A DNA stretch of 38,978 nucleotides from Geitlerinema sp. BBD 1991-9 (GTDB lineage: Bacteria > Cyanobacteriota > Cyanobacteriia > Cyanobacteriales > Geitlerinemataceae): the NCBI GenBank assembly GCA_001657325.1, contig LWRO01000037.1, forward strand, positions 1-38,978, given 5' to 3'. This document shows, in pieces, positions 1-38,978 of the stretch. The notes below the pieces were generated by a model that saw only the letters and a program-made list of their open reading frames with translations, had not been told where the DNA came from and made no database searches. Position 1 is the stretch's first letter; the number at the start of each line of letters is the position of its first letter. The position numbers were made by a program, and so were the translations under genes.

Positions 1-1
1 C

Positions 2-229
2 ATCGACGAGACTCCTGAAGAACCGATTGAGGAACAGCCAGAAGAGCCTATTGGTGAAACTCCTGAAGAACCCATCGACGAGACTCCTGAAAAACCCGAA
101 GAGCCTATCGACGAGACTCCTGAAGAACCCGAAGAGCCTATCGACGAGACTCCTGAAGAGCCGATTGAGGAACAACCCGAAGAACCCATCGACGAGACTC
201 CTGAAGAACCCGAAGAACCCGATAATACT
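2..229 (+). repeat. In-frame Pro/Glu-rich coding repeat
   Basis: Short coding units repeat here, built on ATCGACGAGACTCCTGAAGA and encoding IDETPEEP with PEEP spacers and two IEEQPEEP variants. The units stay in the reading frame of the downstream protease, so this is a protein repeat and not a CRISPR or intergenic array. Arrays like this can change copy number by slippage. Confidence 0.85.
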
Positions 230-3200
230 CAGCCCGATCCCGATGTTATTGAATTTACTCCAGAAATGGGCTTTCTTGAAAAGCCGATCGAAGTGTCTGA
301 AGGGATATGGTTCTTTGGCGGTAAGAGTCCCGACGAACTAGACTTGAAGACTTCATTTTCTAATGTTGCGGCGGCTGATACAACTAATACCGATCGCTTG
401 TGGGAAGGAGGCGACCTTGGTTTAAACCTAGATGGTTCTGATGTCACAGTCGGGGTCTGGGATGGGGGTAAAATCCGTGGAACCCACCAAGAATTGGCAG
501 GTCGAGTCAGCTATGGCGATTCTAGCAGCTATAACAATCATGCAACTCATGTTGCAGGAACCATCGGAGCAACTGGGGTAAAATCTGAGGCTCATGGTAT
601 GGCCAATCAAGTTAGTATTCAAAGCTTTGATTGGAACAACGATTTTCAGGAGATGCGTGACGCTGCTAAAAACGGACTTTCTCTTAGCAATCATTCATAT
701 GGAGCTATTCGGGGATGGACAAAAGGAAAATTTACGTGGACAGGATTTGAGGATGTCTATATCGATACCTGGATGGGAGATAGAGGGCGATTTTCCGAAG
801 ATCAAGGCTTTGGAAAATACTCTGGAACGAGTCACTCTCTTGATGATGTTTTATATGACAACCCTTACTTGCTGAGTGTCTGGGCTGCAGGGAACGATCG
901 AAACGATCGCTTCCTAAATGTTGCGAAAGACAATACTTATGTAGCGTACTTCTCACAAAATCCTGGGATTTCAGGTTGGACTGGAGCGGGTTGGTATCGT
1001 GTAGACAATTCAGGGGTGACGTTTGCCCCCAATCCTGATGGTTCTTCGGGAGGATATGATACTCTAAGCAATGCTCAAACTGCTAAGAATACATTGGTTG
1101 TGGGTGCTATCCATGATATTACAAAAGACCCATATACCAAGTCAGACGCGTCAATTTCCAATTTCTCTGCCTTTGGTTTAACGGATGACGGACGCCTCAA
1201 AGTTGATGTAGTTGCCAATGGTGTGGGCGTTCTATCAACCGTAGCAGACTCTGACAGTAGTTACGCTATCTATAGCGGAACATCAATGGCAGCACCTAAC
1301 GTGACCGGGACAGCTGCACTGTTAACAGAACACTACAAAAATTTGTATGGCGACATACCACTGGGTGCCACACTCAAGGCGATCCTGATTCACACTGCGG
1401 CAGAAGCAGGAAACGTAGGACCTGATTATATCTATGGATGGGGGGTTGTGGATGCTGCCGCTGCTGTCAACTTCATTGACACTGCGAAACAGCAAACCTC
1501 TAGTCGTCTAATTGAGGATACTTATAGGGGTTCGACACAAACCCATACTGTGACCAGTGATGGATCTGAGCCTCTTAAGGCAACCATAGTTTGGACTGAC
1601 CCGGCAGGTGTAACTCATGGTAACGGTTTGGATGAGACTACACGAGCTTTAGTCAACGATCTCGATCTTTGGATTGTCGATCCCAACGGTAACAAACATC
1701 GTCCTTGGACGCTCGATCCTAACAATCCTAGTGCCGCCGCTCAACGCAACAAACGGAACGAACTCGATAATGTCGAACAAGTTCTAATTGACAATCCAAT
1801 TCCAGGGACTTATACCGTTCATGTCGGGAACACGGGAGCATTAACAAACGGTCAACAAGACTTCTCGCTTCTTGTCAGTGGAGTTGGCGAACCCGAACCC
1901 GTGAAATCGAAAATCTCGGTGAGCGTCAAAGATGCCTCCGCCGGGGAACGCAAAGCCAGCGAAACGCAAAATCCGGCTGTCTTTACCTTGACCCGCGAGG
2001 GCGACCTCAGCCAAGCCGAAACCGTATCCTACAGTTTGGGCGGTTCTGCCGATAGTTCGGACTACGGCTACCTGTCAGGATTGGCAACCTTCGAGCCAGG
2101 TCAAGCTTCGATCGATATCAAAGTCATGCCGATCGACGATTCACGTTACGAAGGCAACGAAACCATTACCCTTAGCCTAAACGGATCTTCCGACTACGAA
2201 CTCGGTACAGTCACAACAGGTCAAGCCACCATCCACGACAACGATCCGCCGCCAATCTCTCAAATCAGCGTCGAACTGACGAATGGAATTGCCCGCGAAA
2301 CAGAGTATTGGCAAACCAGCCAGCCTGCTATCTTTACCGTTAAGCGCAGCGGCGGCGATAACAGCAAAGCGGAAAATGTTTACTACACCGTCAGCGGTAG
2401 CGCTGATAACGGCATCGATTACTCCGTGGTTTCTGGCGTCGTCACGATTCCTGCAGGTTCCGATCGCACGACGGTCAAAATCCAACCCATCAACGATAGC
2501 AAGTACGAAGGAACCGAAACCGTTTCACTGCAAGTGACCGCCAATCCCAATTACAAACTGGGCGCGACAACCAACGGTACTGCATCGATTGAAGACAACG
2601 ACTTCCCGCCATCGGTAATTACGGTGACAACTGAAGACTCCGTCGCCAACGAATCTGGCAATCCGGCTCAATTCCGCATCAACCGCAGCGGCGGAGACAA
2701 CAGTAAAGCCGAAACGGTCTACTACAGTCTCACGGGAACGGCGGAAAACGGCGAAGACTACACCTATCTCTCGGGTGTTGCCACAATTCTCGCAGGTATG
2801 ACTTCAACCGTCGTGACGCTGAATCCTCTCGACGATTCCACCTACGAGGGAACGGAAACCGTAACCTTCCAAGTCACCAATAACAGCAACTACAACCTGG
2901 GAACGACAACTCGGGGTGAAGCAATTATCGAGGATAACGATTCACCACCGCCAGTTGTCACCATTGGCGGAAATTCTCGCGCTCCCTATCTGTTCCAAGA
3001 AGCCTATAACCGCATTAACGGCAGCATCGAAGGAATTACACCGGTTGACAACGCCTATCGTTGGGGCAACGGTTGGACGCAAGAATTCCGCGATCGCAAC
3101 GGTAACGAAATGCTGTTGATGCTTGAAGACGGCGCGACAAAAGCCTTCTGGATGAAGGGAGTCAACCTCCAAGAGTATAAATACATGGGTGGTCCTGTCG

Positions 3201-4924
3201 GACGGACAATTAACGGTTGGTATGCCAACTTAGGCTATCCCCGTTCCGATGAAAATACGTTTACCCACGACGGCAAATATGCCGTGTGGCAAGCGTTTGC
3301 CGCCGAAGATGGCAAAGCCCGCATTCACTACCTATACGGTGTTGGTTCCGTGGCAACCTGGGGACAAATCGGTCGTAAGTACACCGACATCGGTGGAGCA
3401 ACGCACTGGCTCGGGATGCCCACTAGCCGCGAGTACAATTACAATTCCGATACCGTTTATTCGGACTTCGAGAACGGCAAGATTGCTTACCAACGGAGTA
3501 CGGGACGGTTGGAAGTCTTGCGTCCTGGGGAACTTCCCTCTTGGCTCATGCCAGTCACGACCCCCACTCCGGTTAAATCTACCGCTTTCGGCGTCAGTTG
3601 GACGGGCGAACTGACTCGCATCGATTTGGAAACCGGAGTCAGCGAATCTCTCGGAAGTACGGGATTTAGCAATCTCAATTCTTTGACGAGCGACGGTCAG
3701 GGTAAATTACTGACGATCGCCAATGTCGATTCGGCGGTTGGGGAAATTATTCAAATCGATCCCAGCGACGGAACGAGTCGAGTCGTATCCACCTTCAATA
3801 ACAATTTTGGTGGAGTCAAAGCCAGTATTCGCGGTTTAACTCGCGCCGCCGACGGAAGCCTCTACGCAATTCACGATACGTCAGGCGGCTCTATTGGCGA
3901 TGACGCTCTGTTCCGCATCAACCCGCAAACGGGTACGGCATCTGAAATTACGATACTCGATCGATCGAGTTTACAAAGTTTGGCAATGGCACCCTCTGGC
4001 AAACTGTACAGCATTGATATGAGGGACGGAGCGTTGATAGAAATCGATCCGAATACGGGTACCTCTAAAACCATCGGTGCCAAGGGCGGATTTCTAAACG
4101 TTCAAGGGTTGGCGTTTGACGATAACGGCGTTTTATACGCCACCGGACAACCCAATTCCTACACCGTCGATTTGCAAACGGGAGCCTTAACCCCTGTTCC
4201 CGAACTGGGAACCTTCCGAGGTCTGGCGTTCATTTCTGAAGGTCAGCTTACAAGTGCGCCGGGAACGTCAAACGCCACGACACTGTACGACATTACTTTT
4301 GACGAATCGAGTCAAGCTTTGGGACAACAACCCATTGCCAACGATAGTTCCAATACCATTTCCCGTGTGGTGTTTGGCGACCCAACTGTCGAACAGTCGT
4401 CCGGTCGTTTGGGGAATCGTCCCTTAGTGTTTACGGACGACCAGTCTGGCTACGACCAAGTCAAACTCGATGTAGGGGCAGGGTTCGAGCGATATTCCCT
4501 ATCTTTCGATTTCGACCCAGTTTGGTTAAACGGAGAGGAAATGAGGGTCCTTCTCGATACTCCCACAGTCCGAAATATCTACTTTGAAGCTGATGGAAGT
4601 GTTCGCCTGTATCCCTTTGGAACTGTTGGAACCTTTGACTTGAACGGTGTTAATCAAGTTGAAACGGAAATGGACTTTGAAGCCGACCGTTGGAAGCTGA
4701 TTGTCAACGGTAACGTTCTCTACGATGGTGAGTTCTTGCCTTCGAGTGACGACCTACGGGCTATTCGATTCAGTCTGGGGGCGTTGAGGGAAGTCAGTGG
4801 TAGCGTGGCGGCGATCGATAATATTCAAGTGAAAGGATTATCGAGTTCGTCTGCGACTACGCCTCCGCCAGTGGTGGGAAGTCCCGACCCTGGTTTTGCG
4901 CCTCCGGCTGCAACGACTCCTTAA
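2..4924 (+). CDS. Subtilisin-like (S8) protease with Calx-beta repeats, N-terminus beyond window
   Basis: The reading frame is open from base 2 with no stop. The first in-window ATG at 266 is internal, and the 88 codons before it encode a Pro/Glu-rich repeat (PIDETPEEP, EEQPEEP variants), probably a linker. The S8 triad is visible: Asp in VWDGG (codon 461), His in NHATHVAGT (539), Ser in SGTSMAAP (1283). After the peptidase come a beta-sandwich resembling the C-terminal domain of other subtilases (about 1500-1890), three Calx-beta repeats (about 1905-2235, 2255-2595, 2610-2945), LGFP-like repeats with LGYP and LGMP (about 2980-3500), a probable beta-propeller (about 3570-4250) and a last beta-rich domain. 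It is likely secreted or on the cell surface, but the signal peptide and any propeptide lie outside the window. The visible part is 1640 residues. The protease call is firm; the later domain names are by eye. Confidence 0.92.
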   Translation: MDETPEEPIEEQPEEPIGETPEEPIDETPEKPEEPIDETPEEPEEPIDETPEEPIEEQPEEPIDETPEEPEEPDNTQPDPDVIEFTPEMGFLEKPIEVSEGIWFFGGKSPDELDLKTSFSNVAAADTTNTDRLWEGGDLGLNLDGSDVTVGVWDGGKIRGTHQELAGRVSYGDSSSYNNHATHVAGTIGATGVKSEAHGMANQVSIQSFDWNNDFQEMRDAAKNGLSLSNHSYGAIRGWTKGKFTWTGFEDVYIDTWMGDRGRFSEDQGFGKYSGTSHSLDDVLYDNPYLLSVWAAGNDRNDRFLNVAKDNTYVAYFSQNPGISGWTGAGWYRVDNSGVTFAPNPDGSSGGYDTLSNAQTAKNTLVVGAIHDITKDPYTKSDASISNFSAFGLTDDGRLKVDVVANGVGVLSTVADSDSSYAIYSGTSMAAPNVTGTAALLTEHYKNLYGDIPLGATLKAILIHTAAEAGNVGPDYIYGWGVVDAAAAVNFIDTAKQQTSSRLIEDTYRGSTQTHTVTSDGSEPLKATIVWTDPAGVTHGNGLDETTRALVNDLDLWIVDPNGNKHRPWTLDPNNPSAAAQRNKRNELDNVEQVLIDNPIPGTYTVHVGNTGALTNGQQDFSLLVSGVGEPEPVKSKISVSVKDASAGERKASETQNPAVFTLTREGDLSQAETVSYSLGGSADSSDYGYLSGLATFEPGQASIDIKVMPIDDSRYEGNETITLSLNGSSDYELGTVTTGQATIHDNDPPPISQISVELTNGIARETEYWQTSQPAIFTVKRSGGDNSKAENVYYTVSGSADNGIDYSVVSGVVTIPAGSDRTTVKIQPINDSKYEGTETVSLQVTANPNYKLGATTNGTASIEDNDFPPSVITVTTEDSVANESGNPAQFRINRSGGDNSKAETVYYSLTGTAENGEDYTYLSGVATILAGMTSTVVTLNPLDDSTYEGTETVTFQVTNNSNYNLGTTTRGEAIIEDNDSPPPVVTIGGNSRAPYLFQEAYNRINGSIEGITPVDNAYRWGNGWTQEFRDRNGNEMLLMLEDGATKAFWMKGVNLQEYKYMGGPVGRTINGWYANLGYPRSDENTFTHDGKYAVWQAFAAEDGKARIHYLYGVGSVATWGQIGRKYTDIGGATHWLGMPTSREYNYNSDTVYSDFENGKIAYQRSTGRLEVLRPGELPSWLMPVTTPTPVKSTAFGVSWTGELTRIDLETGVSESLGSTGFSNLNSLTSDGQGKLLTIANVDSAVGEIIQIDPSDGTSRVVSTFNNNFGGVKASIRGLTRAADGSLYAIHDTSGGSIGDDALFRINPQTGTASEITILDRSSLQSLAMAPSGKLYSIDMRDGALIEIDPNTGTSKTIGAKGGFLNVQGLAFDDNGVLYATGQPNSYTVDLQTGALTPVPELGTFRGLAFISEGQLTSAPGTSNATTLYDITFDESSQALGQQPIANDSSNTISRVVFGDPTVEQSSGRLGNRPLVFTDDQSGYDQVKLDVGAGFERYSLSFDFDPVWLNGEEMRVLLDTPTVRNIYFEADGSVRLYPFGTVGTFDLNGVNQVETEMDFEADRWKLIVNGNVLYDGEFLPSSDDLRAIRFSLGALREVSGSVAAIDNIQVKGLSSSSATTPPPVVGSPDPGFAPPAATTP

Positions 4925-4949
4925 AAGTCAAATCAAACTATAGTTTCAG

Positions 4950-4982
4950 AGCGATCGCAGATGACACCGCGATCGCTTTTTT
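4950..4982 (+). terminator. Intrinsic terminator made of two HIP1 octamers
   Basis: AGCGATCGC (4950-4958) pairs with GCGATCGCT (4969-4977), giving a 9-bp stem and a 10-nt loop followed by a run of T. It lies 26 bases after the protease stop codon. Both arms are HIP1 sites. A third HIP1 copy sits at 4988-4995. Confidence 0.75.
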
Positions 4983-5070
4983 GTGGGGCGATCGCGTCTT
5001 TTTCCAAAAAATGATCGACTGCTCGATCGACTCCATCAATCGATCGACCCTACAACCCTAATAACCTCAC

Positions 5071-5364
5071 CTAACTCGCAACCCTTAAACCAACCCTCAA
5101 CCCCAAGCCAGCTAACAACCGTTGCAAGCGGGTAAACTCAATTTCTCCACTGGCTTGAAGCTGACAGGTCAATCGATCTAAATTTGTTTTAAAACTTGCA
5201 GAAAAGCCCTCAAGATTCCCCGCTGCTTCAATTACATTAAACAGTGCTTTGTGAATCAAGTGAGGATCGCCCTCTTCTAACACAACTTCAAGATACATCG
5301 CCGCCTCAGATGGCTCTTGAAGAGAAGTTATTAACTCATCGTGGTAACTGATACTTCGAGTCAT
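5071..5364 (-). CDS. HigA-like addiction-module antitoxin
   Basis: This 97-residue protein resembles the small addiction-module antidote family. It has the early pattern with EPSEAAMYLEVVLEEGD, a middle ALFNVIEAAGNLEG segment and a C-terminal helix-turn-helix-like part ending in LQRLLAGLGLRVGL. The family normally binds DNA and neutralises a RelE/HigB-type toxin encoded just upstream on the same strand. Here only a possible toxin remnant lies upstream (5336-5533), so the antitoxin may be orphaned. The helix-turn-helix core is less canonical than usual: the expected Ser/Arg recognition segment is replaced by FSASFKTNLDRL. Confidence 0.6.
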   Translation of the reverse strand: MTRSISYHDELITSLQEPSEAAMYLEVVLEEGDPHLIHKALFNVIEAAGNLEGFSASFKTNLDRLTCQLQASGEIEFTRLQRLLAGLGLRVGLRVAS

Positions 5365-5533
5365 TATTCCGTTTCTGATAATCTTGCCAATCGTTTTGGG
5401 GGTTTTTAATACGCTGATTCAAAAATAAATCGTAGCACTCGATCGCGGCGAAGGACTCGATGGAGATGTGGAGATCGATCGACTGTGCGATCGCCTCCAT
5501 CAACCCAACGCTCAATAATCCAGACACCCTCAA
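5336..5533 (-). pseudogene. Possible remnant of a HigB/RelE-type toxin
   Basis: An open stretch of 65 codons runs into the start of the antitoxin gene and overlaps it by 29 bases. Its C-terminal part (NDWQDYQKRNND) resembles the tail of phage-derived Gp49/HigB-like toxins, which usually precede this antitoxin class. The part before it lacks the conserved RelE-fold core, and a full toxin needs about 100 codons. I read it as a decayed toxin, but it could be a chance frame. Confidence 0.3.
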
Positions 5534-5592
5534 GCAATTCTTGATATCATATTAATTGAAACACCAAAAATATTGATTCATTCGTTCGAGCC

Positions 5593-5841
5593 ATGAAAAC
5601 GATTTCTCTATCAGGATATTTTGATGGTGAATCCATTCGTTTAGACGAGCCATACAACCTTCCACCCAACACAAAAGTCATTATCACCGTGATTCCCGAA
5701 GAAACCTCAGAACGCGAATCCTGGTTGAACTGGTCGATTCAAGCCCTCAATAACGCTTATGGTGAGGAAGATGAATATCCCCTCGACCCGAACAGTAGGG
5801 GCGAACGGCCGTTCGCCCCTACGGGGATATGGGTGATTTGA
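5593..5841 (+). CDS. Small antitoxin-like protein with REP-derived C-terminus
   Basis: This 82-residue protein begins MKTISLSGYFDGESIRLDEP and continues with a short beta-rich segment (NTKVIITVIPE). The layout is typical of small cyanobacterial antitoxin-like proteins with an AbrB-like or DUF104-like N-terminus. Conservation should continue past EDEYPLD, but from codon 68 the frame runs into a 28-bp palindrome (5795-5822) that encodes SRGERPFAPT, and it then stops in non-conserved sequence. The natural C-terminus appears to have been replaced by the palindrome. No toxin partner follows. It may be non-functional. Confidence 0.5.
   Translation: MKTISLSGYFDGESIRLDEPYNLPPNTKVIITVIPEETSERESWLNWSIQALNNAYGEEDEYPLDPNSRGERPFAPTGIWVI
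5795..5822. repeat. REP-like 28-bp perfect palindrome, copy 1
   Basis: The half-site is GTAGGGGCGAACGG and the second half is its exact complement, so the whole is self-complementary. It begins with GTAG, the tetranucleotide at the foot of enterobacterial REP hairpins. It lies inside the 3' end of the small antitoxin-like gene. The flank CCGAACA is shared with copy 2. Confidence 0.85.
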
Positions 5842-6057
5842 GACAATTGAATCGTCGCAATTTTTCTGAATTTTCTCTCGTTTTCTCGAAGCTGTTGGGA
5901 ATCTGATAAAATTGAATTGCTACCATTTTTAGGAATTTCCTATTAAACCGAACAGTAGGGGCGAACGGCCGTTTGCCCCTACGAGTATATGGGAAATCGG
6001 ATAGGATTGGATGGCAAGAATTTTTAGAAAATTTCTATCGATTTAGGTTAAACAATC
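5831..6057 (+). repeat. Three degenerate direct repeats of about 65 bp
   Basis: Units starting at 5831, 5897 and 5991 share a pattern close to GGGAAATCGGATA, then ATTGAAT, then AATTTTTAGAAAATTTC. The second unit also contains REP copy 2. The stretch has no gene. The units may be the non-palindromic part of a larger REP-containing element. Confidence 0.45.
5955..5982. repeat. REP-like 28-bp palindrome, copy 2
   Basis: The sequence is as in copy 1 except for one base in the second half (GTTTGCCCC instead of GTTCGCCCC), which leaves a single mismatch in the stem. It is intergenic, about 90 bases before the transposase gene. Confidence 0.85.
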
Positions 6058-6067
6058 TCCTATCTCT

Positions 6068-6649
6068 ATGAAATACGACCCTCGTATTCATCATCGTCGT
6101 TCCATTCGCCTCCCTCATTACAATTACGCCAAGCCGGGACTGTATTTCATCACCATCTGCGCTTACCAGCGACAGTGTTTGTTTGGTGAAGTAATCGACA
6201 GTCAAATGAATCTCAATATATATGGCAAAATTGTGGCAGAGGAATGGATGAGGTCAAGCGAAATTCGTCAAGAAATTATGCTTGATGCCTGGGTGGTGAT
6301 GCCAAATCATTTTCATGGATTGGCAGAAATTGTTTGCACAAACGCGAACATTGTCGGGGCGAACGGCCGTTCGCCCCGACGAGATCGGGTATCTCAAACA
6401 ACGGTTTCAAGGCAGTTTCTTATGAAACCAAAATCGCTCTCTTCTCTCGTATCCGGTTTCAAATCTGCCGTCACGCGTCGCATTAACAGCCTGCGTCAAA
6501 CCCCTCGATTTCCCGTTTGGCAACGCAACTATTACGAACATATCGTCAGAGATGAAGTCGATCGCGATCGACTCCGCGATTACATCCACCACAATCCCCA
6601 TACCTGGAATCGAGACCAACTCCATCCCAAATGTCCCTCAAAATGGTAG
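6068..6649 (+). CDS. REP-associated tyrosine transposase (RAYT, Y1 family)
   Basis: The 193-residue protein has the layout of the IS200-like Y1 transposases associated with REP sequences. It begins with HHRRSIRLPHYNYAKPGLYF, has the HUH metal motif as MPNHFHG, and has a C-terminal helix with the likely nucleophilic tyrosine in WQRNYYEHIVRDE. The family nicks single-stranded DNA at REP hairpins. A palindrome (6353-6380) lies inside the gene between the HUH motif and the tyrosine helix and is translated in frame as VGANGRSPRR. A second palindrome (6646-6673) provides the TAG stop codon. Both key motifs survive, so the enzyme may still work. The exact C-terminal end before the insertion is unknown. 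Confidence 0.85.
   Translation: MKYDPRIHHRRSIRLPHYNYAKPGLYFITICAYQRQCLFGEVIDSQMNLNIYGKIVAEEWMRSSEIRQEIMLDAWVVMPNHFHGLAEIVCTNANIVGANGRSPRRDRVSQTTVSRQFLMKPKSLSSLVSGFKSAVTRRINSLRQTPRFPVWQRNYYEHIVRDEVDRDRLRDYIHHNPHTWNRDQLHPKCPSKW
6353..6380. repeat. REP-like 28-bp perfect palindrome, copy 3, inside the transposase gene
   Basis: The core is the same as copy 1, but the foot is GTCG/CGAC instead of GTAG/CTAC, so it remains a perfect palindrome. It lies in frame within the transposase coding sequence and adds about nine residues (VGANGRSPR) without a stop. Confidence 0.85.
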
Positions 6650-6673
6650 GGGCGAACGGCCGTTCGCCCCTAC
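6646..6673. repeat. REP-like 28-bp perfect palindrome, copy 4, carrying the transposase stop codon
   Basis: Identical to copy 1. The stop codon TAG (6647-6649) is part of the GTAG foot, so the transposase terminates inside the element. The hairpin could also act as a transcription terminator or mRNA-stabilising structure, although no T-run follows. Confidence 0.85.
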
Positions 6674-6722
6674 GTCCCCAAACCCGTCAAAATAAGGAAT
6701 CGCAACCCACAAACCGATTCCC

Positions 6723-7058
6723 ATGAAACACCTCTCTCTCCAAAACATCCCCACCCAAGGCGTTTCCCACAATCCCAACATCCGCAAACAAGTGATGTTG
6801 AAATCGGGAGATCTCCCTCACCTGACGAACTTCGCCCAAGCCAGATTCGCCCCCGGACAAGTGGCCGCCGCCCACGCCCACTCGGATATGTGCGAAGTGT
6901 TCTTTGTCGAATCCGGTTCGGGGACAATTTACATTGACGATACACCCTATCCCCTCGAACCGGGAACCTGCATCGCCGTGGAGGTGGGAGAAGTCCACGA
7001 GATCTCGAATACAGGAGAGGAGGAACTGGTGTTGACCTATTTCGGTTTGCAAGTTTAG
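6723..7058 (+). CDS. Cupin-domain protein
   Basis: A 111-residue single-domain cupin. Cupin motif 1 is seen as AHAHSDMCEVFFVESGSG with two His and one Glu as probable metal ligands. Motif 2 is PGTCIAVEVGEVHEI with the fourth ligand His. The turn between them (YIDDTPYPLEPG) is typical of small Cupin_2 proteins. Substrate and reaction cannot be told from sequence. The ATG at 6723 is the first possible start. It lies 49 bases after REP copy 4 and ahead of the fructosamine-kinase-like gene on the same strand, separated by 131 bases, so co-transcription is uncertain. Confidence 0.8.
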   Translation: MKHLSLQNIPTQGVSHNPNIRKQVMLKSGDLPHLTNFAQARFAPGQVAAAHAHSDMCEVFFVESGSGTIYIDDTPYPLEPGTCIAVEVGEVHEISNTGEEELVLTYFGLQV

Positions 7059-7115
7059 CGGGTGACGCAAGGGGAGATGAGAAGGTGGGGAGATGGGGAA
7101 ACGATCGAAGAGCGA

Positions 7116-7173
7116 GAAAAATCGCAAATCGCCCATAATGAGATGATAAGAAAGAGTGAAAAATCGCAAATCG
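7116..7173 (+). repeat. 16-bp exact direct repeat in intergenic spacer
   Basis: GAAAAATCGCAAATCG occurs at 7116-7131 and again at 7158-7173, just before the kinase gene start. The spacer also holds a purine-rich stretch near 7070-7100. No function is evident. Confidence 0.6.
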
Positions 7174-7189
7174 TCAATCGTAAATTGCC

Positions 7190-8062
7190 ATGTGGGAACA
7201 AATCGCCGCACACGTGACTGAAACCACTGGAGAGCCGTTTGGTGTTGCGTCGAACCAATCCGTCGGCGGTGGCTGTATCAACCAAGGAAGTAAACTGTCT
7301 GACGGAAAACGCACGTTCTTCGTCAAACTCAACCAAGCCTCAGCCGCCGATATGTTCGCTGCTGAAGCGGTGGGGGTGAAGGAGATGTGGGAGACGCACA
7401 CGATTCGGGTTCCCAAGCCGATTTGCTGGGGAACAGCAGGGAATTCGGCGTATTTGGTCATGGAATGGCTGGATTTGCGGGGTCGGGGTGGCAATTCACA
7501 GGTTTGGTGGGAGATGGGGCGCAAGTTGGCGCAAATGCACCGAACGGGAACGATCGATCGATTTGGTTGGCATCGTAACAACACCATTGGCTCGACACCC
7601 CAGGTCAATACTCGAACAAACGACTGGGCGGAGTTTTTCGCGGAACACCGCATCGGCTTTCAATTACGATTGGCGGCCCGCAAAGGGATGCGATTCGAGG
7701 GTGGCGATCGATTAGTCGAGAAAATCCCCGCATTGTTAGCAGGACATCGACCGATTCCTTCGATCGTTCATGGGGATTTATGGGGTGGAAACGCTTCGAT
7801 TACAGCAGACGGCGAACCCGTGATTTTCGACCCGGCGACGTATTACGGCGATCGAGAAGTCGATATTGCCATGACGGAGTTGTTCGGCGGCTTCTCGGGG
7901 GCGTTCTACCAAGGCTATAACGAAGAATGGCCGATCGATGAAGGGTACGAACGTCGCAAAACCCTTTACAATCTCTATCACATTATCAATCACTTCAATT
8001 TGTTCGGCAGCGGTTACGCGAGTCAAGCCCAACACATGATTCGGCAGCTTTTACGGGGCTAA
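7190..8062 (+). CDS. Fructosamine kinase family protein
   Basis: The 290-residue protein matches the length and order of bacterial fructosamine/ketosamine-3-kinase-like proteins. It has an N-terminal GGGCINQG segment, the Lys region FFVKLN, hinge VMEWLDL, a DWAEFFAEHRI stretch, the catalytic loop IVHGDLWGGN, and FDPATYYGDREVDIAM with the metal-binding Asp. Eukaryotic members phosphorylate fructosamines on glycated proteins so that they break down; bacterial members probably repair sugar adducts. The ATG at 7190 gives the full N-terminus of the family. The operon partner, if any, is the cupin upstream. Confidence 0.88.
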   Translation: MWEQIAAHVTETTGEPFGVASNQSVGGGCINQGSKLSDGKRTFFVKLNQASAADMFAAEAVGVKEMWETHTIRVPKPICWGTAGNSAYLVMEWLDLRGRGGNSQVWWEMGRKLAQMHRTGTIDRFGWHRNNTIGSTPQVNTRTNDWAEFFAEHRIGFQLRLAARKGMRFEGGDRLVEKIPALLAGHRPIPSIVHGDLWGGNASITADGEPVIFDPATYYGDREVDIAMTELFGGFSGAFYQGYNEEWPIDEGYERRKTLYNLYHIINHFNLFGSGYASQAQHMIRQLLRG

Positions 8063-8124
8063 CCCTCCACGGCTAAAACTCGCCCCCGGAGCGTGTGTTG
8101 CTGGCACGGTCAGCCAAAATACGG

Positions 8125-8153
8125 TTGGCTCGATCGACCGGATCGGTTAAAGT
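8125..8153 (+). promoter_or_regulatory. Candidate sigma70-type promoter
   Basis: TTGGCT (8125-8130) and TAAAGT (8148-8153) are separated by 17 bases and would give a start near 8160, ahead of the small protein/ATPase/transporter genes. The -35 box overlaps one arm of a small inverted repeat (AGCCAA...TTGGCT, 8112-8130). Predicted by eye. Confidence 0.35.
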
Positions 8154-8180
8154 ACAAAAAAGGTGCGATCTCCAACCTCG

Positions 8181-8435
8181 ATGCTTATGACACTACAGTA
8201 TTCGATTTCCGAACCCTCTACATCTGAATCGGCAATTCTATCGGAAAGTCGAGCGAAATACGGCGCGCAAAAAAGCCTCGAAAATGTCTGGGAACCGATC
8301 GAGACTGCACCACCTGAAGTTCGCAAAATTGTCGAAGACGTTTTAAAAATCGAACGTCGACGCATTTCGACTCAAAAAACTTACGGCATTAGTAACGATA
8401 TTTTAAAGGTCATCAAAGACGCTATCCCAGAATGA
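8181..8435 (+). CDS. Small protein of unknown function, partner gene of the ATPase
   Basis: An 84-residue protein if translation starts at the ATG at 8181. A GTG at 8163 and an ATG at 8187 are alternatives, and no clear Shine-Dalgarno sequence decides. The C-terminal half is charged and probably helical (RKIVEDVLKIERRR), then ends in QKTYGISNDILKVIKDAIPE. I do not recognise the family. Its stop overlaps the ATPase start (ATGA, 8432-8435), which implies translational coupling. The two products may therefore form a complex or be needed in fixed ratio. It is the most likely specific partner of the ATPase. Confidence 0.65.
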   Translation: MLMTLQYSISEPSTSESAILSESRAKYGAQKSLENVWEPIETAPPEVRKIVEDVLKIERRRISTQKTYGISNDILKVIKDAIPE

Positions 8436-10510
8436 AGCTCATTTCAATTCAGTTTAAAAACTTTCGTCAGTTTTATGGCGAAACGCCAGAGATTTTTCTT
8501 GCTTGTGGAGAGCGCAACACGACCGTTTTTCACGGAAACAACGGTTCTGGTAAAACGGCATTGACGAATGGTTTTACTTGGGTGCTTTACGAACGATTTA
8601 GCGCCGCATTTGCTTCGATCGATCGATTGGCGAACAAACGCGCGTTGGCCGAGGCTGAATTGAAACAACCCGTCGAATGTTCGGTTGAAGTACGCTTCGA
8701 ACACGATCGAGTCCAGTATTTAGCCAAACGCTGGTGTCGTGCCTACAACACGAAAACGGGGATCGAATACGGCGAAACACAGTTTAGCTTGCAGTTCGCG
8801 CGCGAAGACGGACGTTGGATGTTTCCCCAAGAAAAGCCGGAAGACGTCGTGGCGCGAATTTTACCGGAAAGCTTGCATCAGTATTTTTTCTTCGATGGCG
8901 AACGGATCGAACAGTTGATGCGAGATGACAAACGGGCAGAAATTGCGGAAGCCACGAAAACGCTGTTGGGAATTGACGCGATCGATTGGGGAATTCGCCA
9001 TCTCAAAGAAGCTCGAAAAGGGTTAGACAATCATTTAAAAGGTATTGGCAACCCGGAAACGAAAAAGTTTTTACGGGAGAAGCAACAGCGAGAACAAGCC
9101 TTGGAGGCGATCGATCGTCGTCTCGTCGAAATTCAAGCGGAGTTAGAACGCAGCGAAGCGCTCAAACACGCGCTAAACGGGCGTTTGTTGGAGCTGAGCG
9201 GCGCGGCGCAGTTGCAGACCACGCGCAACACCTTGACGGTACGATACGAGGAATTGCTCGATCGAATCCAAAAAGCACGGCAGGAAATCGCACGGGTGGT
9301 TTCGACACGGGGATATACAGTGTTTCTGTCGGAGGCGACGCAACAATTTCGCAATTTGGTGGATCGATTGCGCGAACGCGGTGAGTTTCCACGAGGCATT
9401 CAACGGGAGTTCGTGGAAGAGTTGTTGGACAAACAACGCTGTATCTGTGGTAACGATCTCAAGCCGGGTTCGTCGTCGTTCGAGCGGGTGCGGAGTTGGA
9501 CGAACAAAGCCAGCGTTGCGGATGTCGAGGAAACGGCTATTCGCATGAGTACCCAGGTGGACGAGATCGATCGAGAGACGGAATCCGTTTGGCAGGCGAT
9601 CGATCGATGGTCTGAGGACATCAAAACAGCTCAGGTGGAACTGATACAGGTCGAACAGCAGTTAGATGCGACGAAAGACCAGTTGCGAGATTTTCCCGAC
9701 GAGGACGTGCAGCAGTTACAACAGCGCTTAGACGATCTGGAAACGCGATCGAACGAGTTAAATCAAGAACTCGGGGCGAAAAAACAACAACGCACTGAAT
9801 TGGAACGGGAAATCGCCAATCTGAGTAAACAGGTCGATCGGCAGCAGATGAACGAACACAAGCAACTCGTCGCACAACGGCGAATTGCGGCGACGCAAGA
9901 TGCCATCGAGCGGTTAATCCAAGTCAAAGACCGTTTTGAAGACAAGTTCAGACTGTCTCTCGAAGAACGAGTGCAAGCGCTGTTTCGCCAAATTTCGTTT
10001 ACGCCGTACCTCCCCAAACTCAACGAAAAATACGAGTTGCAGCTCGTCGAGAACACCTCGGGACACGAACAACTCGTCGCCGCATCTACGGGAGAAAATC
10101 AGATTCTCAGTTTGTCGTTTATCGGTGGCATCATTGACGGGGTGCGAGCCTGGAGTCGCAATCAGCGTCAAACGCTCATCGGCCCCGACAGCAGCACTTA
10201 TCCCATCGTAATGGATTCGCCGTTTGGCAGTTTGGACGAAATCTATCGCCGTCAAGTCGCTCAGTCGATTCCGAAATTAGCCAATCAGTTGGTGGTCTTG
10301 GTGACGAAGACCCAGTGGCGCGGGGAAGTCGAAGGCGAAATGGAAAATCGCGTCGGTCGGGAGTACGTGTTGCTTTACAATTCGCCGAAACCGGATTGTG
10401 AGGAAGATTCGATCGAGCTTGACGGAACCTGTTATCCCTTAGTGCGTCGCAGTCCCAACGAGTTTGAATATACGGAAGTGATTCCCGTCGGTGAGGCTAT
10501 GAAGAGATAG
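8432..10510 (+). CDS. SMC/SbcC-like ATPase related to DndD
   Basis: The 692-residue protein has a split ABC ATPase head and a central coiled coil. The N-terminal ISIQFKNFRQFYG leads to Walker A GNNGSGKT (residues 35-42). Long charged helices follow from about 190 to 300 and from 375 to 520. A CxC-G element (Cys337, Cys339) sits between them where Rad50 proteins have the zinc hook. The C-terminal head has STGENQ (from 552) in place of LSGGQ, Walker B IVMDSP with Asp595, D-loop SLDE, and VLVTKTQW. This order is typical of DndD and related DNA-associated ATPases of phosphorothioation and defence loci. No dndB, C, E or sbcD gene is nearby. Its start overlaps the small upstream gene, and an EamA transporter begins 2 bases after its stop. 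Function unproven. Confidence 0.75.
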   Translation: MKLISIQFKNFRQFYGETPEIFLACGERNTTVFHGNNGSGKTALTNGFTWVLYERFSAAFASIDRLANKRALAEAELKQPVECSVEVRFEHDRVQYLAKRWCRAYNTKTGIEYGETQFSLQFAREDGRWMFPQEKPEDVVARILPESLHQYFFFDGERIEQLMRDDKRAEIAEATKTLLGIDAIDWGIRHLKEARKGLDNHLKGIGNPETKKFLREKQQREQALEAIDRRLVEIQAELERSEALKHALNGRLLELSGAAQLQTTRNTLTVRYEELLDRIQKARQEIARVVSTRGYTVFLSEATQQFRNLVDRLRERGEFPRGIQREFVEELLDKQRCICGNDLKPGSSSFERVRSWTNKASVADVEETAIRMSTQVDEIDRETESVWQAIDRWSEDIKTAQVELIQVEQQLDATKDQLRDFPDEDVQQLQQRLDDLETRSNELNQELGAKKQQRTELEREIANLSKQVDRQQMNEHKQLVAQRRIAATQDAIERLIQVKDRFEDKFRLSLEERVQALFRQISFTPYLPKLNEKYELQLVENTSGHEQLVAASTGENQILSLSFIGGIIDGVRAWSRNQRQTLIGPDSSTYPIVMDSPFGSLDEIYRRQVAQSIPKLANQLVVLVTKTQWRGEVEGEMENRVGREYVLLYNSPKPDCEEDSIELDGTCYPLVRRSPNEFEYTEVIPVGEAMKR

Positions 10511-10512
10511 AT

Positions 10513-11556
10513 ATGTTGAATTTATCTGACGTTGCGCGATCGCTCGGTCGTCTTCCCGGCCGTGCGTATCTTCTCCTCGGATCGATCGTTTTTGCTGCTG
10601 CCAACTCGATCGCTCGCCTTCTTACTGAATTGGGTGAAGCCAATCCCATCGACGGACGCAACCCGATTTCGTTTTGTAACGTATTGTTTGTCGGAAATCT
10701 CTGCGCTTTATTGATTTTAGTTTTAATTTACGGTCGTCAGTGGAACCTTCGATCGATTTCTCAACTGTCGCGAAAAATTTGGATAAATTTATCGATCGTT
10801 GCGGTTTTGTCGGGAGCATTAGCCCCGGCATTAATTTTTATGGCGCTCGAAAAAACATCGGTCAACAACGTGATTTTAGTCGGACGAATCGAACCGCCTT
10901 TAGCACTGGCGTTATCCGTTCTTTTTTTTAAAGAACGACTGAATGTCTGGGTTGTTTTGGGGGCAATCGTGTCTTTTATAGGAGTCGTTTTAACGGTGAC
11001 ATTACAACCCACCACGGGGGATATGCTCTCGATGGGAAATATGTTGTCGATCGGTCGAGGTGAGTTGATGGTTGCAGTGTCGGCGATCGCGTTAGCGATT
11101 TCAACCGTAATGACTCAAGCCAATCTCGATCGCGTTCCCCTGGGGTTGTTTACGATCGTCAGAACTGCCATTGGAACTGTGATTTTCTTTTCGATCGTGA
11201 CGATGTTATTTGGGTGGTATCACTTTGTTGACGTGTTTGCACCGATTGTCTGGCAGTGGATGCTAATTTACGGTGGCATTATTATCGTTGGCGGTCAATT
11301 ATGTTGGTTCCAAGGACTTAAAACGACTACAGCTTCAGAAGTTTCTTTGGTTAGCTCGTTTATTCCTGTTGCGGGTATTTTAGCGGCCTATTTAATTTTA
11401 GGAGAAATTCCAACCGTACCCCAATATATTGGCGGTGGTGTAATTCTATTGGGTATTGCACTCAATCAGTTGGGAATTCAAAGACAACATCAACTTCAAA
11501 CACTCGATCGAGTTCAAAAAGATCGAGATTTTGAGATAGGATTTAAAGGCATTTAG
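10513..11556 (+). CDS. EamA/DMT-family transporter
   Basis: The 347-residue hydrophobic protein has about ten membrane segments arranged as two EamA-like halves. The first half holds VNNVILVGRIEPPLALALSVLFFKE and the second SEVSLVSSFIPVAGILAAYLILGE; the E-P/F-P pattern in these helices is typical of drug/metabolite exporters. The substrate cannot be predicted. It begins 2 bases after the ATPase stop, so it is probably in the same transcript, although a link in function is not obvious. Its last codons and stop lie in the first copy of a 60-bp tandem duplication, so the C-terminus is unaffected. Confidence 0.85.
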   Translation: MLNLSDVARSLGRLPGRAYLLLGSIVFAAANSIARLLTELGEANPIDGRNPISFCNVLFVGNLCALLILVLIYGRQWNLRSISQLSRKIWINLSIVAVLSGALAPALIFMALEKTSVNNVILVGRIEPPLALALSVLFFKERLNVWVVLGAIVSFIGVVLTVTLQPTTGDMLSMGNMLSIGRGELMVAVSAIALAISTVMTQANLDRVPLGLFTIVRTAIGTVIFFSIVTMLFGWYHFVDVFAPIVWQWMLIYGGIIIVGGQLCWFQGLKTTTASEVSLVSSFIPVAGILAAYLILGEIPTVPQYIGGGVILLGIALNQLGIQRQHQLQTLDRVQKDRDFEIGFKGI

Positions 11557-11640
11557 AAAACATTGGGGCTGTTGGAGTTAGATCGAGATTTTGAGATAGG
11601 ATTTAAAGGCATTTAGAAAACATTGGGGCTGTTGGAGTTA
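11521..11640 (+). repeat. Exact 60-bp tandem duplication
   Basis: Bases 11521-11580 and 11581-11640 are identical, starting GATCGAGATTTTGAGATAGG. The first copy contains the last 11 codons and the stop of the transporter gene. The second copy repeats those codons without a start. Perfect identity means either a very recent duplication or an assembly artefact. Confidence 0.95.
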
Positions 11641-12166
11641 GGGTGATAAGGGGCGAGATCGCATTGCCATGACGCGATCTGAATTTGGGTATCATATGCA
11701 ATCCCAAAACGATAGCCTCGATCGATCGCCATGAATCCAGCAGAGCCAACGATCGTGGCAATTAGAAGAAGTTTCCAACAAAATTAAAGTGGGGTGTAAG
11801 ATAACCCCACTCGATCGATGAAAGACGACCAATATCGTCTATCTCAAAACGCTCGTCTTGCCACACGAGCGAACCGCGAACGAGATCGATTGCGAGAAGT
11901 GTCTGGATTCTCAACTGTCACAGCTAGGACGTTGGACGATTGTACGGCCGCCTTGCCAAACTTCTCACAGCAACCGCTCGGATTCCCACTTCACTGAAAC
12001 AAGGGTAGATTCGTAGGTGGCAACGATCTGACGAACGTCTGTCCAGTATAACGAGGGTTTTTGACCGTGAAAGGATTTCTTCGAGAGGCTTCAGAGTACC
12101 CAAGCCGTCTCGCGCTTCTGCGAACCACTGGACTAAGAAAGTCAACTCAGCAAATCGATGGTTGGT
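11641..12166. other. Intergenic stretch without a recognisable gene
   Basis: No family was recognised on either strand. A 59-codon plus-strand frame starts at the ATG at 11818 and a 73-codon minus-strand frame covers 11924-12145; neither shows conserved motifs. A hairpin GTGGGGT...ACCCCAC (11789-11810, 8-nt loop) lies just before the plus-strand frame. It may contain degraded coding sequence. Confidence 0.4.
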
Positions 12167-12337
12167 TCAGAAATTGAGCCAGCCGATTCCCAAAAATACC
12201 AACCATCCCACCAGCGTAAAAAACGCAAACAACCCCCACATCAACGGTAAGATCCATTTTCGATCGAGGTAGCCCAGAAGAGGGGTAAACGCAACCAGCA
12301 ACAGGACGACGAAGAACAAAATCAGTAGGGCGAGCAT
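12167..12337 (-). CDS. Small two-segment membrane protein (56 aa)
   Basis: The frame encodes a 56-residue protein starting MLALLILFFVVLLLVAF. After the first hydrophobic segment comes a short polar turn (YLDRKW) and then a second hydrophobic segment rich in Trp and Phe, ending GIGWLNF. Two membrane helices with a charged loop are a convincing protein pattern rather than random coding. There is no strong Shine-Dalgarno sequence before the ATG at 12337. I do not recognise the family. It stands alone, divergent from the secreted protein gene at 12480. Confidence 0.6.
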   Translation of the reverse strand: MLALLILFFVVLLLVAFTPLLGYLDRKWILPLMWGLFAFFTLVGWLVFLGIGWLNF

Positions 12338-12479
12338 AGAATCTCAGGGGTTGAGGAAGCTACCTTTATTGTGGAACGAGTTTTACGATGGAGTCCGGAT
12401 CTTAATTCCAACTTCTCATTCCAACCGCTCGTTCCAGCTTCAACTGTGATTCGACTTCATCGCACCCATAGGTAAACCC

Positions 12480-13076
12480 GTGAAGTTTCAGCATTTCGTG
12501 GGATCGATCGCCATTCTCGCCACCCTCGCGTTCTCCAGCGGACGTTCGCTGGCGGATACCGTCTGTCCCACAGAACTCGAACCCCTCATCGGTCAAATGT
12601 TGCCCGATTTACCGAGTTACATCAACCGCAGCCTCGCTCGATCGAGAATTTCTGACAATTCGATCGCCAGCAGTACTGTCCTCGTCGCCGGAAACCCTGA
12701 ATTCGAGCCAATCCCGCTCTCTCAAGACACCCCTGAAAACGTCCATCAAGTTTTCATGACCACGCTCGAACGCACTTATACCGATCGCGAATCGATCGAA
12801 CTCCAACATTTCCATTGGTTATTTCTCGTGCGTGGCGAAGATGGTTGGTGGTTGGTGACGATGTTTTCCTCCCTCGGTTCGTATCCCGATCGAGGAATTG
12901 TCACCCCTCCGGAAGACTCCAGCCAAGGCGCAGTGGCGGCGGGAATTCGGATGTGGTTGAGAGATTGTCGGGCCAGATCGGGAACAGTCGCCAGTCGCCA
13001 GTCACCAGTTATCAGTCGCCAGTTATTAGCTATCAGTAAATGTTTGACCTTCACGCCCGAATGTCCCAACCGCTGA
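12480..13076 (+). CDS. Secreted hypothetical protein with repeat-derived C-terminus
   Basis: A GTG start gives a clear signal peptide (MKFQHFVGSIAILATLAFSS... to a probable AxA-like site SLADT), followed by a domain with two Cys (VCPTELEPL and LRDCRA). The middle carries VLVAGNPEFEPI, FMTTLERTY and HWLFLVRGEDGWWLV, a pattern I associate with a conserved exported cyanobacterial family of unknown function. Conservation should end near LRDCRARSG. The last 30 residues are encoded by a heptamer array (12985-13040) and by the start of dusB in another frame, so the original stop appears lost. Confidence 0.7.
   Translation: MKFQHFVGSIAILATLAFSSGRSLADTVCPTELEPLIGQMLPDLPSYINRSLARSRISDNSIASSTVLVAGNPEFEPIPLSQDTPENVHQVFMTTLERTYTDRESIELQHFHWLFLVRGEDGWWLVTMFSSLGSYPDRGIVTPPEDSSQGAVAAGIRMWLRDCRARSGTVASRQSPVISRQLLAISKCLTFTPECPNR
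12985..13040 (+). repeat. STRR-type heptamer array
   Basis: Eight consecutive 7-mers: CAGTCGC, CAGTCGC, CAGTCAC, CAGTTAT, CAGTCGC, CAGTTAT, TAGCTAT, CAGTAAA. Short tandem heptamers of this kind are known in filamentous cyanobacteria. The array lies across the end of the secreted-protein gene and touches the first possible dusB start codon (13040). Confidence 0.75.
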
Positions 13077-14038
13077 AGATTGGGAACGTCGAAATCAAAA
13101 GCCGTGTTTTTCAATCTCCCTTGTCCGGCGTAACCGATTTAGTGTTTCGGCGACTGGTGCGCCGCTACGCGCCAAACTCCATGACCTATACCGAGATGGT
13201 GCAAGCATCGAGTTTGAAACACCTCCAAGACATTCCCCAAATCATGGAAGTTGATGCTGACGAACACCCGATTAGCATTCAACTGTTCGACTGTCGCCCC
13301 GATTTTCTGGGAGAAGCGGCGAAACTCGCGGTCGCTGAAGGGTCGGATACGATCGACATCAACATGGGGTGTCCCGTCAACAAAATCACCCGTAAGGGGG
13401 GCGGTTCTTCACTGCTGCGCGAACCGGAAGTCGCCGAATCGATTGTGAAAGCGGTTGCGAACGCCGTTGACGTTCCTGTCACCGTCAAAACTCGCATCGG
13501 TTGGTCGGACGACGAAATCAACATTCTCGATTTCGCGCGGCGGATGCAGGATGCGGGGGCGCAAATGCTGACGCTCCACGGACGTACTCGCAAACAGGGT
13601 TACACCGGAACCGCGAGATGGGATTGGATTCGGCGCGTTAAAGAAATATTGGACGTTCCCGTGATCGCCAACGGAGACATTACATCCGTCGAGTCGGCGG
13701 TTCGATGTTTGGAAGAAACCGGGGCTGACGGTGTCATGTGTTCGCGAGGGACGCTAGGTTATCCGTTTCTCGTGGGAGAAATCGATCGATTCCTCAAAAC
13801 CGGCGAAATGCCAGAACCTGTAACCTTTGTCGATCGTTTAAGCTGCGCTAAAGAACATCTCCAAGCCTTGTGGGAATACAAAGGCGAACGGGGGATTCAG
13901 CAATCGCGCAAACATATGGCGTGGTACTGCAAAGGATTTCCCGGTGCGGGGGCATTGCGAGACGAATTAAGCCGGATCGAGTCGGTCGATCGAGGATGTG
14001 AAATAATCGATGCAGCCATCGAACGCCTTCTGAATTAA
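13061..14038 (+). CDS. dusB: tRNA-dihydrouridine synthase, DusB type
   Basis: The 325-residue flavoprotein (332 if the ATG at 13040 is used) reduces uridines in tRNA D-loops with FMN and NADPH. It has the family order: PLKIGNVEIKSRVFQSPLSG for FMN binding, DINMGCPVNKI with the catalytic Cys, TVKTRIGW, LTLHGRTRKQGY, VIANGDI and GADGVMCSRG for phosphate binding. I prefer the ATG at 13061 because the protein then begins MSQPLKIGN as in homologues, and because the earlier ATG is made by the last heptamer of the repeat array. The upstream gene overlaps this start. Confidence 0.92.
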   Translation: MSQPLKIGNVEIKSRVFQSPLSGVTDLVFRRLVRRYAPNSMTYTEMVQASSLKHLQDIPQIMEVDADEHPISIQLFDCRPDFLGEAAKLAVAEGSDTIDINMGCPVNKITRKGGGSSLLREPEVAESIVKAVANAVDVPVTVKTRIGWSDDEINILDFARRMQDAGAQMLTLHGRTRKQGYTGTARWDWIRRVKEILDVPVIANGDITSVESAVRCLEETGADGVMCSRGTLGYPFLVGEIDRFLKTGEMPEPVTFVDRLSCAKEHLQALWEYKGERGIQQSRKHMAWYCKGFPGAGALRDELSRIESVDRGCEIIDAAIERLLN

Positions 14039-14115
14039 CGTCTAAAGCGGTGAGTCTCTTTGGAGCCTCAACTGCAACCCGTCTCGTCCCGATTGTCAAC
14101 TGTCACCGATCGACT

Positions 14116-15153
14116 ATGACCAAACTACCCCCTTCGTTTGTCTCGCGACTGCGCGATGCCGAACCCCGTTTGATGGAGTTACTCGATCGATTTTCCAGCG
14201 TGTCCGTACTCGTCGCTGGCGATCTGACCCTCGATGAATTTCTCACGGGGGAAGTCGAACGGATCTCGCGAGAAGCGCCCGTTCCCATTATTCGCCACGA
14301 ATCGACGCGGCGAGTTCCCGGAGGTGGGGCGAACGCCGTGTATAACCTCGCCACCTTGGGCGGACAGGTGAAAGTGGCCGGATTTATCGGCGACGACGAA
14401 CAGGGCCGCGCGTTGGTGGAAATTTTTCAAAACGCCGGTATCGAGACCTCGGGAATCGTCGTCGAACGGGATAGACCGACGGTGACGAAAACCCGCATTT
14501 CCGCCCACGCACGCCAGTCGGTGACGCAGCAAGTGATTCGGGTCGATCGAAAGTCGGACGATCTCCCGAGTGTAGAATTACAGGAAAAATTAGCCAGCTA
14601 CATTGACGGCGAAATATCTAACGTCGGCGCGATCGTCTGTTCCGACTACGGCGACGGTGTATTGATGCCGCCGACGATTCGATCGGCACTGAAACATCCT
14701 CTCTCGATCGTCGACACGCAAAAAGGACTCTCGCGGTTTTTCGGCGCAATCCTGTTTACGCCGAATATTCCCGAAGCTGAGAAAGAAGTCGGTTACGCCA
14801 TCGACAGTGACGAGGCGTTGCGGAAAGCTGGGGCGGATTTACTCGATCGAACGGGGGCGCAATACGTCCTCATTACCCGAGGGGGCGATGGGATGAGTCT
14901 GTTCGAGGGATCGGAGTCGATCGAACATATCCCCGCCTTCAACCGCACGGACGTATTCGACGTAACGGGGGCCGGCGACACCGTAGTTGCAGCGTTGACG
15001 CTGGCGTTGTGTTCGGGGGCGTCCGTTTGGGAAGCCATTGTATTGGGTAACCTCGCCGCGAGTCTCGTCGTGCGTCAGTTCGGAACCGCCACCACCGATA
15101 TCGACGAGATGAAAGCCGCGCTGACTGCTTTGTTGTCGGTAGAGACCTGTTAG
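14116..15153 (+). CDS. PfkB-family sugar kinase, HldE/RfaE kinase-domain type
   Basis: The 345-residue protein is a ribokinase-fold kinase. It has VLVAGDLTLDEFLTGEVERISREAPVP at the N-terminus, the GGGANAVYNLATLGG substrate loop, and the GAGDT anion-hole/catalytic motif in DVTGAGDTVVAA. This N-terminal signature is the one seen in heptose-7-phosphate kinases (kinase half of HldE). The nucleotidyltransferase half is absent, so it would be a stand-alone kinase. The ATG at 14116 is preferred over the upstream GTG at 14050, whose extra 22 residues are not conserved-looking. The substrate is inferred only from similarity. Confidence 0.82.
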   Translation: MTKLPPSFVSRLRDAEPRLMELLDRFSSVSVLVAGDLTLDEFLTGEVERISREAPVPIIRHESTRRVPGGGANAVYNLATLGGQVKVAGFIGDDEQGRALVEIFQNAGIETSGIVVERDRPTVTKTRISAHARQSVTQQVIRVDRKSDDLPSVELQEKLASYIDGEISNVGAIVCSDYGDGVLMPPTIRSALKHPLSIVDTQKGLSRFFGAILFTPNIPEAEKEVGYAIDSDEALRKAGADLLDRTGAQYVLITRGGDGMSLFEGSESIEHIPAFNRTDVFDVTGAGDTVVAALTLALCSGASVWEAIVLGNLAASLVVRQFGTATTDIDEMKAALTALLSVETC

Positions 15154-15167
15154 AATAAACAGGTTTT
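15145..15167 (+). terminator. Weak hairpin at the end of the PfkB gene
   Basis: ACCTGT (15145-15150) pairs with ACAGGT (15159-15164), followed by TTTTAA. The stem is only 6 bp and overlaps the stop codon region, so termination before aroC may be partial. Confidence 0.35.
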
Positions 15168-15187
15168 AATCGTTTTCGATCGAGATC

Positions 15188-16282
15188 GTGGGTAGCACCT
15201 TCGGGCATTTATTCCGCATTACGACATTTGGCGAATCTCACGGGGGCGGCGTGGGAGTCGTCATCGATGGCTGTCCGCCGCGTCTGGAGATTTCTCAGGA
15301 CGAAATTCAATTTGAGTTAGACCGTCGCCGTCCCGGTCAGAGTAAAATTACGACCCCGCGTAAAGAAACGGACACCTGTGAGATCCTCTCTGGCGTGTTT
15401 GAGGGGAAAACCTTGGGAACGCCGATCGCGATTCTGGTTCGCAATAAGGACACGCGGCCCCAAGATTACAGCGAGATGGCAACGACCTATCGTCCCTCTC
15501 ATGCCGATGCGACTTACGATGCGAAATACGGCATTCGGAACTGGCAAGGTGGTGGTCGATCGTCCGCTCGAGAAACCATCGGTCGCGTAGCGGCTGGGGC
15601 GATTGCGAAAAAGATTTTGAAGCAGGTGGCCGGGGTCGAAATTATCGCCTACGTCAAGCGCGTTCGCGATCTCGAAGCAGTCATCGATCCCGACACCGTG
15701 ACGCTCGATCGAGTCGAAAGTAATATCGTGCGTTGTCCCGATGCGGAATTCGCCGAAAAAGCGATCGCACAAATCGAAGCGGCCGGCCGAGAGGGCGATT
15801 CCCTCGGCGGTGTGGTCGAATGCGTCGCCCGTAACGTTCCCAAAGGTCTCGGCGATCCCGTATTTGATAAATTAGAAGCGGAACTCGCCAAAGCGGTCAT
15901 GTCGCTTCCGGCGACGAAAGGCTTTGAAATCGGGTCGGGGTTCGCGGGAACGCTACTGACGGGAAGCAAACACAACGACGAATTTTACTGCGACGAGGCG
16001 GGGAATATCCGCACGCGCACCAATCGATCGGGGGGCGTACAAGGGGGTATCTCGAACGGCGAAAACGTCCTTCTCCGCGTCGCTTTTAAGCCGACTGCTA
16101 CAATTCGGAAAGAGCAAAAAACCGTGACTCGCGATCGAGCGGAAACGGTTTTGGCTGCCCGCGGCCGCCACGATCCCTGTGTGCTGCCCCGCGCGGTGCC
16201 GATGGTGGAAGCGATGGTCGCCCTCGTGTTGTGCGATCGACTGTTGCAACAACAAGCCCAGTGCAGTACCCTCGATTCGTGA
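15188..16282 (+). CDS. aroC: Chorismate synthase
   Basis: The 364-residue enzyme converts 5-enolpyruvylshikimate-3-phosphate to chorismate, the last shared step of aromatic amino acid synthesis, and needs reduced FMN. All family signatures are visible: [16 protein letters not shown] near the N-terminus, DTRPQDY and [19 protein letters not shown], and the C-terminal [13 protein letters not shown] with [12 protein letters not shown]. The start is a GTG at 15188 giving [17 protein letters not shown], which matches homologues. It is 34 bases after the PfkB gene on the same strand. Length and motifs are normal. Confidence 0.97.
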
Positions 16283-16392
16283 TGCATCTATGCCGAATGG
16301 CGAAATTAGAAGTTATTCTGTAAAAAGGTAACGGGCTGTTAAGTTGCCTCGTTTGAAATCGATCGTGTTGTTCTCCTGTTCCCGATACGTCT

Positions 16393-17286
16393 ATGGAACC
16401 AGCCACTTCTTCTGAATTCATTGTGAAGTTCTGGGGCGTTCGCGGCAGTATTCCGACCCCTGGAAAGACGACGGTTCGCTACGGCGGAAATACCTCCTGC
16501 GTGGAAATGCAGCTTGGCGGGAGACGCGCGATCTTCGATGGCGGAACGGGCTTGCAAGAGTTAAGTAAAGACTTAATGAAGCAACTGCCATCGGAAACCT
16601 ACATGTTCTTCACCCATTATCACTGGGATCACATTCAAGGATTTCCGTTTTTTACGCCTGCTTTCGTTAAAGGCCATTGTTTGCGGATTCACGGAGCCGT
16701 TCCTCAAAATGGGGAATCTCTGGAACAGCATTTCATGGAGCGCGTGTTACATCCTAACTCGCCGATTCCCCTAGTCGGGTTGAAGGCGGATATGAAGTTC
16801 GTCGATATTGTGTGTGGAGAAAGCCTGCAAATCGACGATATTACGATCGAGACGACACCGCTCAATCACCCGAACACCGCAATGGGATACCGAGTAAACT
16901 GGCAAGGACGCTCGGTCTTTTATTGCACGGACACGGAACATTTTCCCGATCGACTCGATGAAAACGTGTTAGCCCTGGCGCAAGATGCGGATGTCCTGAT
17001 TTACGATGCCATGTACACGGATGCAGAGTATAGCAATCCCAAGTCGCCGAAAGTGGGTTGGGGGCATTCGACGTGGCAGGAAGGGGTCAAAATTGCGAAA
17101 GCCGCTGGCGTGAAAACCCTGGTAATTTTCCACCACGAACCCGCGCATTCGGACGATTTCCTCGATGAAATGCAGCACGAGGTTTACGAAGCATTTCCCA
17201 ACGCTGTTTTAGCGAAGGAAGGATTAGAGTTGACGGTTGGGGAACCGTCGATCGAGCGGAATAAAGTTAATAAGGAAACTCAGTAA
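16393..17286 (+). CDS. MBL-fold metallo-hydrolase
   Basis: The 297-residue protein has the metallo-beta-lactamase fold with the dinuclear metal motif THYHWDH (HxHxDH). Further ligands are a His in TTPLNHPNTAMGY, an Asp in YCTDTEHF and a late His in TLVIFHHEPAHSDD. The N-terminus, FWGVRGSIPTPG...YGGNTSC, is typical of a widespread bacterial subgroup of unknown substrate, sometimes linked to phosphodiesterase activity. It starts at the ATG at 16393, 110 bases after aroC, and probably has its own promoter, although none is clear. Confidence 0.88.
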   Translation: MEPATSSEFIVKFWGVRGSIPTPGKTTVRYGGNTSCVEMQLGGRRAIFDGGTGLQELSKDLMKQLPSETYMFFTHYHWDHIQGFPFFTPAFVKGHCLRIHGAVPQNGESLEQHFMERVLHPNSPIPLVGLKADMKFVDIVCGESLQIDDITIETTPLNHPNTAMGYRVNWQGRSVFYCTDTEHFPDRLDENVLALAQDADVLIYDAMYTDAEYSNPKSPKVGWGHSTWQEGVKIAKAAGVKTLVIFHHEPAHSDDFLDEMQHEVYEAFPNAVLAKEGLELTVGEPSIERNKVNKETQ

Positions 17287-17362
17287 ATCTGGAGATGAGG
17301 GAGACCCAAAGAAAGTGCATCGATCGATCTAAATTTCCCTTGTCTCCCAACTCTTGGCGATC

Positions 17363-18025
17363 CTAACCAAGTTCTCCAAGCGCGAACGTTGCAGCTTGAG
17401 AGACTTGTGGATTGCTGTCTTTTTGTAAGTATTGCAAAGCGGGACGGCTTTTCGGATGGTTGAGACGGCCGAGAGTATCGGCGAGGCGCACTCTCACGAG
17501 CCAGTCGTCGGAACGAACAAAGGGAAGTAGCTTGTCAACGGCGTGGGTGGCGCGAATTTCACCGAGAGCCGCGATCGCCGCTTGCTGGAGGACGATCTCT
17601 TCGCTTTCGAGGGCATCGATGAGAACTTTGTCGGCGTTGGGATTCTTGAGGTTGCCCAAGGCAACAGCAGCGCTGAAGCGAACGAGCCAGTGGGTTTCTT
17701 CGAGAAACGCCCGCACGAGTGGCTCGAAAGCCCGGGGATCTTCGAGATATCCTAATGCGCCAGCAGCATCGGCACGAATGCTGTAGTCGGGATCGTTCCG
17801 TAAAAGATTGACGAGGAGATCGTAGCATTCGTCAGTTTGTTTGATGCCCAGGGAGAAGATCGCCATCGATCGAAGGGGCATATGCTCGTCGTTGAGAACG
17901 GTTTTGATAAGGGGGACAGCATCGGCGGCGGGAACTTCTCTCAAGGCGACTAACGCGAGCATTCGATCGCGGGCGTTTTCGCTATTAAGCTGGTTGGCAA
18001 TGTTTTTGAGATCGGCGGCACTCAT
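17363..18025 (-). CDS. HEAT-repeat protein (NblB-like)
   Basis: The 220-residue protein consists of about six HEAT repeats of 31-32 residues, with recurring AAGALGYL, AAVALGNL and AAIAALGEI helices followed by D/N-P turns. Small all-HEAT proteins of this size in cyanobacteria include NblB and other relatives of phycobilin lyases, which act on phycobilisomes. This one is similar in style, with D-Y-S-I-R-A-D-A and D-D-W-L-V-R-V-R repeats, but I cannot place it in the NblB branch by eye. It is convergent with the MBL hydrolase, with 76 bases between the stops. It may equally be a general scaffold protein. Confidence 0.8.
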   Translation of the reverse strand: MSAADLKNIANQLNSENARDRMLALVALREVPAADAVPLIKTVLNDEHMPLRSMAIFSLGIKQTDECYDLLVNLLRNDPDYSIRADAAGALGYLEDPRAFEPLVRAFLEETHWLVRFSAAVALGNLKNPNADKVLIDALESEEIVLQQAAIAALGEIRATHAVDKLLPFVRSDDWLVRVRLADTLGRLNHPKSRPALQYLQKDSNPQVSQAATFALGELG

Positions 18026-18110
18026 TTAATTAAAACGAAATTTTTAAAAGCAGTTTATCTATACCTATTATGCCGAATTTTTGAAAATCTTGTCCAAAAA
18101 CGGGAGCTGG

Positions 18111-18316
18111 TAGGGTGTGTTTTGGTGTCAATAAATGATGGGTTTTGACGAAAAATATTGACCTCGCCGCAACGCACCGCCCCACCCAAAAAACCCTATC
18201 AAAAAATAGGTGGATTGAACCAATAATCGAATTCAAAATGCGGCAGATGGTGCGTGACGCGGATCTTTTATGAACCTGACAACCCGCCCCATTTTCATGC
18301 CGCGTCACACACCCTA
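18111..18316 (+). mobile_element. MITE-like element, family A copy 1 (206 bp)
   Basis: Ends are TAGGGTGTGT and its complement ACACACCCTA. Internal sequence shares long matches with the second copy, including AATATTGAC, CGCCGCAACGCA, ATTGAACCAATAATCGAATT and GATGGTGCGTGACGCGGAT. No open reading frame was found that looks like a transposase, so it is non-autonomous. Confidence 0.75.
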
Positions 18317-18376
18317 CCCAAAATGGATTGAAATCAGTTTTGGTGTTTCCAAAAATATGATATTCAAGAATCCCGA

Positions 18377-18581
18377 TAGGGTGTGTTGTGGCGTTAATCG
18401 ATGATGGGTTTGACTGAAAAATATTGACTTCGCCGCAACGCATCGCCCCACGGACAAACCCCAGTAAAAAATAGGTGAATTGAACCAATAATCGAATTCA
18501 GAATGCGGCGGATGGTGCGTGACGCGGATAGTCCATGAATGTGACAAAGCGCCACATTTGCCCGCCACGTCACACACCCTA
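18377..18581 (+). mobile_element. MITE-like element, family A copy 2 (205 bp)
   Basis: Same orientation and the same 10-bp inverted ends as copy 1, 60 bp downstream of it, with many point differences inside. Both ends contain TA, which suits a Tc1/IS630-type target, but no longer target duplication was seen. Confidence 0.75.
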
Positions 18582-18722
18582 TCGACAAAACCCGTCGATA
18601 AATGATGAATTTACATCGACACAATCGACAGAGAAAAACGCATCATTTCTGGGTATTTGTGAAATTTGGATGGTGTAATGATGATGTCAGAAATGACCGT
18701 AATCGTGGAAATGTGGGGACGC

Positions 18723-18782
18723 TGCGTTACGGCGAAGTCCATTTGTTGGTGGCGCACGAACATTTATTTTCGCCGTAACGCA
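18723..18782. repeat. 14-bp inverted repeat with TGCGTTACGGCGAA arms
   Basis: TGCGTTACGGCGAA (18723-18736) is the exact complement of TTCGCCGTAACGCA (18769-18782). The GCGTTACG core recurs in the other repeat families in this window. It is probably a short MITE-like relic. The 18582-18892 stretch holds nothing else recognisable. Confidence 0.65.
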
Positions 18783-18892
18783 CCCTACTTTTCCAACCTT
18801 TCCTCTAGATTCAGAGGGGGCGACCCCAAAAGTACGCCCCCACACTGAGATCGAGATCCTGGTTAGGAAAACGAGATCCTTAGAACAAACGC

Positions 18893-19114
18893 TCAATCCG
18901 GCACTTCAATGCGTTTGATCTTCGAGGTTTGCCCCGATCGAATCATCACTTGTGACTTAGGAACACCCAGTTGTTTCGACAACAACTGCACGAGTTCTTG
19001 ATTGGCTTTCCCATCGACGGGAGGCGATTTCAAGCGAACGGTAAAACTACCGTCCTCTTCGACGATAATCGCTTGCTGCTTGGAATTGGGCTTGACTTTA
19101 ACTTTAAGAATCAC
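18893..19114 (-). CDS. DUF167 (YggU-type) protein
   Basis: The 73-residue protein matches the DUF167 family: [16 protein letters not shown], then [20 protein letters not shown] and the end [14 protein letters not shown]. The function is unknown in all bacteria. It overlaps the 3' end of the larger upstream gene by 11 bases (19104-19114) in another frame, so the two are probably translated from one transcript. The length is slightly under the usual 90-100 residues but covers the whole domain. Confidence 0.9.
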
Positions 19115-21881
19115 GATCTCCGTTTGTATCGGGTTTGAGGTCGAGTTCGGCTCGAACCATCACTTCGCCTAAGATACGTTCGACGTGGAAGCCGAGGCGT
19201 TCGCTAATGCGCTTCATCGCAACATTATCCGATAAAATCTCGGCAACGATCTGCTCGATGCCTTCCGCGCGTCCGACTTCGATGAGACGGCGGAGTAACT
19301 CCGTTCCCAAACCTTGACGCTGGAATCGATCGGCGACTAACAGCGAAAATTCAGCGCTGCGCGTTCCGTGAATGTGACTCAGCCGCCCGACGGCGACGAG
19401 TTCGTGTTTTTTGGTGTCCGGGTTGCGGTAGTCGGCAATCAGAGCAATTTCTCGGGCATAGTCGATGAAGCACAGCCGAGACATTCGATCGTGGGCGACG
19501 CGACGGCTGAGTTTAAACGGGTGAGCGTAGCGCAAGTACACGCTCTCTTCCGATAAACTTTCGTGAAATTTCACCGCCATCAATTCGTCTTCGGGACGGA
19601 TGGGGCGAATGGTCAACTGCGTCCCATCGGACATCGTCCAGTAACTGACGTGCTGCGTCGGATAAGGACGAACGGCCGGTTTGGGCAAGTGCGTGATATC
19701 GGTATCGGGTGAGTGCAGCACCACCCGTGCATCGAGTGCGATTAAGCGCTCGGAATTGGCCAAGAGAGGGTTAATGTCAATTTCCTGAATCCACGGCTGT
19801 TCGACCACGAGGAAGGAAAAGCGAACCAACAATTGTTCTAAAGCCACCAGATCCACCGGATCGCGACCGCGAACGCCCTTGAGGGCTTTGTAAATTTTGG
19901 TGCTTTCCATCAAACGCCGCGCCAGAGTGGTGTTGAGCGGGGGAAGTCCCAAGGCGCGATCTCGGAAGACCTCAACCAGTTGTCCTCCCGTTCCGAACAG
20001 CAACACCGGCCCGAACTGCGGGTCGAGGCTACTGCCGATAATCAACTCGTAACCGTCGAGCTTTAACATCGGTTGGACGGTTACACCTTGAAAGTCGTCG
20101 GACGAATGCAGTTCGCTGACGCGGTTGTAGATTCGATCGAACGCTCGTTTGACCGATCCAGCATCGTTGAGGTTCAGCTGAACGCCTCCCACATCACTTT
20201 TATGGGTAATCGTTTCCGACAATAACTTTAAAACCACCGGATATCCGATGGCATCAGCAGCCGCGACGGCTTCTTCAACGGTTTTCGCAATGCGAGTGTC
20301 TACGGTGGGAATCCCATAGGCTGCCAGGACTTGCTTCGACTCAAACTCGGTTAGCAACGTTCGCCCCTGGGCGTGGACGGAACGGATAATCTCTTCAACT
20401 CGTTCGCGGGGGACGTTCGTTTCTTCGTCGTCTCCGAACAAGGTCGGCGTTTCGTACAGACTTTTCAAGTTGCGGCTGTACTGCCACATATAATTGAAAA
20501 TCCGAACCGCCGTGTCGGGGTAAGGGAACGTGGGGATGTTGGCTTGTTTGAGAATTGCCGCCCCCGCCGCGACGTCTGCACCGCCCATCCAACTGGCGAG
20601 AATGGGTTTTCGGTGCGATCGCTCGAGTCCGTTTTGGGTGAGCGTCTCAGCCGTGCGCGTCGGATCGGTCATCGCTTGCGGAGTGAGCAAGACGATCAAC
20701 CCGTCGCTGTTGCGATCTTTGACGGCCACTTCCATGGCTTTCGCGTATCGATCGGGATCGGCATCTCCCAGAATGTCGATGGGATTGCCGTGACTCCATT
20801 GGGCCGGCAGGATTTCGTCAAGGGCCGCAATCGTTTCGGGGGAGAGTTCGGCCAGTTTTCCCCCTTCGGTAATCAGGGTGTCGGTGGTTAAAACCCCCGG
20901 CCCGCCCGCATTGGTGAGAATCGTCAGACGCGCTCCTTTGGGGCGAGGCTGCTTGGAGAGCAGTTCTGCCATGTAAAACAGATGGGCTAAGTGGTATACC
21001 CGCAGCACGCCGCAACGTCGGAAGGCGGCATCGAGAACTTCGTCACTCCCGGTGAGCGATCCGGTGTGGGAAGCGGCAGCTTTGGCTGCGGCTTCGGTAC
21101 GTCCGGCTTTGATGACGATGATGGGTTTCGTCAAAGCCACTTCTCGCGCAGCGGAGAGGAACGCACTCGCGTTGCCGATCGATTCCATGTAAATGACGAT
21201 GCTGTCGGTATTCGGATCGTTACCGAGGTAGTCGATGAGGTCGCCCCAACCGACATCGAGCATCGACCCAATGGAGACGAAGGCACTGAAACCGATGTTT
21301 TCTTGGAAACTCCAATCGAGAATTGAGGTACACAGCGCACCACTTTGGCTGATAAAACCGACATTGCCCGGGCGAGCCATGCTTCCGGCAAAGGTGGCGT
21401 TGAGACCGCTAAGGGGACTCATGACGCCTAAGCAGTTCGGCCCGACGATCCGCATTTTTCCTAGGGCCGCTTCGAGAATTTGCTTTTCGAGTTCGACACC
21501 TTCGGGGCCGATTTCTTTGAAGCCCGCAGACACGACAATCGCCCCTTTGACTCCCGCTGCAACGCATTGACGAACGACATTGGGAACGCTGGGAGCAGGA
21601 GTCGCGATGACGGCGAGATCTACGGGTTCGGGGACGGAGCTGATGTCGGAATACGCTTTGATCCCGAGGACGCTACCGCGTTTGGGATTGACAGGAAAGA
21701 CGGTTCCGCCGAAGGGGTTGCTGATGAGGTTCCACAGCAGGGTTCGTCCGACACTACCGGGTTTTTCGGTCGCCCCGATGACGGCAACGGTTTTCGGATA
21801 GAAAATTGCATTGAGGGGATGGGGTTTGTAGCGAAGAACATCGTGAGCCGGGTCGGTTTTGGGGCTGAAACTGATAGTCAT
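19104..21881 (-). CDS. ADP-forming acyl-CoA synthetase fused to GNAT acetyltransferase
   Basis: The 925-residue protein combines a CoA-binding Rossmann domain ([16 protein letters not shown], residues about 30-130), succinyl-CoA-synthetase-like domains with the probable phospho-His in [10 protein letters not shown], an ATP-grasp domain ([16 protein letters not shown] to [11 protein letters not shown]), and a C-terminal GNAT domain ([11 protein letters not shown] to [16 protein letters not shown] and [10 protein letters not shown]). Relatives act as protein lysine acetyltransferases (Pat) or acetyl-CoA synthetases; in many Pat proteins the synthetase half is inactive. Here the His is present. 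A strong Shine-Dalgarno AAGGAG (complement of 21888-21893) supports the ATG at 21881. It overlaps the DUF167 gene. Confidence 0.92.
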
Positions 21882-22593
21882 CGACCGCTCCTTACGTGTG
21901 ACTGTATCCAGAGAACTGAGCTGCGTTTAGTGTATCCTCACCCCAATCTCGAAGGGGGGAAATTTCAACATAGTTTTACGATCTTGTTGGCAGAACTATC
22001 ATCTTTGCCGGGATCGGGAACCGTTCGACAGGCTATTGTAAATGTTCTGCGGAAAATGCTTGGAAGCGACCGAAACAATGTTAGGGTTGTTTAACCTGAA
22101 ATTAATAAAATTGTGATATGGTTGAAGGCTAATTATAATTTTATGTACTCAATTGCAAGCTGCTATTTTTTAGCTAAAACTATTAAATCAAAGTATTCGT
22201 CCGATCGTGATAGAAATCTAGCAATACTTTAGAAAACTACATTTTTAATTAATGTTGTGACGAGTATCAGATTCAATTCAATCTGATAAAGTTAGAAAAG
22301 TTCGTTTCGATCGAACGTATTTTGTCACATCTCCTTGCCGAGACACCGATCGGATCGATCGCAAGCACAGAAAGAAAGAATAAACTTTTTTGAGACGCAA
22401 TTATCGGTGTAGCTATTGTTAAGATTTCGATCGACCTACGCACCATTCGATCGAGTAGAGGTATAACAGAAGTAAAATCTTTAGTTTGTTGAAAAAAAGC
22501 AGTTTTAATACAGTATTTTTGGGTGTTCGGTGCGTTTTTCATGAATGTACCTAAAAAAACACCTTTCCTTAATCGTGAGGTGAAAAACTTTTG
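21882..22593. other. Intergenic region, AT-rich, no gene recognised
   Basis: This 700-base stretch lies between two divergent genes and probably carries both promoters. It is more AT-rich than the flanks, and short open frames on either strand show no conserved motif. No tRNA-like or repeat structure was seen. Confidence 0.5.
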
Positions 22594-24051
22594 ATGTTAT
22601 CTTCCAAATGGGTCATCGGGATTTCGATCGTGTCAGCATTGCTCGTTGCATTGGCGGGCAATGCTCGAGAAGAGGAAGTCGATCTGCAAGAATTATACGA
22701 TCTCTGTTCGCGTTTTCCACTCAACTCTCGGTGTGAAGGGTTAGAAATTCCCATCCCCTTAGACGAGCGCATTGGAACGGATGCGAGTTGCTCGATCTCC
22801 CCGTTAGACTGGGCAAGTTCCGATCGCTGTAAATTGAGATTTGACGAAGCGGGTTTGACTGTTTTCTACGAAGAAGGAGACGAGATCGAGTTTCTGGGCG
22901 ATCGACGGGGAACGAGAGAGCTAAATATTCCGTTCGATCGAATGTTAGCGTTCGACCTCAAGTTTTGGGATAGCCGTTCTGATGCGGCTTCGATATTCAT
23001 CGGTGGAAAATTGTACGCCCAACTCAACGAAGACGAGTTTGAAGGATTTGAGCGAGAGTTCGACCCTACGGAAAATGCTAACGAACGTACCCGCTTTGGA
23101 AGTGATGACTTTGCAGAAACGGAAATCTTGTTTTCCCAGATTTCTGATGCCGAAAATCAATTTTACGTTTTAGCAATTGCTTCAACTGAAGAACTCGGTA
23201 CGTTTTTGAGAAGCTACATCGAACCGCATCTGAGATCGCCATTAGACGATGATTTGAATGCTGTTGAGACGAGTGAAGAAATCGAACCCAATCCGACCAA
23301 CGGGTTGAGTCCCGTTGTGCTGACTGAAGAGCCTGAGATCGATCGAGTGGAACTTATCGATCGATTGTTGGATGATAAAGAATGCGTGCGCTGCAATTTA
23401 CAAGGCGTCGATCTCAGTGGTGCAAACCTTGACGAAGCCAATTTAGAAGGGGTAAACCTTCAAGGGGCAAATCTGAGCAACGCCGATCTCGAAGAATGCT
23501 ATCTCGTCGGGGCAAATCTCGATGGTGCAATTCTATCTGGGGCCGATCTCAGTAGCGCTCGACTGATGCTTGCATCTTTTGAAGGTGCGAGTCTAGACGA
23601 GATCGATCTCGATGCAGCGAGTTTGCAATATGCCAATTTGAGCGATGCAAACTTAACCAACGCCCAAATGAGTGGAACGAATTTAGAGTGGGCAAATTTA
23701 AGCGGTGCCATTTTGGAAAATGCTGATTTGAGCGATGTGACGACGGTTCGCAGTTTCGTTCCATTTTGGGGAATTCAACGATATCGTATCTTTACGAGTT
23801 TGGAAAACGCGAATTTTAGCGGGGCGAATTTGAGCAATGCCACCCTAGAAGACGCTCGTGCGAACGGCGTCGATTTCAGCGGAGCCAACCTCAGTGGAGC
23901 GAATTTGGACGATATCAGCTTAATCGATGCCAACCTCAGCGGGGCCAACCTCAGCGGGGCAGAAATCGACGACGACACCGATTTAACTTATACCAACTTA
24001 TGCGGCGCGACGATGCCGGACAACACCGTTTCGGAAGTGGGATGTCCGTAG
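22594..24051 (+). CDS. Exported pentapeptide-repeat protein
   Basis: The 485-residue protein begins with a signal-like segment (VIGISIVSALLVALAG), then a unique domain of about 210 residues with several Cys, then a run of A(D/N)LXX pentapeptide repeats from about residue 265 to 380. A short break containing SFVPFWGIQRYR separates these from a second run (about 400-470) ending in LCGATMPDN. Pentapeptide repeats fold as a right-handed quadrilateral beta-helix; the role is unknown. GAGG at 22577-22580 is a possible ribosome site. An in-frame TTG at 22591 directly precedes the ATG. Standalone gene. Confidence 0.85.
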   Translation: MLSSKWVIGISIVSALLVALAGNAREEEVDLQELYDLCSRFPLNSRCEGLEIPIPLDERIGTDASCSISPLDWASSDRCKLRFDEAGLTVFYEEGDEIEFLGDRRGTRELNIPFDRMLAFDLKFWDSRSDAASIFIGGKLYAQLNEDEFEGFEREFDPTENANERTRFGSDDFAETEILFSQISDAENQFYVLAIASTEELGTFLRSYIEPHLRSPLDDDLNAVETSEEIEPNPTNGLSPVVLTEEPEIDRVELIDRLLDDKECVRCNLQGVDLSGANLDEANLEGVNLQGANLSNADLEECYLVGANLDGAILSGADLSSARLMLASFEGASLDEIDLDAASLQYANLSDANLTNAQMSGTNLEWANLSGAILENADLSDVTTVRSFVPFWGIQRYRIFTSLENANFSGANLSNATLEDARANGVDFSGANLSGANLDDISLIDANLSGANLSGAEIDDDTDLTYTNLCGATMPDNTVSEVGCP

Positions 24052-24102
24052 CTAGGCTACAGTTGAGAGAAGTTCGACAGCCTTTTTTTGCTTGTGTTGC
24101 CG

Positions 24103-24591
24103 ATGCACGTCCGCCACGCCTGCGAAAGCGATCTTCCCTCTGTGGTTGAAATTTATAACGCCTCCATTCCGAGCTATCGGGCGACAGCCGATCTCTATCC
24201 CGTCTCGATCGAGAGTCGCCGTTCCTGGTTTTTCAACCATCGCCCAGATCGCTATCCTTTATGGGTGGCAGAATCCCAAGGGCAAGTCGTCGCGTGGTTG
24301 AGTTTTCGTCCTTTTTACGGACGGCCAGCCTATGCCGCAACTTCTGAATTGGGCATTTACGTCGCGCCCGATTTCCAAGGTCGAGGAATTGGAAGTCATT
24401 TACTGGAAATGGCATTGGCAAACGGGCGAAATTTAGGGTCGAACACGTTGCTGGCATTTGTATTTGCTCATAACGCACCGAGTTTAAAACTGTTCGATCG
24501 ATTTGGGTTTTGTGAATGGGGATATTTGCCGAGAGTTGCCGAACTCGCCGGGGTCGAACGGGATGTCGTGATTTTAGGAAAACGACTTTGA
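24103..24591 (+). CDS. GNAT acetyltransferase (phosphinothricin acetyltransferase-like)
   Basis: The 162-residue protein has the GNAT fold: MHVRHACESDLPSVVEIYN at the start, VAWLSFRPFYGR, and the acetyl-CoA site GIYVAPDFQGRGIGSHLL (Q/RxxGxG/A). A late FVFAHNAPSLKLFDRFGF motif follows. The overall pattern is like phosphinothricin/methionine-sulfoximine acetyltransferases, but the substrate is not fixed by sequence. I chose the ATG at 24103 over a TTG at 24088 because the protein then begins directly with the domain. It is 51 bases after the pentapeptide gene and 28 before the DUF1622 gene, all on the plus strand. Confidence 0.85.
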   Translation: MHVRHACESDLPSVVEIYNASIPSYRATADLYPVSIESRRSWFFNHRPDRYPLWVAESQGQVVAWLSFRPFYGRPAYAATSELGIYVAPDFQGRGIGSHLLEMALANGRNLGSNTLLAFVFAHNAPSLKLFDRFGFCEWGYLPRVAELAGVERDVVILGKRL

Positions 24592-24619
24592 ACGCTGTTC
24601 TCGATCGAGCTGCTTAACG

Positions 24620-25018
24620 ATGGAATTTCTCGAACACGCTCTCGTACAAGTGGTTAGCGTTTCCAAATTGGGATTAGAAGCCATTTCCGTGTTGTGTGTA
24701 CTGTTAGGGTTTGTTGCAACCTTACGCTTACTCGTGAGGCAACCCGAGCAAGTGTATCGGTTTCCGTTGTATCAACTGCGGTTGTGCTTCGGATCGTGGT
24801 TGGCTCTGGCTCTAGAATTTCAGTTAGGGGCAGATATTCTCGCGACGACGATCGCACCCTCGTTTGGAGCGTTGGGACAATTGGCGGCTTTGGCCGGAAT
24901 TCGGACGTTCCTCAACTTTTTTCTCGATCGAGAGTTAGAAGCCGAAGCCGAACGTCAACGGCAACAGCAAGAGACGTTTGCGCGATCGACACCACGGAAC
25001 CTCGATCGTTGTGGATAA
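24620..25018 (+). CDS. DUF1622 membrane protein
   Basis: The 132-residue protein matches the DUF1622 family: an N-terminal helix (LEHALVQVVSVSKLGLEAISVLCVLLG), a conserved RLCFGSWLALALEFQLGADILATTIAPS block, and a third helical segment IRTFLNFFLDRELE. It is predicted to be an inner-membrane protein with three segments; the function is unknown. The C-terminal tail is charged and Gln-rich. The stop codon TAA is itself the end of a DnaA-box-like 9-mer (25010-25018). Confidence 0.85.
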   Translation: MEFLEHALVQVVSVSKLGLEAISVLCVLLGFVATLRLLVRQPEQVYRFPLYQLRLCFGSWLALALEFQLGADILATTIAPSFGALGQLAALAGIRTFLNFFLDRELEAEAERQRQQQETFARSTPRNLDRCG

Positions 25019-25160
25019 CTCGATACGTTTTTCCACAGTTTTTCCACAGGTCTGTGAATCTGTCAATCCCTAATTTTACGGACGTTCTAGCAGTTTTCCA
25101 CAGTTTCCACAGGTGCAAAGATAAAGATAAGATTAAAAAAATATTAATTTCGAGGAAACA
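25010..25160. other. Cluster of DnaA-box-like sites with AT-rich tract (candidate origin)
   Basis: Five 9-mers resemble DnaA boxes. TGTGGATAA (25010-25018) is a perfect TTATCCACA on the other strand. TTTTCCACA occurs at 25029-25037, 25040-25048 and 25094-25102, and GTTTCCACA at 25103-25111. They fall within 102 bases. An AT-rich run (25117-25151) that could serve as an unwinding element follows at once. The region lies between two convergent genes. TTTTCCACA is, to my knowledge, the form used at cyanobacterial origins, but neither dnaA nor dnaN is in the window. Confidence 0.5.
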
Positions 25161-25355
25161 CTCGAAAAACTATCTTTTTCACACTCGATCGCGTGTTTTC
25201 TCGAGGAACTGGGGAGATCGGGTCGCGAGTAAAATGCTCTAGAAACGTTTGAAAACGTGGGATCGAGGGATACCGAAATTTTGAAACAGTCGCAGCGTTC
25301 GTTCACCCTTTACTCGATCGCTTGTAGAAGCGATGTGTCATTGGTTTGCTGCGAC

Positions 25356-25487
25356 GGGTGCATCTCATTTTTGCCAGAACTGAGGCGTAGGGTGTGTTCG
25401 CGGGCTACAAAATTCGGCTGAAGTCGAGAGGAATTAGATGCCCGCGTAACGCACCGACAACGATTTTTACAGTCTTGAGATGCAGCC
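25356..25487 (+). mobile_element. MITE-like element, family B copy 1 (132 bp)
   Basis: The left end is GGGTGCATCTCA and the right end TGAGATGCAGCC, nearly inverted. The core has GCGTAGGGTGTGTTCGCGGG and GATGCCCGCGTAACGCA, which can pair with each other. Two further copies are at 35379-35516 and 37343-37475. It lies downstream of the Nudix gene end. Confidence 0.75.
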
Positions 25488-25505
25488 GCAGCGGCTGCCA
25501 TCGAT

Positions 25506-25967
25506 TCAGGCGATGACTGTCGCTCCGTTGAGGTAATCTTGAATTTGACGTTCGTGGTCGTGGCAGAGGTTATCGAGCGGTAATTCGTCGATGCTAAACG
25601 ATCGAACGTCGAGGATTTCGTAGGTATCGCCGACTGACATCAGACCTTCGGCATCAACCTCCAGCAAAATCGAAATCGAATGAATTCTCGGGTCTCGATC
25701 GGGATGGGAGTATACCCCAACCAACCGACGCAGTTTTACGAGATCGAGTCCAGTTTCTTCCCGTAACTCCCGCTTGGCGGCGGAGGGAATATCTTCTCCC
25801 CAATCGATAATGCCGCCGGGAAGACCCCATTCTTTGGTATCTCGCCGCAGAATTAACACGATTTCGCCGTTGGGAAGGATTGGAATCAATGTCGCTCCCG
25901 AGATCGGGTGTCGGAAAATTACACCTAATACAGTTTTGACGTACTGCCAAGCTCGACCGACGATCAT
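25506..25967 (-). CDS. Nudix hydrolase
   Basis: The 153-residue protein has the Nudix box GIIDWGEDIPSAAKRELREETGL (GX5EX7REUXEEXGU), preceded by LPNGEIVLILRRDTKEWGLPG. These enzymes hydrolyse nucleoside diphosphates linked to other groups; which substrate is not clear. The ATG at 25967 begins MIVGRAWQYVKTVLGV, the usual N-terminus in cyanobacterial relatives. A longer frame from 26066 adds 33 residues that look non-coding. Confidence 0.88.
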   Translation of the reverse strand: MIVGRAWQYVKTVLGVIFRHPISGATLIPILPNGEIVLILRRDTKEWGLPGGIIDWGEDIPSAAKRELREETGLDLVKLRRLVGVYSHPDRDPRIHSISILLEVDAEGLMSVGDTYEILDVRSFSIDELPLDNLCHDHERQIQDYLNGATVIA

Positions 25968-26385
25968 GAGCAATAGAGAATAGGAAATAGGAAAAGTTGA
26001 AATTGACCCAAAAAGAATCCGCTTCGATCTGGGATTTCTTTGATTTTCGAGACTTGCTAAAATCACGGGAATTATAATTCAGTTTTTGGGTAATGTCAAA
26101 AAAAATCGATCGAAACGGTCTCGGGTACATCTCAAAACTGTAAATTCATACGAGAGAATCAGGGTTTCAGCCGCCAATTCTAATGTTTGTGCAAAACTGA
26201 GATGCTCTCAAACTGTATACTGGATACAGTATCCGTTATATTGTTCTAGATGCTCGAGATATTCAACAATGTTAAAGTAAGTGCTATCTAACTCAAAAAT
26301 CAGATCTCCCAACCCAAAATTTTCTTAAAAATCGTCAAAAATCTTGAATGAATTGCGATGCGTCCTGTTCGCTGTAGACGCTTCT
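25968..26385. other. Intergenic region with one palindromic site
   Basis: No gene was recognised. It lies upstream of the Nudix gene and downstream of the TPR gene, both on the minus strand. The only structure noted is the inverted repeat at 26212-26230. Confidence 0.45.
26212..26230. promoter_or_regulatory. 19-bp inverted repeat, possible operator
   Basis: ACTGTAT (26212-26218) and ATACAGT (26224-26230) flank a 5-nt centre. The CTG/CAG ends are 11 bases apart, one more than an enterobacterial LexA box. It could bind a dimeric repressor. No regulator gene is adjacent. Confidence 0.3.
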
Positions 26386-27246
26386 TCATCTCGAAATCTG
26401 TTGTAACAAACGAGCTGCATTGTCAGCCCACTGAGGTTGACCCTGCTCCAAATATAACTGTCGTGCGTATTCCAAAACCTCTCGCGCGAGATCGAACTCT
26501 CGCTGTTGAATCAATGCCAAACCCGCACCGTAATAGGCATTTGCATAACGAGGGTTGGCATCTCGAGAACGACGAAACGATTCTAAAGCCGCGTCCGGAT
26601 CGCCTTCTAACAAAGAAATCGAGCCGAGTTGATAGTGAGCTTCTGCGTAGTTTTCATTCAATTCGACGGCCCGCTCTAATTCCGATCTCGCGCGTCTCAA
26701 GCGTCCTCGTTCCGTATAAATAATCCCCAAATAATAAGACGGTTCTGGAGCGTTCGGACTGTATCGCTTGGCCGAGCGAAACGAGTCGATCGCGTCGTCT
26801 AGATTTTCCTGCTGAAAGTGAACTAAACCGAGATTGTAGTGTGCGAAGCCCAATTGTGGATCGAGTTCGAGCGAGCGTTCTAGATACTGTGTCGCCCGTT
26901 CTAAATTGTTCGCTTCGAGGAGAACGGCCCCCAAATTTCCGAACGCCAAGGCAAAGCCCGGATCGGTTTGCGTGGCGCGATAAAATGCATCGGCGGCTGC
27001 TTCAAGTTGTCCCGCTTGGCGCAACGCAAGTCCCAAATTATAGTATGCCGGAGCAAACTGCGGGTCGATCGAGACGGCTTGTTGAAACGCTCCGATCGCC
27101 TCTTGCAATCGTCCTTGTTGCACGTACTGCAAGCCCTGATTTAACTGAGCTTCCGCAGGAGACTGTACGGGAACCTGCTGTGCCACCATTGAAGGTACAG
27201 CGACGATCGATCCCAACAGTATTCCGCCGAGCAGTCGAGCTGCCAT
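26386..27246 (-). CDS. Exported TPR-repeat protein
   Basis: The protein (286 residues from the ATG at 27246; a GTG at 27267 is also possible) begins with a signal peptide (MAARLLGGILLGSIVAVPSMVAQQ) and then has seven 34-residue tetratricopeptide repeats in series, with typical AYYNLGLALRQAGQLEAA and HYNLGLVHFQQENLDDAI helices and D-P at the repeat ends. A final partial repeat closes it. TPR proteins mediate protein-protein contacts; the partner is unknown. It is divergent from ribD, with about 220 bases between the starts. Confidence 0.87.
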   Translation of the reverse strand: MAARLLGGILLGSIVAVPSMVAQQVPVQSPAEAQLNQGLQYVQQGRLQEAIGAFQQAVSIDPQFAPAYYNLGLALRQAGQLEAAADAFYRATQTDPGFALAFGNLGAVLLEANNLERATQYLERSLELDPQLGFAHYNLGLVHFQQENLDDAIDSFRSAKRYSPNAPEPSYYLGIIYTERGRLRRARSELERAVELNENYAEAHYQLGSISLLEGDPDAALESFRRSRDANPRYANAYYGAGLALIQQREFDLAREVLEYARQLYLEQGQPQWADNAARLLQQISR

Positions 27247-27466
27247 CGCGATACCTAAGCCTTTCACGAATACCAAATCCTGACGGGGATAGAGGGACGT
27301 TCTCGATCGAGTGCCAGTCGATCGAACCAAAATCGACCTAACTGATTGTAGCTTTCCCCTCAGAAGATGGAAAAATCGAGAATTTTTCACGTTCGATTTG
27401 CGATCTCCATTAAACTCGGGGATAGGCTGTCGTGCAGACAGTCACAACACGCAACGTTTCAATCTG

Positions 27467-28567
27467 ATGACCGCAGCGAAAACCCCTTCCGTGAGTGCCT
27501 TCGATCGAGCGATGATGCAGCGTTGTCTGACCCTGGCGCGACAGGCGATCGGTCGTACCGCTCCCAATCCCATGGTCGGAGCGGTTATCGTCAAAAACGG
27601 CGAGATCGTCGGCGAAGGATTTCATCCCCAAGCCGGACAACCCCACGCCGAAGTCTTCGCCTTGCGGGAAGCGGGGGAACGGGCGCGAGGGGCAACGGTT
27701 TACGTGAGTTTAGAGCCTTGTTCCCACCACGGACGAACCCCTCCCTGCGCCGAAGCGTTAATGAAAGCTGACGTGGCCAAGGTCGTCGTCGGAACCGTCG
27801 ATCCCAATCCCAAAGTCGGAGGCGGCGGTATTCAACGCTTGCGGGAGGCGGGAATTGAAGTCGTCGTCGGGGTGGAAGAAAAAGACTGTCGCGATCTCAA
27901 CGAAGCCTTTTTTCACCGGATTCTCCATCGCCGCCCCTTCGGAATCCTCAAATACGCCATGACCCTAGATGGGAAAATCGCCACGACAACGGGACATAGT
28001 GCGTGGGTTACTGGAGAAGATGCGAGATCGATCGTGCATCGGTTACGGGGAACCTGTGACGCCGCGATTGTGGGTGGAAATACAGTTCGTTTGGACAATC
28101 CACGTTTGACGACACACGGCCTCGCACCGCACAATCCCCTGCGGGTGGTGATGAGTCGCACCCTACAACTTCCCAGCGAGGCGAAATTGTGGGATGTGTC
28201 CGAAGCACCGACGTTAGTGGCGACCGAAAAGGGCGTCAAGCCGGAATTTCAACAGCAGTTACGCGATCGAGGTGTAGAAGTGGTGGAATTCGTGGGATTG
28301 TCGCCGGGAAAAGTGATGAATTTTCTGTTCGATCGAGATGCGATGTCGGTACTGTGGGAGTGTGGGGGAACCCTCGCCGCCCGAGCACTCGCGGAAGGGA
28401 GCGTACAGAAGGTGATGGCGTTCGTCGCACCGAAACTCGCGGGTGGAACAAACGCACCGACGCCGATCGCCGATTTGGGCATCGAGCAGATGACTGAGGC
28501 GTTAACCTTAGAGCGCGTGCGTTGGTCTTCCGTGGGAACGGATTTCGTCATGGAAGGTTATGTTTAA
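27467..28567 (+). CDS. ribD: Bifunctional riboflavin deaminase/reductase
   Basis: The 366-residue enzyme carries out deamination and reduction of the pyrimidine intermediate in riboflavin synthesis. The deaminase half has APNPMVGAVIV, the zinc motif HAEVFALRE and PCSHHGRTPPC; the reductase half has LKYAMTLDGKIAT, HRLRGTCDAAIVGGNTVRLDNP and an ECGGTLA motif for NADPH binding. I chose the ATG at 27467 (MTAAKTPS) because the longer frame from 27311 adds 52 non-conserved residues. The first residues before MMQRCLTLARQ are variable. No FMN riboswitch was recognised upstream. The end overlaps the convergent rmlD gene by 4 bases. Confidence 0.93.
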   Translation: MTAAKTPSVSAFDRAMMQRCLTLARQAIGRTAPNPMVGAVIVKNGEIVGEGFHPQAGQPHAEVFALREAGERARGATVYVSLEPCSHHGRTPPCAEALMKADVAKVVVGTVDPNPKVGGGGIQRLREAGIEVVVGVEEKDCRDLNEAFFHRILHRRPFGILKYAMTLDGKIATTTGHSAWVTGEDARSIVHRLRGTCDAAIVGGNTVRLDNPRLTTHGLAPHNPLRVVMSRTLQLPSEAKLWDVSEAPTLVATEKGVKPEFQQQLRDRGVEVVEFVGLSPGKVMNFLFDRDAMSVLWECGGTLAARALAEGSVQKVMAFVAPKLAGGTNAPTPIADLGIEQMTEALTLERVRWSSVGTDFVMEGYV

Positions 28568-29457
28568 CCGACCAATGGAGACTGTAAAGCCGCTAACATT
28601 TGCCGCAATCCCTGTCGCCAATGCGGGGCAAACGTTCCCAAAACTCCTTCGAGTTTTTTACCCGAAAGGACTGAATACGCCGGACGTTTAGCTGGGGTCG
28701 GATATTCCGGCGTTGTAATCGGCACGACTCGTTTTAAATGCAGCGGAAATTCCAGTAATTCCGCTTCTTCAAAAATGGCGACGGCGAAATCGTACCAACT
28801 GGCAACGCCACTATTCGTAAAGTGATACGTTCCCTCAATCTCGCGATGGTTGACGGCAATTTCAGCGATCGAATTGGCAATGTCTCCCGTCCAAGAGGGA
28901 CTTCCTATCTGATCGGCGACAACCCGAATTTCCTCGCGATCTTTTCCGAGTCGCAACATGGTTTTGGCGAAATTTCCTCGTCCACCAACACCATACACCC
29001 ACGCCGTCCGCAGGATAATATGAGACGAATTGGTTTGACGAATTGCCTCTTCCCCTGCCAATTTAGATTTGCCGTATTCACCGATGGGATTCGTCGCATC
29101 CGTTTCCGTGTAGGGATGACTTTGGGTTCCGTCAAAGACGTAATCGGTGGAAACGTGCAACAGTTTGGCGTTGTACTTTGTAGCCGCTTCTGCCAAAATT
29201 CTCGGTGCAATTCCGTTGATGGCGTGGGCTAATTCCGGTTCGCTTTCTGCTTTATCGACTGCTGTATAAGCAGCACAGTTGACAATACAATCCGGTTGTA
29301 TTTCAGCAACGACATCGGCGATGGTTTCGGGTTGCGCTAAGTTGAGTCGATCTCGTCCCACACCGATGACTTCAACTCGATCGAAACGGCTAGATTGAAA
29401 CGTTTTTTGAAGTTCCCAACCCAATTGTCCGCGAACACCAGTGAGTAAAATTCGCAT
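28564..29457 (-). CDS. rmlD: dTDP-4-dehydrorhamnose reductase
   Basis: The 297-residue enzyme makes dTDP-L-rhamnose from the 4-keto sugar with NAD(P)H. It has the Rossmann motif MRILLTGVRGQLGWEL, the VNCAAYTAVDKAE segment, HVSTDYVFDGT, the active-site YGKSKLAGEEA (YxxxK) and LRTAWVYG. Length and motifs are normal. Its start overlaps the stop of rmlC by one base (TAATG), so the two are coupled. It is the last gene of the surface-glycan cluster. Confidence 0.95.
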   Translation of the reverse strand: MRILLTGVRGQLGWELQKTFQSSRFDRVEVIGVGRDRLNLAQPETIADVVAEIQPDCIVNCAAYTAVDKAESEPELAHAINGIAPRILAEAATKYNAKLLHVSTDYVFDGTQSHPYTETDATNPIGEYGKSKLAGEEAIRQTNSSHIILRTAWVYGVGGRGNFAKTMLRLGKDREEIRVVADQIGSPSWTGDIANSIAEIAVNHREIEGTYHFTNSGVASWYDFAVAIFEEAELLEFPLHLKRVVPITTPEYPTPAKRPAYSVLSGKKLEGVLGTFAPHWRQGLRQMLAALQSPLVG

Positions 29458-30005
29458 TACTCGTACACCTCCGCTGATTTGAACGGAACGCCTGTTTTAT
29501 CTTTTTCCGATAACAGGGGTTCGATCTCGCCGAGTTGCCAATCGATCGAGAGTTCGGGATCGTTCCACAAAATACTGCGTTCGTGTTCTTTGGCGTAATA
29601 GTCAGTTGCTTTATATAAAACTTCTGCTATGTCGGAAAGTACTGAAAAACCATGCGCGAATCCCGGTGGAATCCATAACTGACGTTTGTTTTCCGCACTT
29701 AAAACATATCCCACCCACTTTCCAAACGTCGGCGAACTCTTGCGAATATCAACAGCAACATCAAACACTTCACCGACACAAACGCGGACGAGCTTACCTT
29801 GCGCTTGTTGGATTTGATAGTGCAATCCCCGCAAAACGCCTTGGCGAGATCGGGAGTGATTGTCTTGAACGAATTGCATTTGAACGCCAGCTTTTTCTTC
29901 AAAAACACGCTGGTTAAAACTTTCAAAGAAAAAACCTCGATCGTCTCCAAACACTCGGGGTTCGAGTAGCAAAACGTCAGGAATATCAGTTTGAATAACG
30001 TTCAT
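29457..30005 (-). CDS. rmlC: dTDP-4-dehydrorhamnose 3,5-epimerase
   Basis: The 182-residue cupin-fold enzyme epimerises the dTDP-4-keto sugar before RmlD acts. It has DVLLLEPRVFGDDRGFFFESFN, the QDNHSRSRQGVLRGLHYQ motif with the active-site His, FDVAVDIRKSSPTFGKWVGY and WIPPGFAHGF. It begins immediately after the upstream methyltransferase stop, with no gap, and overlaps rmlD. The first two steps of the pathway (rmlA, rmlB) are not in the window. Confidence 0.95.
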   Translation of the reverse strand: MNVIQTDIPDVLLLEPRVFGDDRGFFFESFNQRVFEEKAGVQMQFVQDNHSRSRQGVLRGLHYQIQQAQGKLVRVCVGEVFDVAVDIRKSSPTFGKWVGYVLSAENKRQLWIPPGFAHGFSVLSDIAEVLYKATDYYAKEHERSILWNDPELSIDWQLGEIEPLLSEKDKTGVPFKSAEVYE

Positions 30006-30704
30006 TTACTTTCGCACGAGTACGACAAGATTAGAAACCATGCCCAAAAATTCAGGCTGATACCACTTTACATGATATCCCACACCTTTTTCGAGCAAGA
30101 CGTTCCAAACCATGCGTGCGAGATCCGGCTTTGAAAGCAATCTCAAATTTTCCTCTTTCGCCCAAAATTGCAAGCCAATCCAGCTCAGTATTTTGCGATG
30201 ATGAGGACGAGCGAGCCAGTGAACCAAGGGAAGCTTGGTATGAAAGTCGAGCCAGTGATAACGGTTAGGGGTAGAAAGCAGCAATCCGGATGATAGAGAA
30301 AGCAAGTCTCGTAAGTATTGAATTTGGTGAGATTGCGATCCGACGTGTTCGATCACCGCCGAAGATATCACGAAATCGATAGGCGGTAACGAGTTTCGTT
30401 GAGGCGGAAAGGGGATGGCAATTAAGCCGGGAAAAACTTTTGGAAGATGACTGATATTTTCTGGGGAAGAGGCGTAAACGGTTGCACCGTCTTCGAGAAG
30501 CCATCGAATTAAGCAGTTACTATCAATATGTTCGGTATCTGGTGTCGAACCGTGATCGAGAAAAATTTTACCGGAAACGCCACCAATTTGTCGGGAAAAC
30601 CAGTCGTAAATCTGGCGGCGAATTTTTAAAGACGATTTCATGCGAAGTCGATCGAGCCAGGAAATTCGATCGCCAAAATAATCGTATTCTCGAATCTCAC
30701 TCAT
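30006..30704 (-). CDS. Class I SAM-dependent methyltransferase in glycan cluster
   Basis: A 232-residue protein from the ATG at 30704. The longer frame from 30974 is rejected because its first 90 residues are antisense to the DUF2142 gene. The likely SAM site is GKIFLDHGSTPDTEHIDSN, a degenerate form of LDxGxGxG. Then come VYASSPENI, IDFVISSAVIEHVGS (a hallmark acidic/EH motif of class I enzymes) and LLLSTPNRYHWLDFHT. The target may be a sugar or a lipid of the surface polysaccharide. Its start shares four bases with the DUF2142 stop (ATGA). Confidence 0.75.
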   Translation of the reverse strand: MSEIREYDYFGDRISWLDRLRMKSSLKIRRQIYDWFSRQIGGVSGKIFLDHGSTPDTEHIDSNCLIRWLLEDGATVYASSPENISHLPKVFPGLIAIPFPPQRNSLPPIDFVISSAVIEHVGSQSHQIQYLRDLLSLSSGLLLSTPNRYHWLDFHTKLPLVHWLARPHHRKILSWIGLQFWAKEENLRLLSKPDLARMVWNVLLEKGVGYHVKWYQPEFLGMVSNLVVLVRK

Positions 30705-32119
30705 ATTGAACGATAGTATCGATCGAACAACACCACAAGCGTTACGGTGCTTGAAAATAGCAAATACGTGGAAAATAGCCGACTCAACACGATGGGGGAA
30801 GCTCGAACGCGACGGTTGTAAACCAACAATCCCACGACAGGAGCAATGGGAATCCAATAGCGACCCTGTATTCCGCCAATCGTGTCTGCACCCACGACAT
30901 TCCACAAGTAAGCTAAACCGCACAACAGTACCATACTGGATAACGCGCCCGTTGCGAAAATGCCCCGCTGCCAAAGTTTGAACTCAGAGGTTGCTGGAAC
31001 GGGAACGAACGCCGCTACGGTCAAAACTCCCCAATAGGACACCACCAACCACCCCGGTAGCAGTGTATCCAACCATCCCAATACTCCGATAAATTGGGTG
31101 AGATAATCGTCAGTATAGAGAACGAACGTCCGCCAGACGATCGCTGCAAACTGCATGGGATGGCTGAGAACGAACTGGATTTGATCGGTGGGTGAAAGAT
31201 CTCGATGAAGGGAGATATAAATTTGAGAGACGACTCGCGACCAAAGCAAAACGGCGAAGAGGGAAATGAGTTCGATCGATCCGAGTTGTATCCAGTACGA
31301 TTTCCCGTTTTTAAACTGGCGTTTGGGAATGGCAAATAAAAGAAAAACTAACGGCAGATAAGCCAGTTTTCCAATGGCTAATACGACCGCAAATCCACCC
31401 AGCAGTAAGATGGGAAGTTTACCCGGTTCTGTTTCCGTTACAGCAAACCGCAACACCAACGCGACAAACGCAAAAGCAACGCCGTTCGTCAACACGTCCA
31501 CCGACAACGATGCGGCTTGAAAAAGTGACATCGGTGTTAAGGCTAAGAGGACAAACAGCCATCGATCGATCGGAACCCATCGAATGGCTAGATAAACCAG
31601 TCCCACCCAAACCGAAAGATTCACCAATCTTCCCAAATACATTAATAGAAGCGGTGAAAGGTTGAAGATTTTTCCAACCGCAATTCCTAAGGCTTGAGGA
31701 AAATAGGAAATGGGAGAATGTAACGCCGTGGTTTTGAAGTTAATAAAAATTCGATCGTTGGCATCGAGCGGCCGATCGATCAGTGCTAGAATCTCTCTAA
31801 GGCTTTGCTTCTGCGCTCTGTCAAATCGCAAATCCTGACTCGAAACGTTACGAACCGTTGTTAAAATACTTTTTGGAAGCTGTCCCCCCAAACAAGCTTC
31901 CGTTTCAAAATATTTGCTGTAGCCGTAGCAATTTCCCCTTTGGCGCTCTGCAATGAAACGACCTTCAGCAATTTGAAATGCACGGTAAAAGTGCAAGTAT
32001 TCATCGGCTGCTTGAAACGGTGGTACGATCGTTACCATCAAAATTCCGAAAATGACGGCGATCGATGCGAAAATTTGTTGTGGAGACTTCGGAATCGTCG
32101 ATCGAAGCTTAAAATTCAC
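30701..32119 (-). CDS. DUF2142 polytopic membrane protein
   Basis: The protein (472 residues from a GTG at 32119, 478 from a TTG at 32137) has a family-typical N-terminus (VPPFQAADEYLHFYRAFQIAEG) and about ten membrane segments, including SYFPQALGIAVGK and GIQGRYWIPIAPVVGLL. DUF2142 proteins occur in surface polysaccharide clusters and resemble GT-C glycosyltransferases with acidic residues in the first loop (DEYLHF). The exact donor is unknown. It overlaps both its neighbours, so all three genes are coupled. Confidence 0.83.
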   Translation of the reverse strand: MNFKLRSTIPKSPQQIFASIAVIFGILMVTIVPPFQAADEYLHFYRAFQIAEGRFIAERQRGNCYGYSKYFETEACLGGQLPKSILTTVRNVSSQDLRFDRAQKQSLREILALIDRPLDANDRIFINFKTTALHSPISYFPQALGIAVGKIFNLSPLLLMYLGRLVNLSVWVGLVYLAIRWVPIDRWLFVLLALTPMSLFQAASLSVDVLTNGVAFAFVALVLRFAVTETEPGKLPILLLGGFAVVLAIGKLAYLPLVFLLFAIPKRQFKNGKSYWIQLGSIELISLFAVLLWSRVVSQIYISLHRDLSPTDQIQFVLSHPMQFAAIVWRTFVLYTDDYLTQFIGVLGWLDTLLPGWLVVSYWGVLTVAAFVPVPATSEFKLWQRGIFATGALSSMVLLCGLAYLWNVVGADTIGGIQGRYWIPIAPVVGLLVYNRRVRASPIVLSRLFSTYLLFSSTVTLVVLFDRYYRSI

Positions 32120-32750
32120 TGTTTTTCTCGCTCTCAAATCCTCTCAAGTCTTCACCGGCTTTCAAACTCGTGACAAAGTGCAAGTTAGAATCAAAGAGAT
32201 AGCGAAAGGGAACGGGATACAACTTGAGTTTCCGCTTGAAGACTTCGGGAAACCACCTCAACTCGTCAAACAGGACGTTCCACTGACGAAAAGACAGATA
32301 ATTATAAGGAAGTGCAACACCGTAACTGCGATTCCCCACCCAATCCATAAATCGCAAGCGAATATCGTCAAACCAGTGATTGCAATAATGGTCTTTAATG
32401 AGGACAGCCGTTTTCGCCACGCGGGTACATTCTTTGAGAATTTGTTTGGGGTCGTGGGTGTGATGTAACACGTCCACTAACATCACGAAATCGAAGCTAT
32501 TTTCAGGATAAGGAAGCGTTTTTCCGTCGAATTCACGGATGGGAAGAGCCGTTTGAGGACGAACGAATACGTCTACACCTTCTAGCGTGACGTTGGGACG
32601 TAACGCTTGGATGGCGACAGCGACTTCTCCACTTCCACAACCCACATCTAAACCCGTTAAGGATGGGTTGTCGGGAATCAGGTTCGCGAGGTGAGTCGCC
32701 AAGACCCGAACTCGGCGGTTCATGACGAGAGAACGATGAAGTGTTTGCAT
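32109..32750 (-). CDS. Class I SAM-dependent methyltransferase
   Basis: The 213-residue enzyme shows the full class I pattern: LTGLDVGCGSGEVAVAIQ (motif I), LEGVDVFVRPQTALPI (acidic post-I), SFDFVMLVDVLHHTHDPKQILKECTRV (motifs II-III), then the helical VLIKDHYCNHWFDDIRLRFMDWVGN. It resembles methyltransferases that act on lipid-linked or sugar substrates in glycan clusters. It lies 60 bases after the GT2 gene on the same strand, and its stop overlaps the DUF2142 start region. Confidence 0.83.
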   Translation of the reverse strand: MQTLHRSLVMNRRVRVLATHLANLIPDNPSLTGLDVGCGSGEVAVAIQALRPNVTLEGVDVFVRPQTALPIREFDGKTLPYPENSFDFVMLVDVLHHTHDPKQILKECTRVAKTAVLIKDHYCNHWFDDIRLRFMDWVGNRSYGVALPYNYLSFRQWNVLFDELRWFPEVFKRKLKLYPVPFRYLFDSNLHFVTSLKAGEDLRGFESEKNSEF

Positions 32751-32810
32751 AGCCGACGATCTTTCAGGTTTGACGAGAGTACAGGTGTTTAGATGACTGA
32801 ATTTAACCGA

Positions 32811-34055
32811 TCAGTGTGTTTCTCGATCGATCGAATTTGAATTTTGAGACATCAGACTGTGAGCTTGATATCGATCGGATAAAATCGCGTAAAACAAGCC
32901 ACTAAATAGCGTCTGTGCGCCGATGAGGATAAATACCATTCCCGTCACCGCCGGACGAATAGCATATAACGGCCCGAAATCGCCATCCACCCAAGTGCGA
33001 ACGACAGATAACTCGATTCCCAAGCCAACGCCAAACATGACTAAAGAAAATAGAATAATTTTCTCAATGCTGACGGCTTTCACGATCCAATCCATCCGTT
33101 TCGATCGGCGGCGAATCCGATGGGTTAACGTATAAAGATGTGCCAACAGTCCGGTTAATAGCAATTCGTAGCCTAACAAACAAGATAAAGCCGAAACAAC
33201 GATCCAGTGATCGTTAAATCGGAACTCACCAATATAAACCGATTCTCCACCCGGTGTGAGATTGAGAATCCCCGACAAAACTAAACCGAAGAAAATCAAC
33301 AAGCTTCCCGGAATCCAGTAAACATATTTTGGTGCAAATAATAAAATATATTTTAAATGTCGCCAGCCATCAGACCAGGGCCGTAAATGAGGCGCTCGAT
33401 CTCTTCCGTCAGGATGTAAGGTGATCGGAACTTCTGCTATTTTTAGCCCTAAAATTGCTGATTTAACTAGCATCTCCGAAGCAAATTCCATACCTGGAGA
33501 TTCCATATCTAACTGCTGAAAGGCTTGCTTGGAAAACGCCCGCATTCCCGAGTTGACATCTGAAAATTTAGATCGATATAACGTGTTGACAATTCTGGTT
33601 AAAATCGGCGTTCCGATATGACGATTTTTCCACGGCATTGCACCCGGTAAAATTTTACCCTTCAGACGAGTCCCAATCACGAGATCGTAACCTGTCTTTA
33701 ACTTCTCAACCATAGACACGGCTTCACGAAAATCGTAAGAATCGTCAGCATCACCCATGACGATATATTCTCCTCTTGCCGCACGAATCCCCCAAATCAA
33801 AGCTGCACCGTAACCGCGCACGGGAACGTTAACGACTCGCGCTCCGAGAGATGTAGCTAACTCTTGCGAACCGTCCTTAGAACCGTTATCTGCAACGACG
33901 ATCTCTCCCAGCATTCCTAACCGCTCGATTGCTGTTTGTGCTTTTTCAATGCAAGTTTTCAACGTACGAACTTCGTTCAAACAGGGAAGAACGAAAGACA
34001 CATCAATCGTTTCAGAGATCGAGTTGGCGATCGATTCAGGCGCGGTGGAATGCAT
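32811..34055 (-). CDS. GT2 glycosyltransferase with C-terminal membrane segments
   Basis: A 414-residue protein from the ATG at 34055. The longer frame from 34118 adds 21 residues with no domain support. The N-terminal GT-A domain has VSFVLPCLNEVRTL, EIVVADNGSKDGS, GDADDSYDF (DxD-type metal site) and DVNSGMRAFSK, as in dolichyl-phosphate mannose synthases and GtrB-like enzymes. About four membrane helices follow (for example YVYWIPGSLLIFFGLVL and IILFSLVMFGVGLGI). It probably loads a sugar onto polyprenyl phosphate on the cytoplasmic face. It is the first gene of the cluster, divergent from the GT87-like gene. Confidence 0.9.
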   Translation of the reverse strand: MHSTAPESIANSISETIDVSFVLPCLNEVRTLKTCIEKAQTAIERLGMLGEIVVADNGSKDGSQELATSLGARVVNVPVRGYGAALIWGIRAARGEYIVMGDADDSYDFREAVSMVEKLKTGYDLVIGTRLKGKILPGAMPWKNRHIGTPILTRIVNTLYRSKFSDVNSGMRAFSKQAFQQLDMESPGMEFASEMLVKSAILGLKIAEVPITLHPDGRDRAPHLRPWSDGWRHLKYILLFAPKYVYWIPGSLLIFFGLVLSGILNLTPGGESVYIGEFRFNDHWIVVSALSCLLGYELLLTGLLAHLYTLTHRIRRRSKRMDWIVKAVSIEKIILFSLVMFGVGLGIELSVVRTWVDGDFGPLYAIRPAVTGMVFILIGAQTLFSGLFYAILSDRYQAHSLMSQNSNSIDRETH

Positions 34056-34144
34056 GGAAAAAAATAGAAAACCGAGAGGAATGTGATTAGATATAGAGAA
34101 TTGAGGCGCTTTTGTCAATTAGATCGGTGTTTTTTAAAACTCAG

Positions 34145-35335
34145 ATGCGACGTTCGATCGGATTAATTGTCCTTCTGCTGACTGCGTTGGTAGCTGTAAC
34201 TCAGGGGATTTTTCCCCACTACCCACGTTGGCACGGCTTCGACCTACAACACTACCACGAGATTTCTCTGTTTATCCGACAGGGACTCGTCCCCTATCGG
34301 GATTTTATGCTGGAATATCCCCCAGGTTCCTCGATCCCGATTTTCCTCCCGCAACTGTTTTCTCTCAATGCTCCCCTCGACTCGATCGATTACGCGGTGG
34401 GATTCGTCGCACAAAATATCCTATTCACCGCATTCGTCGCCTGGGGACTCGCCGCTGTCGCCACTCGTCGGAATACAACCCTCCTCAAATACGCACTTTT
34501 GGTCGTCGCGATATCGCCGTTGCTTCCCTGGCGATATGATATGTTCCCAACCTTATTAACTTCGATCGGCTTGTGGGGAGCAGTTTCGGGATTTCCTGTA
34601 ATTTCTGGAATTGCACTGGGGAGTGGAATTGCGGCCAAGTTATATCCAGTTGTCCTCGTTCCTATCTTTTTTCTTTACTACATCGCTTCCCGGCGTCTTC
34701 AGGATGCTGTGACCCTTGCAATTGCCTCAATTTCTACGACAATTTTCATCTTTATTCCATTTTGGTGGTTAGCTCCCGATAATTTTTTTTCGTTTTTGAT
34801 ATATCACAAAGATCGCGGCTTACAAATTGAAAGTGTTTACGCGGGAATCGTGAGTTTGGGGGACGTTTTAGGGTTGACTGAAGCATCATCTGAGATGAGT
34901 TATGGCGCACAGCATCTCATTTCTACGCTGTCCGAACCTTTATTAAAACTTCAGCCGTTTCTGTTTGTATCGGTAATGGTTCTGGTGTATAGCTTGGCAT
35001 GGCTGCGGTTTCGTCAAATGTCTCGTTTTGGAGAAATTACCCCGGAAACTTTAGCGACTTACTGTGTCGCGGCATTATTGGGATTTATCCTGACCAGCAA
35101 AGTGTTTTCGCCTCAGTATTTGATTTGGTTGTTGCCATTTTTGCCGCTATTATGTTGGCGTGTTGTTGCAGTTGCTGCCATTAGTTTTGGCTTGACGACA
35201 ACAGTAAGTTTTGTAACGCAAAAATTACGTCTGATGTATCCACCGTCTGTGATTTTACTGAATTTCAGAAATTTTTTATTGTTTTTAATATTTGTTAAAT
35301 TGCTAATCTATAAATTTCACGATCGCAAATTGTAA
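34145..35335 (+). CDS. GT-C/GT87-like polytopic glycosyltransferase
   Basis: A 396-residue polytopic protein from the ATG at 34145. A TTG at 34112 would extend it by 11 residues. It has a first loop with a DLQHYHEISLFIRQGLVPYRDFMLEYPPGS motif, a KLYPVVLVP helix and the late SPQYLIWLLPFLPLL motif, all typical of GT87/DUF2029 enzymes that use polyprenyl-phosphate sugars. It probably accepts the product of the divergent GT2 gene. The two starts are 90 bases apart, so they share a regulatory region. Confidence 0.82.
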   Translation: MRRSIGLIVLLLTALVAVTQGIFPHYPRWHGFDLQHYHEISLFIRQGLVPYRDFMLEYPPGSSIPIFLPQLFSLNAPLDSIDYAVGFVAQNILFTAFVAWGLAAVATRRNTTLLKYALLVVAISPLLPWRYDMFPTLLTSIGLWGAVSGFPVISGIALGSGIAAKLYPVVLVPIFFLYYIASRRLQDAVTLAIASISTTIFIFIPFWWLAPDNFFSFLIYHKDRGLQIESVYAGIVSLGDVLGLTEASSEMSYGAQHLISTLSEPLLKLQPFLFVSVMVLVYSLAWLRFRQMSRFGEITPETLATYCVAALLGFILTSKVFSPQYLIWLLPFLPLLCWRVVAVAAISFGLTTTVSFVTQKLRLMYPPSVILLNFRNFLLFLIFVKLLIYKFHDRKL

Positions 35336-35376
35336 ACTACTTTTTGTTTCTATCTCGAGTCTAATTGTTTGGTGTC

Positions 35377-35567
35377 TTGGGATGTATTCTAAGTTTTTAT
35401 CGATTTTTTGCGAAGCGTAGGGTGTGTTATCGGGCGACAAAATTCGGCTAAAGCGAAACAAATGAAATGCCCGCGTAACGCAACAACAACGATTTTTACC
35501 GTATTGAGATGCACCCAATTATTTCGCGTTTTGGGATGTATTCTAGATTTTTATAGATTTTTTGCGA
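35377..35567 (+). repeat. 37-bp near-direct repeat around MITE copy 2
   Basis: TTGGGATGTATTCTA starts two copies, at 35377-35413 and 35531-35567, each ending ATTTTTTGCGA. They differ at three bases. The first forms the left end of the MITE-like element and the second lies just outside its right end. Confidence 0.65.
35379..35516 (+). mobile_element. MITE-like element, family B copy 2
   Basis: Shares with copy 1 GCGTAGGGTGTGTT, ACAAAATTCGGCT, AATGCCCGCGTAACGCA and the right end TTGAGATGCACCC. The left end is diverged (GGGATGTATTCT in place of GGGTGCATCTCA). Same orientation as copy 1. Confidence 0.65.
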
Positions 35568-35888
35568 GAATTTAACGCATAGAAATTTAGAATAATGATA
35601 GAAATAGTTTCGGTTTGCAAGCATTGGCGAAAAGTTACTTCAAGCTGGGATCGAACAATTTTTAACAAATTTTTCACCGTCTGCTGTCATAGTTAAAACT
35701 GAGCTTGTTGATTCTTTCGTTTCGCTCGTCATTTTTTCAGGCAAATCGATCGTAAATCCTTCTTGGCACGTGAAATATAAACTCGCCAATTCAAGACTGA
35801 CATGACAAGATCGCAATTCCCTTTGCATTGTAAACGTCTAGACAGGTAAGATGCCTGTGTTACGCGGTAGTTCAGAACCATTTCACCC

Positions 35889-36752
35889 ATGAAATCGATC
35901 GCCGCTGTCAGTGCCAGTCTCCTCCTTTCTCTCCCGCTCCCCGTGGCTGCACGATCTGTCCTTGACGATATCGCTGAAACGGGAGAGCTGCGAATCGGCA
36001 TTCAAGAAAATGCAATACCCTTCGGTTATCGGGATAATAACCGAAATCTTCTCGGGTACTGTATCGCCTTTGCCGAACTGTTGCGCGATGACTTGCAAGA
36101 TCGATTGGATTCTTCCATTCTCCCCCTCGTGAAACTCGTCCCGAGTACTGTTGACACCCGCTTCGACCTCATCCGTAGTGGACGCATTCACCTCGAATGC
36201 GGCCCGAACACGATTCGCGACGATCTCGATGGGGTGACATTTTCAGACCCCTTTTTCCTGACGGGGGTACGCCTGTTGGTACACGAGGCGACACGAGAAC
36301 GAGTAGAGAATACCGATTCTTGGGAGGGACTCAGGATTGGCGTGTTGGAAAACACGGCTGCTGAAAGGATGTTACTCGATCTTCATCCCGAGGCCAATGT
36401 CGTTATTTTTCGGGGCAGCTCAGCAACAGCACAAGGTGTTTCATCTCTACAGGGAACACTCGATGGATTTGCTGATGATGAGGTTCTGTTATTAGGGGAA
36501 ATGGTGAAATTGCAACTGTCACTGTCTGAGTACGTGATGGTTCCCGAACATCCTGTAACGTGCGAGTTATACGGAATGATTTTGCCGGACGACGATCGAG
36601 AATGGTCGGAATTTGTCAACGAGATTATCCACAGCGATCGAGCAGACGATCTCTTAGTAACCTGGTTTCAAGGTTTAACAGATTATATTTTACCCACCAT
36701 TGAATATTGCACCGAACGACTCGCGCAAAATTCTGAAAATACGACGAGATGA
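35889..36752 (+). CDS. Periplasmic solute-binding protein, family 3
   Basis: The 287-residue protein begins with a signal peptide (MKSIAAVSASLLLSLPLPVAARS) and follows with the SBP_bac_3 pattern: ELRIGIQENAIPFGYRDNNRNLLGYCIAFAELL, then DTRFDLIRSGRIHLECGPNTIRDD (the ligand-binding N-T-x-R region), GVTFSDPFFLTGVRLLV, and the second lobe GLRIGVLENTAAERMLL. Family members bind polar amino acids for ABC uptake or act as sensors. No permease or ATPase gene lies near, so it is an orphan, perhaps paired with a distant transporter. The ATG at 35889 is clear. Confidence 0.88.
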   Translation: MKSIAAVSASLLLSLPLPVAARSVLDDIAETGELRIGIQENAIPFGYRDNNRNLLGYCIAFAELLRDDLQDRLDSSILPLVKLVPSTVDTRFDLIRSGRIHLECGPNTIRDDLDGVTFSDPFFLTGVRLLVHEATRERVENTDSWEGLRIGVLENTAAERMLLDLHPEANVVIFRGSSATAQGVSSLQGTLDGFADDEVLLLGEMVKLQLSLSEYVMVPEHPVTCELYGMILPDDDREWSEFVNEIIHSDRADDLLVTWFQGLTDYILPTIEYCTERLAQNSENTTR

Positions 36753-36777
36753 GGCGTGAAGGTGCGATCTGAAAAAT

Positions 36778-37062
36778 TCACCACAACGACAACTGACCCG
36801 GTGAAACGTTCCCGCGACGGTTGCGGTGATACCAGAGATGACAACTGGAACAGAGGGCGATAAGATTTTCCGATCGATTGTCTTCTGGGGTGTAGTTGCA
36901 ATGGTGAACGTTGAGGGTGCGGCGGCTGCGTTCCGAACGCGATAGGTTTGCTGTTACGTCGCCGGGTTTGATGCACTGTTGTCCACAACGCTGGCATTTC
37001 CAGTTCGCCGCCACTTTGACCGCCAATGCGATCGATTGCCAATTTGAAGGATATCGGGTCAC
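36778..37062 (-). CDS. Small HNH endonuclease-like protein
   Basis: The 94-residue protein contains one HNH domain with zinc-binding cysteines: WKCQRCGQQC at the N-terminus and CSSCH near the end. The core is LNVHHCNYTPEDNRSENLIALCSSCHLWYH with the H-H, N and H of the motif. Such small proteins cut or nick DNA, alone or with a partner. It is convergent with the solute-binding protein gene (25 bases apart) and has no obvious partner. Confidence 0.82.
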   Translation of the reverse strand: MTRYPSNWQSIALAVKVAANWKCQRCGQQCIKPGDVTANLSRSERSRRTLNVHHCNYTPEDNRSENLIALCSSCHLWYHRNRRGNVSPGQLSLW

Positions 37063-37565
37063 AGATTCAATCTTTACACTCCCTTCTGTTGTAGCGCGTT
37101 CTCGTTCGCGGCGGTTCGATAGTGTGGGTCAGTCTGTCGAGATAGCTCGGACGGTTGAGTCGGTGTTGGCTTTAGAATGGGTGAGGTAGATCGATCGATA
37201 GGCTGTCGAAATGCTCGATCGATACACAGCGTTGACACAACTGCACGATATAGAGTGTTGAGTGGTAATCGAGCAGCAACGGATGTTAAGGCTAAAATTC
37301 TCATCCAGCAGGGCTTTCAAAAAAATCGAGAGTTTCAGTCCCGGCTGCATCTCAAGACTATAAAAGTAGTTGCCAGTGCGTTACGCGGGCATCTAATTCA
37401 TCTTGACTTCAGACGAATTTTGTAGTCCGCGAATACACCCTACGCCTCATGTTCTGGAAAAAATGAGATGCACCCTTCAGTCTCTTCCTGATTGGAGGGT
37501 TTAATGGGTACAGAAAAATGTCAATTTATTAGCGTGTCTTTCTGTCCCATTCCTCTGCAATCCCC
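37063..37565. other. Intergenic region holding a MITE copy
   Basis: Apart from the family B element at 37343-37475, no gene or RNA was recognised here. The 37185-37250 part has several CGATCG sites. Confidence 0.4.
37343..37475 (-). mobile_element. MITE-like element, family B copy 3 (133 bp)
   Basis: Inverted relative to copies 1 and 2: it starts GGCTGCATCTCA and ends TGAGATGCACCC, with TGCGTTACGCGGGCATCTAA and CGCGAATACACCCTACGC inside. Its GGCTGC end is the exact complement of the right end of copy 1. Confidence 0.75.
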
Positions 37566-37754
37566 ATGAACGGAATTTTTGAAAAGATAATTGTTGTCGG
37601 TCTGCTCGTCCTGAGTGTTGGCGTAGTGTTCTTCTGTGGTGCAGCTCTGGGTTGGGTGGTTCGCCCGATCGTCTATTTCATCACCATCGGTGGCGGTAGT
37701 TTGCTGGTTGTCATTGGAATTGCCGGGGTGTTTCTTGCCAATGAATTCTTCTGA
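37566..37754 (+). CDS. Small membrane protein (62 aa), unknown function
   Basis: The 62-residue frame starts MNGIFEKIIVVGLLVLSVGVVFFCG and has two hydrophobic stretches separated by WVVRPIVYF, with a Gly-rich GGGSLLVVIGIAG second helix. This is typical of a small inner-membrane protein. There is no recognised family and no clear Shine-Dalgarno sequence. It stands alone between a MITE-like element and the AraC gene. Confidence 0.5.
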   Translation: MNGIFEKIIVVGLLVLSVGVVFFCGAALGWVVRPIVYFITIGGGSLLVVIGIAGVFLANEFF

Positions 37755-37892
37755 CTGCGATCGAACTCTGATTCGTTCAGGTACTCATAACCAGGACTGT
37801 CCTACTGAGGAGCAGAGTAAATCGAACAATTCACGCTCCATTTTGCAGGCGAGACCCTTGCACCAATAGATAGCCCTAAAAAATAGGGATGT

Positions 37893-38765
37893 CTAACTTA
37901 CCCGGTACGCTTTCGGTGTCATCCCCGTCAACTTCCGAAACTGCTGGCTTAAATGACTGTGGCTATTGAATCCACACTCTAAAGCAATATCCACGATTAA
38001 CCGATCCGTTTGCTTCAACAATTGTTTTGCCCGTTCCACCCGTTGCTGAAGTAGGTATTGGTAAGGTGAGATGCCGATGGATTGCTTGAATAAATGACTA
38101 AAATGAAACTGGCTCATATCTAGTAGTTTCGCCAAACTAGCAAGTTTGATGTCTCGATCTAAATGAGCGTCAATGTAATCCAAAACTTGCATGAGTTGGC
38201 GTTGGGGTAAACCCCCCTCGTAGATCGGCAACTGTGGTTGTGTCGTTGCGTGCTGCCGGAGCAAGTTCACCGCCAAGATATTTGCTAGAGAATCAACATA
38301 AAGTCTGTTACCAGATGGGTTCTGTTGGATTTCAGCGAGCAGCATTGTGGCGATCGCTTCTAACTGGCAATCGCGAGTCTGAAATGTGGGTACGAGTTCT
38401 AGGCGATCGCCATCACGATCGAGCGTTTCTCGAGCAACACTTTGCAGAAACTGAGCAGTCAGTTGAATCTGCAAGCAATTTTCATCACCTTCCCACCGCA
38501 CAAACAGTGGCGTGTTTGCGGGTGTGATGGACAGGTCTCCTTTCCGATATAGCCCCGTATGAGTTTTGCCGTCCTGAGCTTGTAAGTAGCGAATTGGACG
38601 GGGAGCCAACGACACAAACAGCGTGTGTTCCTCCTCGCGATGGTACGGCCCTTCTCCAGCAGGATTTCGGAGTTGCTGAACCCGAATATGCTCCCAAGTT
38701 GGAGCTGGACTGGGTTGGCTGGGTGAAGAATTAATTTGGCCTTGGGATAGAGCAGTTTCTTGCAC
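37893..38765 (-). CDS. AraC-family transcriptional regulator
   Basis: The 290-residue protein has a variable N-terminal sensor-like part (about 1-180) and a C-terminal AraC DNA-binding domain with two helix-turn-helix units: KLASLAKLLDMSQFHFSHLFKQSIGISPYQYLLQQRVERAK and IVDIALECGFNSHSHLSQQFRKLTGMTPKAYR. The second matches the family signature closely. The effector and targets are unknown. The upstream side (right of 38765) has an insertion-sequence end within about 120 bases, which may have displaced its former target gene. The ATG at 38765 is the first in frame. Confidence 0.92.
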   Translation of the reverse strand: MQETALSQGQINSSPSQPSPAPTWEHIRVQQLRNPAGEGPYHREEEHTLFVSLAPRPIRYLQAQDGKTHTGLYRKGDLSITPANTPLFVRWEGDENCLQIQLTAQFLQSVARETLDRDGDRLELVPTFQTRDCQLEAIATMLLAEIQQNPSGNRLYVDSLANILAVNLLRQHATTQPQLPIYEGGLPQRQLMQVLDYIDAHLDRDIKLASLAKLLDMSQFHFSHLFKQSIGISPYQYLLQQRVERAKQLLKQTDRLIVDIALECGFNSHSHLSQQFRKLTGMTPKAYRVS

Positions 38766-38891
38766 GAGACTAACCCATTGTTAGGAGTGTTCACCCTATG
38801 GCTTGGGAAATCAAATCAGCTAAGCGAGCTGAGAGACTTTAGATTTCAGAGGTTGAGGATACGGCTAAGGTGTCGTCACTTGCCATTGTGA

Positions 38892-38978
38892 CATCCTCCC
38901 GGCGCTGACCCTACGGGTACAGCGCGGGATTCCCAACCTCGCAGTCAGGCATTCCTGCCCCACGCCACTTGTCTAGGT
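38892..38978 (-). mobile_element. Right end (omega-RNA-like) of an IS200/IS605-type element, partial
   Basis: Read on the minus strand, the region ends GGGAATCCCGCGC, a hairpin and GGGAGGATGTCAC. This is the typical 3' end of a TnpB guide-RNA scaffold. The hairpin arms are CCC/GCGCTG/ACCC (38898-38911) and GGGT/CAGCGC/GGG (38915-38928) with small bulges. The tnpB gene would lie beyond the right edge on the minus strand. The bases just left of about 38892 would then be the guide/flank. Confidence 0.55.

Follow-up and report, generated by a model that had tools for sequence, protein, structure and literature searches.

A candidate displaced oriC array lacking DnaA-trios in Geitlerinema sp. BBD 1991-9 and its relatives

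Whether a cluster of DnaA boxes that lies at neither dnaA nor dnaN can be a replication origin is the question raised by an intergenic locus of Geitlerinema sp. BBD 1991-9, situated in a 38,978-nucleotide stretch of contig LWRO01000037.1 (hereafter the window). A first-pass annotation, made from the letters of the window alone, had proposed a candidate oriC at this locus, composed of five DnaA-box-like 9-mers in 102 bases with an AT-rich element straight after them, and these parts are present at positions 25010-25111 and beyond. An inverted box (TTATCCACA, 25010-25018, minus strand), which is an exact match to the DnaA box, is followed on the plus strand by box 1 (25029-25037), box 2 (25040-25048) and box 3 (25094-25102), all three reading TTTTCCACA, and by box 4 (GTTTCCACA, 25103-25111), which stands in tandem to box 3. 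The starts of boxes 1-4 are thus spaced by +11, +54 and +9, with a 45-bp spacer between boxes 2 and 3 (25049-25093) whose length is nearly constant in relatives (46 in genome G002). The AT-rich run at 25112-25147, a candidate unwinding element, has a GC content of 10% in the bin 25121-25140 and 25% in the bin 25141-25160, and AT reaches 82% at positions 7-46 past box 4. Directly after this run, a 7-bp inverted repeat (25148-25167) has a terminator-like appearance on both strands. The repeat is perfect and its fold beats that of most shuffles (z -2.66); two such sites were found in the window, against 1.7 expected from shuffles (sd 1.4), a number no higher than chance would give.

The density of boxes is far above that of shuffled sequence. 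Within 102 bp, the window reaches a maximum of four TTWTCCACA or five NTWTCCACA matches; when its sequence was shuffled 300 times with dinucleotides preserved, both patterns peaked at two. In the whole source genome (G000; 5.98 Mb in 113 contigs, with the array on contig C17), TTWTCCACA occurs 102 times (100 of the places being listed), compared with 55 for a reversed control. Pairs on one strand separated by up to 30 bp are found at two places only, the window array and C95:38056. The gene setting is also as first described. The DUF1622 gene (24620-25018, plus strand) ends within the inverted box, which supplies its last three codons, TGT GGA TAA, and it faces a convergent NUDIX gene (25506-26066, minus strand), while a GNAT acetyltransferase gene lies further upstream (24088-24591, plus strand).

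Comparison with other cyanobacteria indicates what kind of array this is. A pattern describing its order and spacing, TCCACANNTTWTCCACAN{43,47}WTTCCACANWTTCCACA, was searched in 386 genomes of the phylum together with a reversed control, and matched in 30 of them, once in each, with no match for the control. In 23 of these 30 genomes, dnaA and/or dnaN lies within 1.5 kb of the array; in four (G032, G045, G056 and G058), which belong to the same taxonomic order as the source genome, the array stands between the two genes. Some variation in form was detected, G058 having a distance of 53 for 54 and G032 an altered first box, and 19 of the 30 arrays, the window among them, have an inverted box 18-19 bp upstream of box 1 (at 19 in G002). 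A looser three-box form adjoins dnaA or dnaN in named cyanobacteria, as well as in some Clostridia, Acidobacteria and Poribacteria; these are examples rather than counts, taken from the best 80 of 115 matching stretches, and as the dnaN and dnaA queries of that scan were the source genome's own sequences, distant homologues may have escaped it. The shared order and spacing, found mostly beside dnaN or dnaA elsewhere, suggest that the window array belongs to the oriC type by descent and is not merely oriC-like, and its identity as a displaced cyanobacterial oriC array is, as judged from sequence comparison, very probable. The arrangement expected of oriC is borne out in order, orientation and spacing, but not in full, since the window lacks the DnaA-trio that 10 of the 30 arrays carry after box 4.

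The seven arrays with neither dnaN nor dnaA within 1.5 kb comprise five from the window's family and those of G351 and G313. The latter two (L074 and L089), oriC-type arrays for which neither gene was detected at that distance, may be further displacements. The first-pass annotation had remarked on the separation from dnaN and dnaA within the window, and this extends to the genome: the array, dnaN and dnaA of G000 are on three different contigs (C17, C65 and C113). Exact boxes were found neither on the 11-kb dnaN contig nor in the 14 kb examined around dnaA, and a search for a stronger cluster at dnaN gave none in G000 or in the relocated relatives. Genomes assembled into one or two contigs allow the separation to be measured, with their chromosomes treated as circles of 5.00, 4.87 and 4.75 Mb for G005, G007 and G010, respectively. 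The positions of array, dnaN and dnaA, in this sequence, are 2,841,768, 4,139,893 and 310 in G005 (one contig), 4,233,336, 521,841 and 3,503,871 in G007 (one contig) and 4,576,328, 3,610,781 and 2,456,275 in G010 (two contigs), so that the shortest distances are 1.30, 1.16 and 0.97 Mb from array to dnaN and 2.16, 0.73 and 2.12 Mb from array to dnaA. In G002, where both are on one contig of 3.98 Mb, 542 kb separate the array from dnaN.

The GNAT gene serves as a marker of the new position, being kept beside the displaced array. It was detected in 13 of the 14 genomes of the window's family (E <=1e-30), and in nine of these 13 the array lies within 1.5 kb of it; an array beside GNAT was not found within the 1.5-kb flank in G003, G004, G006 and G008. 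All nine relocated genomes fall in one clade of a dnaN tree (9/9, support 0.963), which is consistent with a single move. This tree comprises 72 sequences with automatic trio labels and was used for the grouping of genomes only, because one locus (L060) is labelled trio-less there yet has a trio. The remaining genome of the family, G001, has no GNAT match at the threshold. Some 170 bp separate its array, in which box 4 is weaker, from dnaN, and its dnaA is on another contig. The dnaA gene is present in 14 of the 14 genomes.

Conservation since the move has been unequal along the array. Nine loci were picked by their GNAT gene, and the boxes played no part in their alignment. Between the source genome and its eight relatives, identity is 78-100% for box 1, 100% for boxes 2 and 3 and 89-100% for box 4, compared with 22-56% in the spacer; for G002, the part downstream aligned badly and was not used. 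An earlier alignment, based on an expression that required most letters of the boxes, had left out G002, whose spacer is one base longer, and its box identities were partly built in. Box 1 is degenerate in G013. For the inverted box, full identity is confined to G002; in the seven genomes of genus g6, where it has been lost, identity is 0-44%. The DUF1622 gene also adjoins the array in G002 and was not found at four g6 loci checked (L040, L041, L042 and L044). On the right-hand side the neighbour varies by lineage, being NUDIX in G000, where G002 has an IS605-type OrfB and G005 an M48 peptidase, which argues against a conserved promoter target at the displaced array. As boxes 1-4 have been kept while the spacer diverged, DnaA binding is probably still selected at the array, and not as part of the promoter of a conserved gene.

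The unwinding side presents a different picture. In trio-bearing origins the pair of boxes 3 and 4 precedes the DnaA-trio, a repeat of the GCCCCTACTACTACTA type. Among the 30 arrays, all five of the window's family, all six of family f2 and all nine of family f33 are without the trio. The longest run in the window is one repeat by either rule applied, CTA-type or loose NTN, and the CTA-type run is also absent from the eight relatives with a displaced array. Four of the seven g6 genomes (G009, G010, G011 and G012) have a run under the loose rule, a rule that shuffled window sequence also satisfies in 16.5% of cases. In G001, with its array at dnaN, the trio is present. The trio-less arrays of family f33 (9/9) come from genomes placed by the dnaN tree in one group with loci of named Nostoc and Nodularia. 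Trio-like repeats were nonetheless detected in a named Rhizonema locus (L213) and, in weaker form, in Nostoc sp. B(2019) (L217), both of the Nostocales, and trio loss therefore appears patchy among the relatives of Nostoc. For DnaA of Synechococcus elongatus, opening of its origin in vitro has been reported to require boxes and trios (PMC8287927), and Nostoc sp. PCC 7120 has been reported to replicate without DnaA (PMC7198777). A tie between trio loss and DnaA independence amounts to a loose correlation, with one tested species behind it.

A further state was observed in genus g4, where no array was detectable in three genomes, one of them rated 100% complete, and dnaA is kept. A search for degraded arrays in genera g4 and g5, with up to three mismatches, gave five matches against one for the reversed control in G003, five against three in G004, five against none in G006 and one against two in G008. 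The best of these (G003:C39:1664) has one mismatch and no further boxes at the array spacing, and the boxes of 11 of the 16 matching loci were examined and revealed no array. For G004, it should be considered that the genome is 61% complete and that the contig with dnaN breaks off a short way upstream of this gene.

GC skew, proposed at first as a check, gave no clear signal for any of the candidate positions. It was sampled in 40 evenly spaced 20-kb pieces of the one-contig genome G005 and in 20 pieces each of G089 and G056, both raw and corrected for gene orientation. In G005, raw and corrected P values are 0.67 and 0.48 for the array, 0.24 and 0.38 for dnaN and 0.08 and 0.22 for dnaA, and the intended controls are equally without signal (P=0.19 and 0.21 in G089, 0.57 and 0.76 in G056). 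With the array taken as origin, only 44% of the sampled genes of G005 would be on the leading strand. According to the available part of one report, GC skew is unusable for locating oriC in cyanobacteria (PMC5987646).

The array is not the sole group of boxes in the source genome. A second conserved cluster at C95:38056-38085 also contains four boxes when the looser box NNTTCCACA is applied, so that it would go too far to regard the window array as unique. In the surrounding stretch (C95:38030-38090, about 8020-8090 of L007), CTTTCCACA, TTTTCCACA and TTTTCCACA follow one another at a spacing of about 21 bp, and GATTCCACA lies upstream of them. The flanking genes, which diverge, encode an SLC12-like permease and a DUF2811 protein. 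A DUF2811 gene was likewise close to similar clusters in all six genomes examined (G001, G002, G005, G007, G010 and, in weaker form, G041), with the permease beside them in four of the six. This cluster is a candidate DnaA-regulated promoter or titration site; as an origin it was rejected, given that G001 has an oriC-type array at dnaN plus a separate cluster of the C95 type. Triple TTTTCCACA arrays at a spacing of 20-22 bp recur away from dnaN across the order (L052, L056, L057 and many genomes), and their neighbours differ in the three examined: cation efflux and WYL genes, CpeT and methyltransferase genes, and a UPRTase gene.

Several described systems resemble the window array in part. DnaA-box clusters located away from dnaA, as in the window, are known from DnaA titration and reactivation sites of the datA/DARS type; to our knowledge, such sites do not keep the spacing of oriC, unlike the window array. 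The origins beside dnaN in S. elongatus (PMC7198777) and Cyanothece ATCC 51142 (PMC4674748) share with it the TTTTCCACA boxes, a tandem TTTTCCACAGTTTTTCCACA and an AT-rich flank, TTTTCCACAGTTTTTCCACA being present as well inside the Cbox23F oligonucleotide of Cyanothece 51142 (PMC4674748). As far as these origins are described in the available parts of the reports, the window array differs in not being beside dnaN or dnaA and in having no DnaA-trio. With the basal unwinding system (PMC8287927), it shares tandem boxes 3 and 4 facing an AT-rich run, at the site occupied by GCCCCTACTACTACTA in trio-bearing relatives, but it has no trio even under the loose rule given in the accessible text of that report, namely three or more 3'-NAN-5' no further than 16 bp from a box. 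The origin candidate of Nostoc punctiforme, in the Npun_F0036-F0037 intergenic region (PMC5987646, as far as available), is likewise a cluster that does not directly adjoin dnaA or dnaN. No more than a few genes separate it from dnaN (Npun_F0034), whereas the displaced array and dnaN are 0.5 to 1.3 Mb apart in G002, G005, G007 and G010. A limited literature search returned this case and, within its scope, no displaced origin in the window's family and no trio loss in cyanobacteria.

The explanation that fits these observations best, held with moderate confidence, is that the locus is an ancestral oriC array, displaced and trio-less, that is bound by DnaA and able to start replication. According to this model, the array would have been relocated from dnaA/dnaN to a position beside the GNAT gene in an ancestor of the lineage. 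DnaA would bind the boxes as an orisome-like complex, with boxes 3 and 4 steering the DnaA oligomer onto the adjacent AT-rich run, where a degenerate unwinding element may stand in for the canonical DnaA-trios. Replication could then start at the array, which might be one of several origins and be used facultatively. Counting against this model are the missing trio in the window and in the eight relatives with a displaced array, the loss of the inverted box in g6, the degenerate box 1 of G013, the want of support from the skew samples and the leading-strand share in G005, and the failure to detect an array in genus g4. That it is used as an origin at present is judged to have about even chances, or slightly better, on these comparative data. 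In three cyanobacteria, Nostoc sp. PCC 7120, Synechocystis sp. PCC 6803 and Synechococcus sp. PCC 7002, dnaA has been reported to be dispensable (PMC7198777), and a conserved array therefore need not be a used origin.

Three other explanations have to be weighed against a displaced array that can still initiate. The array may be a retired oriC at which initiation has ceased, in a lineage replicating without DnaA, with the boxes kept for DnaA titration or regulation. This is a possible but less probable reading, which follows closely on origin use in view of the missing trio and of genus g4, which has dnaA but no detectable array; the nine of nine trio-less arrays of family f33, which groups with Nostoc and Nodularia, point in the same direction, as Nostoc sp. 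PCC 7120 is described as not needing DnaA (PMC7198777). Against it, the box spacing has been kept after relocation beyond what titration should need, the displaced array has no conserved downstream gene to regulate, and the loss of the trio is not general among Nostoc relatives, L213 and L217 being the exceptions. It is very unlikely that the true origin is elsewhere, at dnaN, at dnaA or at the C95 cluster, with the window cluster as a by-product: C95:38056-38085 does provide a second conserved cluster, but the stretches examined near dnaN and dnaA in G000 are without exact boxes, no array was found at dnaN in the relocated relatives, and both kinds of cluster coexist in G001. A cluster arisen by chance, or a DnaA site that regulates genes and has no relation to oriC, would agree with the intergenic location and with the regulation of genes by DnaA in other bacteria (PMC7198777), yet it is improbable in the extreme, as none of the 300 shuffles reached the observed box count, the architecture is common to 30 of 386 genomes and the flanking genes in the window converge.

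For the family, the displaced array means that an array of this type is found away from its usual neighbours dnaA and dnaN, in one-contig chromosomes as well, which matters for the prediction of origins. Its genomes constitute a natural series, in which the array with its trio is at dnaN (G001), is displaced and trio-less (nine genomes) or is not detectable while dnaA is kept (three g4 genomes). This series makes testable a question left open in the available part of PMC7198777, namely the role of DnaA where it is kept but dispensable for replication. A more far-reaching possibility, considered doubtful, is that a working origin moved as a bare box array and opens without DnaA-trios, the neighbouring genus having lost the array. 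If true, a relocated trio-less working origin would represent a snapshot of cyanobacteria abandoning the control of replication by DnaA and oriC.
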